A stretch of 58,671 nucleotides of DNA from Thermostichus vulcanus str. 'Rupite' (GCF_022848905.1 NZ_JAFIRA010000022.1:1-58671); one strand, 5' to 3'; positions 1 through 58,671 are shown, numbered from the stretch's first letter. Program-made: numbers and translations. The notes: a model not told the origin generated them from the letters alone.

Positions 1-125
1 TAGTTGGCAATCCCCTGAACTCCCTCGTGCTCTGCACGGCACGGAGTGCTATGAATACTCCACAGCTTCAAGCTGTGGGGGGCTAGAAGGGAGAATCCCC
101 CGGTTTCTAACCGGGGGAGTGTCAA
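1..125 (+). mobile_element. Right end of an IS200/IS605-family element (probable tnpB-type omega-RNA end)
   Basis: Two strong hairpins stand next to each other. The first is CCACAGCTT-C-AAGCTGTGG at 60-78. The second has a 10-bp stem at 96-105/109-118 with loop TCT. The second is followed by GTGTCAA, ending at 125. Subterminal hairpins followed by a TCAA right cleavage site are the known layout of IS200/IS605 right ends (IS608, ISDra2). In tnpB-carrying elements the same segment forms the 3' part of the guide (omega) RNA. No transposase or tnpB reading frame is visible, so the body would lie left of the window, or this is a non-autonomous remnant. Strand is inferred from the position of TCAA. 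Confidence 0.55.
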
Positions 126-209
126 CCCCCTGGGAAGAATTTTGGACTTCAGCTGACATGGCTTGGTCGCTTGTGCAAATGGTGGGCAGCCTGAGGTCAG
201 ACAAGAATG

Positions 210-1973
210 CTAGTTACGTTCCCCAGCAAGAGATGAGCTGCACCGGTCGGGATCCTCTCCACCCTTCATACCCAGGGCTAAGGCAAGGTTCATCAAGGTA
301 TGGCGCAGCTGATCGAGGTTCTCGCCTGTGGTGGAGGAGACAAAGAGGGCCTTGGGATAGAGCAAGCGCACATCCTCCAGCCATTCCGGATCCACCCGGT
401 CAATTTTGTTGAAGACCAGTTGTCTTGGCCCGGTTGCCAGCGGCATCTCATCCAGCAACTTCTCGACGGCTGCGATCTGGCCCTCCCAATTGGGGTGAGA
501 GAGATCCACCACATGCAACAGCGCGTCGGCTTCGGTAACCTCTTCCAAGGTGGCTTGAAAGGCATCCACCAGTTGTTCCGGCAATTCTGTCAAGAAACCA
601 ACGGTGTCGGTGAGCAGCACCGCCTGATGATTGGGCAGATTTAAGCGCCGAGTGGTGGGATCCAGGGTGGCAAACAATTGGTCTGCCGCATAAACCTCGG
701 AATGGGTAAGGGTATTGAGCAGCGTGGACTTGCCGGCATTGGTGTAACCCACAATCGCCACCACCGGAATTTGGGATCCCTCCCGCCGTTGCCGCAGCCG
801 TTGCCGATGGTTTCTCAGCTCTTGCACCTGTTGCCGCAATTTGCTGATGCGCCGTTGGATGGCCCGCCGTTCCATTTCCAGTTGCGTTTCCCCAGGACCC
901 CGGGTACCGATCCCGCCGCCCAACCGTGACATGGTTCGCCCTCGACCGGCCAAGCGGGGCAGCAAATACTCCAGCTGAGCCAACTCTACCTGCAATTTCC
1001 CGGCCCGGGTTCTGGCCCGTTGCGCAAAAATATCCAGAATCACCTCGCTGCGATCCACCACCCGCACCCCTACTGCTGCCTCTAGGCTGCGCACCTGGCT
1101 GGGGGTGAGTTCCCGGTCAAAGACCACTAGGTTGGCTCCCAAATCCTGCACCAGCAAAGCCAACTCCTGCACTTTACCGGAACCAATCACGGTCCCTGAA
1201 CTGGGGCCTTCCCGCTTTTGCCACAAAGTTTGTAGAACCTGACCCCCGGCGGTTTCCACCAAGCGGCCCAACTCTGTCAAGACATCCATCAGGTCTTCGC
1301 TGCTTTGTCCCGATTCCTGGAGACCCACCAGAATCGCGCGATCCTGATCCAGATCCACCTGACGGACAGTCAATTGGCGCCGAAACTGATCTTCAAGAGC
1401 CTCTACCAGCTCCTGCAGATCTTGCTCCGCCAGAAGGCCCAAGGGCAAGGGATCCGATACCAACCAGCGGCTGTCTCCATTCGGTAGCAAATGGGCCAGA
1501 TAGGCGCGCTCGATAAATCCCGTGGCTGTACCCCCCCGACGCAGATGTCCGCTGGATTTGGAGACGGAGAGGGTAATCAAGGCATCCAACCGCTGCAGAG
1601 CCATAGCGGTGAGCGCCTTTTGTCCTGGCCCTTCCAACCCGGTTTGGGTGGTGATACAGCGAATGCCCGAGAGTCGTTCCGCTCCTTGGCGGGGCAGCTC
1701 CCAGGCGGGAATCTGGGTTTCAAAGGGGGATCCCACCCCGACTCGAATCACCTGGCCGCGTCGGTTCAGGTAGACGCTGATCGGTTGATAATCCAGCTCT
1801 TGGCAGATGGATCCCAGCCGTTGGGCAAACTCAACCGTCACCAGGCTACTGGGGGGCAAGCGCAGTTGGTAAAGCCGTTGCAGTTGCTTTTGCTGGTAGG
1901 GCTTTAACCCTTTACCGTGGGCATTGGCGAAGCGTTGGCTAGGTTGGTTGGAAGCAGTGCTAACCCTGGGCAT
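210..1973 (-). CDS. hflX: GTPase HflX (ribosome-associated)
   Basis: HflX is a translational GTPase that binds the 50S subunit and splits stalled or heat-damaged ribosomes. The 587-residue product shows the G1 loop GYTNAGKST near residue 409, G3 DTVGF near 456 and G4 NKID near 522. The central HflX glycine-rich segment (GGGIGTRGPGE) and coiled-coil linker precede the G domain. It is longer than the roughly 430-residue enterobacterial protein because of about 190 extra N-terminal residues, as I recall being usual in cyanobacteria. The start MPRVSTASNQ is the only reasonable upstream ATG. The gene stands alone on its strand. Its 3' end lies about 85 bp from the transposon end, and no clear terminator is seen. 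Confidence 0.95.
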   Translation of the reverse strand: MPRVSTASNQPSQRFANAHGKGLKPYQQKQLQRLYQLRLPPSSLVTVEFAQRLGSICQELDYQPISVYLNRRGQVIRVGVGSPFETQIPAWELPRQGAERLSGIRCITTQTGLEGPGQKALTAMALQRLDALITLSVSKSSGHLRRGGTATGFIERAYLAHLLPNGDSRWLVSDPLPLGLLAEQDLQELVEALEDQFRRQLTVRQVDLDQDRAILVGLQESGQSSEDLMDVLTELGRLVETAGGQVLQTLWQKREGPSSGTVIGSGKVQELALLVQDLGANLVVFDRELTPSQVRSLEAAVGVRVVDRSEVILDIFAQRARTRAGKLQVELAQLEYLLPRLAGRGRTMSRLGGGIGTRGPGETQLEMERRAIQRRISKLRQQVQELRNHRQRLRQRREGSQIPVVAIVGYTNAGKSTLLNTLTHSEVYAADQLFATLDPTTRRLNLPNHQAVLLTDTVGFLTELPEQLVDAFQATLEEVTEADALLHVVDLSHPNWEGQIAAVEKLLDEMPLATGPRQLVFNKIDRVDPEWLEDVRLLYPKALFVSSTTGENLDQLRHTLMNLALALGMKGGEDPDRCSSSLAGERN

Positions 1974-2092
1974 AGGGGCGGCAAGAAACCCAAAAAAGAG
2001 CTTTTATCTACCATACACGCCGGGGCTTGTAGATCCCGGAAATTCTGAGCCTCGGAGCTGTAGGGATCCCGTTACACAACTTGACTTACGAC

Positions 2093-2944
2093 TTAAACAG
2101 TGTGACGAGGACAGAGACTGGTGCCCCGCAGGATGGCAGATTCCAAGTTCACCTCCGTCAGGTTGGTTTTGTGCAGATTGGCGCCGCTGAAGTTGGCATT
2201 GTCACAATGGCTCCAGCGCAGATCGGCCTCCGTCAGGTTGGCTTCGGTTAACTCTGCCCAATCCAATTTTGCCCCTCGCAAACAGGCCAGATTGAGCTGC
2301 GTATCCATGAGGTTGGCCCGTAACAAATTGGCTCCGGTCAGGTTGGCGGCGGTGAGATTGGCCCGCAAGAGGTTGGCCTCCCGCAGGTTAGCCCCAATCA
2401 GATTGGCCCGGTTGAGGTCAGCATCCGAGAGATTGGCCTGAATCAACTCTGCTTGTTCCAAATCTGCACCCTGTAGACGAGCAAAAGCGAGTCTGGCCTG
2501 GTTCAGAATCGCCCGAGAAAGGCTGGCCTCACTTAAATCTGCCTCCACAAGGTTGGCCTCTGTTAGGTTCACCCCTTTTAGGTAGGCTTTGTGTAGGTTG
2601 GCCCCGCTCAGACTGACAGCATGTAAGTTGGAACGACCCAAATTGGCTTCGGTGAGTAAGGCTTGATTGAGATTAGAACGCCACAAATTGGCCCCACTTA
2701 GGTCAATGTGATCCAAAGTGGCTGCTGATAAATTCGCACCGGTAATCTTGGCCCCACTGAGGCACGCACCCGATAATTCCACCTGATGAAGACAAGCACC
2801 ATTCAAATCCGTGCCGACCAAAATAGCCCCATTAAGATTCGCCCCTGCTAAATTGGCTTGACTGAGTCGTTCTCCACTTAAATCCACACCCTGAAAATCC
2901 CGTTCACCGGAATCGTAGCGGAGCAAAAATTCTCTGGCATTCAT
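2093..2944 (-). CDS. Pentapeptide-repeat protein
   Basis: The 283-residue product is almost entirely A(N/D)LxX pentapeptide repeats, which fold as a right-handed quadrilateral beta-helix. Residues 1-25 (starting MNAREFLLRYDSGERDF) form the short N-terminal cap typical of cyanobacterial members. There is no signal peptide or enzymatic domain, so it is probably a cytoplasmic or thylakoid-associated scaffold whose function cannot be stated. The frame extends upstream to an ATG at 2998. I chose 2944 because AAGGAG lies 9 bases before it and because homologues usually begin with this MNA motif. It is read in the same direction as hflX but separated by about 120 bp, so it is probably an independent unit. 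Confidence 0.85.
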   Translation of the reverse strand: MNAREFLLRYDSGERDFQGVDLSGERLSQANLAGANLNGAILVGTDLNGACLHQVELSGACLSGAKITGANLSAATLDHIDLSGANLWRSNLNQALLTEANLGRSNLHAVSLSGANLHKAYLKGVNLTEANLVEADLSEASLSRAILNQARLAFARLQGADLEQAELIQANLSDADLNRANLIGANLREANLLRANLTAANLTGANLLRANLMDTQLNLACLRGAKLDWAELTEANLTEADLRWSHCDNANFSGANLHKTNLTEVNLESAILRGTSLCPRHTV

Positions 2945-3338
2945 CTGCTCTGGCTCCTTATTTGATCTTCTTTTTTGATCTTTTAAGCCATCCATCACAG
3001 ACAGAATCCAACTCCTCTGCCCATGAAAAGGCTCTTTTATCTGTGAGATTCAAATGCAAAATTCTAAAAAAAGGCAACCTGATGACAGCTCGTTAAAAAC
3101 CATCATCTTTTTGCTATAAAATTAAGTTTCATTCCATAACTTTATCCTGCCTCTCGGTGAAAAATCTCAGTTTTGCAATTCGTTTTCTCATTAGTTAATA
3201 TATGTTTATATTCGATTGGCATGAACTGTGGAGGCAGCCTTTGTTCGGTGCTGTCAGGGATCTGGATTTCTGGGGGTTATCTAGATAACGGAAGCGCGTC
3301 GGTAAGAATAGAACTCAGCCCCCCTTCGAACCCCTAGT
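2945..3338. promoter_or_regulatory. Divergent intergenic region with a perfect 14-bp palindrome
   Basis: This AT-rich stretch separates the pentapeptide-repeat gene (minus) from the invertase gene (plus) and must hold both promoters. GTTATCTAGATAAC at 3276-3289 is a perfect 14-bp palindrome about 50 bp upstream of the invertase start. That is a plausible operator position, though no regulator can be named. No additional reading frame of note is present. Confidence 0.4.
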
Positions 3339-4868
3339 ATGCTCCCTGAAGCTGAGATCCTCCGCATTGCCCGCGACCTCCTCTACAACCGTGCCATGGT
3401 TTACTACCAAGACAAGCCGATCGGCACCTTGGCCGCGATCCCTCAGAAAACCCATGCCTATGTGGAAGGCCAACTCAAAGTGGTGGGATCCAACCCCGAC
3501 CTCAACTATCACGAAGTCTTCATCCGGGACAATGTACCGACGATGGTGTTTTTTCTGCTGGATGGACGGGCAGACATCATGCGCCGATTTTTGGATACTT
3601 GCCTCAGTTTACAGAGCACACATCCTCAAACGGCAGGCACTTTCCCCAGCAGTTTTACGGTAGAGGGGGATCGCTTGCTGGGGGACTATGGCCAGCGGGC
3701 CATTGGACGGGTCACTTCGGTGGATGCCACGCTTTGGTGGCCGATCTTGGCTTATGTGTATGTGCAACGCAGCCAAGATGAGGATTGGGCTCGGCAGCCA
3801 CAGGTACAAAATGGCCTGCAACGCTTTTTGGATTTAATTCTGCATCCAGGGTTCCGAGATGCGCCGACCCTACATGTGCCAGATGGAGCCTTTATGATTG
3901 ACCGCCCGATGGATGTCTGGGGCTGCCCGCTAGAGATTCAGGTGTTGCTCTACGGGGCTTTGTTGAGCACGGCAGCCTTGATCCGGTTGGATTTGAAAAC
4001 CAAAGAGGGCTGGAGAGCGGATCCCTTTGCCCAAAAACAAGCGTGGCAAATTGAGCAGGTGGTGAACTGGGCTAGACGACTGCGGCGCTATTTACTGAAA
4101 CATTACTGGGTCAATACTCATACGGTGCAGGTTTTAAGGCGGCGACCGACTGAACAGTACGGGGATGCAATAAGTAATGAATACAACATCCAAACCGAAA
4201 CCATCCCCCATTGGTTGCAGCACTGGCTGGGATCCCGTGGGGGGTATTTGATTGGCAATGTGCGCACAGGCCGCCCAGATTTTCGTTTTTTTTCGTTGGG
4301 GAACTGCTTGGGGGCGATCTTCGACGTGCTTTCTCGTGCGCAACAACGGGCTTTGTTCAGCCTGATTTTGCACAACCGGGGTGAGTTAATTGCGGAAATG
4401 CCCTTACGCATTTGTCATCCACCTTTGGATGATGCCGACTGGCGTAACAAAACTGGCTACGACCCGAAAAACCGCGCTTGGTGTTACCACAATGCCGGAC
4501 ATTGGCCTTGCCTGCTTTGGTTTTTGATTTTGGCGGTACTCCGTCATCAACAGGGATCCGGTCCCGATTTCGGTTTGCGCAGTGGTTGGCTCTACTTGCC
4601 GATGCAGGATCTGTTGCAGGAGTCTTATCAGAAGTTGCTGAAACGGTTGCCAGAACAGAAATGGGCAGAATACTTCGATGGCCCAACGGGAGTGTGGATG
4701 GGGCAACAGGCACGGCTCTACCAAACCTGGACAGTGGCAGGGTTGCTGCTGGCTCATCATCTGCTCAAGGTGAACCCGGAGGATGCCAATGTGTTTAACC
4801 TGCCCAAGCTCGGATCCCTGTATCGAGGTTGTCAAGAAGAGGGATTTGGGCAAAGTTCCAAAGCCTAG
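3339..4868 (+). CDS. GH100 neutral/alkaline invertase
   Basis: Neutral/alkaline invertases hydrolyse sucrose to glucose and fructose in the cytoplasm; cyanobacterial Inv-A/Inv-B and the plant enzymes belong to GH100. The 509-residue product carries the family signatures FPSSFTVEG and SVDATLWWPILAYVYVQ (the Asp at residue 129 is in the position of the known catalytic acid). It also has a Trp/His-rich C-terminal half (NAGHWPCLLWFL) of the alpha-barrel fold. No signal peptide is visible, consistent with cytosolic action. Start MLPEAEILR is the first ATG after the palindromic site. No sucrose synthesis gene is adjacent, so it appears monocistronic. Length is slightly above the usual 450-490 residues because of a C-terminal tail. 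Confidence 0.9.
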   Translation: MLPEAEILRIARDLLYNRAMVYYQDKPIGTLAAIPQKTHAYVEGQLKVVGSNPDLNYHEVFIRDNVPTMVFFLLDGRADIMRRFLDTCLSLQSTHPQTAGTFPSSFTVEGDRLLGDYGQRAIGRVTSVDATLWWPILAYVYVQRSQDEDWARQPQVQNGLQRFLDLILHPGFRDAPTLHVPDGAFMIDRPMDVWGCPLEIQVLLYGALLSTAALIRLDLKTKEGWRADPFAQKQAWQIEQVVNWARRLRRYLLKHYWVNTHTVQVLRRRPTEQYGDAISNEYNIQTETIPHWLQHWLGSRGGYLIGNVRTGRPDFRFFSLGNCLGAIFDVLSRAQQRALFSLILHNRGELIAEMPLRICHPPLDDADWRNKTGYDPKNRAWCYHNAGHWPCLLWFLILAVLRHQQGSGPDFGLRSGWLYLPMQDLLQESYQKLLKRLPEQKWAEYFDGPTGVWMGQQARLYQTWTVAGLLLAHHLLKVNPEDANVFNLPKLGSLYRGCQEEGFGQSSKA

Positions 4869-5034
4869 TCCCTGAAGCGAGCCGGGCAAGGTCTTGGAAG
4901 GTGACACAGCAATGTGGTTTTGGATCGGTGCTCATCCGGTGATCATGATGAGTAAGAGCACTCTATGGATGAGATCTGAAGTTGCTATGCCGATCGAGAT
5001 TGTTCATGTGAGCTAGGTTAAGGCTCAGCAAGAG

Positions 5035-5526
5035 ATGGTTTGGAGTTTAGCCTTGATTTTGCACATCGTTTTGGTTGCTCCGGAAATCCCCGCCAACACA
5101 GGAAATATCGCCCGTACCTGTGCCGCCACCAACACACCTTTACATTTGGTGGATCCCTTAGGATTTCGCCTCTCGGATCGCTACCTGAAACGGGCGGGGT
5201 TAGACTACTGGCAGCATGTGCAACTCCATCGATACCCCTCTTGGGCTGCTTTGGTGGAAACTCATCCAGAGGCACGGTTCTGGTGTTTTAGTGTGCGCGG
5301 TAAAGCCCTCTATACCGAAGTAGCTTATCAACCGGGGGATTGGTTGGTGTTTGGCAGTGAAAGTCGGGGATTGGATCCCATGTTTCTGGAAAACTATCCC
5401 AGTGTGCGGATCCCGTTGAGTGGGCCGGTACGCAGCTTAAACCTGAGTAATGCCGTAGCGATTGCTTTGTTTGAAGGATTGCGTCAACAGGGATCTCTAT
5501 CCTCACTGCCGATTCACCCCAAGTAA
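5035..5526 (+). CDS. trmL: tRNA (cytidine/uridine-34 2'-O)-methyltransferase TrmL
   Basis: This is a SPOUT-class enzyme that methylates the ribose of the wobble base C34/U34 in tRNA-Leu isoacceptors using S-adenosylmethionine. The 163-residue length is normal for the minimal TrmL. Visible motifs are motif 1 NTGNIARTCAA (from residue 21), the knot motif GSESRGLD (from 107) and motif 3 RSLNLSNAVAIALFEG (from 133). The ATG at 5035 gives MVWSLALILH; starting a few residues later would also preserve the fold. It is followed by about 230 bp before the helicase gene, with no clear terminator. Confidence 0.93.
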   Translation: MVWSLALILHIVLVAPEIPANTGNIARTCAATNTPLHLVDPLGFRLSDRYLKRAGLDYWQHVQLHRYPSWAALVETHPEARFWCFSVRGKALYTEVAYQPGDWLVFGSESRGLDPMFLENYPSVRIPLSGPVRSLNLSNAVAIALFEGLRQQGSLSSLPIHPK

Positions 5527-5757
5527 ACACGATCACGCCCCAACCTACAGTGTCTAGATTGTGCAAATTAGGAGGTTTTACTGGGTCAGTTTCTATCGTG
5601 AAACCTTTTAATCCCTTTGGTTGATAGCCGTTACGGTTGTCCAGACTCGATCCGTCACCCGGAGAAACCCTGTATCCTGGAGATCAAGAGGCTCCGGCAG
5701 AAATCAATAGACCGGATTTGGGCCCTCTCCGTGGTAGCTTATGTTGACTTGGATTCC

Positions 5758-8145
5758 ATGAGTGCGCTTCTCTCCCCGGCGACTGATTTGCTGGATGAGT
5801 TGCGAGAGCTTTTCCCTTTTGCGCTGGATGACTTTCAGATCCAGGCCATTCAAATCCTGGCCGCAGGGGAATCGGTGGTGGTGTGCGCCCCAACGGGATC
5901 CGGCAAAACCTTAATTGGGGAATATGCCATCTATCGGGCCCTCGCCCAAGGCAAGCGGGTTTTTTACACCACCCCGCTTAAGGCCCTTTCCAACCAAAAA
6001 TTCCGGGATTTTGGCCAGCAATTCGGCGCGGACAAAGTGGGTCTGCTAACGGGGGATATCTCCATCAACCGAGAAGCCCCGATTTTGGTAATGACCACCG
6101 AGATTTTTCGCAATATGCTCTACGGCACGCCCATCTCGTTGGCAGCCCTAGCTGAGGTAGATGCAGCAGAGGCCCTAACAGGGGATCCCTTGCAGGATGT
6201 GCAGGCGGTGATCCTAGACGAATGCCACTACATGAACGACCAGCAGCGGGGCACCGTCTGGGAAGAATCGATCATCTATTGTCCCCCCACCATCCAGCTC
6301 ATCGCCCTTTCCGCCACCATCGCCAACAGCGACCAACTTACCGATTGGATGAACCATGTGCATGGCCCCACCCATCTCATCGACTCCGATCATCGCCCCG
6401 TTCCTTTACAATTTCACTTCGCCAATCACAAAGGGTTGTTTCCATTACTGGAGCAAACTGAGTCGGGCCAGTGGGTCCGCAATCGTCGCTTGAGAAGCAA
6501 ACGGCCCAACCCCCACGAGCGTTCCCGAGCAGGGGTACCCGATATGACGCAGGTGTTGGAAAACTTGCGTCAGCGGGATATGCTCCCCGCCATCTATTTC
6601 ATCTTCAGTCGCAAAGGCTGCGATATGGCAGTGGCCAGTGTGGGTGCTCTCGATTTAATGGCCAATGATGAAGAACGACAACGGCTGGCCCAGCAGATCG
6701 ACCAGTTTTGTCGGGAAACGCCGGAAGCCGTGCGGCAGGATCACCTGGATGCCCTTTATCGCGGCATCGCCGCCCACCACGCTGGGATGTTGCCCGCCTG
6801 GAAAGGGTTGGTGGAGCATCTGTTTCAGCAGGGGTTGGTGAAGATCGTCTTTGCCACGGAAACCTTGGCCGCCGGGATCAATATGCCCGCCCGAACCACG
6901 GTGATCTCGGCCCTCTCCAAACGCACCGATACGGGCCATCGTCTCCTGACGGCTTCTGAGTTTATGCAAATGTCGGGTCGGGCCGGACGACGGGGCAAGG
7001 ATGTGCTCGGCCACGTGGTGACGGTGCAATCTCCCTTTGAAGGGGCACAGGAAGCCGCTCGACTGGCCACCGCCGGGCCGGATCCTTTGGTGAGCCAATT
7101 TACCCCCACCTATGGCATGGTGCTGAACCTGCTACAAAAGCATTCGCTAGAGGCGGCTCGGGATCTGATCAACCGTAGCTTTGGCCAGTATTTGCTCTCG
7201 TTGCAAAAGTTGCCGGAGCAGCAGGAGCTCCAACACACCCGCACCGAATTGGAGGAGTTGGATCGCACACTGGGGGAAATCTCCAGCGAGGATGTTACCC
7301 GCTACGAAAAAATGCAGGCCCAACGGCGGGAGGAACGGCGCATTTTGCGCTACCTGGTCAAACAACGGGAAGCGGAGCCGGATCCGACTCTACGGCTGTT
7401 GGCCTTTCCCCACATCCAAGCGCAAGAGGAAAAAATTCGTGCCTTGGAAAGCCAGATTCTGGCCAATCCCGCCCACAAAGTCGGTAAAAAACTGCTGGGT
7501 TTGCAGGAAAAGCGACAACGGCTGGTGAAACGCTTGGAGCATCTGGAGCGCCAAAGTGGCTCGGTACAGGAGTTGCGCTGGCAGCAGTTTATGGCTTTGG
7601 TGCAGGTTTTGCAGGACTTCGACTGTTTGCAGGGTTATCAACCCACAGCCAGTGGAGAAGTGGTGGCAGCTCTACGGGGGGACAACGAATTGTGGCTGGC
7701 GCTAGCCTTGCTGTCGGGGGAATGTCAGGGTTGTGCTCCCCATCATTTGGCCGGGATCGTCGCTGCTTTGGTGACGGAGTCGCCTCGTTCGGGTACCTAC
7801 AGTCGGCTGCATACTTCCGGGCTGGTGGAGGACGTGTTGCACGGGTTACGGGGGTTGCGACGGCAACTGTTTCGCAGCCAACGGCAACATCAGGTCTTTC
7901 ACATGCCGATTTGGTTTGAACCGAGTCTGGCGGGGATCGTCGAACATTGGGCGCAAGGGATCCCTTGGGAAACCCTGGAAAGCCATACCAACCTCGATGC
8001 CGGCGATTTGGTGCGCCTGATCCGCCGTAGCCTGGATTTGCTCTCCCAGATTCCCCATGTGCCTCACCTACCGCAGGAGCTGCGGGAGAATGCCCGCCAG
8101 GCCCAGAACATGTTGGATCGCTTCCCGGTTAGCGAGTTGATCTGA
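5758..8145 (+). CDS. Ski2-like DEAD/DEAH-box RNA helicase (DSHCT domain)
   Basis: This is an ATP-dependent RNA helicase related to Ski2/Mtr4/HelY, probably acting in RNA turnover. In the 795-residue product the motifs are Walker A APTGSGKT (from 44), DECHY (from 154), SATIAN (from 185) and motif VI QMSGRAGRRG (from 404). A coiled-coil-rich insertion follows at about 500-620 and a C-terminal DSHCT-like helical domain comes last. The open frame reaches a TTG at 5617. I prefer the ATG at 5758 because MSALLSPATDLLDELRELF begins a normal helicase N-terminus and the upstream 47 residues look like translated non-coding DNA. No strong Shine-Dalgarno precedes either start. The substrate is unknown. 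Confidence 0.9.
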   Translation: MSALLSPATDLLDELRELFPFALDDFQIQAIQILAAGESVVVCAPTGSGKTLIGEYAIYRALAQGKRVFYTTPLKALSNQKFRDFGQQFGADKVGLLTGDISINREAPILVMTTEIFRNMLYGTPISLAALAEVDAAEALTGDPLQDVQAVILDECHYMNDQQRGTVWEESIIYCPPTIQLIALSATIANSDQLTDWMNHVHGPTHLIDSDHRPVPLQFHFANHKGLFPLLEQTESGQWVRNRRLRSKRPNPHERSRAGVPDMTQVLENLRQRDMLPAIYFIFSRKGCDMAVASVGALDLMANDEERQRLAQQIDQFCRETPEAVRQDHLDALYRGIAAHHAGMLPAWKGLVEHLFQQGLVKIVFATETLAAGINMPARTTVISALSKRTDTGHRLLTASEFMQMSGRAGRRGKDVLGHVVTVQSPFEGAQEAARLATAGPDPLVSQFTPTYGMVLNLLQKHSLEAARDLINRSFGQYLLSLQKLPEQQELQHTRTELEELDRTLGEISSEDVTRYEKMQAQRREERRILRYLVKQREAEPDPTLRLLAFPHIQAQEEKIRALESQILANPAHKVGKKLLGLQEKRQRLVKRLEHLERQSGSVQELRWQQFMALVQVLQDFDCLQGYQPTASGEVVAALRGDNELWLALALLSGECQGCAPHHLAGIVAALVTESPRSGTYSRLHTSGLVEDVLHGLRGLRRQLFRSQRQHQVFHMPIWFEPSLAGIVEHWAQGIPWETLESHTNLDAGDLVRLIRRSLDLLSQIPHVPHLPQELRENARQAQNMLDRFPVSELI

Positions 8146-8193
8146 ATCTCACCTGGAATAAACCCGAAACAAAGATTTACAGTCTGACTATTG

Positions 8194-8258
8194 CAACTAA
8201 TTCTCAAATAAGCGTACCCTAACTTAGGCGGTCTTATTGAGTTGGCTTCTCATTTAGT
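8194..8258 (+). promoter_or_regulatory. Candidate Fur-box region upstream of isiA
   Basis: AACTAATTCTCAAATAAG at 8195-8212 closely resembles published cyanobacterial Fur (FurA) boxes of the type AATAAATTCTCAATAAAT. A second, weaker segment at about 8235-8258 contains TTATTGAG and TTCTCATTTAG in inverted orientation. isiA is the classic Fur-repressed, iron-starvation-induced gene, and these sites lie 160-225 bp upstream of its start. The operator is an inference from pattern; the -10/-35 elements are not clear. Confidence 0.5.
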
Positions 8259-8418
8259 GCCTTTTAAGACCAAGATTTGCTGCCTCTATTTCTGTCAGAG
8301 GTTGTTTTTTATCGACTATCTGGACGGGTTTTCACCCCAAAGAGGGAGAAAGGCCAGCTTTGGTCAAAGGATTGGGATCCCTCAAAATTGACACTAGCTA
8401 CCATTAGGAGTTGTTACC

Positions 8419-9453
8419 ATGCAAACCTACGACAATCCGCAGGTCACCTATGAGTGGTACGCGGGCAACGCTCGTTTCGCCAATTTATCGGGTCTGTTCA
8501 TTGCTGCTCATGTGGCTCAAGCTGCTCTGACCACCCTTTGGGCTGGGGCTTTTACCCTGTTTGAGATCTCTCGCTTCAATCCCGAACTGCCGATGGGAGA
8601 GCAGGGGTTGATTCTGCTGCCCCATTTGGCCACGTTAGGCTTTGGGGTTGGTGAAGGGGGGCAGATCCTGGATACCTATCCCTATTTCGTCATTGGGGTG
8701 TTGCACCTGATCTCCAGTGCTGTTTTGGGGGCAGGTGCCCTCTTTCACACCATCAAAGGGCCGGAAAACCTCAAAGACGCCGAGGGCAGAGCCAGACGGT
8801 TCCATTTTGAATGGGATGACCCAGCTCAGTTGGGCATGATTCTGGGCCATCATTTGTTGTTTCTCGGGGCCGGTGCTTTGTTATTGGTGGGCAAAGCCAT
8901 GTACTGGGGCGGATTGTACGACTCAACTCAGCAGGTGGTTCGAACCGTCGCCCCCACCTTGGATCCCTGGGTGATCTATGGTTATCAAACCCACTTCGCC
9001 AGCATCACCCGTTTGGAAGACTTGGTGGGGGGCCATCTCTTTGTCGGGATCCTGCTGTTGGCGGGCGGCATTTGGCATATTCTCACCCCTCCTCTTCCCT
9101 GGGCCAAGCGGGTGTTGATCTTCTCGGGTGAAGCGATTTTGTCTTATGCCTTGGGAGGCATTGCCCTGGCCGGATTTGTTGCTGCCTACTTTTGCGCCGT
9201 CAATACCCTGGCCTACCCGCCGGAATTTTATGGCCCTCCTCTGACGGTGAAGCTGGGCATTGCACCCTATTTTGCGGACACGATTAAGCTGCCCCTGGGG
9301 GCTCATACCGCCCGTGCTTGGTTGGCCAATGCTCATTTTTTCCTGGCTTTCTTCTTCTTGCAAGGGCATTTGTGGCATGCGTTGCGAGCCATGGGTTTCG
9401 ACTTCAAACGAGTGGAGCGAGCGTTAAATGCAGCAGGGTCAGCTTCCTCTTGA
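8419..9453 (+). CDS. isiA: Iron-stress chlorophyll-binding protein IsiA (CP43')
   Basis: IsiA is a six-helix chlorophyll a antenna of the CP43/Pcb family. It forms rings around photosystem I and dissipates energy when iron is scarce. The 344-residue product starts [25 protein letters not shown] and has alternating hydrophobic helices with the His residues that ligate chlorophyll (for example in [35 protein letters not shown] and [10 protein letters not shown]). It lacks the large lumenal loop E of true CP43, which separates it from PsbC, and its length is normal for IsiA. TTAGGAGTTGTTACC before the ATG supplies a good ribosome site. It is followed by a terminator-like hairpin and then an isiC-like gene; the flavodoxin gene isiB, often next, is absent here. 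Confidence 0.93.
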
Positions 9454-9494
9454 GGGTTAACCCTTAGGGAGCAGGTGTTTTTGAGGATGGGGGT

Positions 9495-9538
9495 AAAGCA
9501 GCTGTGGATCAGTGGGATCCCTGTCCTCTGCTTTTTTT
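9495..9538 (+). terminator. Terminator-like hairpin between isiA and the hydrolase gene
   Basis: AAAGCAG at 9495-9501 pairs with CTGCTTT at 9528-9534, and a run of T residues follows. A GGGATCCC palindrome sits in the loop. Such a structure would reduce but need not abolish read-through into the downstream gene, giving high isiA and lower isiC-like mRNA. Confidence 0.6.
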
Positions 9539-9564
9539 ACTGAATCTTTTACTGAATCGGAGTT

Positions 9565-10338
9565 ATGGGTATGAGTTTGAGCTTGATTGAACCCAGGCCA
9601 GCAGGGGTGTTGTGGTTAAGTGTGTCGCCCAGCCTGAAACTTTTTGATCAGCCACTATTACAGGACTTGCGAACCTCTTGCCCTGTTGCCCACTGGGAGT
9701 ATCACCAAAACCAGGATGAGCCCAGCGGTCTAGAACCTGCCCTAGTCTTACTGGGTGAGTACCTACACACTTTGCCGCGACCGGTTCATGTGATTGGGCA
9801 TGGCTTGAGTGGGGTACTGGCCTTACTGTTGGCGGCTCGGCACCCGGAAAGGGTACGTTCCTTAACGATGCTAGCGGTAGCTGGACAGCCGATGGCCACT
9901 TGGCATGCTCATTTCTATGTGCAGCGGCAGTTGTTGCTCTGTAGCCGAGAACAGTTGCTTATCCGCACCGCAAAAATCCTTCTGGCTGAGCAGGGGTGGG
10001 AACGGGTACGGCCGCTGGCCATGGCTCTGGCCAAAGAGTTGGATACTTCTCCCGTGCCTCATTCCGTGTTTCGGGTGGTGGGGATCCCTGTTCCCCGGGT
10101 TGCCGTGCCCATGTTGGTGTGTGGCAGCCAAGATGACCCGATTGTGGATCCGGTTGGATTGGCCCAGTGGCAGGATCACCTAAAGCAGGGGGATCATCTG
10201 TGGAGCTGTCCGGCGGGTCGGCATTTTTTCCACTATTTCTTCCCCCACAGGGTGGCATCGCAGGTACTAGAGTTTTGGCGTGGGTTGGGAGAACTCCCTT
10301 TAGCCCACTCGATGAATCCTTTGGCTTCTGAGGGATGA
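9565..10338 (+). CDS. IsiC-like alpha/beta-hydrolase-fold protein lacking the nucleophile Ser
   Basis: The 257-residue product has the alpha/beta-hydrolase fold, including VHVIGHGLSGVLALLLAARH followed by PERVRSLTML, a late CGSQDDPIVD acid loop and a C-terminal His segment (GRHFFHYFFP). The nucleophile elbow reads G78-H-G-L-S-G. The residue normally Ser in GHSxxG is Gly80, so classic Ser-hydrolase chemistry is doubtful. Alpha/beta-hydrolase genes named isiC are reported in isi operons of some cyanobacteria. Position directly after isiA supports that identity, hence the call is IsiC-like rather than certain. The preferred start is the ATG at 9565, after a GGAG. Its stop is followed after one base by the next start codon, so the two are translationally coupled. 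Confidence 0.72.
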   Translation: MGMSLSLIEPRPAGVLWLSVSPSLKLFDQPLLQDLRTSCPVAHWEYHQNQDEPSGLEPALVLLGEYLHTLPRPVHVIGHGLSGVLALLLAARHPERVRSLTMLAVAGQPMATWHAHFYVQRQLLLCSREQLLIRTAKILLAEQGWERVRPLAMALAKELDTSPVPHSVFRVVGIPVPRVAVPMLVCGSQDDPIVDPVGLAQWQDHLKQGDHLWSCPAGRHFFHYFFPHRVASQVLEFWRGLGELPLAHSMNPLASEG

Positions 10339-10339
10339 T

Positions 10340-10573
10340 ATGACGTCTCTTCCACCTCCCCTGAGCATGATAATCGCCTGGCTGTTGCTGCTGCTGCCCT
10401 TGTGGACGATTGCCAGAGCGGTTGCTGCCATTCTGCATCAAGCCCAACAAATGCACCGCATCCCCTGCCATCACTGCCGGTTTTACAGCGGGGATCCCTA
10501 CTTAAAATGCACGGTACACCCTCGTCATGCCTTGACCGAATCCGCGATCAATTGCCCTGACTTTAAGAGGTAA
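10340..10573 (+). CDS. Small membrane protein with four-cysteine C-terminal motif
   Basis: A 77-residue protein starts 1 base after the isiC-like stop. Residues 8-34 form one hydrophobic helix (IIAWLLLLLPLW). The C-terminal part carries Cys residues in the pattern CxxC-(N)-KC-(N)-NC (CHHCRFYSGDPYLKC then SAINCPDF), with nearby His. I recall similar conserved cyanobacterial proteins with the 'KCTVHP...NCPD' signature but no known function. Four Cys plus His could bind a metal or an Fe-S centre; that is inference. The tight spacing suggests it is co-expressed with the iron-stress genes. Confidence 0.7.
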   Translation: MTSLPPPLSMIIAWLLLLLPLWTIARAVAAILHQAQQMHRIPCHHCRFYSGDPYLKCTVHPRHALTESAINCPDFKR

Positions 10574-10798
10574 GAGTCTTTAGGGGAGCGTCGGGAGTCT
10601 GTCACCCGGATGGAAGGAACTAGCGTCCGAGACGATGAGAGACAAGCTCTACTGGAGAAGAACACATCTAAACTAAAACTGTGGTTCATGCCAGTGGCCC
10701 CTTGGAGCCTCACTCAAGCAACTTGGCTCGTTGAAGCGTCAAAAACTGCCGGCTCCATAGCAGGTGGCAGTCCATGCTATCGATTTGGAGAGACCCCG

Positions 10799-12058
10799 AT
10801 GCAGCAAAATGGCTTCTTTTGGAAACGGCGGCAGGTATTGGCCTCTTTAGGGCTGGGATCCCTTGGGGCTTGGGCTTTGGGGCAGCGGCCTCTTTTTGGC
10901 CAAGTTTCTGCCCAAGAGAATCTCGGATCCCTGACCTGGGCGGACATTCTGGCACAAGCCCGGGGTAGCCAGGTGAATTGGGCGATGTGGAGCGGGAGTG
11001 AAGCGATTAACGGCTTTGTGGATGGCTGGGTCAAAACACAGTTGCGGGAGCGCTATGACATTCGTTTGAATCGGATCCCGTTGACCGACACTGTAGAAGC
11101 CGTGAACAAAGTGATCGGAGAAGTGCAAGCCGGATTGCGCAGTGGCGGTAGCATCGACCTGATCTGGATCAACGGCAACAACTTTCGTACCCTCAAACAG
11201 GGAGATTTGCTCTATGGCCCGTTTGCGGAGAAATTGCCCAGCCTTGAGTTTTACAATCCTGACGATATTGCCACAGATTTTGGTTTGCCCATCGAAGGCT
11301 ATTCTGCCCCCTATACGGGCAACTATTTTGTGATGGCCTACAATGCCGAGCGCGTTCCCAATCCGCCGCGTAGCTATGCTGAATTGCTGACCTGGGCAGA
11401 AGCCAATCCGGGCCGTTTTACCTATGTGGCCCCACCCGATTTTCACGGTAGCCGCTTTTTGTTGGGGGCATTTTATGGCGTTACGGGGGGGTATGCCCAG
11501 TACAGTGGCCCAGACTTTGATGCCGATCTATGGGCTAAGCAATCCCCTGCTGTGGTGAATTATCTGAAAGAGCTGGATCCCTTTTTGTGGCGGCAAGGAC
11601 AAACTTATCCGCCTACATTTGCCCGCTTAGCGGAGCTGTTTGCCAATGGCGAAGTTTGGCTGATTCCTACTTTCATCGATCAAGTGATTTTGCGTAAAAA
11701 CAATGGACAATTTCCCGCCAGTACCACTCCCTACGGGATCCCGGGCACCAGCTTGATCGATCCCTCTTTTACTGCCATTCCTGTCAATGCCGCCAATCCC
11801 TTTGGGGCAATGATCTTGGCAGAGGTGTTGGCCAGCCCGGAAGGTCAACTGGAGAAATTCAAGCCAGATGTCTGGGGAGATTTACCCCTCATCGACATCA
11901 GCCGTGTGCCTGCCGAGTTCCAGACGCAATTTGCCCAGTTAGAAGCTGCCGCCGGGATCCCGATTCAAGAGGCGATTGCCGGGGCTGTGCCGATTGTCAA
12001 TTCTGAATATACGGTGCAATTGGAGGAAGCTTGGCAGCGCCAGGTGTTGCCCGGCTAG
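10799..12058 (+). CDS. ABC transporter substrate-binding protein, YnjB-like
   Basis: A 419-residue periplasmic binding protein of the extracellular solute-binding type 1 fold. Its closest recognised relatives by pattern are E. coli YnjB (COG4134), whose ligand is not established. The N-terminus MQQNGFFWKRRQVLASLGLG contains a twin-Arg-like KRRQVLA and a hydrophobic segment ending near VSAQE, consistent with export. Family segments visible are DLIWINGNNFRTLKQ and PYTGNYFVMAYNAERVPNPP. The frame is open for 63 codons further upstream. I chose the ATG at 10799 because it puts the signal peptide at the N-terminus. No ATPase or permease gene adjoins, so it is an orphan. It converges on the histidine kinase gene 5 bp away. 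Confidence 0.85.
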   Translation: MQQNGFFWKRRQVLASLGLGSLGAWALGQRPLFGQVSAQENLGSLTWADILAQARGSQVNWAMWSGSEAINGFVDGWVKTQLRERYDIRLNRIPLTDTVEAVNKVIGEVQAGLRSGGSIDLIWINGNNFRTLKQGDLLYGPFAEKLPSLEFYNPDDIATDFGLPIEGYSAPYTGNYFVMAYNAERVPNPPRSYAELLTWAEANPGRFTYVAPPDFHGSRFLLGAFYGVTGGYAQYSGPDFDADLWAKQSPAVVNYLKELDPFLWRQGQTYPPTFARLAELFANGEVWLIPTFIDQVILRKNNGQFPASTTPYGIPGTSLIDPSFTAIPVNAANPFGAMILAEVLASPEGQLEKFKPDVWGDLPLIDISRVPAEFQTQFAQLEAAAGIPIQEAIAGAVPIVNSEYTVQLEEAWQRQVLPG

Positions 12059-12063
12059 AGAAG

Positions 12064-15000
12064 TTAGGGGTTGGTTGTTAGGGGAGTAGCTGTTGTTGGC
12101 AAGCTTAGGGGCAGCCAAACACGAAAGTGAGTCCACCCCTCCAAGCTGGCGACCGAGATGTTTCCCCCCATTTCCACCACCAGTTTTTTGACCAGAGCTA
12201 AGCCCAAGCCCGTGCCTCCATGTTTCCAGCGATCCGATTGCGGGATCCGATAAAACTTGTCGAAAATTCGCGGTAGCTCCGCTTTTGAGATCTCGGTGCT
12301 ATTGCTGAGGGTAAAGAGGATCCCTTGTTGGTCGGAAGTGAGGCGGAGGTGAATTGCTCCTTCGGGGGCCGTATATTTCACCGCATTGTGGAGAAGTTCC
12401 CGTAGAACGCGGCTGAGACTGTTGGGGTCAGCCCATAGGGTAGGGATCCCTTCAGTCATGTGCAATTGTAGGTGTTGGTTTTTGAATTGGGCCAAAGGTT
12501 GGATCCCGCTCAGCAGTTCTGGCAGGTAGCGAACCAAGTTGATCTCTTCTGGATTAAACAAATAGCCTTCCACTTCTAGCCGCTGCATATCCAGCAAGTC
12601 ATTGATCAAGGCAATCTGTCGGTCACATTCTTGCAAAGCTGTGGTGAAATAGTGCTGCCGTTTCTCAGGGGTGTTGGCAATTTGTATCATTCGGAGCGCC
12701 ATGCGCACATTGGTCATGGGGGTGCGTAATTCGTGAGAAACGGTGCTGATAAAGTCATCCTTAAGTAAATTGAGTCGTTCCAATTCCGTCACTTGGGCCT
12801 GAGCTGCCTCATACAAACGGGCCTGACGAATCGCCAAAGCACACAAATTGGCTACCTGCTGAACCAACTGAATTTCCTGCTCCGAAAAAATCTGCTCAGG
12901 TGCGCGTTCCACATTCAATGCCCCTAGCAGCTCATCTTCATCCAAAATGGGACAGTTGAGGAGGGTCACCCAGAGACTATCTATTGAGTCGTAGAAACAG
13001 CACTGAATCGCTTGTCCTTGCCCCAGAGAATTTAAAAGGAAATCACCTATTTCTCGAATAGGATAGCTTCGACCAACTACAGAAGGTGAAATACGGGAAC
13101 ATGCATAGCGTGGGATGAAAGTGGAAAAGTCATCTGAGAAAAAGCCAATGTCGCAACCTAGTAAATCTAGAGCTGCCATCATATCTTGAACAATAGAGTT
13201 AAGAATCTCTGCCTCATCTAAACTAGCCACAACTTTGTTGCTGATGGAGCGTAAAAACCCCTCAAAATGCAATGACTGTTGTAACTTGGCTGTGCGCAGT
13301 TCTACCTGTACTTCCAAGTCATTATTTAGGTTTTGTACCTGTTGGTAGAGCTGAGCCTGTTGTAGGGCAATGGCCAGTTGTTCAGATAGCTGCATTAGGA
13401 TCGATTTTTCCCAATCTTGCCACTGACGCAGTCCCCGGCACTGATGCGCAATTAACAAGCCCCAAAGGTATTCTTTGTCTTCTTCAGTATGAGTTTCTAA
13501 ATCCGGACTTTTGGATTGCCAAATCGGCACAACCAAATTAGCACGTACCTGTATATTCCTGAGGAAATTGGCATGACAAGGCTGGATTGGAGCATCTTCG
13601 ATATCTGCAATAGAGCGCACTTTCCTCCGAGCAAATGACTCCCGATTCAGTTGGGCTAAACAGGGATCCGCAATTGTTTGATTCAAAATTGAAAACTCTG
13701 GCCGACTGACAGATTCCACTTGAATGTAGCCACTATGATTGGACTGTAAGCGGTAGATCACCACCCGATCTGCTTGCAACAACTGTCGTACTTCTGTGAC
13801 CGTAGTTTGCAAGATTTCCATCAGATCCAAAGAGCGGCGGATACGCTCGGTGATCCGACTCAGTAAACGTTCCCGGCCCGCCTGTAGGCGCAGCGTCTGT
13901 TCGGCTCGTTTCAGAGCTTCTTCCGCTTGTATGCGCAGGGTGATATCGGTGAACGTGCAGATCACTTGCCAGACTTGTCCCTGTTCATCCAGCCTTGGCT
14001 CCGCATTCACCAACAACCAGACCCGATCCTGCAAACGCGGTCGATAGACTCCCATCACCACATCCCGCACCGGTTGGCCGGTAGCAATGGCTCTGGGTAC
14101 AGGGTGCTCCGGCCCCGGGAAGGGTGATCCATCCTCATGAATCACATTCCATTCGGGATCAAAAGAAGAACGTCCTAGCAATTGCTCCTCGGTCAAGTCC
14201 AACAATTCCAGAGCTTTGGGGTTGCACAACAGCATTTCGGCTTGTCTGCCCTGCAGCAGAACCCCGACATTGAGATCTTCAATTAAAGTGCGGAAGCGTT
14301 CTTCGCTCTCTTGGAGAGCCAAATCCGCCACTTTCTTTTCAGTGATATCTCGTCCAACCGAAAGAATTTCTACCAATTGTCCCCGCTCGTCAAAAATGCC
14401 CTGATCAACCCAGTTTACGTATCGCTTTTGCCCTTCTGAGTTGAGATAGGTGCGTTCGGTAGTGCGGGTGGGCTGGGTGGGGTTGAGGGCGGCCAATTCT
14501 GCTAAGAGGGGATCCCGTTCTGCTTCGGGTAGAGCATCGATCCAAGGCTTCCCCAGTACTTTATCCCGCTCCAAACCAAAAAAGCGCAAATAGGCTTCAT
14601 TACAAAATCGAAGACGGGTATCGAGGTCATAGCGGCAAATCAGTTCCGACTGCTGTTCTACGACGTTTTGATATTCCTGTTGCTGTTGCCGTAAACGATG
14701 CAGCACCTCTTGGTGGGCGGTTGCCATCCGCTGCCAAGCAGAGGCGAGCGTTTGCACCTCCTGAATCGGGCCGGGATCCATCCGGGGCCAGGGATGGGAT
14801 CCATCCGGGATAAATTCTTCGGCAGTTTGTTTGAGACGGCGAATCGGGCGGGCGAGCCATTCGGTTAAACCCATGCCTATCCCCAACAAGCCCAATAGGA
14901 TCCCACCCCCAAGCAGTCCAGCCTGTTGAGCAGAGCGGTTGACTTCTCCCAAAATGTCTGATTCTGGGATCCCGCGTACCAAGTAAAAGGTTGGGCCCCA

Positions 15001-15972
15001 TTCATCGGGTATTGGTTCCACCTCAATTAAATGGGTTTGTCCCTGAACAGGTAAGCGGAAGAACGCCTCAGAAGTGACCGCTGACAACGATCCAAACTGC
15101 TTCTCAAGAACTGGAATAACCACCTGTAAAATCGGGTGCCTGCTTTCTAGATCCTCCTGTTCAGCAATCAAGCTGGCTCCATTGTCCGCAAGCACCTGCC
15201 CTCGTGAATTCAATAAAAAACTCGTACCAGGATTGTTTTGATCCAGAGTATCCAGAAGGGCTTGCAGATTGTCAACGGAAGTAGCAGCAGCCAAACTCCC
15301 GTACAGGGTGCCGTTTTCGCCGGTTAAGGGTAACCCCGTCAGAATTAAAAGCTGGGGTTCAGAAAAAAAACGACTGACAACCTGACTGCGAGCCATGCCC
15401 TCTGTCTGGACAATCTCAGCGAACCAAGGTTGTTGTCGTACATCTGAGAAGCCCAACGTGCGAGTATTGCCGGTGGGATCCCCAGTTTTGGGATCCAATT
15501 CCCGCCCTCGCACTTCCCCTGGTAAAGCTCCTTCCGTGTGGTAAACCCAAATCGTTTGATCCTGAAGGCGATGCGCCATGACAAAGCCACCACCGGCGGA
15601 CACAAAACCGAGATAATCCACTTCAGGAAAGCGCTGTAGTTGTTGAGCGAAGTAATCTTCTAAAAAAAGGAGATCGGTAGAACTTAGACTGAGCAGATTA
15701 GGCAAAAGTCCCCAGCGCACTGCGTCCCGATTCATGTGATTGATTTGAACCGGTGCCCGCAAATAGCCCTTCAAGGTGTCTTCAATGCGGTCATTGACCG
15801 CACGGTTAACCTGTTGGGCCAGTTGTAGCGCTGTTTGCCGTCCAGACCGCCAAGAAAGATACCCCACGCCGCCTACACCTACGCCCACCGCCAGCAGCAT
15901 CGGTAGCAGCAGGGCAGCCCGTAAGGGAATGCGTCTAGAGGCGGAAGCAGAAGGCTGAGGTAAGAATTTCAT
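12064..15972 (-). CDS. Membrane-bound hybrid-architecture sensor histidine kinase (Cache-HAMP-PAS-PAS-GAF-GAF-HisKA-HATPase)
   Basis: This 1302-residue kinase begins with a transmembrane helix (about 19-40). A large extracytoplasmic Cache-like sensor domain follows (about 45-345), then a second helix (352-374). After these come a HAMP-like linker, two PAS domains (about 432-550 and 560-690; the first contains CNEAYLRFFGLERDKVLGKPW), two GAF domains (about 705-880 and 930-1065), and HisKA with phospho-acceptor His1080 in VSHELRTPMTN. HATPase_c closes the protein (N box LLHNAVKYTA, G boxes FDKFYRI and HGGTGLGLALVKKL). GAF1 carries the HQCRGLRQW motif seen in cyanobacterial GAF domains. No canonical chromophore Cys context was recognised, so photoreception is not claimed. 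No response regulator gene is adjacent. The input signal is unknown. Confidence 0.93.
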   Translation of the reverse strand: MKFLPQPSASASRRIPLRAALLLPMLLAVGVGVGGVGYLSWRSGRQTALQLAQQVNRAVNDRIEDTLKGYLRAPVQINHMNRDAVRWGLLPNLLSLSSTDLLFLEDYFAQQLQRFPEVDYLGFVSAGGGFVMAHRLQDQTIWVYHTEGALPGEVRGRELDPKTGDPTGNTRTLGFSDVRQQPWFAEIVQTEGMARSQVVSRFFSEPQLLILTGLPLTGENGTLYGSLAAATSVDNLQALLDTLDQNNPGTSFLLNSRGQVLADNGASLIAEQEDLESRHPILQVVIPVLEKQFGSLSAVTSEAFFRLPVQGQTHLIEVEPIPDEWGPTFYLVRGIPESDILGEVNRSAQQAGLLGGGILLGLLGIGMGLTEWLARPIRRLKQTAEEFIPDGSHPWPRMDPGPIQEVQTLASAWQRMATAHQEVLHRLRQQQQEYQNVVEQQSELICRYDLDTRLRFCNEAYLRFFGLERDKVLGKPWIDALPEAERDPLLAELAALNPTQPTRTTERTYLNSEGQKRYVNWVDQGIFDERGQLVEILSVGRDITEKKVADLALQESEERFRTLIEDLNVGVLLQGRQAEMLLCNPKALELLDLTEEQLLGRSSFDPEWNVIHEDGSPFPGPEHPVPRAIATGQPVRDVVMGVYRPRLQDRVWLLVNAEPRLDEQGQVWQVICTFTDITLRIQAEEALKRAEQTLRLQAGRERLLSRITERIRRSLDLMEILQTTVTEVRQLLQADRVVIYRLQSNHSGYIQVESVSRPEFSILNQTIADPCLAQLNRESFARRKVRSIADIEDAPIQPCHANFLRNIQVRANLVVPIWQSKSPDLETHTEEDKEYLWGLLIAHQCRGLRQWQDWEKSILMQLSEQLAIALQQAQLYQQVQNLNNDLEVQVELRTAKLQQSLHFEGFLRSISNKVVASLDEAEILNSIVQDMMAALDLLGCDIGFFSDDFSTFIPRYACSRISPSVVGRSYPIREIGDFLLNSLGQGQAIQCCFYDSIDSLWVTLLNCPILDEDELLGALNVERAPEQIFSEQEIQLVQQVANLCALAIRQARLYEAAQAQVTELERLNLLKDDFISTVSHELRTPMTNVRMALRMIQIANTPEKRQHYFTTALQECDRQIALINDLLDMQRLEVEGYLFNPEEINLVRYLPELLSGIQPLAQFKNQHLQLHMTEGIPTLWADPNSLSRVLRELLHNAVKYTAPEGAIHLRLTSDQQGILFTLSNSTEISKAELPRIFDKFYRIPQSDRWKHGGTGLGLALVKKLVVEMGGNISVASLEGWTHFRVWLPLSLPTTATPLTTNP

Positions 15973-16006
15973 CGTTAGGCAAGTCGAGCAAGCAGGTGCA
16001 GAAAAA

Positions 16007-16648
16007 TTAAGCTTGCGGGGGCTGCAAAGCGCGTTGCAAAGAGCTAAGACTCACCTCCGCCACAATGGCTAGCAGAGCCACTGGGATCGCTCCCACCAGA
16101 AGGATAGCGTTATCGTAGAGGGCAAACCCTAATGTGATAAAAGTTCCTAACCCCCCCGCACCAATGAATGCGGCCAAGGTGGCACTGGCGATGACCTCAA
16201 TCGTGGCGGTTTTAATGCCAGCTAAGACCACGGGTAATGCGAGAGGAATTTCAATTTGCCGCAAGACTTGACCAGAGGTCATGCCCATCCCGAAAGCTGC
16301 TTCTCGAATGGCTGGCTCAATCCCCCGAAATGCAACATCGGTGCTGATCAAAATGGGGGGCATGACCAAAGCGGTTAGGGCAATCACGGCAGAGCGAAAA
16401 CTAAGACCAAAATAAGGGATCGCCAAAAATAAAATTGCTAAGCTAGGGATCACTCTGAGGCCATTAAAGCCATTGATGACCACTAATGAAAACGCCTGTG
16501 ACCGAGAACTGAAAAAGCCCAAAGGCAACCCAAAAATCAGACCAATGACCAGAGGCACGGCTACCAATTGTAGGTGTTGAACAAGAGCCTGAAGCAGCAT
16601 CTCGCTGTTGTTTTGGGCATAGCTGAGGGCGCGATTCAAAAGAGCCAT
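16007..16648 (-). CDS. ABC transporter permease, OpuB/ProW-like
   Basis: A 213-residue inner-membrane permease of the binding-protein-dependent family, resembling the OpuBB/OpuCB choline or glycine-betaine permeases. Five to six hydrophobic helices surround the EAA loop EAAFGMGMTSGQVLRQIEIPLALP, and GAGGLGTFITLGFALYD is also family-typical. No cognate ATPase or binding protein is in the neighbourhood; the next gene on the same strand (35 bp downstream) is the histidine kinase. It must therefore pair with subunits encoded elsewhere or be a leftover. Start MALLNRALSY was chosen as the first ATG. The substrate is inferred only from resemblance. Confidence 0.85.
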   Translation of the reverse strand: MALLNRALSYAQNNSEMLLQALVQHLQLVAVPLVIGLIFGLPLGFFSSRSQAFSLVVINGFNGLRVIPSLAILFLAIPYFGLSFRSAVIALTALVMPPILISTDVAFRGIEPAIREAAFGMGMTSGQVLRQIEIPLALPVVLAGIKTATIEVIASATLAAFIGAGGLGTFITLGFALYDNAILLVGAIPVALLAIVAEVSLSSLQRALQPPQA

Positions 16649-16690
16649 AAGACATTAAAAATAAGAAAGATCACCAGATTGCATCCATTC

Positions 16691-16706
16691 GTTATCTACG
16701 TTATCT
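16691..16706. promoter_or_regulatory. Direct repeat GTTATCT upstream of permease and methyltransferase genes
   Basis: GTTATCT occurs at 16691-16697 and 16700-16706, a 9-bp period, in the divergent spacer between the permease (minus) and methyltransferase (plus). The same heptamer is the half-site of the perfect palindrome at 3276-3289. A shared regulator is possible, but the identity is unknown. Confidence 0.25.
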
Positions 16707-16838
16707 GGCCAACAAAGGGTGTGACCAGGATAACAGCCCTAGCATAGCACTTGAAGTAAAGTTAAAAAGCAGCTTGAAATGTTCAAAACTGTGAAGCTGA
16801 GATACAGATGGGATACAGACGTTATTGGGTTACTTTCT

Positions 16839-17414
16839 ATGACACCCCGTGGCTTCAAACCTAAAGTTGGGCAGAACTCCAACCGCAGGGATCCCTTCCC
16901 CGATCCCAACTCCTCCACCATTAGCTTGGCTCCCTATGTGCGCACTTTACCGGTGGTCATTGATGCCATGTTAGATCTGGCTCAGGTGGGAAGTGAAGAT
17001 ACCCTCTACGACTTGGGCTGTGGGGATGGTCGGGTGCTGATACGGGCGGCCCAACGGTTCGGGACGCGGGGGGTAGGAGTCGATATCGACCCGGAGCGGA
17101 TTCTCGAGGCTGAGCAACAGGCCCAGGCAGCAGGGGTACAGGATCGGGTGAACTTTCTTCAACAGGATCTGCTCACCTTGGATCTAGCCCCAGCGACCGT
17201 GGTGAGTTGTTATCTGCTGCCCCGCTCCAACCTATTGATTCGAGACAAACTCCGCTCGGAATTACAGGCTGGCGCTCGTCTGGTTACCCATTCGTTTGAT
17301 ATGGGGGATTGGATCCCGACCGCCACCACCACCGTATCGGATGTGATCAACACCTACACCATCTATCTTTGGCAGATTGAATCCCAACTCAGTCCTGGGG
17401 ATCCCAATCCATAG
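16839..17414 (+). CDS. Class I SAM-dependent methyltransferase (lysine-methyltransferase-like)
   Basis: A 191-residue Rossmann-fold methyltransferase. Motif I is DLGCGDGRVLIRAAQRFG, followed by the acidic loop GVDIDPERI. The short N-terminal helix segment (SLAPYVRTLPVVIDAMLDLA) and VVSCYLLPRSN in place of an NPPY motif resemble the small FAM173/ATPSCKMT-type protein-lysine methyltransferases. The substrate is not known. The frame extends to an ATG at 16779, but MTPRGFKPKVG at 16839 is the more natural start. Its last 26 bases overlap the 3' end of the convergent VOC gene. Confidence 0.78.
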   Translation: MTPRGFKPKVGQNSNRRDPFPDPNSSTISLAPYVRTLPVVIDAMLDLAQVGSEDTLYDLGCGDGRVLIRAAQRFGTRGVGVDIDPERILEAEQQAQAAGVQDRVNFLQQDLLTLDLAPATVVSCYLLPRSNLLIRDKLRSELQAGARLVTHSFDMGDWIPTATTTVSDVINTYTIYLWQIESQLSPGDPNP

Positions 17415-17805
17415 CCTGCCAGAAGGCCGGGGACGGTTGGTGCAACACAATGCGGTTACCCTCGGGATCCACAAAATCCACCTCCTGCCCGTGAAAGTCC
17501 TGCCGAATCGGAGAAACAGCAATCCGATGGTCTTCTAGCAGCGCTTGGATTTCCGACAGGGATCCCTGGAGATCCTCCACCTGCAAACATAGACTCACAG
17601 CTCCCGCCTGGCCCACAAAATCCGGATGATGACTGCGATACAGGCCCAACCGCAATCCCGGTAGCCGAAACTCCACATAGACCGGATCCCCTGACGTGGG
17701 CAATTGAACCTGCGGCGGGATCCCCAGCAAAGACTGATAAAAGTGACAGAGGCGGGGCAAATCGGGGGTGGCCAGGCTAGTCAAAGCCGCAGGGATCCGC
17801 ATCAC
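17389..17805 (-). CDS. VOC-superfamily (glyoxalase/bleomycin-resistance-like) protein
   Basis: The 138-residue product has two beta-alpha-beta-beta-beta modules of the vicinal-oxygen-chelate fold. It starts MMRIPAALTSLATPDLPRLCHFYQSLLGIPP and ends with a strand GQEVDFVDPEGNRIVLHQ, the usual C-terminal metal/substrate module. Such proteins range from isomerases to dioxygenases and binding proteins; no specific activity can be assigned. Metal-ligand positions are only partly conserved by eye. The gene overlaps the methyltransferase tail-to-tail by 26 bp. Confidence 0.82.
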   Translation of the reverse strand: MMRIPAALTSLATPDLPRLCHFYQSLLGIPPQVQLPTSGDPVYVEFRLPGLRLGLYRSHHPDFVGQAGAVSLCLQVEDLQGSLSEIQALLEDHRIAVSPIRQDFHGQEVDFVDPEGNRIVLHQPSPAFWQAMDWDPQD

Positions 17806-18210
17806 CAGGAGAGTATCAGAGCCCCGATTCTAGCCCAATAGCTCGCCCACCTATGACCTGACTCGGGTGGCTACTGTTCGGCGAAAATTGAATGTGAATT
17901 GGAAACGCATCTCAATGCTGTTGCAGTTCTGTTACATGCAGCTTGCCTTCGTCGCAAGACCGATGTACACTGCGAGCACTAAACTCTAAAAGCCGACAGA
18001 TTTACCGTAGAATAGAGGCTCAAATGCAAATGCCTATGTCTGCCCGAATCCCTGCTGCTCGGCCATCTGCTTGGGCTTCATCTCGGTCTGTTCCCTCCCC
18101 CGTTCCAGAGGCTCTGTATGGGATCCCTGGACTGGGGCAACAGCTATCCTTTCGGTCTTTGCTCTGCTGTCTGTTGGTTTGTCTGTGATGCGTTTGCGAG
18201 GTTGGTTCTG
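17806..18210. other. 405-bp intergenic region, no convincing gene
   Basis: The start sides of the VOC gene (minus) and rhodanese gene (plus) face each other here, so both promoters must lie within. A TAGAAT hexamer at about 18008 could be a -10 element for the rhodanese gene. A frame at 17943-18188 is Arg/Ser-rich without family features and was not accepted. Nothing else was recognised. Confidence 0.4.
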
Positions 18211-19200
18211 ATGTCTTTCTCTTCAATGCTGCGCACCGCTACGCGATCGGTGCGCTCCTGGGTGACCCGTCACCTACGCCAGCTTCAGGCGGTACTCTTG
18301 GTTCTCCCTGTGGCTCTGCTGGGTCTGTCTCTAACTCATGCTCCTGCTCAACCTGCCAAAGCCGCCAGCGGGGTAGGGATCCAGTTTGTTTCCCCCGACT
18401 GGGTCAGTGCTCACGCCGAGGATGCCAACCTGCGCATTTTGGATGTGCGGATTGCACCTTTCGCCTATTTCAGTGGCCATATTCCCGGGGCGGTTCACAT
18501 TCCCGACAACGCCTTCCGCGGCCCCGATGGCAAGTTGCCAGTGCAGTATTGGCCCAATGACAAACTGCAAAGCCTTTTCCAGCAGGTGGGGGTGACGGAC
18601 GATAGCCAGGTGCTGATTTACTCCGATGGCAATGATGTCTTGGGGGCAACAATGGTGGCTTACTTGTTGGAACGGGCTGGACACCCAGGGGCGGCGGTGT
18701 TGAATGGTGGCTTTAAGGGCTATCAGGCGGCAGGCTTGCCGGTGACCAAGGAGTTCCCTGCTTACGAGCCGGGACGTTTTACCCTGAAGGATGATCCCTC
18801 CCTGCGGGTCACCTTGGAAGAGGTAAAAAATTTAATCGGCAAAGCAGGGGTGACCTTTGTGGATCCGCGCCCGGCGGATTTGTTTGCGGGTGATGTGGAT
18901 ATCTGGGCTCGCAACGGCCACATTCCCGGCGCTAAAAACATTCCCTGGCCCACCTTCACCATCGGCGAAGAGAACTTCCACCAGCTCAAGCCACTCGCGG
19001 AAATTCAAGCCCTTTTGGATGAACGGGGCGTGAAAAAAGAAGACCAAATCATTGTCACCTGCTCCACCGGACGGGAAGCGACTCTGCAATACGCGGTGCT
19101 GAAGTATCAGCTCGGCTACCCGAATGTGCGGGTTTATGAGGGATCCTGGACGGAATATCAACAGTCCGGCTTGCCTGTGGAAACCGGGCCTGGGGCTTAG
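18211..19200 (+). CDS. Secreted tandem-rhodanese sulfurtransferase (thiosulfate sulfurtransferase)
   Basis: A 329-residue protein with an N-terminal export signal (hydrophobic LQAVLLVLPVALLGLSL, Ala-rich cleavage region APAQPAKAA) and two rhodanese domains. The first domain (about 60-180, containing RILDVRIAPFAYFSGHIPGAVHIP) has no Cys at the loop position (YSDGNDVLGATM) and is probably structural. The second domain (about 195-320) carries the persulfide-forming Cys284 in CSTGREA. This is the architecture of classical thiosulfate:cyanide sulfurtransferases. I chose the ATG at 18211 (MSFSSML) over one at 18118 because it places the Arg-rich n-region directly before the signal helix. A thiosulfate-type transporter gene lies 0.5 kb downstream. 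A strong terminator follows the stop. Confidence 0.9.
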   Translation: MSFSSMLRTATRSVRSWVTRHLRQLQAVLLVLPVALLGLSLTHAPAQPAKAASGVGIQFVSPDWVSAHAEDANLRILDVRIAPFAYFSGHIPGAVHIPDNAFRGPDGKLPVQYWPNDKLQSLFQQVGVTDDSQVLIYSDGNDVLGATMVAYLLERAGHPGAAVLNGGFKGYQAAGLPVTKEFPAYEPGRFTLKDDPSLRVTLEEVKNLIGKAGVTFVDPRPADLFAGDVDIWARNGHIPGAKNIPWPTFTIGEENFHQLKPLAEIQALLDERGVKKEDQIIVTCSTGREATLQYAVLKYQLGYPNVRVYEGSWTEYQQSGLPVETGPGA

Positions 19201-19275
19201 GGCACTGGCCTCACTGAGCTTATGGATCGAAACAATCAACGATCTAAGCTGAATCCAGTGAATCCAGTCATGCAG

Positions 19276-19308
19276 CCAAGCTGAGGGGATCCCTTCGGCT
19301 TGGTTTTG
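19276..19308 (+). terminator. Rho-independent terminator after the rhodanese gene
   Basis: CCAAGC at 19276-19281 pairs with GCTTGG at 19298-19303. Inner pairs through the GGGGATCCC centre extend the stem, and TTTT follows at 19304-19307. It sits 75 bp after the rhodanese stop and before the next ribosome site. Confidence 0.75.
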
Positions 19309-19340
19309 CTTCGAAAGGTTGTGATGATAGCGGAGGTGAA

Positions 19341-19631
19341 ATGCGGACACAATCGCTGACGAGATGGGTTTGGGTGGGCCTGTTGGGACTAGGACTGACC
19401 CTGGGTTGGGGGATCCCGGCACAAGCCAGTTGTAGCTACATTCCCGACTACAGCACCCAAGAGTATCGCCCCCTCCCTACCGTCACACCTGACCCCAGCG
19501 ATCTGGATCCCGGTTTGGAGGCTCCCTCCCTCTCCGAGGATTCGGCCTCTGAAAGCAGGGATTCTGTCCCCCTGACGCGCAAGGAGCAGGGCAATTGGCT
19601 GCAACGACTCTGGCGTAACCTATTCGGCTAA
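19341..19631 (+). CDS. Small secreted protein of unknown function
   Basis: A 96-residue product with an n-region RTQSLTRW, hydrophobic core VGLLGLGLTLGWGIP and an AQAS-C cleavage region, indicating export. If processed at AQA-S-C the mature protein starts near Cys32. The mature part is rich in Pro, Asp, Glu and Ser and ends in an aromatic/basic helix (GNWLQRLWRNLFG) that could be amphipathic. GGAGG lies 4 bases before the ATG, supporting a real gene. It lies between the tandem rhodanese and the YeeE/YedE transporter, but the family is not recognised. Confidence 0.6.
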   Translation: MRTQSLTRWVWVGLLGLGLTLGWGIPAQASCSYIPDYSTQEYRPLPTVTPDPSDLDPGLEAPSLSEDSASESRDSVPLTRKEQGNWLQRLWRNLFG

Positions 19632-19746
19632 CCCGGTTTTGGGTTTCTCAGCCTCTTCTCAGAGGTATCGAGGAAGCTAGAACAGGTGGCGCTTTTTTGA
19701 TCCTGTACCCCCCTTTTGCATTTCTTTTGCATGTAAGTTGGCAACC

Positions 19747-20955
19747 ATGGTTTCTCTACAACTGGGATCCCCAGAGCGTTCTTCTCAGCCCCGGCCTCAG
19801 CGACGCGGTGTGATGCTGTTGCTGAGCGTGATGGTGGCTTTGAGTTTGGGCTTAGCCTCTTTCTATACCTGGCGACAGGGCAGTCTCTTTGCGATTGGCT
19901 GTCTGTTTGGCCTCACCCTCTATCACTCCAGTTTTGGTTTTGCTTCTTCTTACCGCAAGCTGATTGTGAGCGGACAGATCCAGGGCGTTTTGGCGCAGCT
20001 GCTGATGTTGGCGCTGGCCTCGCTGTTGTTTGCGCCTTTTTTGTTGACCCGATCTGCCCAGGGGGCAGTGGCTCCGGTGGGGTTACAGGGAGCGGTGGGT
20101 GCTTTCCTATTTGGGGTTGGTATGCAGTTGGGCAGTGGCTGCGCCTGTGGCACCCTCTACACGATTGGGGCTGGCAGCAGCATGATGCTCTTTACCTTAA
20201 TTAGCTTTTGTCTCGGCTCTTTTTGGGCTTCTTTGCTGGATGGCTGGTGGAGCGGTTGGCCTCGTTTACAGCCCCACTCGTTTTTGGGGGATTGGGGGTT
20301 ACCGGGGTTGTGGGTGCAACTGCTGCTGTTGGCAGGGATTGCTTGGGCTCTCTGGCAGTGGAAACGGCAAACTGCGCCCACTACTGAAACGGGATCCCTG
20401 CCCGAAGCAGAATTTAGCCTAGAGGCTTCGTTACCCCGCTGGCAACAGTGGATCTACGGCCCCTGGCCTTTGGTGGTGGGCGGTGTGGTGCTGGCAATTT
20501 TGAATACCCTCACCCTGTGGATTGCCGGTCGGCCCTGGGGCGTGACCTGGGGTTTTACCCTCTGGACGGCGAAATTGGCCCAGGCTTTGGGTTGGGATCC
20601 CCGTTCAACCACCTTCTGGAGTCAGGGATTTCCAGCTGAGGCTCTGCAACAAAATGTGTTTGCAGACATTACGTCTGTGATGAACCTGGGCATTATCCTC
20701 GGCTCCGCTTTGGCGGCCACTTTGGCAGGACGGATGGGGGTGCGCAAACCGCCCTCCCGCTTGGGGGTTATCGGTGCATTGTTGGGCGGGATCCTGATGG
20801 GCTTTGGGGCGCGGATGGCTTTTGGCTGTAATGTAGGGGCTTACTTCAGTGGCATTGCCTCCACCAGTTGGCACGGCTGGTTGTGGATCGGCTTTGCTCT
20901 ATTGGGAACCCTACTCGGGATCCGGCTGCGTCCTTGGTTTCGTTTGCCCGGGTGA
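19747..20955 (+). CDS. YeeE/YedE (TsuA-type) sulfur-compound transporter
   Basis: A polytopic membrane protein of 402 residues with about ten hydrophobic helices. It carries both Cys-containing signatures of the YeeE/YedE family: GMQLGSGCACGTLYTIG in the N-terminal half and GARMAFGCNVGAYFSGIAS in the C-terminal half. TsuA-type members import thiosulfate through a relay of conserved Cys residues. The upstream rhodanese fits the handling of thiosulfate, although direct evidence for the substrate is lacking. The frame opens at a TTG (19738); the ATG at 19747 was preferred. It ends about 45 bp before the convergent isochorismatase-family gene. Confidence 0.85.
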   Translation: MVSLQLGSPERSSQPRPQRRGVMLLLSVMVALSLGLASFYTWRQGSLFAIGCLFGLTLYHSSFGFASSYRKLIVSGQIQGVLAQLLMLALASLLFAPFLLTRSAQGAVAPVGLQGAVGAFLFGVGMQLGSGCACGTLYTIGAGSSMMLFTLISFCLGSFWASLLDGWWSGWPRLQPHSFLGDWGLPGLWVQLLLLAGIAWALWQWKRQTAPTTETGSLPEAEFSLEASLPRWQQWIYGPWPLVVGGVVLAILNTLTLWIAGRPWGVTWGFTLWTAKLAQALGWDPRSTTFWSQGFPAEALQQNVFADITSVMNLGIILGSALAATLAGRMGVRKPPSRLGVIGALLGGILMGFGARMAFGCNVGAYFSGIASTSWHGWLWIGFALLGTLLGIRLRPWFRLPG

Positions 20956-21001
20956 CCTTGGATTAAGGGCAGGATCCATAGCAGACAAGGGGGATATCTC
21001 T

Positions 21002-21712
21002 CTAGCCCTGAATACCCACCGCTTCTGGCAGCGAAACTCGCAGGGCACTGAGAAAGTCTTCACTGCTGCATACCCAGCCGAAAAACTTCTCAACATTGGT
21101 CAAGGCCGTCTCCTTGAGAAGGGGTGGCCCCACTTGTGTTGTCGAGTCCGACAGCAGCAAGCAGAAGTACTCGCGGTGAAAAGCCTCCCGCAGAGTCGAT
21201 TCCACACAGACATTGGTGGCAATACCCGTAAAGATCAGATTGCGGATCCCCCGTTGCCGCAGCAGCATGTCGAAGTCGGTGCCCGCAAAGGCGCTATAGC
21301 GAGTTTTCTGGAGGATGATATCCCCAGGTTGGGGTCTTAGGGCTTCGACAAAATCGTAGTCCCAGGTGCCCTTAATCAATAGCTGCCCAGACAATTGCGG
21401 TTGCTGACGCATCAGCTTCAGGGCGTTGGATTTGTACCAATTGGGGGATCCCGGCCCGCCCGCCTCTTGAAGTTGGGGATCCCAGCCATTTTGGGTAAAG
21501 ATGATCGGTAGCTTCAGGGGGCGAACAGCCGCCAATACCCGACGGATCACCTCAATGACTGCGGGAGCCTCGCTGAGGTCACTGCCCAAAATATCTACAT
21601 AGCCGCCCTTACTGGCGTAGGCATTTTGCATATCCACCACAATCAGGGCAGTCTCTTCCAGGTCGAAGGTGACGGGATCCGGTCGGCTGGGGATCACAAT
21701 CGGGGTGGGCAT
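21002..21712 (-). CDS. Isochorismatase-family cysteine hydrolase, RutB-like
   Basis: The 236-residue product has the cysteine-hydrolase triad Asp27 ([13 protein letters not shown]), Lys136 (QKTRYSAF) and Cys169 ([14 protein letters not shown]). The overall pattern, including [17 protein letters not shown] and [12 protein letters not shown], matches ureidoacrylate amidohydrolase RutB of the pyrimidine degradation pathway rather than nicotinamidase. The start at 21712 ([12 protein letters not shown]) follows GGAG by 7 bases; a longer frame to 21778 is not needed. A RidA/RutC-like gene lies 37 bp upstream on the same strand, so they probably form an operon. The pathway's initial enzyme RutA is not in the window. 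Confidence 0.82.
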
Positions 21713-21749
21713 GGCAAAGCTCCAACTGGGTTCACATATCGGGCATCGA

Positions 21750-22130
21750 TCAGGCATCGATGTGGGCAATAGCAGCAATTTCCACCAGCAAATCCGGGCG
21801 CACCAGGTCTGCTTTCACCACGAACCGGGCCGGCAATACCCCTGGGAAATACTCCTTATAGACGGCGTTCATGCCCGGATAGTTGGCGTAGTCGGTCAAG
21901 AAAATATTGCAAAAGGCGATGTCCTCCATGGTTCCACCCGCTTCCGTGACCACGCTTTTGATCAGCTCCATCACCAGGCGAGTTTGGGCGCTAATGTCGG
22001 ATCCCACGGTTTTGCCCTCCGGATCTAGAGCCAAGGTACCGGAGATATAGAGGGTGTTTCCCACCTTCACCCCCGGAGAATAGGGAGCAATGGCCGGATA
22101 ACCGGCTGGGGCAATGGCAACCTTGGGCAT
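21750..22130 (-). CDS. RidA/YjgF family protein, RutC-like
   Basis: A 126-residue member of the RidA (YjgF/YER057c/UK114) family: trimeric deaminases acting on enamines, imines and related intermediates. Family features are [42 protein letters not shown] and [10 protein letters not shown], with the conserved active-site Arg in the last segment. Position directly upstream of a RutB-like amidohydrolase makes RutC (3-aminoacrylate deaminase) the most likely subtype, though general RidA activity cannot be excluded. The frame starts at 22160; the ATG at 22130 ([12 protein letters not shown]) matches homologues better. Confidence 0.85.
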
Positions 22131-22390
22131 AAGGGATCCCGAATCACGACAGGATCGCACTTTAGCGGGGCTTGGGATCTTCTACCGTTGGCTGGGATAC
22201 AACTGCCGTTGATCAAAAAGGGAGAACACCTTTAACCTTTGTTTCATCGTGATCCCTGCTACCGGAAGGAACCCACCTCATCCCAGAAGATAACCGATGG
22301 GATCCGTCCAGAAGACGTTGGCAGGGCAAGAGAGCACATGGCATGGCAGAAGCAGACTGGGCTACGGGTGGTTTCACAGCATATCGGCTT

Positions 22391-24139
22391 ATGAATCCCT
22401 TAATTCTTGTGTGTGGATTGGGCCGCACCGGTTTGAACATTTTTCGGCTTTTGCAGCAGCAGGGGGCACAGGGATCCCTGGTGCGAGGCATTAGCGATGT
22501 GCCCATCGAAGGCGAGAGTAATATCGTAATTGGGGATCCGCGACGGGCAGAAACCTTGATTGCCGCCGGTATTCAGCGGGCCCATACACTGGTGCTAGCG
22601 GGGGCGGATCACACGCTAAACTTGGCCATTCTCACCCAGGCACGAGTCCTGAACCCCCGTATCCGCATTATTGACCGCATTTTGGATGCCCACCTGGGGG
22701 AACACCTGGACCAGATTTTGCCGGATCATTTCACCCTCAGTGTCGCCGCTTTGGCCGCCCCCATTTTCACCTTTGCTGCCTTGGGGAGCCGAGCGATTGG
22801 GCAATTGCAACTGTTTGACCAAACCTGGCCGATTCACGAGGAGGTGATCACGCCAGATCATCCCTGGTGTGGACGACGCATGAACGAGTTTTGGGACAAC
22901 CGAGAGCGGATGCTAATCTACTATCTCTCCACTCGGGATCCCATCGATTTGGTGTCGGCGGTGATTCAAGAACGGGTTTTGCAACCGGGGGATCGGCTGT
23001 TGGTTGGCAATAAGCCCGCACAGGTGTTTCGTCGTCGGCCCTGGCAAGAACGCCTGCGCAAGCTCTGGAAAGGGATCCAACGGCTGCAACACCACGACCA
23101 ACCGATCCTGGCGGTGACCCTGACCCTCTTGCTCACCATTTTCCTGGCTACCTGTACCTATCTGGCGGTGAACCTGGATACCTCGTTTGTGGATGCCTTG
23201 TATTTTTCGGTGGGGATGATCACCGGAGCCGGGGGCAAAGAAGAAGTAGCGGAAGCGGCTCCGGCGGGGATCAAAGTCTTTACAGCTGTGATGATGTTGG
23301 TCGGGGCAGGCATTATCGGCATTTGCTACGCCCTACTCAACGATTTCATCTTGGGATCCCGGTTGCGGCAGGTGTGGGATGTGGCGCGGGCGCCTCAGCG
23401 GGGCCATTTCATCATCTGTGGCCTGGGGGGGATTGGCATCAATATTGCCAGCCAGTTGCAGTCCAGCGGCTATGAGGTGGTGGTGATCGAGCGGGATAGT
23501 GAGTGTCGCTTTTTGAGTAGTGCGCGGGAGCAACGGATCCCGGTGTTCATTGCCGATGCCAGTTTGTCGGATACCCTCAGTGCGGCCCATATTCAACAGG
23601 CAGAAGCCCTGATCGCCGTCACCAGTAACGATACCGTGAACCTGCAAGTGGCTTTAGCAGCGAAGGGGTTGGCACCGCGTATCCCAGTGGTGGTGCGCAC
23701 TCACGATCCAGACTTTGCTCGGCAGGTGCAGCAGGTGTTTGAGTTCGAGGCGGTTCTCAGCCCAGCGGAGTTGGTGGCACCGACCTTTGCAGCGGCAGCT
23801 TTGGGGGGCAAAATTTTGGGCAATGGTTTGGTGGGTAACCAGCTTTGGGTAGCTTTGGGCACATTGGTCACCCGCAACCATAGCTTTTTGGGCCGGCAAA
23901 TTAAAGAGCTCGCGGCAGCGGTGGATCTGGTGCCCCTTTACATTGAACGGGCCACAGGCCATATTCATGGCTGGGAATTGCTGATCACGGCTTTGCAAGA
24001 AGGGGATGTGCTCTACCTAACGATCCCGGCAGCGCAGTTGGATCATCTGTGGCGCTCGACCTCCAGCTCAACCCATCCTCAGCATCGAGAACGGGATCCC
24101 CAATTTTTCAGTCAAATGGAGGGTTTGGCTGAAGCTTGA
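22391..24139 (+). CDS. RCK-membrane-RCK channel-like protein (TrkA-N domains)
   Basis: A 582-residue protein with three parts. First is an N-terminal NAD-binding TrkA-N/RCK domain (VCGLGRTGLNIFRLLQQQG). Next is a two-helix membrane unit (about 240-325; LAVTLTLLLTIFLATCTYLAV and VFTAVMMLVGAGIIGICYAL). The third part is a second TrkA-N domain (ICGLGGIGINIASQLQSSGYEVVVIERD) with a TrkA-C-like region. The arrangement suggests a ligand-gated K+ channel or regulator. However, the loop between helices reads VGMITGAGGKEE (T278-G-A-G-G) rather than TxGYGD, so K+ selectivity is uncertain. I chose the ATG at 22391 (MNPLILVCGLG) so that the beta-alpha-beta fold begins immediately; 22343 is possible. It converges on argS. 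Confidence 0.8.
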   Translation: MNPLILVCGLGRTGLNIFRLLQQQGAQGSLVRGISDVPIEGESNIVIGDPRRAETLIAAGIQRAHTLVLAGADHTLNLAILTQARVLNPRIRIIDRILDAHLGEHLDQILPDHFTLSVAALAAPIFTFAALGSRAIGQLQLFDQTWPIHEEVITPDHPWCGRRMNEFWDNRERMLIYYLSTRDPIDLVSAVIQERVLQPGDRLLVGNKPAQVFRRRPWQERLRKLWKGIQRLQHHDQPILAVTLTLLLTIFLATCTYLAVNLDTSFVDALYFSVGMITGAGGKEEVAEAAPAGIKVFTAVMMLVGAGIIGICYALLNDFILGSRLRQVWDVARAPQRGHFIICGLGGIGINIASQLQSSGYEVVVIERDSECRFLSSAREQRIPVFIADASLSDTLSAAHIQQAEALIAVTSNDTVNLQVALAAKGLAPRIPVVVRTHDPDFARQVQQVFEFEAVLSPAELVAPTFAAAALGGKILGNGLVGNQLWVALGTLVTRNHSFLGRQIKELAAAVDLVPLYIERATGHIHGWELLITALQEGDVLYLTIPAAQLDHLWRSTSSSTHPQHRERDPQFFSQMEGLAEA

Positions 24140-24159
24140 CGGTCTTCAATCCGAGAGAC

Positions 24160-25956
24160 TTACATCGACTCGGGGGCGCTTAATCCGAGAATGCCCGTGA
24201 GCAAGTTAAACAAAACTTGGCGAGTGGCCTGAACCAACTGAATTCGGGCCTGTGCCAAAACGGGATCCTCCTGCAACAGCGGCAAAATGCGGCAGTTGTC
24301 GTAAAACTTATTGAAATCGGTAGCAACCGCTTCTGTGTAGCGAATGATTTTATGGGGAGCACGTTCTTCGGCAGCGGCAATTAATTCATCCGGCAAAGCC
24401 AGCAGGCGCAGCAACAGGGTGCGTTCTTCCGGTTCTTTGTAGGGAAGTCGTGCTTGCTCGGTTAGAGATACCTTCTCGCTCAGTTCTACTTTTTCTTCTT
24501 CTTGTAATCGCCGCAACAGGGTACAACAACGGGCATGGCTGTAGTGGACGTACACCACTGGGTTATCGAAAGTTTGTTTGACAGCCAAGTCCAAGTCGAA
24601 ATTGATCGGGCTATCCATGCTATTGCTGAGCAAAAACCAGCGGGTAGCATCTGCTCCCACTCCAATCTCAGGATCCTCAATCAGATCATTTAAGGAGACA
24701 AAGTTGCCGGTGCGCTTGGACATGCGCACTTCGGTTTTCTCACCTGTTTCTGGATCCGTCTTAAATAACTTGACAAATTGACCGATTAAAATCTCCAACT
24801 TAACATCCAAGCTAAAAGCTCCCACCGCCGCATTCAAGCGGCCCACATATCCATGGTGATCGGAGCCGAGGATGTTGATCAGTCGTTGATACCCCCGCCG
24901 TACTTTGTCTCGGTGATAAGCAATATCTGCCGCCAGATAGGTTACGGATCCATCCGCCTTTTGCACGACCCGATCTTTGTCATCCCCAAACTCTTGGGTC
25001 TTGAAATAGAGGGCTTCTTCAGCATCGGGTTTGGGCTCCTCACCGCGGGGCGCTTTGGCCCTGTAGAGAAAGCCATACGCTTGCAGCTCTTGCAAGGATT
25101 GTTGAATGGCACTGAGGCCCGTCTCGGGATCGGGGGTATGTAGGCGGCGCTCGCTAAACCATTGTTCAAATTCCGTTTTCAGTTGCCGCAGGGTCTCTTT
25201 TTGCCAAGTGAGCATTTCTCCATAGGCAAAATCGGTATATTCCTCCAAGGTGGTGGGTAGGGAGCGGATCCCGGCTTTCACTTGATCTAGCAGCCGCTGC
25301 GCCACATCGATCAGATAAGTCCCCCGATAGGCATCATCGGGCAATGGGATCGCTTCTCCCTGGAGTTGTTTCACCCGCACCGCCAAGGACTTACCCAAGA
25401 TCTGCATTTGGTTGCCGGCATCGTTGATATAAAATTCCCGCTCCACCTGATGCCCTGTCCAGCGCAGCAGATTGGCCAACGTAGAACCCACAGCTGCCCA
25501 GCGCCCATGGCCCACATGCAAAGGCCCCGTCGGATTCGCGGAGACAAACTCCAGCAGGATGCGCTCCGGGTGAGGTGCGGGGGTTTTGCCAAACTCTCCT
25601 CCCAGCGTGAGTAATTCCTGTAAGCGCTCGGCCAAAAAGGGATCCCTAAGGCGGAAATTGATGAACCCGGCTCCCGCCACGCTGGTTTCGATGTGGGGTA
25701 AATCAAGATGCTTACAGAGGATATCGGCTATTTGGGCCGGAGCCATACCACAGAGCTTCTTCATGCCCAGGGCGGTTGGACAGGCATAGTCGCCGTAGCG
25801 GGTATCGTTGGGAATCTGAATCACCGGTGTGATTTGGACGGTTTGGTCGCAAGTCAGGGATCCCAGTTGGCCGGCTTCTGCCGCCCGTTGAATGGCTTCT
25901 GAGACCGCAGCAGTGAGAAACCGAATCAGAGAGGTGGACTGGGGTTGAGTTGCCAT
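24160..25956 (-). CDS. argS: Arginyl-tRNA synthetase
   Basis: Class I aminoacyl-tRNA synthetase that charges tRNA-Arg. The product of 598 residues contains the N-terminal additional domain, the HIGH-type motif [12 protein letters not shown] near residue 150 within [15 protein letters not shown], the KMSKS-equivalent [12 protein letters not shown] near 410, and a C-terminal DALR anticodon-binding domain ending in [20 protein letters not shown]. Length is normal. The frame begins 3 codons earlier (MFT), but [13 protein letters not shown] at 25956 is a better start. Its stop is about 20 bp from the convergent RCK gene. Confidence 0.97.
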
Positions 25957-25976
25957 AGTGAACAAGTTAAAAGGGG

Positions 25977-26300
25977 ATGGAGGAAGAAAAGATGCCAGCC
26001 TGCATGCTGCGGACTTCCATCAGCGTCTCAGTTAGGGTGACTTCCATTCGTTCCAGCCTATTTTCGCTCATGACAGTAGTGTCCTCCGTTTTTATTCCCC
26101 TCACTTTTGTGGCTGGGGTCTACGGCATGAACTTTAACCCTGAGCGCTCCCCCTTGAATATGCCGGAGCTAGATGCCTACTGGGGATACCCACTTTGCCT
26201 ACTGGCCATGGTCTGCATGGGTGGACTACAGATCTTCTGGTTCTGGCGTAAGGGCTGGTTTGAAAATTTCTCTGCCCCCAAGCGGGATCCCTCAACCTAA
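25977..26300 (+). pseudogene. CorA Mg2+/Co2+ transporter C-terminal remnant
   Basis: The 107-codon frame ends with the CorA pore region. It contains LMTVVSSVFIPLTFVAGVYGMNF with the signature GMN motif, then MPELDAYWGYPLCLLAMVCMGGLQIFWFWRKGWF, i.e. both C-terminal transmembrane helices. Complete CorA proteins have 300-390 residues with a large cytoplasmic N-domain, which is missing. The first 30 codons here look degenerate and immediately abut the argS start on the other strand. This is best read as a 5'-truncated pseudogene; a working two-helix fragment is unlikely. It may have been lost because MgtE (51.6 kb) supplies Mg2+ uptake. Confidence 0.75.
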
Positions 26301-26476
26301 AGGATCGGATCCCCTGGCTTGCAAGGAAGGATCATTCTCTCACTGCACAAAGGTATCCCTGAATACAAAAGTCTGGCTGCACCCTGCTAAGTTTACTGTT
26401 TGTTATCGTTGACTCATTTTTTGCCGCATTTCCGGTGCGGATCCCTCCTGAGCTAGGTACTGTGGAGCTTACCGAT

Positions 26477-27565
26477 ATGTCAATCCCGAAATCGTCGCGT
26501 CGCCAATTCATTCAATCTGCTGCTGCGGCTGCCTCTCTTATTGCTGCTGGAGGGTACGGCTTACAAGCTAAGGCCCAGAGCCGAGGCCCTGTTCTTGTTT
26601 CCCAAGGACTGGCCCCGCTAAAGTACACCCTCTCGTGGCTGCCCTCCTCCATGGACACTCCCCTCGTCACTGCGATCACGAAGGGGTACTTTGCCGATAA
26701 CGGTGTTGAGGTAACCTACGAGCGTGGCTTTGGGTCTGCCGATTCCATCACCAAGATTGCGGCAGGTCAATACGATTTGGGAGAGGGGGATCCCTACTCC
26801 ATGATCGAGTTCAATGCCAAGAACCCCGATGTGCCTTTGGTGGCCATTTACGTCCATTTCAACCGCTCTCCCTTCGGCATCTACACGCTAGAAGGCAGGG
26901 GTATTACAGAACCTAGCCAACTCGTCGGCAAGAGGTTGGGAGCTCCGGCGGGGGATGCGCCGCGGCGTCTCTGGCCTGTGTTTGCCAGGCAAGTTGGCAT
27001 TGATCCGGGCTCGGTGGAATGGCTGACCATGGAGCCACAACTGCGGGAGCCGTTCCTCATTCAAGGTCGGGTGGATGCCATCAGCGGCTTTATGACCTCG
27101 GCCATGCCCAATCTTGTGCGGGGCGGTGTCAGCCTAAATGATATTACTCCCTTCTTCTACAATGACTATGGCCTCGATTTGTATGGAAATGCCATCATCA
27201 CTCGGGTTGAATTGCTACAGGAGAAACCCGAAGAACTGAAAGGCTTCTTGAATGGGTATGTGAAGGGCTGGCAAGATACCATCCGCGACACCGACCGTAA
27301 TATGTTTGCCCTTTTGGATAAAGCCAAGGCCGATGGGCAGGTACTGGATACCACCATCGAGAAATTGCGCCTCACCCTGGCGATGCCCCGATTGTTCGTA
27401 ACCGATGAAGTGCGGGAAATTGGTCTAGGAGATGTGGTGCCCTCTCGTATGGAATCCTCCATTGCCCAAGTGGTGGATGGGTTTGGTTTGCCCACTAAGC
27501 CCTCTCTTGAGCAGGTGTTTGATGGTAGCCTGTTGCCGCCAAAATCAGAACGGATGATCAGCTGA
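26477..27565 (+). CDS. ABC transporter substrate-binding protein, NMT1/SsuA-like
   Basis: A 362-residue periplasmic binding protein of the NMT1/THI5-like/SsuA-TauA group (nitrate, sulfonate, taurine or pyrimidine-precursor binders). The N-terminus SSRRQFIQSAAAAASLIAAGG is a twin-arginine export signal. The core has YTLSWLPSSMDTPLVTAITKGYFADNGVEV-type features (quoted in parts: LSWLPSSMDTPL, KGYFADNGVEV), GQYDLGEGDPYSMIEF and GRVDAISGFM. GGAG lies 11 bases before the ATG at 26477; the frame extends 14 codons further upstream. No permease or ATPase is adjacent, so the ligand cannot be named from context. A perfect hairpin follows the stop. Confidence 0.85.
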   Translation: MSIPKSSRRQFIQSAAAAASLIAAGGYGLQAKAQSRGPVLVSQGLAPLKYTLSWLPSSMDTPLVTAITKGYFADNGVEVTYERGFGSADSITKIAAGQYDLGEGDPYSMIEFNAKNPDVPLVAIYVHFNRSPFGIYTLEGRGITEPSQLVGKRLGAPAGDAPRRLWPVFARQVGIDPGSVEWLTMEPQLREPFLIQGRVDAISGFMTSAMPNLVRGGVSLNDITPFFYNDYGLDLYGNAIITRVELLQEKPEELKGFLNGYVKGWQDTIRDTDRNMFALLDKAKADGQVLDTTIEKLRLTLAMPRLFVTDEVREIGLGDVVPSRMESSIAQVVDGFGLPTKPSLEQVFDGSLLPPKSERMIS

Positions 27566-27608
27566 TTTCAAGTCGATTTCACATTTGATGCAAATGGGTT
27601 GTCAGGTT

Positions 27609-27647
27609 AGCATCTACCTCAATCTTTACCAACTTGAGGTAGATGCT
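27609..27647. terminator. Perfect 13-bp hairpin between convergent genes
   Basis: GCATCTACCTCAA at 27610-27622 pairs perfectly with TTGAGGTAGATGC at 27634-27646 across an 11-base loop, with one extra A-T pair outside. It lies between the stops of the binding-protein gene (plus) and leuS (minus), so it probably acts as a bidirectional terminator. T-runs are weak on both sides. Confidence 0.65.
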
Positions 27648-27658
27648 TTGCCAGATCA

Positions 27659-30265
27659 CTAAACCACAAAGTTGACCAATTTTTTGGGTACCACGATCAC
27701 CTTTTTGGGCATCGCTCCATCCAAGTATTTCTGGGCAACTTCTGATGTCAGAGCTAGCTTCTCCTGTTCCTCTTGGGTCACCTCTGAAGGGGCTTCAAAA
27801 CTGCCGCGCAATTTGCCATTCACCTGAATCACAATTGTGACCGTATCGGCGATCAAGGCCGCCGGATCGTAACTGGGCCAGGTTTGTTTGTGCACCGAGT
27901 CCGTACCGCCTAGCTGCTGCCACAATTCCTCGGCAATGTGAGGGGCAAAGGGGGCCATCAACAAAACGAGGGTGCGGATCCCGTCGGCATACACCGGTGA
28001 GTCCAAAATGGTTGCCTCATTGAGGGCATTGCTCAGCTTCATCAGCTCAGAAATGGCGGTGTTGAACTGATAGCCCTCCTCAATATCCTCACTAATTTCT
28101 TTGATGGCGGTGTGTACGGCGCGGCGTAGATCTTTTTCCAGTTTGTTTAGGGTGGTGGGGGTAATCTCAGCTTGGAGCAAATCCCGGAAGTTGGGCTGTT
28201 CCACAAAGTCATGAACGATTCGCCAGACGCGGTTGAGAAAGCGAAACTGACCCTCCACATCTGCATCATCCCATTCCAAATCTTTCTCGGGCGGAGCCTT
28301 GAATAGGATGAACATGCGGGCGGTATCGGCGCCGTAGTGGGCCAGCACATCCTCGGGATCCACCCCATTGCCCTTGGATTTGGACATGGTGGCGTAGATG
28401 ACTTCCAAGGGTTCACCCGTTTCCGGATCCCTGGGATCCTCGGGATCCTTCACCAGGGCAGCAGGGATCCATTTGTCTTTGCCCCCCTTGTTGGGGTTGA
28501 AATAGGTGAGGCCCTGCACCATGCCCTGGGTGAGCAGGCGGGAGAAGGGCTCATCAAAATCCAGCAGCCCCCGATCCCGCAACACTTTGGTGAAAAAGCG
28601 GGAGTAGAGCAAGTGCAAGATGGCGTGTTCAATGCCGCCCACATATTGATCGACGGGCAGCCAGCCATTCACCTGGTCCTTGCGGAAGATGGCCTGGTCA
28701 TTGCGGGCATCACTGAAGCGGAGGAAATACCAGGAGGAGCAAATGAAGGTATCCATCGTGTCGGTTTCCCGGCGGGCATCCCCACCACAGGTGGGGCACT
28801 TCACTTTGACCCACTCCTCCATCTGGGCCAAGGGGGATCCACCGCGACCGCTCAACTCGACATCTTCCGGCAAAAGCACTGGCAGATCCTCCTCTGGCAC
28901 GGGTACAATGCCGCACTCCGGGCAGTGAATCACCGGGATCGGGCAACCCCAGTAGCGTTGCCGTGAGATTAGCCAGTCCCGCAGGCGGTAGTTGATCTGC
29001 TTTTCTCCTAGACCCTGCTCCTCCAACCAAGCAATGGCTTTTTCCACGCTTTGGCCGGGGCCTTTCCCGGCAGGGATCCCGTTGAGAGGGCCGGAGTGGA
29101 TCATCACCCCTTCCCCCGGCCAGGCGGTTTCCAAATCCTCGGCTGAGGTCAGCGAACCATCCGGCGGCTGCACCACCAGCTTGATGGGGATACCAAATTT
29201 GCGGGCAAAGTCGAAGTCCCGTTGGTCGTGGGCGGGGACAGCCATGATTGCGCCGGTGCCATAGCCCATCAACACATAGTCCGCAATCCAGATGGGGATC
29301 CGCTCTTGGTTGACCGGATTGATGGCATAGGATCCCGTCCACACCCCGGTTTTTTCCCGGTCTTCGGCGGTGCGATCGATCTCACTTCTGGCGGCAGCTT
29401 GAGCTTGGTAGGCTTGGACAGCCGCGGCTTGCTCGGGGGTCGTGAGGCTCTCCACCAGGGGATGCTCCGGCGACAACACCATGAAGGTGGCCCCCCAAAG
29501 GGTGTCGGGCCGGGTGGTGAAAACGGGCAGCTCGTCCCCTGCTTCGGTTTTGAAAATCACCTTGGCTCCAACGGACTGGCCGATCCAGTTCTCCTGCATG
29601 GTGCGCACCCGCTCCGGCCAGCCGGAGAGCTTCTCTAAGTCGGCCAAGAGCTGATCGGCGTAGTCGGTGATTTTGAAAAACCATTGCTTCAACATCCGCT
29701 TTTCCACCAGAGCCCCGGAACGCCAGGAGCGGCCCTCGGCGTCCACTTGCTCGTTGGCCAGCACGGTTTGATCAACAGGATCCCAGTTCACCGCTGCTTC
29801 TTTTTGGTAGGCCAGACCGGCGGCCAAAAATTGCAAGAAGATCCACTGCGTCCACTTGTAATAGTCGGGGGAGCAACTGGTGACTTCGCGCTCCCAGTCA
29901 TAGGAGAGGCCGAGGCGCTGCAACTGATCCCGCATCTGGGCAATATTCTCGTAGGTCCACTTAGCGGGCGGGATCCCGCGGTCGATGGCGGCATTTTCGG
30001 CGGGCAGCCCAAAGGCATCCCACCCCATCGGGTGCAACACCGCATAGCCCTGCATCCGTTTGTGGCGGGCGATCACATCGGTGATGGAATAGTTGCGCAC
30101 ATGCCCCATGTGCAACTTGCCGCTGGGGTAAGGGAACATCGACAGGGCATAGAATTTGCGCATCCCCTCTTGCAGCTCTGGGGTGCGATCCAGACCCGTT
30201 TCACGCCAATAGGCTTGCCACTTGCTTTCAATGGCTTGGGGGTTGTATCGCGCGTCCACTTTCAA
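27659..30265 (-). CDS. leuS: Leucyl-tRNA synthetase
   Basis: Class I synthetase charging tRNA-Leu, 868 residues, the normal bacterial length. Visible features are HMGHVRNYS (HIGH motif, 52-55), an editing CP1 domain with the threonine-rich [21 protein letters not shown] region, a zinc-binding-like segment (CPTCGG), SSWYFLRF, and SKSKGN in [15 protein letters not shown] (626-). The KMSKS loop has Thr626 where Lys is usual. The C-terminal domain ends in [15 protein letters not shown]. The ATG at 30265 fits the conserved N-terminus [17 protein letters not shown]. Confidence 0.97.
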
Positions 30266-30403
30266 TACTCCTGTGGAAAAAGGCTCTCCGGATCCCTACT
30301 GCAGGGGATAGAAGCATTGTAACGGTTGCACCCGGCCCTTGCGGGGATTCTCAGGCTCACCTCAATGCCCATCCAGCTTCCCCATGGACAAGAGCTTTAA
30401 GCC

Positions 30404-30431
30404 CAAAAAACTCCCCCAAAATGAGGGAGCT
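30404..30431 (-). terminator. Rho-independent terminator downstream of petH
   Basis: On the minus strand CTCCC pairs with GGGAG across an AT-rich loop and is followed by six T residues. It lies about 75 bp after the petH stop. Confidence 0.7.
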
Positions 30432-30503
30432 AAGGCACAACATTAAGGGTTAACAATCAAAGGAGGATCCCTGAGTCAAGATCAAGCAAGATCAACAGGT
30501 CTA

Positions 30504-31394
30504 TTAATAAGTCTCCTCGTGCCATCTATCCGCTCTCTTCAGCTCCTTCTGGAACTTGCTCCAGTCCTGCCCGGCTTGTTCTGCCAGAGGGGCCATGAAG
30601 CTATTGATACCGTCTTCCATGCCCTTGAGGCCACAGATGTAGGTGTAGGTATTGGGCTTTTGCAGCATCTCCCACAGCTCCGACCCATATTCCGCCATGC
30701 GGTTCTGCACGTACATCTTTTTGCCATCGGCGGTTTGCTGCTCGCGGCTAATGGCGTAATCCACCCGGAAGCGATCCCCATATTGAGCTTTCCAGGCTTC
30801 TAGATCCCCTTGGTAGAGCAGAGTGGAGCTGGTGGGTACCCCGAAGAACAACCAAATGTTGCCCTGGTAGTTGGGATCCTCCTCAAACAGGTGCTTGATA
30901 AAGGCGCGGAAAGGGGCAATACCTGTACCAGTGGCGATCAGGATTAGGTTGGCAGTCTCATCTTCGGGCAACAGGAACGTTTTCCCGGAAGGCCCTGTGA
31001 TCATTACTTCGTCGCCCGCTTTCAGATCGGTGAGGAAGCCAGAACAGACGCCAACTCCGGGTTCCCCGGTGTCTTTGTCCACATGCTCGGCCCGCTTTAC
31101 ACTCAGAGAAACGGTGCGCCCTTGGCCATCATCCCCAAATCGGGTGGAGGCAATCGAGTAGAGGCGAGGCTTGTGGGGTTTGCCTTTGGCATCTTCGCCA
31201 GGGGGGATAATGCCAACGCTTTGGCCTTCGAGATACTTGTATCTGGGATCCGGCAAGCTCAGCACGATATGTTTGGTCAAGCCGGGTGCCCCTTCGCCCA
31301 CGATGGAGTAGGTCTCCACACATTGGCCGATCATGGGCGCGTTGGGACGGTACAGATTGACAACAATCTCTTGCTTTTCTGCGCTAGCAACCAT
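30504..31394 (-). CDS. petH: Ferredoxin-NADP+ reductase, short form without CpcD domain
   Basis: FNR transfers electrons from photosystem-I-reduced ferredoxin to NADP+. The 296-residue product is a complete two-domain plant-type FNR. It has FAD-binding RLYSIAST (77-84) with GVCSGFL, NADP-binding ATGTGIAPFRAFIKHLF and CGLKGMEDGI, and the C-terminal Tyr296 in WHEETY that stacks on the flavin. It begins MVASAEKQEIVVNLYRPNAP, directly at the FNR core. The phycobilisome-linker (CpcD) domain found at the N-terminus of most cyanobacterial PetH proteins is absent. No CpcD-like sequence is seen in any frame upstream to 31650. Confidence 0.96.
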   Translation of the reverse strand: MVASAEKQEIVVNLYRPNAPMIGQCVETYSIVGEGAPGLTKHIVLSLPDPRYKYLEGQSVGIIPPGEDAKGKPHKPRLYSIASTRFGDDGQGRTVSLSVKRAEHVDKDTGEPGVGVCSGFLTDLKAGDEVMITGPSGKTFLLPEDETANLILIATGTGIAPFRAFIKHLFEEDPNYQGNIWLFFGVPTSSTLLYQGDLEAWKAQYGDRFRVDYAISREQQTADGKKMYVQNRMAEYGSELWEMLQKPNTYTYICGLKGMEDGINSFMAPLAEQAGQDWSKFQKELKRADRWHEETY

Positions 31395-31734
31395 AACTGC
31401 GATCTTCTCCTGGCTTTGGGAGGAAATTCCATAGCAAACACCTTAGCAGCCTCTTTGCCGCAACGGATCTGAAAGAGGCCAGCACGAACGAGGCTAGGAC
31501 AGCCGCCATCTGTCGATCCTGAGAGGGAGAATCCTGAAGAAAGCCCTCTTGACCCAATCCGCCAGCAGAAAATATGCATTTTTTGTTAAATTATTCCTTA
31601 GGGCAGTTCCCCCTCTGGCCCGCAAGTGGGTTGTGGTGTAACGGCTTGGTTTGGTATCATGCAGAACCGTAACAGAGCGTAACTTTTTTGGCGATTCTTC
31701 TCATTTTTGCCCTGCCCATCCCCAAGGAGTTCTC

Positions 31735-32742
31735 ATGGCAAGCAGTCCTGATCGCGTTGTGATGATTGGTGTCGCCGGAGATTCTGGCTGCGGTAAATCG
31801 ACGTTTTTGCGTCGGCTGGGGGATTTGTTCGGTCGGGACCTGATTACGACAATCTGTCTAGACGACTACCACTCCTTGGATCGCTATCAGCGCAAAGAGA
31901 AGGGTATTACGGCACTGGATCCCCGCGCCAACAACTTCGACCTGATGTACGAGCAGGCTAAGGCCCTGAAAAATGGCCAAAGCGTGATGAAGCCGATTTA
32001 CAACCACGAGACCGGCCTGATTGACCCGCCGGAGTTGGTGGAGCCGAATCACATCATCGTGCTGGAAGGTTTGCACCCTCTGTACGATGAGCGGGTACGG
32101 GAGCTGCTGGACTTCAAGGTGTATTTGGATTTGGCCCCTGAAATTAAAGTGGCCTGGAAAGTGCAACGGGATATGGCGGAACGGGGCCACACCTACGAGG
32201 ATGTGTTGCGCTCGATTGAGGCGCGTCGTCCCGATTTTGAAGCTTATATCGATGTGCAGAAGCAGTATGCCGATGTGGTGATCGAAGTTTTGCCAACTAA
32301 GCTGCTGCCGGAGCTAGATCCAGAGCACAAGGTATTGCGGGTACGGCTGATCCAACGGGAAGGGGTGAACTACTTTGACCATGCCTATTTGTTTGACGAA
32401 GGCTCTACGATCGACTGGATCCCTTGCGGCAAGAAGCTGACCTGCTCTTATCCTGGCATTCGACTCCACTACGGTCCTTCTAGCTATTTCGACCATCCCG
32501 TTTCGATTTTGGAGATCGACGGTACCTTCGACAAACTGGAGGAAGTGGTCTACATCGAGAATCATTTGAGTAATCTTTCTACCCACTACTACGGTGAGCT
32601 GACGGAGCTGCTGCGCAAACACCCGGAATATCCGGGATCCCGTAATGGCTCTGGATTGATTCAGGTGTTGGTGGGTCTGAAGCTGCGCTCGGTCTATGAG
32701 AAAATTCGGGCGGAAGAGAAAGAGCTGGCGGTGGCTTCCTAG
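31735..32742 (+). CDS. prk: Phosphoribulokinase
   Basis: Calvin-cycle enzyme that phosphorylates ribulose-5-phosphate to ribulose-1,5-bisphosphate. The 335-residue product has the P-loop GDSGCGKST (15-23), ICLDDYHSLDRYQRKEKG, ALDPRANNFDLMYEQ and LEGLHPLYDERVRELLDF, all typical of the cyanobacterial/plant type. AAGGAG lies 6 bases before the ATG at 31735, which decides the start over the in-frame codon at 31651. The promoter must lie in the 340-bp spacer shared with the divergent petH. GTATCAT near 31654 could be a -10 element. A second carbon-metabolism gene, pgl, follows on the same strand. Confidence 0.97.
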   Translation: MASSPDRVVMIGVAGDSGCGKSTFLRRLGDLFGRDLITTICLDDYHSLDRYQRKEKGITALDPRANNFDLMYEQAKALKNGQSVMKPIYNHETGLIDPPELVEPNHIIVLEGLHPLYDERVRELLDFKVYLDLAPEIKVAWKVQRDMAERGHTYEDVLRSIEARRPDFEAYIDVQKQYADVVIEVLPTKLLPELDPEHKVLRVRLIQREGVNYFDHAYLFDEGSTIDWIPCGKKLTCSYPGIRLHYGPSSYFDHPVSILEIDGTFDKLEEVVYIENHLSNLSTHYYGELTELLRKHPEYPGSRNGSGLIQVLVGLKLRSVYEKIRAEEKELAVAS

Positions 32743-32858
32743 TTCTCATTCCTCTCTCCTCCCAGGGACTTCTACAGGTACATTGGTGCGGGTCGGTGGG
32801 TTGTCCCCCAAAAAGTCTGGAGGGTCACTGGCGGGGATCCACGACAAGGGGTTGGGCT

Positions 32859-33602
32859 ATGCAGGGGTTCCAGTTGGAGATCTTCCCAGAGGGATCCGCG
32901 TTTATTCAGCGAGCCATCCAGATCTGGCAGCAGCTCGCGGCCACAGCGATCCAAGAGCGGGGTCGTTTTATGGTGGCCTTGGCGGGAGGAAGCACCCCCA
33001 AGAAGCTGTATGCCGCCTTGGCGGAAACCGACGGGATCCCTTGGCAGAACATTTGGCTGATTTGGGGGGATGAGCGCTACGTTCCCCCGGATCACCCGGA
33101 TAGCAATTACCGCATGGTGCGGCAGGCCCTGTTGGAACGGGTGGGGATCCCGGCAGAGCAAGTGTTGCCTATGCCCACTCAGGCGGGGGATCCGGCCCAG
33201 GATGCCAGCCAGTACGAGGCTCAACTCAAGCAGGTATTCCGTCAGGAATCCAGCGGAGATTGGCCGCAGCTGGACTTGGTTCTGCTAGGCATTGGGGAAG
33301 ATGGCCATACGGCCTCATTGTTTCCGGGCACAGAGGCTCTCCAGGTGCAGGATCGCTGGGTCACGGTGGGTCAAAAAGATGGGGAGCCGCGTTTGACCTT
33401 GACCTACCCTGTTCTCAACCAAGCGACACAGGTGGTGTTTTTGGTCACGGGAGCCAACAAAGCCCCGATCTTGAAAGAGGTGCTAACCACCGAGGCTCAT
33501 TTGCCCTGCCAGGGCGTGAATCCTAGAGGACGCTTGCTGTGGTTGTTGGATGCGGCGGCAGCGGCCCAACTGCCCCTGCAAATGGCTTTGAGGAAGGCTT
33601 GA
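32859..33602 (+). CDS. pgl: 6-phosphogluconolactonase
   Basis: Second enzyme of the oxidative pentose phosphate pathway; hydrolyses 6-phosphogluconolactone. The product of 247 residues shows the SugE/NagB-like fold with LAGGSTPKKLYAALAE, IWGDERYVPPDHPDSNYRMVR and LLGIGEDGHTASLFPGT, the conserved family motifs. The ATG at 32859 (MQGFQLEIFPEG) was chosen over 32796 because it fits the family N-terminus. It lies 116 bp after prk on the same strand, so co-transcription of a Calvin-cycle and an OPP gene is possible but not shown. Confidence 0.94.
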   Translation: MQGFQLEIFPEGSAFIQRAIQIWQQLAATAIQERGRFMVALAGGSTPKKLYAALAETDGIPWQNIWLIWGDERYVPPDHPDSNYRMVRQALLERVGIPAEQVLPMPTQAGDPAQDASQYEAQLKQVFRQESSGDWPQLDLVLLGIGEDGHTASLFPGTEALQVQDRWVTVGQKDGEPRLTLTYPVLNQATQVVFLVTGANKAPILKEVLTTEAHLPCQGVNPRGRLLWLLDAAAAAQLPLQMALRKA

Positions 33603-33663
33603 GAGGACAACCAACTCGGCTTGTTTATCCCATCGACTGGAATCTGGCTGACTTCGGGAGGGG

Positions 33664-33834
33664 CTAGCTCTTTGGAATGGAGCCAGATGAGGAAGAAGGG
33701 GATTTCTCTTGAGGGGCTTGTTCTTTATCCACCAGGGGTTTGGCCGAGTAAAGGGTAAATGATTTTACGGAAGAAAGGGATCCCGCCCCAGCTTTTTGGA
33801 TGAGTCGGGATCCAATCATGCACAACTGACACAT
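33664..33834 (-). CDS. Candidate 56-residue small protein
   Basis: A frame of 56 codons starts 10 bp after the stop of the methyltransferase gene on the same strand, preceded by AAAGG at 7 bases. The product begins MCQLCMIGSRLIQKAG, with a CxxC pair, and ends in a Ser/Pro-rich tail (EKSPSSSSGSIPKS). It is not recognised. It may be a small operon partner or a chance frame; codon use is compatible with the neighbourhood, but conservation has not been tested. Confidence 0.3.
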   Translation of the reverse strand: MCQLCMIGSRLIQKAGAGSLSSVKSFTLYSAKPLVDKEQAPQEKSPSSSSGSIPKS

Positions 33835-33844
33835 GGCTAGACCT

Positions 33845-34924
33845 TTAGTTTTTCCGAATCACATAGTAATCATTCATGATGTCGTGGGGCAATTCATGGA
33901 GAATGACCGAAGTGAACCCTGCCTCCTGTAAAAGTTGCTTGGCCTGTTCCCGTCCCCACATGGTTCCTAAGCCTACTCCTCCTGCTGCCAAAGACACTGA
34001 CATGCAGTGCATACAGGAAATGGTGTAGAGAAAAGGCGCAAGCGGGTGCTCCATATTGCCATCCACCTGAGTGGTAGCTCGGATGTCTTGCATCAGATAA
34101 ACTCCATCGGGGCGAAGCGCGCGGTAGATCCTTTTCAGAACTTGATCGGGTCTTGCTTGATCATGAACAGCATCAAAAGTGGTGATGAAGTCATAGGACT
34201 CTGGCTCATCGAACTGAGTGGTGTCCTGGACCTCATAACGAACGTTGGTGGCATTCACGCGTTCGGCCTCAGCATTGGCAAACTCAATTGCATCCGAGTT
34301 TAAGTCGTAGCCCCTAAAACGGCTGTTGGGGTAAAGACGAGCCATTTTCAGTAGGGCTTTGCCACGTCCACATCCCACATCCAATACATCAATACCCTGT
34401 TGCAGAGCTGTTTGAACCTCCGGAATCAGAGGCAAAATATGCTCTTCAAGAGCTTCTACAATATTCAGATTGCTATCTTCGGCCATAACCTGATGAAAGC
34501 GGCCATATTCTGAGTAGTTAACACCCCCTCCTTGATGGAAACAAGTGATGATCTTCTCCTCAACTGAGGCTAGGACAGGAATATATTGGGCATAGGTTGC
34601 AAAGTTAGCAGCTCCAGCAGCACGAGTGAGAAAAGCGGCATGTTCTGGGGGTAGCAAATAGGTGCGATCCAAGCTGTCATACTCGACAACTCGGGCGGTT
34701 ACCAACGCATTCAACCATTCTCGGACATAGCGTTCCTGCAAGTTGGCGGCATCTGCGATCTGTTGGCTAGAGGATTTGGGCAGGGATCCCATAATGTCGA
34801 ATAGCTGCGTCTGATGGCCAACCGACATCATTAAAATCAAAGCTGCATGATTGAGTGCGGTGAGAGCATGTTCTGCAAAAGCGTCTGCTTTCTCTTGGGC
34901 AAAAGCAACTTGAGTATCGGACAT
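33845..34924 (-). CDS. SAM-dependent methyltransferase with N-terminal winged-helix domain
   Basis: A 359-residue protein has an N-terminal dimerisation/winged-helix region (about 15-100; LNHAALILMMSVGHQTQLFDIM, SSQQIADAANLQERYVREWLNALV). The C-terminal half is a Rossmann methyltransferase (motif I DVLDVGCGRGKALLKMA near 190, acidic loop FRGYDLNSDAI, FDAVHDQARPDQVLKRIYRALRPDG). This layout resembles Rv2258c-like and O-methyltransferase-type small-molecule enzymes. The substrate is unknown. AGGAG 7 bases before the ATG at 34924 decides the start. It is divergent from a TetR regulator with palindromic sites between them, suggesting control by that regulator. Confidence 0.85.
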   Translation of the reverse strand: MSDTQVAFAQEKADAFAEHALTALNHAALILMMSVGHQTQLFDIMGSLPKSSSQQIADAANLQERYVREWLNALVTARVVEYDSLDRTYLLPPEHAAFLTRAAGAANFATYAQYIPVLASVEEKIITCFHQGGGVNYSEYGRFHQVMAEDSNLNIVEALEEHILPLIPEVQTALQQGIDVLDVGCGRGKALLKMARLYPNSRFRGYDLNSDAIEFANAEAERVNATNVRYEVQDTTQFDEPESYDFITTFDAVHDQARPDQVLKRIYRALRPDGVYLMQDIRATTQVDGNMEHPLAPFLYTISCMHCMSVSLAAGGVGLGTMWGREQAKQLLQEAGFTSVILHELPHDIMNDYYVIRKN

Positions 34925-35120
34925 GTTGACTCTCCTATTGGGATGAATTGGGACAGGATGCGGTGAACCTTGATGGCTATGAAGCACATCGAGTTTCCGC
35001 AAAAGTAGGAAGTTTCCTGAGGACGTCGGTAGCACGTAAACCCATAGTGATGCACGTCAGAACGGCCATTGAGGGCAGGGATCCTGTTGCACAGGGCTAG
35101 GGGGTGAGTGGAAAGTTGTT

Positions 35121-35140
35121 TATACCAACTGGTTTGTATA
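35121..35140. promoter_or_regulatory. Candidate TetR operator 1
   Basis: TATACCAACTGGTTTGTATA is a 20-bp inverted repeat with 8 of 10 pairs symmetric. It lies about 200 bp upstream of the methyltransferase start and 335 bp upstream of the TetR start. The size fits a TetR dimer site. Confidence 0.5.
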
Positions 35141-35266
35141 GTATCTGGGATCCTCTCGTCAGATCAAGGCTTTTGGATAAAGAAATGTAAATCGCGTCCA
35201 TTAGCTCCTCTGTGGAAGGGTTTTTTGGGCTGTAGTTGCCTTCTCCGGCAGAAGACCCATCTTGAA

Positions 35267-35290
35267 CAGACTAGATGGTTTGTATGGTAG
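35267..35290. promoter_or_regulatory. Candidate TetR operator 2
   Basis: The segment includes CAGACTAGATGGTTTGTATG and repeats the half-site TGGTTTGTAT of operator 1. Its inverted half (ACAGACT) is less well preserved. Spacing to operator 1 is about 150 bp. Confidence 0.4.
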
Positions 35291-35473
35291 AGTGGGACTG
35301 AGGGGATCCCGATCGGGTTTGGGAGTGCTCCTGCGACCTGAATGGGCGGGTTATGGTTTCTGCCCGAATCCGACCGACACCCCAAGCTCTGAATTGCAGG
35401 TGTGAGGTTGTCAATCAGCAGCTGACTTTTCAAAAACTATTGATTGGCGAACTCAAAAGCGAGAAATTGACCG

Positions 35474-36097
35474 ATGGCAAAAAATGGCGCTCAAACCAAA
35501 ACCACCATTTTGGATGCAGCTCATCAGTTGGTACTGGGGTATGGGCTGGCTGGCACTTCCATTGATATGGTTTTGGAAAAAGCTGGGATCACCAAAGGAG
35601 CTTTTTTTTATCACTTCAAGAGTAAGATCGAACTAGCGAAAGCTTTAGTAGATCGCTACGCCAATCAGGATGCCGCACATTTGGATAGTCAGCTGGAGCG
35701 GGCAGAAAAGCTCAGCCGGGATCCCTTGGAACAGGTACTGATTTTGGTGGGACTGTTTATCGAAGAAGCTGAGCAGATTTCTGAGCCAGGGGCAGGATGT
35801 CTGTATGCCTCTTATGTCTATGAGTTTGAGGGGTTGGATGCTGAAATCCGTACCCTTTCTGCTCATGCGCTGCTGCGTTGGCGAGACAAATTGGGTCGAA
35901 AATTTGAGGAGGTGATGGCGCTTTATCCACCTCGGCTACCCGTCAGTGCTCAAGATCTGGCGGATGCATTGGTGTCTGTTTTTGAGGGATCCTTTATTAT
36001 GATCCGGGTTTTGCAGGAACCTCAGCAAATGAAGCAGCAACTCACCCATTATCGCAATTATATTGAGTTGTTGTTTCGTCCCACCCTGGCCTCGTAG
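35474..36097 (+). CDS. TetR/AcrR-family transcriptional regulator
   Basis: The 207-residue product has a standard N-terminal TetR helix-turn-helix (ILDAAHQLVLGYGLAGTSID, then EKAGITKGAFFYHFKSKIEL) and an all-helical C-terminal ligand domain. The region around GAGCLYASYVYEFEG holds a Cys that is frequent in quinone/electrophile-responsive members of this type. That is a suggestion only. Its divergent neighbour is a methyltransferase, and the shared spacer holds two similar inverted repeats; repression of both genes is the simplest model. Confidence 0.92.
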   Translation: MAKNGAQTKTTILDAAHQLVLGYGLAGTSIDMVLEKAGITKGAFFYHFKSKIELAKALVDRYANQDAAHLDSQLERAEKLSRDPLEQVLILVGLFIEEAEQISEPGAGCLYASYVYEFEGLDAEIRTLSAHALLRWRDKLGRKFEEVMALYPPRLPVSAQDLADALVSVFEGSFIMIRVLQEPQQMKQQLTHYRNYIELLFRPTLAS

Positions 36098-36153
36098 TGG
36101 ATTTGAAAAAACCTTTCCCCACCTGAGGGTCAAATAGGATCAATAGGATCAAT

Positions 36154-36651
36154 ATGAACATTCCCTCTCTGAACAAAGAGACGATTGATGCCATTCTCAG
36201 CGGCGAGTTGCCTGATGACACTGTCAATGCCCTAGTGCTGCAATCCCTGGGCTTTCGGTATGACAAAGCCCACCAAACCTGGGATCCCTCGGAGGCTGAT
36301 CCTGCTTGGCAAGGGGAAGGGATCCCGCACGTTATCAAGAACCGCCCCGACAGCGTGAAACTGACCCGTTCCATCGCCCCGGAAAACAAGCAACTGCTCA
36401 AGGAGGTGTTAGGCTTTGCGGGCTACAAAATTCATGAGCTTACCCCTCAAAAGACACGCCGTGCCACGGCTGCGAACTGGCTGCTGGGGGTGTTATTGGC
36501 TCAAGGTGAGACTTCCCAATCTGATTTTATGGGTTGTGAGGGGCAGTTACAGGGAACTGTAGAGAAAGACCTAGACATGAAAAGGGATCACCAACAAGGG
36601 AAGCAATGCCAACCCGAACCAGGCCCATCCCCCCATTCTCAAGCTGGGTGA
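36154..36651 (+). CDS. Conserved-looking hypothetical protein with run-on tail
   Basis: A 165-codon gene starts 56 bp after the tetR stop, with ATG in MNIPSLNKETIDAILSGELP. Residues about 1-115 look like a compact alpha/beta protein with charged, ordered composition (SIAPENKQLLKEVLGFAGYKI, RRATAANWLLGVLLAQGE). The last ~45 residues are low-quality (Gln/Pro-rich) and the final 81 bases are antisense to the M56 peptidase gene. The natural C-terminus may therefore have been near residue 118, lost by a frameshift or stop mutation. Function not recognised. The short tandem AATAGGATC repeat before the ATG contributes nothing obvious. Confidence 0.55.
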   Translation: MNIPSLNKETIDAILSGELPDDTVNALVLQSLGFRYDKAHQTWDPSEADPAWQGEGIPHVIKNRPDSVKLTRSIAPENKQLLKEVLGFAGYKIHELTPQKTRRATAANWLLGVLLAQGETSQSDFMGCEGQLQGTVEKDLDMKRDHQQGKQCQPEPGPSPHSQAG

Positions 36652-37455
36652 GGGTTCCTCTGGGGCCTCCTGTAATAGGGCATCGATGCGTTCCTGCAGC
36701 CGTTGTCCGAAGTCGGGTTGCACTTCCAGGGCAAAACCTACCCACCCGGCTGTCGAGGGTTCGATGACACCATAGCCCACCACCTGCAACAGGGCCTCTC
36801 CCAACACCAAGGGATCCACCCGTTGCGCCGCCCAGCGATCCGCCCGCAACTCCCGCAAGGTCAGCAATTCTTGCCAAAGGGCCTCAGTATGAGGTAGCCA
36901 CTGAGTCAGTCGCCGCAACCAACCCAACCCAAACATCCACAGGGTATCGCGGTAATAACGATGGGCTTCTTCATGGGCCAGTACCGCCTGCAAGTGTTCC
37001 TGATCCAATTGTTGCAATAGGCCACGACTCACCACCAGCTGGGATCGCCATACCCCCACCTGAGCGGCAAAGGGGGCCTCCAGATCCAAAACATAGGCTG
37101 GGGATGGGGATCCCTCAGATCCCTGCAAGTTGAGTTCAGTCAGGGCTTGTAGGCGGGTTCGCCGACAGGAGCGTCCGTACTCCCAAACCCAGTGCAGAGC
37201 GACGCCCGCCGCCAACACCAATAATGCTAGAGCACAGCCATAGCAAAACCAGCCGCCAGTACCTGCCATTTGCCCCCACGGCCCCATCCAAGCCAAGGCC
37301 AGGGCCGTCATCACCAAAAACAAAGGGGGCACCAGAAAATGAATCCAAGCCCACTGCCAGCGCTGTGACCAAGTGCTGCGAGAATCGATGCGCACCTGGG
37401 CTCGCCACAGCCAACTGAGGCCCAACCCCAACAGCAACATCCCCAAATGGATCAT
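36571..37455 (-). CDS. M56-family (BlaR1-like) membrane metallopeptidase
   Basis: A 294-residue protein with N-terminal membrane helices (MIHLGMLLLGLGLSWLW; FLVPPLFLVMTALALAW; GCALALLVLAAGVALHW) and a cytosolic zinc-protease domain. The catalytic motif is HEEAH, within VLAHEEAHRYYRD, followed by the family's LTLRELRADRWAA. M56 proteases such as BlaR1/MecR1 cleave the partner repressor. It lacks the extracellular penicillin-binding sensor domain, so the trigger is not beta-lactam binding as in BlaR1. Its ATG overlaps the stop of the BlaI-type gene as ATGA, a tight operon. Confidence 0.88.
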   Translation of the reverse strand: MIHLGMLLLGLGLSWLWRAQVRIDSRSTWSQRWQWAWIHFLVPPLFLVMTALALAWMGPWGQMAGTGGWFCYGCALALLVLAAGVALHWVWEYGRSCRRTRLQALTELNLQGSEGSPSPAYVLDLEAPFAAQVGVWRSQLVVSRGLLQQLDQEHLQAVLAHEEAHRYYRDTLWMFGLGWLRRLTQWLPHTEALWQELLTLRELRADRWAAQRVDPLVLGEALLQVVGYGVIEPSTAGWVGFALEVQPDFGQRLQERIDALLQEAPEEPSPSLRMGGWAWFGLALLPLLVIPFHV

Positions 37456-37886
37456 TGTGGATCCCTCCTGGCCTGACGGGCTGCCCGCAACCGTTCGGCA
37501 ATGGCCTGCAACTGAGACACGCTGGCCTGATCCAGGCTATCGGCAAAAGCAGCGACGGTATCGGGATCCCCGACCGCCAAAAACTCTTGCAACTGGGTAA
37601 AGGCTCTGAGGCTGGTGGCTTCTTGACGGGAGAGCCGGGGCCGCCACAACATTGGCAAATTCCGCCCATCGGCATCGGTACGGCGCTCGCAACTCACCCA
37701 ACCCTTCTGGCTGAGGCGCTGCAAAACTGTGGTCACAGAGGCATAAGCCAGTTCTCGATCCGGATCGGCCAAAATCTGCTCGTGAATCTGGCGGGTGCTG
37801 GCGCTGCCCAACTCCCACAAAATGTCGAGTATTTCCGATTCTAGGGGACCTAGCGAAAGCTGTTTGGGTCGATGCTTCGGCAACAT
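37452..37886 (-). CDS. BlaI/MecI/CopY-family transcriptional repressor
   Basis: The 144-residue product carries the penicillinase-repressor winged helix (LGPLESEILDILWELGSAST, RELAYASVTTVLQRLSQKGWV) and a C-terminal dimerisation region. It would repress its own operon and be relieved by proteolysis by the M56 protein encoded next to it. No beta-lactamase or copper gene is close, so the regulon is unknown. The ATG at 37886 gives MLPKHRPKQLSLGPLE. Confidence 0.92.
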   Translation of the reverse strand: MLPKHRPKQLSLGPLESEILDILWELGSASTRQIHEQILADPDRELAYASVTTVLQRLSQKGWVSCERRTDADGRNLPMLWRPRLSRQEATSLRAFTQLQEFLAVGDPDTVAAFADSLDQASVSQLQAIAERLRAARQARRDPQ

Positions 37887-37991
37887 GCACTCTGCCCATC
37901 AGGGATCCCTCCTAGAATAACCCGTTGGCCCTGAATCCCTGAGGCTATGGGGATAAGTTAAGCTCAAGAATGGCTGTTCCCATTTTCCTGC

Positions 37992-39362
37992 ATGTCTGCT
38001 CCGACCTACCACACGATTACCTTCGGCTGTCAAATGAACCGAGCCGATAGCGAACGGATGGCCGGGATCCTAGAATCTCTGGGCTATGTGGCCACTGACG
38101 ATGAGCGGCAAGCGGACTTGGTTCTCTACAACACCTGCACCATCCGGGATAACGCTGAACAGAAGGTGTATTCCTACCTGGGCATTCAAGCGCAGCGCAA
38201 ACGGCAAAACCCGGCCATCAAGCTCATTGTGGCCGGCTGTGTCGCTCAGCAGGAAGGGGAAAAACTGCTGCGGCGGGTGCCAGAACTGGATTTGGTGATG
38301 GGGCCACAATACGTGAATCGGCTAGGGGATCTGCTGGCTCAGGTGGAAGCCGGACATCAGGTGGTGGCCACCGACCCAATCGAGATCCCGGAAGACATTA
38401 CTAAGCCCCGCCGCGACAGTCAAGTCACCGCCTGGGTGAATGTGATCTACGGTTGCAACGAGCGCTGTACCTACTGCATTGTGCCCAGTGTGCGGGGTTT
38501 GGAGCAATCCCGCCAACCGCAGGCGATCCGGGCCGAAATTGAAGAGGTTGCCCAAGCGGGCTACCGTGAGGTGACTTTATTGGGGCAAAACATTGATGCC
38601 TATGGGCGGGATTTGGATCCCAAAGTCAACTTGGCTCAGCTGCTGCGCTACATACACGATGTAGAGGGGATTCAACGGATCCGCTTTGCCACCAGCCACC
38701 CCCGCTACTTTACTGAGGAGCTAATCGCCACCTGTGCTGAGTTGTCCAAGGTGTGTGAACACTTCCACATCCCCTTCCAAGCGGGAAACAATGAAGTTCT
38801 GAAACGGATGCGGCGGGGTTACACCCGCGAGCGGTACCGCCAGATCATCGACTTAATCCGCCAATATATGCCGGAAGCGGCCATCAGTGCCGATGCGATT
38901 GTTGGCTTTCCGGGGGAGACGGAAGCCCAGTTTCAAGAAACGCTGCAACTGGTGCAAGAGATTGGTTTTGACCAGCTCAATACGGCGGCCTACTCGCCGC
39001 GTCCGGGTACTCCGGCTGCCGATTGGCCCGATCAAGTTCCCGAAGAGGAAAAAAGCGATCGCCTGCAACGGCTCAACCGCTTGGTGACCGAAGTGGCAGC
39101 TGCCCGCAATGCCCGCCTCTTGGGTCAAGTGCAAGAGGTGTTGGTGGAGGGATCCAACCCCAAACAGCCGGGCCAAGTAATGGGGCGTACCCGTGGCAAT
39201 CGCTTGGTGTTCTTTGAGGGGGATCCCGAACAGCTGAAGGGATCCCTGGTGCCGGTCAAGATTACCGCTACCCGTGCGTTTTCCTTAACCGGTGAGGCAT
39301 GGCTCCAGCCCCCGCAAGGGGTGGAGTTCAAACACCACTCGCTCTACTTCTCCCACTCGTAG
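37992..39362 (+). CDS. miaB: tRNA-2-methylthio-N6-dimethylallyladenosine synthase MiaB
   Basis: Radical SAM methylthiotransferase adding the 2-methylthio group to i6A37 of tRNAs. The 456-residue product shows the MTTase N-domain with three Cys (FGCQMN at 13, NTCTIRD, AGCVAQ), the radical SAM cluster CNERCTYC (C155, C159, C162) and the C-terminal TRAM domain ([21 protein letters not shown]). Length is normal. The ATG at 37992 is preceded by no strong ribosome site. It converges on the radical SAM gene downstream, with 66 bp between the stops. Confidence 0.97.
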
Positions 39363-39428
39363 AAGTGAGGGACTGACGCGGTTTCGTTCAGGTGAAGATT
39401 AAACCGGCAACGCCTGTTGGTGTTCGCG

Positions 39429-41030
39429 TCAGCGGTGCAGAGCACTTTGTTGCTGTAGCCGTTCGGGGGACAGTGGGCCTTGAATGTGATCCCAAGGCAA
39501 GGGATCCCCAGGGATCCAATCGCTGTGAACGTAGTATTCCAAAGGGGGAAGCTGCCCCTTGAGTTCCTTAAAAGCCCGTTTATAGCTCCCCAAAGACTCC
39601 CCAAACTTGCGCACCAAGGTCAACACTTTGCCTACCCGGCGATCCCCCCTTGAGATCAAGGCTTGAATCACCGACCAACTGTAACTTTCTGGGCGAAACT
39701 CTATCCCAAGGGGGCGCAACTGTTTTTGGAAAAACTGCAATTTTTTCTCCGCTTGCGGATCCACGCCATACCACTGAAAGGGGGTATGGGCCTTGGGGAC
39801 AAAGGTACTGCAACCGAAGGTGAAGCGCAGGCGGGGAGCAACCTGCTTGAGCGCTTTGAAGAGGGCCACGGTTTGCTCCAAATCCGCTTGCGTTTCTGCC
39901 GGGATCCCGACCATGCCGTAGAACTTCATGCCCCCTAACCCACCCGCCTGTGCATGGGTTGCCGCCGCTAGGATCTCCTCGTTGTGGAGCTTTTTATGGA
40001 TGATTTGCCGCAGCTGCTCTGAGCCACTTTCAATCGCCACCGTAATGGACTTGCTGCCCCGACTGGACAAGACTTGGGCTAGGCGAGAGGTCACCGTACC
40101 CGTCCGCACCGAGGCCAGGCTGAGGCGAACGTGGGCCAAGCGATCTTGAGCCAAATACTCCAACACCTCCTCGAACTGCGGATGCTGGGTAACCGAAGCC
40201 CCCAACAGGCCAATCCGGTTCGTTACTTGTAGCCCCCGTTCCAATGCTGGCAGCAAGTGCCCCTCTACATCGGCCACGCGAAAGGGCAAGGTCAGGTAAC
40301 TGGCTAAGCAAAAGCGGCACATCTCCGGGCAACTGCGCACCACCTCCAGCATGTAGATGTTTTCCCAGGCGGCTTTGGGAGTGACCACCGTGGAAACCGA
40401 GAGGGTATTGCCGCGAAAGGTGTGTTTGCGGATCGTATCCGGGATCCCTGCTTCCTTCGGAAGGATCCTCTCCACAGGGCCGGTTGGTTCCTGATAATGG
40501 GGTTCGTAAAGGCTGGGCACATAGATCCCCGGCACCTGAGCCAGAGCCTGTAACTTTTGAGTCCGGGATCCCCCCCGCACCCGTTGGTAAGCCTGGATCA
40601 AGGCATCGACCAATCCTTCCCCATCCCCCAACAGGATGACATCGAAGAAGTCGGCAAACGGTTCTGGATTGGCGGTTAAAACAGGGCCGCCCCCAAAAAT
40701 CAGCGGATCCGACTCACCCCGTTCCTGCGCCTGAATCGGGATCCCATGCTGTTCCAACAGGGCGAGAATATTCACATAATCCAGCTCCCACGACAGCGAA
40801 AAGCCAAACAGCTCCGGTTGTTGGGGCAAAGACTCGGATACATCCGTGAACAGGCGGCTGACGGCCACATCCCCACGGCTGGCCAGCAGGCTCCAGATCA
40901 CCTGATAGCCCAGACTGGTAATGCCCACCGAATAGGTATTGGGAAAGGCATACACCAGCGGCACCGCATCCGCAGCCGGTGTGGCAGGGGTAAACAGGAG
41001 GTGTTCAAAGTCAAACTCTGATCTGGCCAA
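39429..41030 (-). CDS. B12-binding-domain radical SAM protein (TIGR03960-like)
   Basis: A 533-residue protein has an N-terminal cobalamin-binding-like fold (LVYAFPNTYSVGITSLGYQ, FGGGPVLTANPEPFADFFDVILLGDGEG). A radical SAM domain follows with CPEMCRFC (C234, C238, C241), then a TIM-barrel (KSITVAIESGSEQLRQIIHKKLHNEEI). It resembles the TIGR03960 group, which is often fused to or near a DUF2344 domain; no such domain is present at its C-terminus. The substrate is unknown. Start MARSEFDFEHLLF is the natural ATG. Confidence 0.88.
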   Translation of the reverse strand: MARSEFDFEHLLFTPATPAADAVPLVYAFPNTYSVGITSLGYQVIWSLLASRGDVAVSRLFTDVSESLPQQPELFGFSLSWELDYVNILALLEQHGIPIQAQERGESDPLIFGGGPVLTANPEPFADFFDVILLGDGEGLVDALIQAYQRVRGGSRTQKLQALAQVPGIYVPSLYEPHYQEPTGPVERILPKEAGIPDTIRKHTFRGNTLSVSTVVTPKAAWENIYMLEVVRSCPEMCRFCLASYLTLPFRVADVEGHLLPALERGLQVTNRIGLLGASVTQHPQFEEVLEYLAQDRLAHVRLSLASVRTGTVTSRLAQVLSSRGSKSITVAIESGSEQLRQIIHKKLHNEEILAAATHAQAGGLGGMKFYGMVGIPAETQADLEQTVALFKALKQVAPRLRFTFGCSTFVPKAHTPFQWYGVDPQAEKKLQFFQKQLRPLGIEFRPESYSWSVIQALISRGDRRVGKVLTLVRKFGESLGSYKRAFKELKGQLPPLEYYVHSDWIPGDPLPWDHIQGPLSPERLQQQSALHR

Positions 41031-41171
41031 GGGATCCCACTGCTAATATTTCGATTCCGTTTCGATTGGCTTGCCTTTTCTACCTTAGTCCCAGTTTCGA
41101 GGGTTGATGGGACTTTCCAATGGCAGGATCAAAGAGAATCCCCCTGAGACCCCATTCCCAAGAGCCAACCC

Positions 41172-42020
41172 ATGACCTCCGCCCTCAACCAGCGCATTCG
41201 CAACTTTTATGATGCTTCTTCGGGCCTGTGGGAGCAGGTGTGGGGAGAGCACATGCACCACGGCTATTACGAAGCGGGGCAAGCGGGCAAAGGACGGCGG
41301 CAGGCGCAAATAGCCCTCATCGACAAGGTGATCGAGTGGGGCCAGATTGGGGATCCGCAGCCGCCCAAGCAGATTCTCGATCTCGGCTGTGGCATTGGCG
41401 GCAGCAGCCTAGTCTTGGCACAACGCTTCGGTGCCCAAGTAACGGGTATTACCCTCAGTCCTGTCCAAGCCCAGCGGGCCCAGGAACGGGCCAAGGCGGC
41501 TGGATTCAGCTCACAGGTGCAGTTTCAGGTGGCGGATGCTCTGCACATGCCGTTCGCGTCCGACACTTTTGATCTGGTGTGGTCTTTGGAAAGCGGCGAA
41601 CACATGCCGGATAAGCGGCAATTTTTGGCGGAATGTTGGCGGGTGTTGCAACCGGGTGGACAGGTGATGGTGGTTACTTGGTGCCACCGTGAGGGATCCC
41701 TGAGTCCGCAGGAACAACGCCATTTGCAGAAAATCTACGATGTCTACTGCTTGCCCTACGTGATCAGCCTGTCGGAATACGTTCACCTGGCTGAGCAGGT
41801 GGGGTTTGGGCAAATTCGCCAGACCGATTGGTCGGAACGGGTGGCTCCCTTTTGGGATGAGGTGATCACCTCTGCTCTTGATTGGCGCTGGATCCCGGGC
41901 TTACTGCGGAGTGGCTGGGGTACCCTCCGGGCAGCCCTGGGGTTGGGCCTGATGCGTCGCGGCTATGCCAGTGGCTTGGTGCGCTTTGGGCTCCTGAGCG
42001 GATTCAAACCGGAACGGTAG
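41172..42020 (+). CDS. Gamma-tocopherol C-methyltransferase
   Basis: SAM-dependent enzyme converting gamma- to alpha-tocopherol in vitamin E synthesis. The 282-residue product matches the cyanobacterial Slr0089/plant VTE4 pattern closely: IRNFYDASSGLWEQVWGEHMHHGYY at the start, motif I DLGCGIGGSSL, SLSPVQAQRA-type post-I (TLSPVQAQRAQERAKAAG), WSLESGEHMPDKRQFL, and CLPYVISL plus APFWDEVI. The related MPBQ methyltransferase is less likely given the GEHMHHGYY motif. The ATG is at 41172. The next gene, polA, begins about 100 bp downstream on the same strand. Confidence 0.9.
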   Translation: MTSALNQRIRNFYDASSGLWEQVWGEHMHHGYYEAGQAGKGRRQAQIALIDKVIEWGQIGDPQPPKQILDLGCGIGGSSLVLAQRFGAQVTGITLSPVQAQRAQERAKAAGFSSQVQFQVADALHMPFASDTFDLVWSLESGEHMPDKRQFLAECWRVLQPGGQVMVVTWCHREGSLSPQEQRHLQKIYDVYCLPYVISLSEYVHLAEQVGFGQIRQTDWSERVAPFWDEVITSALDWRWIPGLLRSGWGTLRAALGLGLMRRGYASGLVRFGLLSGFKPER

Positions 42021-42121
42021 GCTATTTCACTTTGCTGAACCATCAATCTGCTGATGGGTGACAGAGATGGAGTAGTCCTCCAGGATCCGATAGGCTGGAT
42101 CCACCCTCAAGGTGTCGGCTG

Positions 42122-44923
42122 ATGGCTTTGCAAACTCCAACGCTGTTGCTAGTCGATGGGCACTCGCTGGCCTATCGCTCCTTTTACGCCTTTGCCCATA
42201 GCCGCGAGGGAGGGTTGCGCACCTCCACCGGGATCCCCACCAGTGTCAGCTTTGGTTTTTTGAAATCGTTACTGGAGGTGCTGGACAAACAGACACCGAC
42301 CCATGTCGCCGTTGCCTTTGATACCCGCCAGCCCACCTTCCGCCACGAAGCCGACGACACCTACAAAGCCGGTCGTCTTGAAACCCCACCGGAATTTATT
42401 GAAGATGTGGAAAACCTGAAGCAGTTGTTGACGGCGCTGCGGATCCCCATCTTGATGGCACCAGGGTTTGAGGCGGATGATATATTAGGCACTCTCAGCA
42501 CAGTAGCAGCCAAAGACTATAAAGTCCAAATTTTAAGTGGGGATCAAGATCTTTTTCAGCTTATTGACAACGATGGGAAAGTCCGGGTTTTACACTTAAA
42601 TAACAAAGATCGCATTAGTGAATTTGGCCCGGAGCAGGTAAAAGAAAAACTGGGGATCTGGCCCTGGCAGGTGGTGGACTACAAAGCTCTGTGTGGGGAT
42701 TCTTCCGACAATATTCCAGGAGTGAAAGGGATCGGCCCCAAGCGAGCCGTAGAACTGCTGGAGCGCTATGGCAGTCTGACGGAGATTTTTAACCATCTCC
42801 CTGAAATCAAGGGCAAAGTTCAGCAATACCTACAGGAAGGGATGCAAGCGGCTCAGCATTCCCAGTTTATGGCCAAAATCAAGGTGGATGTACCTTTACC
42901 CCTGGATTGGGAGAGCATGAAACTTACAGGGTTTGACCAAGAGGAGCTGATCCCTCTTTTGGAAAAATTGGAATTTCAGAGTTTCATTCATCAAGTTCGT
43001 AAAATCCAGACTTCTTTGGGCGGGATCCAAGCAGAATTAGGGGATCCCAGCGAAGGGGATAACTCAATTGCTGCAGAAGAAGTTGTAGACAATGACGAAG
43101 CCCTTTGGTTTGATTTTGCCTTAACCCCCACCAGCACCTTACCCGCAGTGCGAATCGTGGATACGCCTGAAAAATTAGCTGTATTGGTTCAGGATTTGCT
43201 GGCTTGTGAGGGAATCGTAGCTTGGGACACAGAAACCACCAGTTTGGATCCGCGAGATGCGCAATTGGTGGGTATTGGCTGTTGCTGGTCAGCACAGGAT
43301 ATTGCCTACTTGCCCATTGCCCACAGCAGTGGCACCAACCTGAATTGGGAACTGGTTAAATCAACCCTCCAACCCATCTGGGAGGATCCCCAACGACCCA
43401 AATGCTTACAAAATTGCAAATATGACGTGAGCATCCTCCGGGCGCATGGGATCCGACTGCAAGGGATCCAATTTGATCCGATGTTGGCCAGCTACGTTTT
43501 GGATCCGGAAGCCAGCCACAACTTGGGGGATCTGGCTGCCACTTACCTGAATTTACCCACCACCCGCTATCAAGACTTGGTTGGGAAAAAGGGATCCATC
43601 GCCGATGTTGCCATCCCTCAAGTGGCGGAATACTGCGGATCCGACGCCTACTGTGCCTACCAACTGGTGCCCATACTCACCGCAAAACTCCAAGAAACCG
43701 ATCCCCGTCTTTGGGATCTCTTCACCCAAGTTGAGTTACCTCTGGCGTTGATCCTAGAAGAAATGGAGTGGCTGGGCATTCGTGTTGATACAGAATTTCT
43801 CCGTCAGTTCTCTCAGGAATTGCAAGCAGAATTGGAAGCTCTAGAAAGCACCGCTTATATCCAAGCTGGGGAAACCTTCAACCTCAATTCCCCCAAACAA
43901 CTGGGATCCCTGCTGTTTGAAAAACTCAAGCTGGATGTTCGGAAAACTCGAAAAACAGCCACAGGCTATTCTACAGATGCCTCCGTTTTGGAAAAGCTAG
44001 AAGGAGATCATCCGCTAATTGCAACCATCCTCCAACACCGCACCCTATCCAAGTTAAAATCCACCTATGTGGATGCCTTGCCTGCCCTTGTGAGAAGCGA
44101 TACGGGTAGAGTCCACACAGACTTTAATCAAACCGTGACTGCGACGGGCAGGCTTAGTTCCTCCAATCCTAACCTGCAAAACATTCCCATCCGCACCGAG
44201 TTTAGTCGTCGGATTCGACAGGCATTCATTCCTCAAGCGGGTTGGCTATTGGCTACTGCCGACTATTCCCAAATTGAACTGCGCATCCTGGCCCATCTGA
44301 GTCAGGAACCGACCTTGGTACAGGGTTTCCAAGCAGGAGAAGATGTACATATTCTCACAGCTCGTTTGTTGCTAGACAAGACAGAAATTTCCAGTGAAGA
44401 ACGGCGATTGGCCAAAACCATTAACTATGGGGTGATCTACGGCATGGGGGCACAACGCTTTGCCCGTACGGCTGGAGTTTCTCTGGCGGAAGCGAAGCAA
44501 TTTTTGCAACGATTCAATGAACGCTACGCCGGAATTTTCACCTATATGCGCTCTACGGAAGCCTTTGTGGAAGAGCATGGTTATGTGGAAACGATTTTGG
44601 GCCGCCGCCGCTACTTTCCCAACTTGTCTCGATTAACGGGCTATCGCAAACAGGCAGAGTTGCGAGCCGCTGTCAATGCCCCCATTCAGGGATCCGCCTC
44701 CGACATCATCAAGGTAGCGATGGTGCGCCTGCACGAGAAGCTCCAGAGGTTTCAGTCGCGGCTGTTGCTGCAAGTGCACGATGAATTGGTTTTTGAGGTT
44801 GAGCCTTCTGAATGGCAGGAGTTGCAGCCCCTGATCCGTTCGGAAATGGAGGGATCCCTCCCTTTATCCGTACCCCTCACGGTCGATCTGCAAATCGGTC
44901 AGAACTGGAAAGAAGCCAAGTAG
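42122..44923 (+). CDS. polA: DNA polymerase I
   Basis: A 933-residue repair and primer-removal polymerase. The N-terminal 5'-nuclease domain (about 1-300) starts LLVDGHSLAYRSFYAFA and includes GIGPKRAVELLERYG. The 3'-5' exonuclease domain (about 350-540) keeps Asp369 and Glu371 (WDTETTSLD) and appears intact, with NCKYDVSIL and YCGSDAYCAYQL. The polymerase domain contains the fingers motif RRLAKTINYGVIYGMG, the palm motif DYSQIELRILAHLS and the terminal HDELVFEV. A cluster of Asp residues in the exo domain supports proofreading, unlike Taq polymerase. The start ATG at 42122 matches homologues. Confidence 0.97.
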   Translation: MALQTPTLLLVDGHSLAYRSFYAFAHSREGGLRTSTGIPTSVSFGFLKSLLEVLDKQTPTHVAVAFDTRQPTFRHEADDTYKAGRLETPPEFIEDVENLKQLLTALRIPILMAPGFEADDILGTLSTVAAKDYKVQILSGDQDLFQLIDNDGKVRVLHLNNKDRISEFGPEQVKEKLGIWPWQVVDYKALCGDSSDNIPGVKGIGPKRAVELLERYGSLTEIFNHLPEIKGKVQQYLQEGMQAAQHSQFMAKIKVDVPLPLDWESMKLTGFDQEELIPLLEKLEFQSFIHQVRKIQTSLGGIQAELGDPSEGDNSIAAEEVVDNDEALWFDFALTPTSTLPAVRIVDTPEKLAVLVQDLLACEGIVAWDTETTSLDPRDAQLVGIGCCWSAQDIAYLPIAHSSGTNLNWELVKSTLQPIWEDPQRPKCLQNCKYDVSILRAHGIRLQGIQFDPMLASYVLDPEASHNLGDLAATYLNLPTTRYQDLVGKKGSIADVAIPQVAEYCGSDAYCAYQLVPILTAKLQETDPRLWDLFTQVELPLALILEEMEWLGIRVDTEFLRQFSQELQAELEALESTAYIQAGETFNLNSPKQLGSLLFEKLKLDVRKTRKTATGYSTDASVLEKLEGDHPLIATILQHRTLSKLKSTYVDALPALVRSDTGRVHTDFNQTVTATGRLSSSNPNLQNIPIRTEFSRRIRQAFIPQAGWLLATADYSQIELRILAHLSQEPTLVQGFQAGEDVHILTARLLLDKTEISSEERRLAKTINYGVIYGMGAQRFARTAGVSLAEAKQFLQRFNERYAGIFTYMRSTEAFVEEHGYVETILGRRRYFPNLSRLTGYRKQAELRAAVNAPIQGSASDIIKVAMVRLHEKLQRFQSRLLLQVHDELVFEVEPSEWQELQPLIRSEMEGSLPLSVPLTVDLQIGQNWKEAK

Positions 44924-45002
44924 GCACGGTTGACTGAACAAGCCCAGGGATCCCTGTCCAGTAAAAGTGTTAAGATGTGTAAAAGCATTCTTTGATCCTG
45001 CT

Positions 45003-45263
45003 ATGGCTGTTGAAATCTACACTTGGCGCTTCTGTCCCTTTTGCATTCGAGCAAAGCAGCTTCTGGATCGCAAAGGTGTGAAATATACAGAGTACGCCAT
45101 TGATGGAGACGAAGTGGCACGGGCGGAAATGGCTAAGCGGGCCAATGGTCGCCGCTCTGTGCCGCAGATTTTCATTGACAACCAGCACATCGGCGGGTGT
45201 GATGATCTCTACTATCTAGATGCCCAAGGTCAGTTGGATCCTCTCTTGCAACAAGCCAGTTGA
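45003..45263 (+). CDS. grxC: Glutaredoxin 3 (GrxC)
   Basis: An 86-residue dithiol glutaredoxin that reduces protein disulfides and mixed disulfides with glutathione. The N-terminal active site CPFC (C11-C14, here WRFCPFCIRAKQLL) and the GSH-binding SVPQIFIDNQHIGGCDDLYYLD are visible. The ATG at 45003 was preferred to one 12 codons earlier. It ends 15 bp from the convergent DUF2470 gene. Glutathione synthetase gshB, often next to it in cyanobacteria, is absent here. Confidence 0.94.
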   Translation: MAVEIYTWRFCPFCIRAKQLLDRKGVKYTEYAIDGDEVARAEMAKRANGRRSVPQIFIDNQHIGGCDDLYYLDAQGQLDPLLQQAS

Positions 45264-45278
45264 GGATGGTTTTTTCCT

Positions 45279-45566
45279 CTACTTCCGTAGCTGAGCGCGG
45301 GCCTGCTTCACCATCTCGATCAGGGTGTGGTGCGCATCTTCTGAATCCTTGAGGGGATGATCAAATGGGATCCGAACGGTTTGCTCTCCCCCTTCCCCCT
45401 GCACCCACAAATCCATGCCCTCAGAGTCGATGGCTTGCATCCGAGCTTGAGTAGCCCCCTGAACCTGCCCAAACACCAGCGCATAGAGGACCACGGCATC
45501 AGCATGGTCGTCATTCATGTGCTTGCAAATACGATCGCTAACTTGCGGGGTGAGAAGGTCAGGCAT
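45279..45566 (-). CDS. DUF2470 domain protein
   Basis: A 95-residue protein made of one DUF2470 domain, recognised by SDRICKHMNDDHADAVVLYALVF and GMDLWVQGEGGEQTVRIPFDHPL. DUF2470 is found alone or fused to flavin/heme-binding proteins (HugZ/HutZ type) and in plant plastid proteins. A role in heme or tetrapyrrole binding is possible but unproven for the stand-alone form. The ATG at 45566 is normal. Confidence 0.88.
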   Translation of the reverse strand: MPDLLTPQVSDRICKHMNDDHADAVVLYALVFGQVQGATQARMQAIDSEGMDLWVQGEGGEQTVRIPFDHPLKDSEDAHHTLIEMVKQARAQLRK

Positions 45567-45633
45567 GGCAAGGGATCCCTTTTGGATCGGCTACAGCTAC
45601 AGGTTTCAGTTTAACCCTGGAATTGCTTCAGCT

Positions 45634-46677
45634 TCACCGTTTGGGATCCCCCTTCATCTCATCGATTTCAAGCAAATTGATCAATACCCCCGTTACCGGG
45701 ATCGCGAGGAAAACCCCCAGTAACCCTGCCAGAGTCCCGCCCACAAATAGGGAAAAGAACATCACCACAGGGCTGATATTCAGGGATCCCTGCATGACGC
45801 GGGGCAAAAGTAGGTTTTCCTCCACCTGCTGCAAAGAGATACAAACCACCAACACCTGGATCGAGAGCCACACACTTTGAGGCAACAGGATCAGGGCGAT
45901 CAGGCTAATACCAATCGTAGCCCCAATACCTGGAATGAGATCGAACAAACCCGCGATCATCGATAAAGTCAAGGCGGAGGGGATCTGAAGGACTAGAAAA
46001 ACCAAAAAGCTGGAAATTGCGAAGAAAAACGAGAGAACAACCCTCCCCCAAAAGAAACCTAAGAAATTTCGCCGCACTGTTTCAGTAATGCGGGTTTGCC
46101 ACTCATCAGGAAAAGGCTTTAGGAATAGGCTCCACAATCGTTTTCCATCCAACAACATAAAAAAGGCAACAATAAAAATTAAAAACAAATTCACCAAACT
46201 CAGGAGCAAGCTGCGCAAAGTCAACACTCCGGATCCCAGCAGGTTTAAGGTTTGATCCTTAATCTGCTGCTCAAACTCCTGGATATCGATTTCGATATTG
46301 AAGTTGCCTAGCAGACGTTCTAGCTGGTCGATGGCATTAAAAACGGTATTCAAGAACGTGGCAATGCTCTCCTGAAGCTGTGGTAACTGGGAAATCAACG
46401 TTAGGCCCAACACCGCCGTCATGCTAGACAAGAAAATGACAGTAACAAAGGTAACCAGATAAACCGAAAAATTATGGGAGAAAAAGCGTGTCAGCCAACC
46501 GACAGGGTAACTGAGCAAGTAAGCCAAAATGGCAGCGATCACAAAAATGGTGATCACCAACTCGAAATAGGCCAGCACCTGAGACAAAGCCCACGCACAG
46601 GCCAAGAGCAGCAAAATGCGCAACAGCTGAGAGTTGTTCAATTTAGCCCAAACAGGCCAACGGGAAGGCTCAGGCAT
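45634..46677 (-). CDS. AI-2E-family (PerM/YhhT-like) membrane protein
   Basis: A 347-residue polytopic protein of the AI-2 exporter family (UPF0118/PF01594). Hydrophobic helices are LLLLACAWALSQVLAYF, LVITIFVIAAILAYLL, YLVTFVTVIFLSSM and a C-terminal set with PGIGATIGISLIALILLP and QQVEENLLLPRVMQG, the family signature. Functions range from signal export to Na+/H+ antiport; none is assigned. It lies downstream of the MATE gene on the same strand, 34 bp away, and may be co-transcribed. Confidence 0.9.
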   Translation of the reverse strand: MPEPSRWPVWAKLNNSQLLRILLLLACAWALSQVLAYFELVITIFVIAAILAYLLSYPVGWLTRFFSHNFSVYLVTFVTVIFLSSMTAVLGLTLISQLPQLQESIATFLNTVFNAIDQLERLLGNFNIEIDIQEFEQQIKDQTLNLLGSGVLTLRSLLLSLVNLFLIFIVAFFMLLDGKRLWSLFLKPFPDEWQTRITETVRRNFLGFFWGRVVLSFFFAISSFLVFLVLQIPSALTLSMIAGLFDLIPGIGATIGISLIALILLPQSVWLSIQVLVVCISLQQVEENLLLPRVMQGSLNISPVVMFFSLFVGGTLAGLLGVFLAIPVTGVLINLLEIDEMKGDPKR

Positions 46678-46711
46678 CAGGATCCCGTCTCAACAGTTTT
46701 CCTATCTTCTC

Positions 46712-48100
46712 TCATCCAGACAAAGGCTGCTCCACCAGGATCGGTGGTCGAAACTGCTCACTGCGCCGAGACCACCAGACAGCCCCTAAGCCGACTCCCC
46801 AATTGGCAATGCAGGCTGCCAAGAAAACGCCATTCACACCTATCCACTGGCTGCCCACATAGGCCAGGGGGATGTAAACCAGAAACATACGGGTCAGAGA
46901 TAGGATCACAGCCGCCAGAGGCTTCCCCAAGGCATTAAAGGCAGCACTCACCGTCAGGAGCAGACCAGTCCCGGCATAGCTTAGGGGCACAATGCGCAGA
47001 TAGGAAGCTGTGACCTCAATCACCTCAGGATTGCTATCAAACTGGGCCGCAATGGTCGTGGATCCCAGCCCCAACAGCACCGTCATCAAGATACCCCAGC
47101 CCAGGCAAAAGAAAAAACTCAGGCGCAAACTCTCCTGAACACGTTGATACCGTTTGGCCCCCCAATTTTGGCCGATAAAAGGAGCCACACTGGTGGAGAG
47201 GGCTGCTAGAGCAGACAGGGAGAGCAACTCCAACCGCGAAGCTACCCCAAACCCCGCCACAGCCTCTGGGCCAAACCCCGCCATCAAACTGGTGATGATC
47301 CCCGCTGAGATCGGGATCACCATGTTGGTTCCAGCGGCAGGCAACCCAACGTGCAAAATTCTTGACCAACAGCCCCGCACATCTTCCCAAGTGGGCAGAA
47401 ATAGACTCAGCATGTGCTGGCGAAAATGCAAAAAGAGCAGGGCCAAAACCAGGCTCAAGGCCCGTGCTGCCACCGTCGCCAAAGCAGCTCCCTGCAATTC
47501 CAGTCGGGGAAACCCACCCAAGCCAAAAATCAACAACGGGTTCAGGCCAATATTGGTGATGGCCGCCAAGGTCATGATCAAGCTGGGAATCTCGGAGTTG
47601 CCAGCGGCCCGGATCGCGGTGTTACCCACCATGGGCACCACCAAAAACACCATGCCCAGGTACCAAATGTGCATGTACTCCCGGATCAGGGGCAAAATAT
47701 CGGGCTCCGCCCCTAGCGCGGTAAACAAGGGATCCAACGTCAAAAACCCGAAGAGAACACACACCACCACAATCAGCAAAGACAGGAACAAGCTATTGGT
47801 GGTCAGACGTTGCACCCGTTGCGGGTTTCCTTCTCCAATCGCCCGGGCAATCACCGAAGAAGCGCCTACCCCCAAACCAATCGCCAAGTTGCTGAGCACC
47901 ATCGTCACCGGGAAGGTGAAACTCATAGCCGCCAGCTCCAGCGTTCCCAGTTGCCCGACAAAGTAAGCATCCGCCAGCTCAATCGCCATCACGGCAAAAA
48001 TGCCCCAAATCATCGGCAGGGTCAGGCGAATCAGCTGGGATCCGACCGGGCCTTCGGTGAGGGCTCGGCGTGGGCTAGGCTGTGACACGGAAGTTCTCAA
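46712..48100 (-). CDS. MATE-family multidrug/cation antiporter
   Basis: A 462-residue transporter with twelve hydrophobic helices in two homologous halves. Family landmarks are LTLPMIWGIFAVMAIELADAYFVGQLG, ASSVIARAIGEGNPQRVQ and APFIGQNWGAKRYQRVQESL, which places it in the NorM/DinF-type Na+- or H+-coupled exporters. The frame begins with a TTG at 48100; a GTG four codons later is equally plausible, and no ribosome site settles it. The AI-2E gene follows. Confidence 0.92.
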   Translation of the reverse strand: MRTSVSQPSPRRALTEGPVGSQLIRLTLPMIWGIFAVMAIELADAYFVGQLGTLELAAMSFTFPVTMVLSNLAIGLGVGASSVIARAIGEGNPQRVQRLTTNSLFLSLLIVVVCVLFGFLTLDPLFTALGAEPDILPLIREYMHIWYLGMVFLVVPMVGNTAIRAAGNSEIPSLIMTLAAITNIGLNPLLIFGLGGFPRLELQGAALATVAARALSLVLALLFLHFRQHMLSLFLPTWEDVRGCWSRILHVGLPAAGTNMVIPISAGIITSLMAGFGPEAVAGFGVASRLELLSLSALAALSTSVAPFIGQNWGAKRYQRVQESLRLSFFFCLGWGILMTVLLGLGSTTIAAQFDSNPEVIEVTASYLRIVPLSYAGTGLLLTVSAAFNALGKPLAAVILSLTRMFLVYIPLAYVGSQWIGVNGVFLAACIANWGVGLGAVWWSRRSEQFRPPILVEQPLSG

Positions 48101-48291
48101 GCAGGTGAGTCGTTAGGGATCTGTTCATTCATTTCCTAACTAAAACACATCCATTAAGGCACATCCCTCCCAGTGCTGTCGGTACAGGATCCTACCCCTT
48201 CCGGCGGGGGAGCTGACTTTCGGTAAGATAAGACGGGATCCCAATTCATTTAATAAAAATCTAAAAATCGCTAGATACAGCAGAAACAAGC

Positions 48292-49707
48292 GTGCAACAA
48301 CAAGTCTTGGGGTTGGGGATTGCGGGGTTAGCAGCAGCCAGGCTCTTGCAGGCCCAGGGGCATGAGGTTCTGGCCTGGGATGAAAAAAACTCGGATCGGC
48401 TGCAACAGATTCGGCAAGAATTGCAGCAGGAAGGGATCCCGGTTCGGTTGGGGGAGCCATTTCAGCTCGGCCCAGGCGTAGAGCAGGTGGTGGTCAGTCC
48501 CGGCATCGCCTGGGATCATCCTCTGTTGGAACAGGCCCGCCAGCAGGGCATTGCGGTTATCGGTGAGGCGGAGTTGGCCTGGCAAAGTCTAGACTGTCTG
48601 CCCTGGGTGGGCATTACCGGTACCAATGGCAAAAGCACCACCACCGCGCTGATTGCGGAAATGTTTCAGGCAGCAGGACTGAAGGGGATCCCCTGTGGCA
48701 ACATTGGCCTACCCCTTTCTCAGGTGGCTTTGCAAACCTTGCGGGGGGAGCTGCAACCGGATTGGATCGTGGCGGAGCTGAGCAGCTATCAACTGGAGGC
48801 CAGCGCTAGCCTGATGAGCAGCAGCGGCTCCAGCCCGACCCGCATTGGGGTGTGGACAACCTTCACCCCGGATCACCTAGAACGTCATGGCACCCTCGAG
48901 CGCTATGCCAGTTTCAAAGCCCGTCTGCTGGATCGGGTTACTTGGCGGGTGTTGAATGGCGAGGATCCCTATCTTTTGGGTCGCAGACAGGATTGGGCCA
49001 ACACCTACTGGATCTCAATTCAGGATCCACTGGCGCCGGTCCATTTGCGCGGGGAGGAACTTTGGATTGATGGGCAACCTGTGGCCCACTTGGAGGCGTT
49101 TGGTGAACGGTGCCCCGGTCGCCACAATCTGCAAAACCTGCTCATGGCAGCGGCAGCAGCCCACCTAGCCGGGATCCCGAACAGGGCCATTCAACAGGCG
49201 ATCCGTTCTTTTGGTGGGATGCCCCATCGCCTGGAGCGTGTTGCCCAGGTTTACGTCGGCTCTACCCCGATTTACTTTGTCAACGACAGCAAAGCCACCA
49301 ACTACGATGCTGCCTGGGTTGGATTGAATGCGGTGGATCCCCCGATCCTGTTGATTGCCGGGGGCAAGGCCAAACAGGGGGATGCTCAAGCCTGGTTAAA
49401 GCTGATTCAAGCCAAAGTGGCGCAGGTATGGCTGATCGGAGAAGCTGCTCCGGTCCTTGCAGCCGCTCTGGAAGGGATCCACTATACTGGCGTTGAGATC
49501 GCGCAAACCCTAGATGTAGCGGTGGTTAGGGCTTTTGAATCGGCTCAATCCCTAGCACGGACCCTGACGGATCCCACCCAGCCGATTACGGTTTTGTTCT
49601 CTCCTGCTTGCGCCAGTTTTGACCAGTACCGCAGTTTTGAACACCGTGGCGACCACTTCCGCACCTGCTGCCAAGCCCTCCAGGGATCCCTGTCCTTGGA
49701 ACCCTGA
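48292..49707 (+). CDS. murD: UDP-N-acetylmuramoylalanine-D-glutamate ligase MurD
   Basis: Cytoplasmic peptidoglycan enzyme adding D-Glu to UDP-MurNAc-L-Ala. The 471-residue product has a Rossmann N-domain (LGLGIAGLAAARLLQAQGHEV), the ATP-binding loop GITGTNGKSTTTALIAEMF (from about 108), TFTPDHLERHGTLERYASFKARL, and a C-terminal domain with NDSKATNYDAAWVGL and SPACASFDQYRSFEHRGDHF. The start is a GTG, with no nearby in-frame ATG. Its 3' part overlaps the ftsW gene by about 60 bases in a different frame. Confidence 0.95.
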   Translation: MQQQVLGLGIAGLAAARLLQAQGHEVLAWDEKNSDRLQQIRQELQQEGIPVRLGEPFQLGPGVEQVVVSPGIAWDHPLLEQARQQGIAVIGEAELAWQSLDCLPWVGITGTNGKSTTTALIAEMFQAAGLKGIPCGNIGLPLSQVALQTLRGELQPDWIVAELSSYQLEASASLMSSSGSSPTRIGVWTTFTPDHLERHGTLERYASFKARLLDRVTWRVLNGEDPYLLGRRQDWANTYWISIQDPLAPVHLRGEELWIDGQPVAHLEAFGERCPGRHNLQNLLMAAAAAHLAGIPNRAIQQAIRSFGGMPHRLERVAQVYVGSTPIYFVNDSKATNYDAAWVGLNAVDPPILLIAGGKAKQGDAQAWLKLIQAKVAQVWLIGEAAPVLAAALEGIHYTGVEIAQTLDVAVVRAFESAQSLARTLTDPTQPITVLFSPACASFDQYRSFEHRGDHFRTCCQALQGSLSLEP

Positions 49708-50791
49708 AGCCCGGTTGCTGCGCTGGCTAACCTTGATCTGGGTTGTGCTGGGATTGGCGATGCTGTTTTCTGCCTCCTACCCAGTGGCCCAGAGAATCAC
49801 CGGAGATGGGCTGTATTTTTTCAAGCGGCAACTGATTTGGGTAGGCTTGGGAGCGTTCAGTTTTCTGGCTTTGGTGCAGATCCCGCTGCGTCGGTGGTTC
49901 CCTTGGGCTGGGATCCTCTGCCTGTTGGGGATTGGCTTGGTTTGGGCCACCCATGTGCCTGGGTTGGGGGTTTCCCGATTGGAGGCAAGCCGTTGGCTGG
50001 ATTTGAAAGTCATCCCGATCATCCAACCCTCGGAATTTCTCAAACCCCTGCTGGTTCTGCAAGGCGCCTGGGTATTTGGGCGCTGGTTTTATCATCCCCT
50101 CTGGTTCCGCTGTGTTTGGGTGAGCATTTTCGCTGTGGGTTTGTTGGGTATTCTCACCCAACCCAATTTGGGTACCACCGCCATTTGTGGCCTCACCCTC
50201 TGGATGATGGCCTGGACGGCAGGGATCCCGGCGCTCACCCTCTTCAGCACGGCAGGCTTGGGGGCAGCAGCAGCGGCACTGAGTATCCTCAGCAAAGAGT
50301 ACCAACGGCGGCGGATCTTAGCTTTTTTGGATCCCTGGGCCAGTGCGCAAGGGGATGGCTACCAACTGGTGCAAAGTCTTTTGGCGATTGGGTCGGGGGG
50401 ATTGTGGGGCAAGGGCTATGGGTTGTCCCAACAAAAGCTGTTCTACCTGCCCATCCAGTATACGGATTTTATTTTTTCCGTGTTTGCGGAGGAATTTGGC
50501 CTTGTCGGATCCCTCTCCTTTCTGGGGTTGCTCACCCTCTACAGTGGGGTGGGACTACGGGTGATGTTGCGCTGTCAGGAGCTGCCGATTCGCCTGGTGG
50601 CCTGTGGTTGTGTGGTGTTTTTGGTGGGGCAATCGCTTCTCAATATCGGGGTGGTGACGGGGGCCTTGCCGACAACTGGTGTCCCTTTACCGCTGTTTAG
50701 CCACGGGGGCAGCTCCATTTTGGCGGGGCTGATGATGGCAGGACTATTGGTGCGGGCGGCCCGGGAATCAGAATATTCAGGAATGGCGTAA
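49646..50791 (+). CDS. ftsW: Cell-division lipid II polymerase/flippase-like FtsW
   Basis: SEDS-family septal peptidoglycan glycosyltransferase. The product of 381 residues (or 390 if a TTG at 49619 is used) has about ten helices. SEDS signatures include QRITGDGLYFFKRQL, SRWLDLKVIPIIQPSEFLKP with the catalytic-type loop, LTQPNLGTTAI, QRRRILAFLDP, YTDFIFSVFAEEFG and GVPLPLFSHGGSS. No ATG lies near the conserved N-terminus. I chose the GTG at 49646; the choice is uncertain. The overlap with murD suggests translational coupling, and both belong to the same division/cell-wall pathway. Confidence 0.93.
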   Translation: MATTSAPAAKPSRDPCPWNPEARLLRWLTLIWVVLGLAMLFSASYPVAQRITGDGLYFFKRQLIWVGLGAFSFLALVQIPLRRWFPWAGILCLLGIGLVWATHVPGLGVSRLEASRWLDLKVIPIIQPSEFLKPLLVLQGAWVFGRWFYHPLWFRCVWVSIFAVGLLGILTQPNLGTTAICGLTLWMMAWTAGIPALTLFSTAGLGAAAAALSILSKEYQRRRILAFLDPWASAQGDGYQLVQSLLAIGSGGLWGKGYGLSQQKLFYLPIQYTDFIFSVFAEEFGLVGSLSFLGLLTLYSGVGLRVMLRCQELPIRLVACGCVVFLVGQSLLNIGVVTGALPTTGVPLPLFSHGGSSILAGLMMAGLLVRAARESEYSGMA

Positions 50792-51625
50792 ACCACCCAC
50801 GCGTGAATGTCTCGTGAATGTCCACTGACAAGGGATCCGTTGTCGGCTTCCTCATTCCTAGAAATCTGTGCGGAAAAATGGGTTGACGGGATCCCATCCC
50901 AGGATTATCCTAAACAAGGCTGAGGAGATTCTTTAGTGAGTCTGCCGGCTTTGTATTGGTAAAAGCTCTTTCGAGGAAAACGATCAACAATGGACACTTC
51001 TGGTAGTAGTCCTTGCGCTACGGAACAGGAATTTGTCCTTTCGGATGAAGACCCTGACGGGCCATTTGCTGGCCTAGTCTGCCCTAATTCTAGCTGGGGG
51101 CATTGGGTGATCGGGTTAATGAGCTTGCTAAGTTAGTTTTTGGCTTGGGGAGTTCATCTCGGTCAGCAATGAACCTAGCGACTGAGCAAAGCTCCCCCAG
51201 GGACTTCCCTGTACGGGTTGTGTATGAAGGCCGAGCGGCCTGACTCTGTTCAGAATTGGGGCGACTTTGGGTGTTGTGGAGGAGAAGTTTTCTCTATCTG
51301 CGCACCTTGTTTGTTTTGGTACAAGCCATGAGGGGATCCCGTGGGATCACCAGTTACTGGTTTGTTCGCTTTCAACCCCACCCCTAGCCTTTCTGCGCAT
51401 CTTTATCTGCGTTGGCCCTCCCTGTTGTGGGGTCTGCCAGCGACCCATTTTTGCGTGAAGATTGCCGTTCATCTTGGCAGTCTTCGGCTTCTTTTCGTCT
51501 TTTTCACCTCAATCTTCAGCCAAAGTATAGGGCTCCATTCTGTTCGCCGTTACCCGGCGAGAGATCGTTTTTGTGAAAGGACAAACCCATTCATCCTAAC
51601 CCGAACAACCCATTGGAGGTACATC
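50792..51625. other. Long structured 834-bp leader region upstream of mgtE
   Basis: No credible gene is present between the ftsW stop and the mgtE ATG. The segment has several potential stems: GGCC-ATTTGCT-GGCC around 51062-51076 flanked by complementary GAC/GTC; GTTCAT/ATGAAC at 51151-51173; GGGGAG/CTCCCC at 51147-51196; and GGCC-GAGC-GGCC near 51229-51240. The sequence does not match the M-box (ykoK) Mg2+ riboswitch as I remember it. A noncoding RNA or a long 5' UTR are both open. Reading frames at 51267-51458 and upstream of 51626 look random. Confidence 0.4.
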
Positions 51626-53005
51626 ATGCGGCAAAACATTCTTCGGGATCTGCTCAATCCCATCTCTCTAGAGGCGGCCAAGCGGGAAGCCAACAGTGCT
51701 CCTATTGCTGAGCTGGTGCAACAACTGATGGAAATTTCCCCTCGGCAGCGAGTATTGGCCTTTCGGCTCTTGGAAAAGGACAAAGCCATTGCTGTGTTCG
51801 AATATCTGCGGGCCGAGGAGCAGGCGGATTTGATCCGTACCATGGAAAATCCGGAGGTGATCCGGCTGCTCGAAGCGCTTCCCCCGGACCGGCGGGTACG
51901 CCTGTTTGAGGAGTTGCCGGCCAAAGTGACCAAGCGATTGATCGCCAACCTCAGCCCCGCGGCCCGAGAAGCAGTCAACATCCTCTTGGGCTACCCAGAA
52001 CGCAGTGCCGGTCGCTTGATGAACTTGCGCTACTTAGCGGTACGCGACAACATCACGGTCGGAGCAGCGCTGGCCAGTGTGCGGGACTCGCAACTGGGGG
52101 ATGACGAGCTGGATGTGATCTTCGTGGTGGATGACCAACGCTTCTACCGGGGCTTGGTACGGACGGTGCGGCTGGTCAAAGTGGATCCTGACCTGCCGAT
52201 TCGCGCCCTGCTTGAGGGATCCGACTGCGTGGTGCGGGTCACGGATCGGGATCTGCAAGCGGCCAAGGTGCTCAAAGATCATGATTTGCCTGCTGTGCCC
52301 GTGGTGGATAGCGAGGGTCGTTTGGTAGGGGATATCACCTTTGACGATGTGATCGATCTGGTACAGGAGGAAGCGACAGATGCTGCCTTGGCCCAGGCAG
52401 GGGTCGGGAATCTCCTCAGTCGAGACAAAGTCTGGAGTGAGCGCTTGGTGAAGGGATCCCGTTGGTATGCGATTCGGCTGCGAATTTTGTTTCTGATCGT
52501 CACCCTAATCGGCGGCATGTTGGTGGGGGGTGTGATCGAAACCTTTGAAGAAGTCCTGGAGGCCGTCACAGCAGCCGCTATTTTCATCCCTCTGGTCATG
52601 GATATGGGCGGGAATGTCGGCACCCAATCGACCACCGTTTTTGCCCGGGGCCTGGCCTGGAACCACATCGATGTGCAGAAGTTTTTCCCCTACTTGCTCC
52701 GCGAAGGCAGCATCGGCGCCATTATGGGTGTCATTTTGGGGACGGTCGCTGGAATCATCGCCTACTTCTGGCAGGGGGCACCGAACGGGATCCCGCAGTT
52801 GGGTTTGGCCGTGGGGCTGGCTCTAGCGGTGGTGATTACCTTGGGGGCTGTCTTGGGGGCGATTCTGCCCTGGGTGATGTTGAAATTGGGCTTCGACCAC
52901 GCCCCTGGAGCGGATCCCTTCATCACCACCATCAAGGACTTCACCGGCCTCTGGGTGTATTTCATGCTGGTGGGCTGGTTGGTCGGCGTTGATGTGGAGT
53001 TCTGA
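51626..53005 (+). CDS. mgtE: Magnesium transporter MgtE
   Basis: Mg2+ channel/transporter of the inner membrane. The 459-residue product has the cytosolic MgtE N-domain (about 1-130, LPPDRRVRLFEELP), tandem CBS domains (about 135-265, DQRFYRGLVRTVRL; DHDLPAVPVVDSEGRLVGDI) and a five-helix membrane domain (about 285-459). That last domain contains GGNVGTQSTTVFARGLAW and the pore signature PLVMDMGGN. GGAGGT 5 bases before the ATG at 51626 decides the start; the open frame runs 95 codons further upstream but contains no domain. A small gene and an mgtC-like gene follow. Confidence 0.95.
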   Translation: MRQNILRDLLNPISLEAAKREANSAPIAELVQQLMEISPRQRVLAFRLLEKDKAIAVFEYLRAEEQADLIRTMENPEVIRLLEALPPDRRVRLFEELPAKVTKRLIANLSPAAREAVNILLGYPERSAGRLMNLRYLAVRDNITVGAALASVRDSQLGDDELDVIFVVDDQRFYRGLVRTVRLVKVDPDLPIRALLEGSDCVVRVTDRDLQAAKVLKDHDLPAVPVVDSEGRLVGDITFDDVIDLVQEEATDAALAQAGVGNLLSRDKVWSERLVKGSRWYAIRLRILFLIVTLIGGMLVGGVIETFEEVLEAVTAAAIFIPLVMDMGGNVGTQSTTVFARGLAWNHIDVQKFFPYLLREGSIGAIMGVILGTVAGIIAYFWQGAPNGIPQLGLAVGLALAVVITLGAVLGAILPWVMLKLGFDHAPGADPFITTIKDFTGLWVYFMLVGWLVGVDVEF

Positions 53006-53047
53006 GGGGCGTTCTGAACGGAAGTCGATGTGGTTTGTCTATCTAAG

Positions 53048-53075
53048 TTCTTAATTGTTCTTAATTTTCTTAATT
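53048..53075. repeat. Three tandem TTCTTAATT repeats
   Basis: TTCTTAATT occurs at 53048, 53058 and 53067, i.e. periods of 10 and 9 bp, in the short spacer between mgtE and the next small gene. Helical-phase direct repeats of TTAA-containing octamers resemble OmpR/PhoB-type operators; here the spacing is not the 11 bp of a classical Pho box. Confidence 0.5.
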
Positions 53076-53116
53076 GAGATGCAGTTGTTAACCCCAGAAA
53101 AATCAGGAGGTGTGCC

Positions 53117-53335
53117 ATGACCTTAAAAGCCCTATCACCCCTGGCGACAACCTACTTTCAGGCACAGCTGCGGCAGTTCGCTCAGCGGGTCAGCATAACC
53201 TGCGCTTTAGAAACGGGTGGTAAGCTAGCCCCGGAAGTGGCCTTCCGCCAGTTGGAAACCCTCTGGCAAGCCCTGGAGCAGGAGGCTGTAGCCGTAGGGA
53301 TCCCGGATGATCCTTCTGAGGAACCCTTGCCATGA
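53117..53335 (+). CDS. Small protein between mgtE and mgtC-like genes
   Basis: A 72-residue product, mostly helical (PLATTYFQAQLRQFAQRVSITCALETGGK; EVAFRQLETLWQALEQEAVAVG) with an acidic C-terminus. No membrane segment or known domain is recognised. AGGAGG lies 7 bases before the ATG, one of the best ribosome sites in the window, so the gene is probably real. The downstream mgtC-like gene starts within about 90 bp, so an operon with it is likely. Confidence 0.6.
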   Translation: MTLKALSPLATTYFQAQLRQFAQRVSITCALETGGKLAPEVAFRQLETLWQALEQEAVAVGIPDDPSEEPLP

Positions 53336-53422
53336 AGAAGAGTCCAGCTAGGGACACAGGCATTGTCAGAGGCAACCCGTATAGGAGCAGTAGTCCCACC
53401 CCTCCCTCACGAGAACACGAGC

Positions 53423-54124
53423 ATGACTTGGATGGATTTCACCTTGCGTTTGGCAGTTGCCTTTGCCCTGGGATCCGTGATTGGTCTGGAGCGGCAGTGG
53501 CGGCAGCGCATGGCGGGTTTGCGTACCAATACCCTGGTGGCAACCGGTGCAGCCCTATTTGTCATGCTCTCGGTTCTCACCCCTGATGAAGGCAGCCCGA
53601 CTCGGATTGCCGCCCAGGTGGTATCGGGTATCGGTTTCCTAGCGGGGGGAGTCATTCTTAAGGAGGGGGCCAGTGTTCGTGGGTTGAATACGGCAGCAAC
53701 CATCTGGTGTGCTGCAGCCGTGGGGGCCTTCTCGGGCTCAGGGTACATCCTGCAAGCGACGATTGGCGCTGGGGCCGTGTTGATCTCCAACATTCTCCTG
53801 CGGCCCCTGGGCTACCGTATTAACCAGCAACCCCTCAAAGGGACCGAGTTGGAGCTGGTCTATGAGTGCTCCTTTACTTGCAAAAGTCGGGAGGAAGCCC
53901 ATATCCGCGCCTTACTGCTACAGGCCCTGGCTCCCAGCCATCTAAAGTTGCGGGCACTCTACAGCGAAGACTTGGAGGAGAAACCCGATCTGGTCAAGGT
54001 GGAAGCGGAAATGGTTACCCAAACCCGCGATGATCAGTCCCTGGAAATGATCGTCAGCCGACTGAGCCTAGAACCGGGAGTGATCGCCGCCAGTTGGCGC
54101 ATTATCGAACAGGAGTTTGGCTAG
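53423..54124 (+). CDS. MgtC/SapB-family membrane protein
   Basis: A 233-residue protein has the MgtC N-terminal membrane domain (about 1-130: LRLAVAFALGSVIGLERQWR, MAGLRTNTLVATGAALFVML, RIAAQVVSGIGFLAGGVILKEG, RGLNTAATIWCAAAVG) and a C-terminal ACT-like domain (about 140-233) as in full-length MgtC. MgtC proteins are linked to low-Mg2+ adaptation and modulation of ATP synthase or phosphate uptake in other bacteria. The frame begins with a TTG at 53363; the ATG at 53423 is preferred because it puts the first helix at the usual distance. Confidence 0.9.
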   Translation: MTWMDFTLRLAVAFALGSVIGLERQWRQRMAGLRTNTLVATGAALFVMLSVLTPDEGSPTRIAAQVVSGIGFLAGGVILKEGASVRGLNTAATIWCAAAVGAFSGSGYILQATIGAGAVLISNILLRPLGYRINQQPLKGTELELVYECSFTCKSREEAHIRALLLQALAPSHLKLRALYSEDLEEKPDLVKVEAEMVTQTRDDQSLEMIVSRLSLEPGVIAASWRIIEQEFG

Positions 54125-54148
54125 GGTGGGATCCTTGAGCTATTTGAG

Positions 54149-54772
54149 CTAACTGAGTAGCTCCCAGCCGGTGAGCAGGGCAAACCCCAGGAACAGGGAT
54201 CCGCCCATCCAATGGACTGCCCGTTCAGAAATGTGATTTGCCAAAAATCGACCTCCCACTACAGCCAATGCCACCATCAACCCATGCCCAATCGTCGCCC
54301 CTGCCAACACACTGAGACCAGGGTGTGCCGCCGCCAGAGAAAGCGTAGCCACTTGGGTCTTATCTCCTAGCTCCGCCACAGCCGTCAGGGTAAACGCTTC
54401 GGAAACAATCGCCCAAGCCCCCCCTCGACCCGCCCCTTTTTCTTCCGCTTGCTCCACAAGCTTGAGTGCTTCCTCCTCCTCTTCCATTTCCTGCTGGGGA
54501 CTCATTTTGTAAGCTTGCCAGAGCATTTTCAGTCCAAAAGCGACAAATACCCCCGTTGCAAGAATCTGTACCCAAACTGCCGGGAACAGGCTGAACAGCA
54601 ACTGGCCCACCGCCACCGCCAGCACCGTCATCATGGCTAAAGCTGCCCATGCCCCCAGAAAAACCCAACGGCGGGGATGTCGCATGGCCAAAATCAGAGG
54701 GGTAAAAAAAGTCTTATCCCCAAACTCCGCTACCGTGACCAACAAAAAACTCGACAGAAAACCTGCCCACAT
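54149..54772 (-). CDS. TMEM165/GDT1-family Mn2+/Ca2+ exporter (Mnx-like)
   Basis: A 207-residue protein of UPF0016. Two hydrophobic repeats carry the diagnostic motifs EFGDKT (16-21) and ELGDKT (134-139), separated by an acidic cytosolic loop (EMEEEEEALKLVEQAEEKG). In cyanobacteria a related thylakoid/plasma-membrane protein exports Mn2+ (Mnx), and plant homologues act in chloroplast Mn/Ca transport. GGAG 8 bases before the ATG supports the start. A yybP-ykoY Mn2+ riboswitch directly upstream on the same strand points to Mn2+ as the physiological ion. Confidence 0.93.
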   Translation of the reverse strand: MWAGFLSSFLLVTVAEFGDKTFFTPLILAMRHPRRWVFLGAWAALAMMTVLAVAVGQLLFSLFPAVWVQILATGVFVAFGLKMLWQAYKMSPQQEMEEEEEALKLVEQAEEKGAGRGGAWAIVSEAFTLTAVAELGDKTQVATLSLAAAHPGLSVLAGATIGHGLMVALAVVGGRFLANHISERAVHWMGGSLFLGFALLTGWELLS

Positions 54773-54809
54773 CTTTGTATCTCCAACCTCTCTTGCCTGT
54801 GCAGAATGG

Positions 54810-54874
54810 GTTCACGCATCAGGGCAAGGGCCGGAGAAGTCTGACAGACTCACCAAGCTCACTCCTGCGTGAAC
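54810..54874 (-). promoter_or_regulatory. Expression platform of the Mn2+ riboswitch (candidate)
   Basis: On the minus strand GTTCACGCA (54866-54874) and TGCGTGAAC (54810-54818) are perfect 9-bp complements enclosing about 47 bases, with an inner GTCTGTCAGAC stem. This long stem begins right after the aptamer P1 helix and ends 37 bases before the ATG. It could be an antiterminator/terminator alternative or a sequestering helix; no T-run follows, so translational or Rho-type control is more likely. Confidence 0.4.
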
Positions 54875-54875
54875 T

Positions 54876-54994
54876 TAGTGAAAGTCTCGTCACCAGAACG
54901 CCAAACTCAGTGGGTTCTGTCTTCTGCACCGGGCCATTGAAGCCAGTATGTCGATGCAGAGTGCGGCAAACCGCCCGACTACTCCCTTTCAGGA
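54876..54994 (-). promoter_or_regulatory. yybP-ykoY Mn2+ riboswitch
   Basis: The minus strand shows the conserved core. It has AAAGGGAGTAGT (54978-54989) followed by a stem-rich segment, then TCGACATACTGG, and finally GGTGACGAGACTTTCACT (about 54878-54894). The closing helix P1 pairs TGAAAG (54986-54991) with CTTTCA (54879-54884). Elements GGGGAGUAG, GUCAACAUACU and GAGACYUU are hallmarks of the yybP-ykoY family, a Mn2+ sensor found before Mn exporters including TMEM165/GDT1 genes. Its position upstream of the exporter gene fits. Ion binding itself is untested here. Confidence 0.88.
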
Positions 54995-55036
54995 TTGAAT
55001 CGTAACACGTGGCTCTACAAGTGAACGCAGCGGAGT

Positions 55037-55711
55037 CTAATTATTTGGGGATAATGCCTTCTGGATTTCCTGAGCAGAGGTCGTCCAACCGACAATGCCT
55101 CCCTGCGCCCGAACCATGTCTAGGGTAGATTGCTTAAAGTGTGGGAAATAACTGGCGGTGCAATCTTCCACCATCAGACATTCGTAGCCCCGATCATTGG
55201 CTTCCCGCATGGTGGTTTGCACACAGACTTCCGTGGTGACTCCGGTGAAGAACAAATGGGTGATCCCCCGTTTCTGCAAACTATCTTGCAGTTCGGTCGC
55301 GTAGAAAGCCCCCTTGCCAGGCTTGTGAATGACAATCTCCCCCTCAATGGGGGCCAGATCTGGAATAATGGCGTTGCCTGCTTCTCCTCGAATCAAGATC
55401 CGCCCCATGGGGCCTTCATCCCCAATTGTCAGGGATCCTTTGCCGCGCTTGCGTTTGCTGATGGGGCAATCAGAGAGATCTGGCTGATGGCATTCCAGGG
55501 TGTGGATGACAGTTAGTCCGTTTTGGCGAAAGAAGTTCAGCAACCCCTTCAAGGTAGGCACAATCGATCCCAGTTGGGCAACATCATTGCCTAAGATCTC
55601 TCCAAACCCTCCGGGTTCGAGAAAGTCCCGTTGCATATCGATGATGACCAAAGCCAACTGAGACAGGTTAGGAACCTCATAGTCATAGGGCAAGGCCGGG
55701 ATCCGAAACAT
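55037..55711 (-). CDS. Isochorismatase-family cysteine hydrolase, biuret-hydrolase-like
   Basis: A 224-residue cysteine hydrolase with the triad Asp25 (IIDMQRDF), Lys130 (HKPGKGAF) and Cys163 ([20 protein letters not shown]). Several segments match the biuret hydrolase BiuH pattern as I remember it: [33 protein letters not shown] with PIEGE, and KPGKGAF. Other isochorismatase-family amidohydrolases remain possible. It is a second member of the family besides the RutB-like gene at 21.0 kb. No urea or cyanurate gene is adjacent. Confidence 0.82.
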
Positions 55712-55743
55712 AGTGCTCAGTCGAGAGGGATTAACAGATTACG

Positions 55744-56157
55744 TTAGCAGCTAACCTCCCCTTTTTTACACCCGATTTTCAGCTCCTCTACCGAAGATGT
55801 GGCTTTCAGTCCCCACCCTAAGCCCATGCCAAGAATGGGGAAAACGGCCCAAGTTATCCGTCCTGCGGTGAACAGATTAATCAAGGTCAAAAAAACACCG
55901 ATCATCAAGTACTGGATCCCAGTTTGTCGAATTTTTGCTTGATGTTTACGGTGCTTCTCATTCAACAGAGGCTTAGGCTTTGAAGTCGACTCCAGGGGTT
56001 GCTCAGTATGAATGGCTTGTTCCAAAACATCTTGGGAAATTCCCAGTTCAGAAGCCATTTCCTGAAGGTCTTGTGCCGTAAAGGTTTCTGTTTGGGCACG
56101 TTGGGAAAGGGCACGGGTTAGGATTCGCTCCACATCCGCTTGTGAGTACTGTGTCAT
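55744..56157 (-). CDS. 2TM-domain protein
   Basis: A 137-residue protein with a helical N-terminal region (SQADVERILTRALSQRAQTETFTAQDLQEMASELGIS) and two hydrophobic helices near the C-terminus (IQYLMIGVFLTLINLFTAG, ITWAVFPILGMGLGWGL), resembling the 2TM domain family (PF13239). Function is unknown; such domains often accompany histidine kinases or two-component systems, which are not adjacent. The ATG at 56157 was preferred over 56163. Confidence 0.75.
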   Translation of the reverse strand: MTQYSQADVERILTRALSQRAQTETFTAQDLQEMASELGISQDVLEQAIHTEQPLESTSKPKPLLNEKHRKHQAKIRQTGIQYLMIGVFLTLINLFTAGRITWAVFPILGMGLGWGLKATSSVEELKIGCKKGEVSC

Positions 56158-56228
56158 AATCACTCTCAGGGTTCAACTCAATTTTCAATCCAATAGTGCA
56201 ACTCTCAGCATTGATGAACGGGGATTGA

Positions 56229-56591
56229 TCAGGGATCCCCATTGAGATTTGTTAAACTTGTTTCTGCCCACAGACGGGCAACCTCTGGGGATAAATCATC
56301 CCAATGTACACCCTCCAAAGCCCCTTGCAGAGCATAGAGATAGTAGCAAATCGGAATGGTTATGGCGGGATTTTGGGCTTTCAATCGTTTGTAGGTATTG
56401 ACCACGCCGACCGATTTCAAATCCCTAACGGTGACTATGCCGACTTCCGCTAGCTGCTGGGCAATGGTTGGGACAATGTTTTTGAGTCCTTTTAGAGGGG
56501 TAAAATCATTTATGGTGCCTCCTGGATGAAGTTGCCCTGGTGTGCGGGATCCCTCAGACATCATTCGAGAATAACTTAGAGAAAAACTCAT
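56229..56591 (-). CDS. TfoX C-terminal-domain protein
   Basis: A 120-residue protein whose C-terminal part (about 45-115) has the TfoX_C fold: LKNIVPTIAQQLAEVGIVTVRDLKSVGVVNTYKRLK and YLYALQGALEGVHWDDL. In stand-alone form this helix-hairpin-helix-like domain occurs in many cyanobacteria. TfoX in Proteobacteria regulates competence, but the N-terminal TfoX domain is absent, so that role should not be transferred. The start is uncertain: 56639, 56591 and 56564 are all ATG; 56591 (MSFSLSYSRMMSEGS) is used. Confidence 0.7.
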   Translation of the reverse strand: MSFSLSYSRMMSEGSRTPGQLHPGGTINDFTPLKGLKNIVPTIAQQLAEVGIVTVRDLKSVGVVNTYKRLKAQNPAITIPICYYLYALQGALEGVHWDDLSPEVARLWAETSLTNLNGDP

Positions 56592-56918
56592 TTCATTAAC
56601 CCCAATTCTCGCCGAATTTCTTCTAAAAACAAGTGCCAATATTCCTCAAACGGATAAGCAAAAATCGGCTTACTCAAATGTGACTGCTCCCTTCTGTCGG
56701 ATCCGCCATGCAATAGGCGGCCCACAATTCCTGGCCATCAATCCCCAACCTAGCCAAGGGATCCCAAATCCACCGAGAGCTTGCATGCATTGTGAGCTGA
56801 CCCACGGGAAAGATCCTCTCGATCCGAACGACAAGGTTCTATTAGGCAACTTATTTATGCAACTGAGTGCATAGCTAGACTATATATACACCTTGTTGAA
56901 TATGTCAAGAGGATCCCA
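56592..56918. promoter_or_regulatory. Divergent region with PadR operator-like inverted repeat
   Basis: A 327-bp spacer between the TfoX-C gene and the padR gene. TATGCA-ACTGAG-TGCATA at 56856-56873 is a perfect 6-6-6 inverted repeat. A TATATATACA stretch at 56881-56890 could be a -10 element for padR. PadR regulators usually bind ATGT-type dyads near their own promoter, so autoregulation is plausible. Confidence 0.5.
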
Positions 56919-57455
56919 TTGGCCTTAACTCATGCGATTTTGGCGGCTTTACAGGAAGAGCCCTGTAGTGGCTACGACCTGATGAAACGGTTTGACGGCT
57001 CCGTTGGTTTTTTCTGGCAGGCCAGCCACCAGCAGATCTATCGGGAGCTCAGCAAGCTAGAAGATCTGGGCCTATTGCAGTCAGAGGCAATCCGACAAGC
57101 CCACCGGCCCGACAAAAAGATCTACCGTGTTACGGATAAGGGGTTGAATTATCTGCGTCAGTGGATCCTGGAGCCGGGGGCAGCTTCTCCAACTCGGGAT
57201 GAACTGTTGGTGAAAACCTTTGCCGGACATTTGGTGGATTGGCCCGCTTTCAAAGCGCTACTCGAACAGCAGCGGGGACAACACCTGGAACGCCTAGCCA
57301 TCTATCGCCGCATTGAAGCAACCTATTTTTCGGATCCCCAAACCTTGCCTCGTCCATACCGCTTTCAGTACGCCACCCTACGCAAGGGCATCCGCTCTGA
57401 AGAGTCATGGCTGGCTTGGTGTGAGGAGATCATGACCCTACTGCAGCCGGATTGA
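56919..57455 (+). CDS. PadR-family transcriptional regulator
   Basis: The 178-residue product has a PadR winged helix (ALTHAILAALQEEPCSGYDLMKRF, ASHQQIYRELSKLEDLGLL) and a C-terminal helical Vir/PadR-type dimerisation domain. The start is a TTG at 56919: the conserved N-terminus begins there, AAGAGG lies 8 bases upstream, and the nearby ATG (56902) is out of frame. It is followed 50 bp downstream by a PstS-like gene on the same strand. Likely autoregulated. Confidence 0.92.
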   Translation: MALTHAILAALQEEPCSGYDLMKRFDGSVGFFWQASHQQIYRELSKLEDLGLLQSEAIRQAHRPDKKIYRVTDKGLNYLRQWILEPGAASPTRDELLVKTFAGHLVDWPAFKALLEQQRGQHLERLAIYRRIEATYFSDPQTLPRPYRFQYATLRKGIRSEESWLAWCEEIMTLLQPD

Positions 57456-57504
57456 TACAACTAAGGGGAAGCGATCTACATTGCCGTTCACCCAGGGGGA
57501 TCCC

Positions 57505-58515
57505 ATGACCGTACAACGTTCCGGCCCACCTCCTATTGTCTATATCTTGTTGCTGGGTTTGTTGGGGGGCGGCGGCTGGTATGCCCATCGTTCCGGCCTG
57601 TTGAATACTTGGCTCAATCGTCCGACCCCGACCCAAGCTGGGATCCCGGCTGTTTCTCCACAAACACCCACGCCTCCATCCACCCAACAGCCGCAAGCAC
57701 AAGCCCCAAATGCCCCAAGTAGCCCCATTAATCTTGATACCTCTTTACCGAACCCTGCGGTAATCCAAATGGATGGCAGTGTCACCATGATCCGCATCGT
57801 CTTGGCCCTGCGAGCGGGCTACACCCAACAAAATCCCAGCATTCCCATCGCCTACGGGATCCCGGATGGTAAGCCGAATGGGTCCAACGCTGGTATGCGG
57901 GCCCTACTGGACGGTCAGATTCAAATCGCTGCCACTTCCCGCCCCCTCAATGCCACTGAAGTCCAAGCGGGTTTACAAGGGATCCCGATTGCCAAGGATG
58001 CTCTGGCGGTAGCGGTGGGGGTGAATAACCCCTACAAAGGCGGCCTGACGATGCAGCAGCTAGCGGATATCTTTCAAGGGCGCATCACCAACTGGAGCCA
58101 AGTGGGTGGCCCGGATCGCCCGATTCGTGTCCTCAACCGTGCCCGTGACAGTGGGACTGCCAGTGTTTTTCAAGAGTTGGTGTTGCTGGGGTTACCTTTT
58201 GCCCCAGATGGGCCAAACTTTACCACCGCCAGTGAAGATGTCACCACACCGCTTCTGCGGGCTCTCGGAGAAGATGGCATTACCTACAGCACGGTAGACC
58301 AAGTGGAAAATCAGCAAACCGTGCGGATTGTGCCGATTGATGGCCAGATGCCTACCCGCGAGGCCATTCAAAGGGGAAGCTATCCTTTGTCTCGCAGTGT
58401 ATTCCTAGCCGTACCCCGGAAAACCAGTCCTGCGGTGGCCGATTTCATCAACTACGCCACCTCGGATGCCGGTCAGCAGATCATCGGCCGCACTGAGTTC
58501 ATTCCGCTCCGTTAG
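57505..58515 (+). CDS. Membrane-anchored PstS-like substrate-binding protein
   Basis: A 336-residue protein starts with a hydrophobic helix (IVYILLLGLLGGGGWY, about 11-27) that probably acts as an uncleaved anchor. A Pro/Gln/Ala-rich linker follows (about 40-85), then a PBP_like_2 phosphate-binding-type domain (about 95-336). Visible motifs are VIQMDGSVTMIRI (phosphate-loop-like GSVTM), GQIQIAATSRPLNATE, LADIFQGRITNWSQVGG and RARDSGTASVFQELVL. This resembles cyanobacterial PstS/SphX-like proteins. Phosphate as ligand is likely but unproven. The ATG at 57505 was preferred over a TTG at 57481. No other pst genes are seen before the window ends. Confidence 0.85.
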   Translation: MTVQRSGPPPIVYILLLGLLGGGGWYAHRSGLLNTWLNRPTPTQAGIPAVSPQTPTPPSTQQPQAQAPNAPSSPINLDTSLPNPAVIQMDGSVTMIRIVLALRAGYTQQNPSIPIAYGIPDGKPNGSNAGMRALLDGQIQIAATSRPLNATEVQAGLQGIPIAKDALAVAVGVNNPYKGGLTMQQLADIFQGRITNWSQVGGPDRPIRVLNRARDSGTASVFQELVLLGLPFAPDGPNFTTASEDVTTPLLRALGEDGITYSTVDQVENQQTVRIVPIDGQMPTREAIQRGSYPLSRSVFLAVPRKTSPAVADFINYATSDAGQQIIGRTEFIPLR

Positions 58516-58545
58516 CAATCATTAAGGTTACAATCATTAAGGTTA
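58516..58545. repeat. Tandem 15-bp repeat after the PstS-like gene
   Basis: CAATCATTAAGGTTA is present twice head-to-tail (58516-58530 and 58531-58545), beginning immediately after the stop codon. It may be a duplicated regulator site for a gene to the right, or an accidental slippage duplication. Confidence 0.6.
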
Positions 58546-58671
58546 GGCTCTCCTGGACTTATGGTGATCAAGGATTACTAAGGCCAGAAAGCTGCTAATA
58601 ATCTGGCTCTGAAGTTAGTAATGTTGGTAAACCCATACCCTTGTCGCTTGATTACCTTGATCCGGTTGTTG

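Follow-up and report, generated by a model that had tools for sequence, protein, structure and literature searches.

The window, a stretch of 58,671 nucleotides from Thermostichus vulcanus str. 'Rupite' (GCF_022848905.1, NZ_JAFIRA010000022.1:1-58671), a cyanobacterium of the hot-spring type, carries four adjacent genes, each matched by a family profile and arranged in the order claimed by the sequence-only reading, a previous annotation of this DNA. The first, mgtE (51626..53005, plus strand), encodes a Mg2+ channel of 459 amino acids scoring 320.7 bits against the TIGR00400 equivalog (cut-off 232.75). It is followed on the same strand by an ORF of 72 amino acids (53117..53335) and by mgtC of the long type (53423..54124, 233 amino acids), whose product combines PF02308 with the C-terminal domain PF21770. 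The mgtC frame is open from 53363 to 54124, and its start is probably at 53423, judging from homologues of 233 amino acids; against the NCBIfam equivalog PRK15385 the protein reached 204.9 bits, under the cut-off of 255. On the minus strand, GDT1 (54149..54772) encodes a divalent cation/proton antiporter of the Mnx/PAM71 type with 207 amino acids (PF01169, 148.5 bits), containing two PF01169 stretches and, as in the GDT1 (UPF0016) family, two ExGD(K/R)(T/S) motifs (ExGDKT, residues 16 and 134). Since the stop codons of mgtC and GDT1 lie 24 bases apart and the genes converge, GDT1 stands outside the mgtE operon, and its co-transcription with the mgt genes was ruled out by the opposite strands. 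The locus is therefore two convergent transcription units, not one, mgtE-DUF7219-mgtC on the plus strand and GDT1 with its Mn2+ riboswitch on the minus strand, and the divalent-cation cluster proposed earlier stands as a set of neighbours but not as a single unit.

Judged from its sequence, the element preceding GDT1 is a Mn2+ (yybP-ykoY) riboswitch despite its sub-threshold Rfam score, confirming the earlier assignment. RF00080 matched at 54826-54986 with 24.6 bits (E 6.6e-4), with no second match anywhere in the genome, but did not attain its gathering score of 45 and thus goes unlisted at the default threshold; no cyanobacterial relative reached this score either, which indicates that the cyanobacterial form is poorly covered by Rfam. 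In an alignment of 18 relatives, the L1 (GGGAGUA; GGGGAGUAG) and L3 (ACAUACU) loops were invariant and surrounded by paired helices, with 95.9% of the alignment cells paired and 18 of 28 pairs varying on both sides, against 11.4 in shuffled alignments (0/500 shuffles reached 18). A cyanobacterial model, R1, scored the aptamer in the window (54879..54991, minus strand) at 97.7 bits and found it in 64/386 cyanobacterial genomes, nearly always as one copy each; at all 30 loci of the phylum that were checked, a GDT1 ORF of ~206 amino acids lay directly downstream on the same strand. Among bacteria, 328/333 UPF0016 genes have been reported to carry a yybP-ykoY riboswitch (PMC7380456). The loops, the covarying P1, P3 and P4 helices and the position upstream of a Mn2+ exporter gene are shared with RF00080, whereas the low score, a lineage-specific P5 and a platform sequestering the Shine-Dalgarno sequence set the cyanobacterial form apart. 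Weak riboswitch matches were also seen in another class of the phylum, preceding a TerC-like gene and cation exchangers.

Comparison of 52 leaders delimited an expression platform between aptamer and gene (54773..54878, minus strand), composed of the P5 hairpin, which overlaps the P1 3' strand, and of a second hairpin, in which the Shine-Dalgarno sequence of GDT1 is sequestered. P5 was found in 51/52 leaders and, since it takes the P1 3' strand, P5 and P1 compete. The Shine-Dalgarno hexamer was paired in 48/51 leaders, and the energy of its pairing with the anti-Shine-Dalgarno strand was better with its own partner in 37/40 (p=2e-8); the 3' arm of P5 can itself pair with the anti-Shine-Dalgarno strand (27/40, p=1.7e-4), and the third helix is weak in Thermostichus. 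GDT1 would thus encode a Mn2+ exporter of the Mnx type, controlled at translation by its riboswitch: Mn2+ would stabilise P1 and break P5, and the freed P5 3' arm would pair with the anti-Shine-Dalgarno strand, turning GDT1 translation on. Equilibrium switching upon forcing P1 in silico was not seen in most leaders: Shine-Dalgarno accessibility went clearly up in 3/52 only, the window not being among them. The gene resembles Synechocystis mnx (SynPAM71), also a GDT1/UPF0016 member, in being a single ORF of ~206 amino acids with two ExGDKT motifs, but differs in carrying a riboswitch; a 2024 study names ManSR alone as a reported regulator of cyanobacterial Mn homeostasis (PMC11649195). According to the same study, the Synechocystis mnx transcript shows no response to Mn excess, an observation that fits translational control, though it does not prove such control.

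Are the two units functionally linked? The four genes are adjacent not only in the window but also in genomes G001, G004 and G005, and all four, with the riboswitch, recur in Nodosilinea, as would be expected of a single cluster serving cross-talk between Mg2+ and Mn2+ homeostasis, the view taken by the sequence-only reading. Against it, the riboswitch and GDT1 lie on the opposite strand from the mgt genes and each module has its own leader; moreover, among 50 distinct cyanobacterial long-mgtC loci (window excluded), GDT1 was found beside mgtC at only 5, four from the same genus plus Nodosilinea, and most of the 64 genomes with a GDT1 riboswitch are without a long mgtC. Conservation of the cluster was partial. 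Within the genus, to which G001-G005 belong, GDT1 is near mgtC in five members (window, G001, G003, G004, G005), and in G003 the cluster is split exactly between DUF7219 and mgtC. The one case beyond the genus is arranged differently: in Nodosilinea, GDT1 and its riboswitch interrupt the operon, with mgtE on one side and what is left of DUF7219 on the other. With the GDT1-mgtC adjacency confined to the genus level (plus Nodosilinea), cross-talk is not supported and we consider it highly improbable; the comparison of gene orders instead favours two independent units that are neighbours by happenstance.

The magnesium genes, in turn, keep recurrent company. Within 4 kb of the long mgtC at the same 50 loci we found mgtE at 17, a Mg2+ P-type ATPase gene at 4, DUF7219 at 13 and GDT1 at 5; the identity of the ATPase was verified in three proteins (TIGR01524, 1274-1342 bits, cut-off 611), and mgtE-mgtC adjacency also occurs in Actinomycetota, Bacteroidota and others. 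The 72-amino-acid protein, previously regarded as unknown, is no orphan but a divergent member of Pfam DUF7219 (PF23856, 60.6 bits, cut-off 27), with a two-helix hairpin predicted by AlphaFold2 (helices 8-33 and 39-59, pLDDT 84.6). All 13 DUF7219 ORFs lay within 1.5 kb of mgtC, in several gene orders: between mgtE and mgtC in Thermostichus, G056 and Arthrospira, before mgtE in Thermosynechococcus, and between the ATPase gene and mgtC at two loci. As genomes hold only about two DUF7219 copies each, this association is far above chance. The earlier suggestion of a partner role is hence plausible for Mg2+ transport, and DUF7219, of which no mention was found in the literature searched, may be a small helical accessory of a module made of MgtE or MgtA/B plus MgtC. 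The arrangement recalls Salmonella mgtCB, where mgtC likewise lies beside a Mg2+ importer gene, and some cyanobacteria do pair a P-type ATPase with mgtC; in the window, however, the importer is an MgtE channel and DUF7219 lies in between.

Upstream of mgtE lies a leader consisting of a short ORF and a hairpin (50990-51197), with mgtE starting 430 nt further downstream; this conserved pair was absent from the sequence-only reading. The leader ORF (uORF; 50990..51136, plus strand; 48 codons, MDTSGSSPCATEQEFVLSDEDPDGPFAGLVCPNSSWGHWVIGLMSLLS*) is preceded by GAGG, carries an acidic/proline cluster (SDEDPDGP, with DEDPDGP at codons 19-25) and scores 67.3 bits against a uORF profile of which it is the sole match in the genome. 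A promoter-like site (TTGACG, 17 nt, TATCCT; 50883..50911, plus strand) might be the leader promoter, by consensus match only and with 1 site found where 0.4 were expected. Among leaders, the uORF ranges from 22 to 57 codons and follows the consensus MExSGSSSxxxTxQExxxSDEDPxP, opening with a conserved Gly-Ser-Ser-Ser/Cys run and carrying Pro codons. It is conserved as a peptide: pN was lower than pS in most pairs compared, distant pairs included (for example 0.11/0.43, 0.23/0.45 and 0.29/0.62). An acidic/proline cluster at residues 15-32 was present in 15/23 uORFs, against 1.4% of 828 longer other ORFs, and leaders L091, L101, L275 and L278 were without an acidic cluster. In the window the cluster (DEDPDGP) falls within about the first 30 codons, as in leaders of the mgtL/mgtQ type.

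The hairpin follows the uORF directly (51147..51197, plus strand; GGGGAGUUCAUCUCGGUC...CUCCCC; predicted -24.4 kcal/mol). Across leaders, 93% of the alignment cells were paired, 8/19 pairs changed on both sides, and the arms (segments 2:3) paired better with their own than with foreign partners in 19/20 comparisons (p=3e-6). In the window, its position and its GTTCATCTC-GGTC core are conserved among relatives, but the hairpin is too divergent to be found by our hairpin model R2, so that homology there rests on the uORF, the position and this short core. The end of the uORF (GAUGAAC..GCCC) could pair with the hairpin 5' arm in many leaders; for this alternative helix (1:2), the comparison of own with foreign partners was not significant (p=0.31). 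The hairpin-to-gene distance is 300-700 nt in most genomes, and in G054 the hairpin 3' arm holds the Shine-Dalgarno sequence of mgtE itself and ends at the mgtE start codon. Several other candidates were rejected: a GUUCAU/AUGAAC pseudoknot in the window's mgtE leader, absent from relatives; intrinsic terminators between hairpin and gene, as terminator-like hairpins vary in place and are missing in some leaders; and an Rfam identity for the mgtE leader, whose sole match was mir-4018, at chance level.

The uORF-hairpin element accompanies two unrelated classes of Mg2+ transporter gene and is specific to them. It precedes mgtE in the window, G003, G056, Arthrospira, Thermosynechococcus, Nodosilinea, Petrachloros, G104, G157 and G054, and a Mg2+ ATPase gene in G023, HOT.MB2.61, an Oscillatoriaceae MAG, G216, G287 and G366. 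The uORF profile matched in 9/386 cyanobacterial genomes, each time a short distance ahead of mgtE or of the gene for a P-type Mg2+ ATPase, and R2 found the same gene set (matches of at least 33 bits, and those in G029 and G115, all precede one of the two); as both models were built partly from loci that they later matched, the informative part is this specificity, with no other matches. All strong leader matches in the 386 genomes precede Mg2+ transporter genes. Conversely, 21 of the long-mgtC loci include a transporter gene, and 18 of these carry the leader. In L105, counted among the 18, it stands at the end of the contig, on the far side of the ATPase gene; of the three loci where no leader was seen, two are on contigs too short to show it. 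The element appears to be undescribed, since no Rfam family covers it and no match was found in the literature searched.

We consider it probable, on balance, that the locus holds two independently controlled units, a Mg2+ operon behind a Mg2+-sensing uORF leader and a GDT1 exporter under a Mn2+ riboswitch. In the former, mgtE-DUF7219-mgtC would serve Mg2+ uptake and adaptation, with the leader sensing Mg2+ through translation of the uORF. At ample Mg2+, ribosomes would complete the uORF, the hairpin (2:3) would form and expression would be low; at low Mg2+, ribosomes would be destabilised on the acidic codons, the uORF end (segment 1) would pair with the hairpin 5' arm (1:2), and the released 3' arm would allow the transporter to be expressed. 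We infer Mg2+ sensing, and its mode, from likeness to two enterobacterial systems. In E. coli mgtL, the leader peptide of mgtA, an EPDP motif destabilises ribosomes (PMC11282234), and in Salmonella the Asp/Glu codons of mgtQ alter the pairing so that the ribosome-binding site of mgtB becomes free (PMC8092293). With mgtL, the cyanobacterial leader shares a short acidic/proline ORF upstream of a Mg2+ transporter gene, but the sequences are unrelated, the motif stands at codons 2-5 in mgtL and 19-25 here, and the cyanobacterial uORF is followed by a conserved hairpin and also precedes mgtE. Furthermore, the mgtL route uses Rho, whereas this genome has no Rho gene above cut-off (best match 39 bits, cut-off 509), which makes that route unlikely here. 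With mgtQ, it shares Asp/Glu codons and a hairpin that can hold a ribosome-binding site, here with a putative alternative pairing; mgtQ, however, has 8 codons and lies between mgtC and mgtB, while the cyanobacterial uORF, of 22-57 codons and with no sequence relation to it, stands ahead of the whole operon. Evenly balanced, in our estimate, is the broader proposal that cyanobacteria own a nascent-peptide Mg2+ sensor, in which an acidic/proline leader peptide and a hairpin would switch on a transporter, either MgtE or the Mg2+ P-type ATPase, in many cases along with MgtC and DUF7219, and which would have arisen independently of mgtL/mgtQ and work without a recognisable Rho gene.

Mg2+ could instead be bound by the hairpin itself, as in a direct riboswitch like the M-box, with the uORF as a companion or a spacer for the RNA structure. 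In favour of this, no RNA part of the leader is better conserved than the hairpin, whose CUGGGCA loop is kept by many leaders; riboswitches also occur in the leaders of other Mg2+ transporter genes, and Thioalkalivibrio has an unrelated candidate mgtE riboswitch (PMC11109978). Compared by description only, that motif (SRC-65-1) also places a start region within a stem of an mgtE leader RNA, but it belongs to another lineage, is larger and has no uORF described. Direct binding is made unlikely by the conservation of the uORF as a peptide (pN below pS), by its detection alone where the hairpin has diverged (the window, G283), and by the hairpin being small and without a complex fold, its loop having been lost in Thermostichus. 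Slightly more doubtful still is a uORF tuning Mg2+ uptake to some other state, such as Ser/Pro/Gly tRNA charging, ATP or the general translation rate, like Salmonella mgtM/mgtP, which respond to ATP and charged tRNA-Pro (PMC8092293). The Gly-Ser-Ser-Ser/Cys start and the Pro codons would suit such a sensor, yet Ser and Gly codons are too few for classic attenuation, and the most distinctive feature of the uORF is its acidic cluster.

The adjacent gene cluster is in itself ordinary, and the unexpected part, meriting follow-up, is the magnesium leader upstream of it. On the manganese side, a cyanobacterial Mn2+ riboswitch fills a gap in known regulation, ManSR being, according to the 2024 study (PMC11649195), the only known regulator of Mn homeostasis in cyanobacteria; cyanobacterial copies may have been listed before. 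On the magnesium side, DUF7219 gains a testable role. Cyanobacterial chlorophyll and Rubisco need Mg2+ and, if the proposed mechanism is true, the leader would be the first defined Mg2+ control element for cyanobacteria, and destabilising ribosomes on acidic nascent chains would prove to be a way of sensing Mg2+ that recurs and is not peculiar to enterobacteria.

The neighbourhood of mgtE, the DUF7219 gene, mgtC and the GDT1 exporter gene was found in rearranged versions. In Nodosilinea sp. P-1105, mgtE and mgtC are separated by GDT1 and its Mn2+ riboswitch (L151, 3896-5094) and only a remnant of DUF7219 is left, an arrangement that looks as after an insertion. In G003, a genome of the same genus as the window, the break in the window's gene order falls between DUF7219 and mgtC (L098, L094), and mgtE there shows only 72% identity, against 94% for mgtC.

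Two GDT1 copies about 28 kb apart, with one Mn2+ riboswitch apiece (L091, 10140-10981; L092, 7716-8569), were observed in G001, also of this genus. In G000, a second GDT1 locus (C18, 38043-38667, minus strand; L118) consists of two half-size ORFs of the Hmx1/Hmx2 type, without a riboswitch. A different class of the same phylum gave weak Mn2+-riboswitch-like matches, in L261 ahead of a TerC-like gene and in L262 and L263 ahead of genes resembling cation exchangers. In L099, the strand opposite the mgt leader carries, upstream of it, a cobalamin-riboswitch-like match (AdoCbl; 2312-2455, minus strand) that scores slightly under the cut-off (42.9 bits vs 50). The window itself also carries the IsrR antisense RNA, regulator of isiA (8812-8986, minus strand; RF01419, 90.5 bits).

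A protein of 443-461 aa, homologous among loci (AGKALRQ...GDCHLLNFGGFATPERN), adjoins mgtC at five loci (minus strand in L149, 195-1526; L156, 3471-4847; L171, 3077-4456; and L172, 3134-4519; plus strand in L176, 5689-7050). Beyond cyanobacteria, mgtE immediately adjoins mgtC in Actinomycetota, Gemmatimonadota and Bacteroidota (L179, L184, L186, L187, L189, L201, L202, L206, L216, L218, L220, L221, L224 and L228); mgtE and mgtC are a widespread and old pair.
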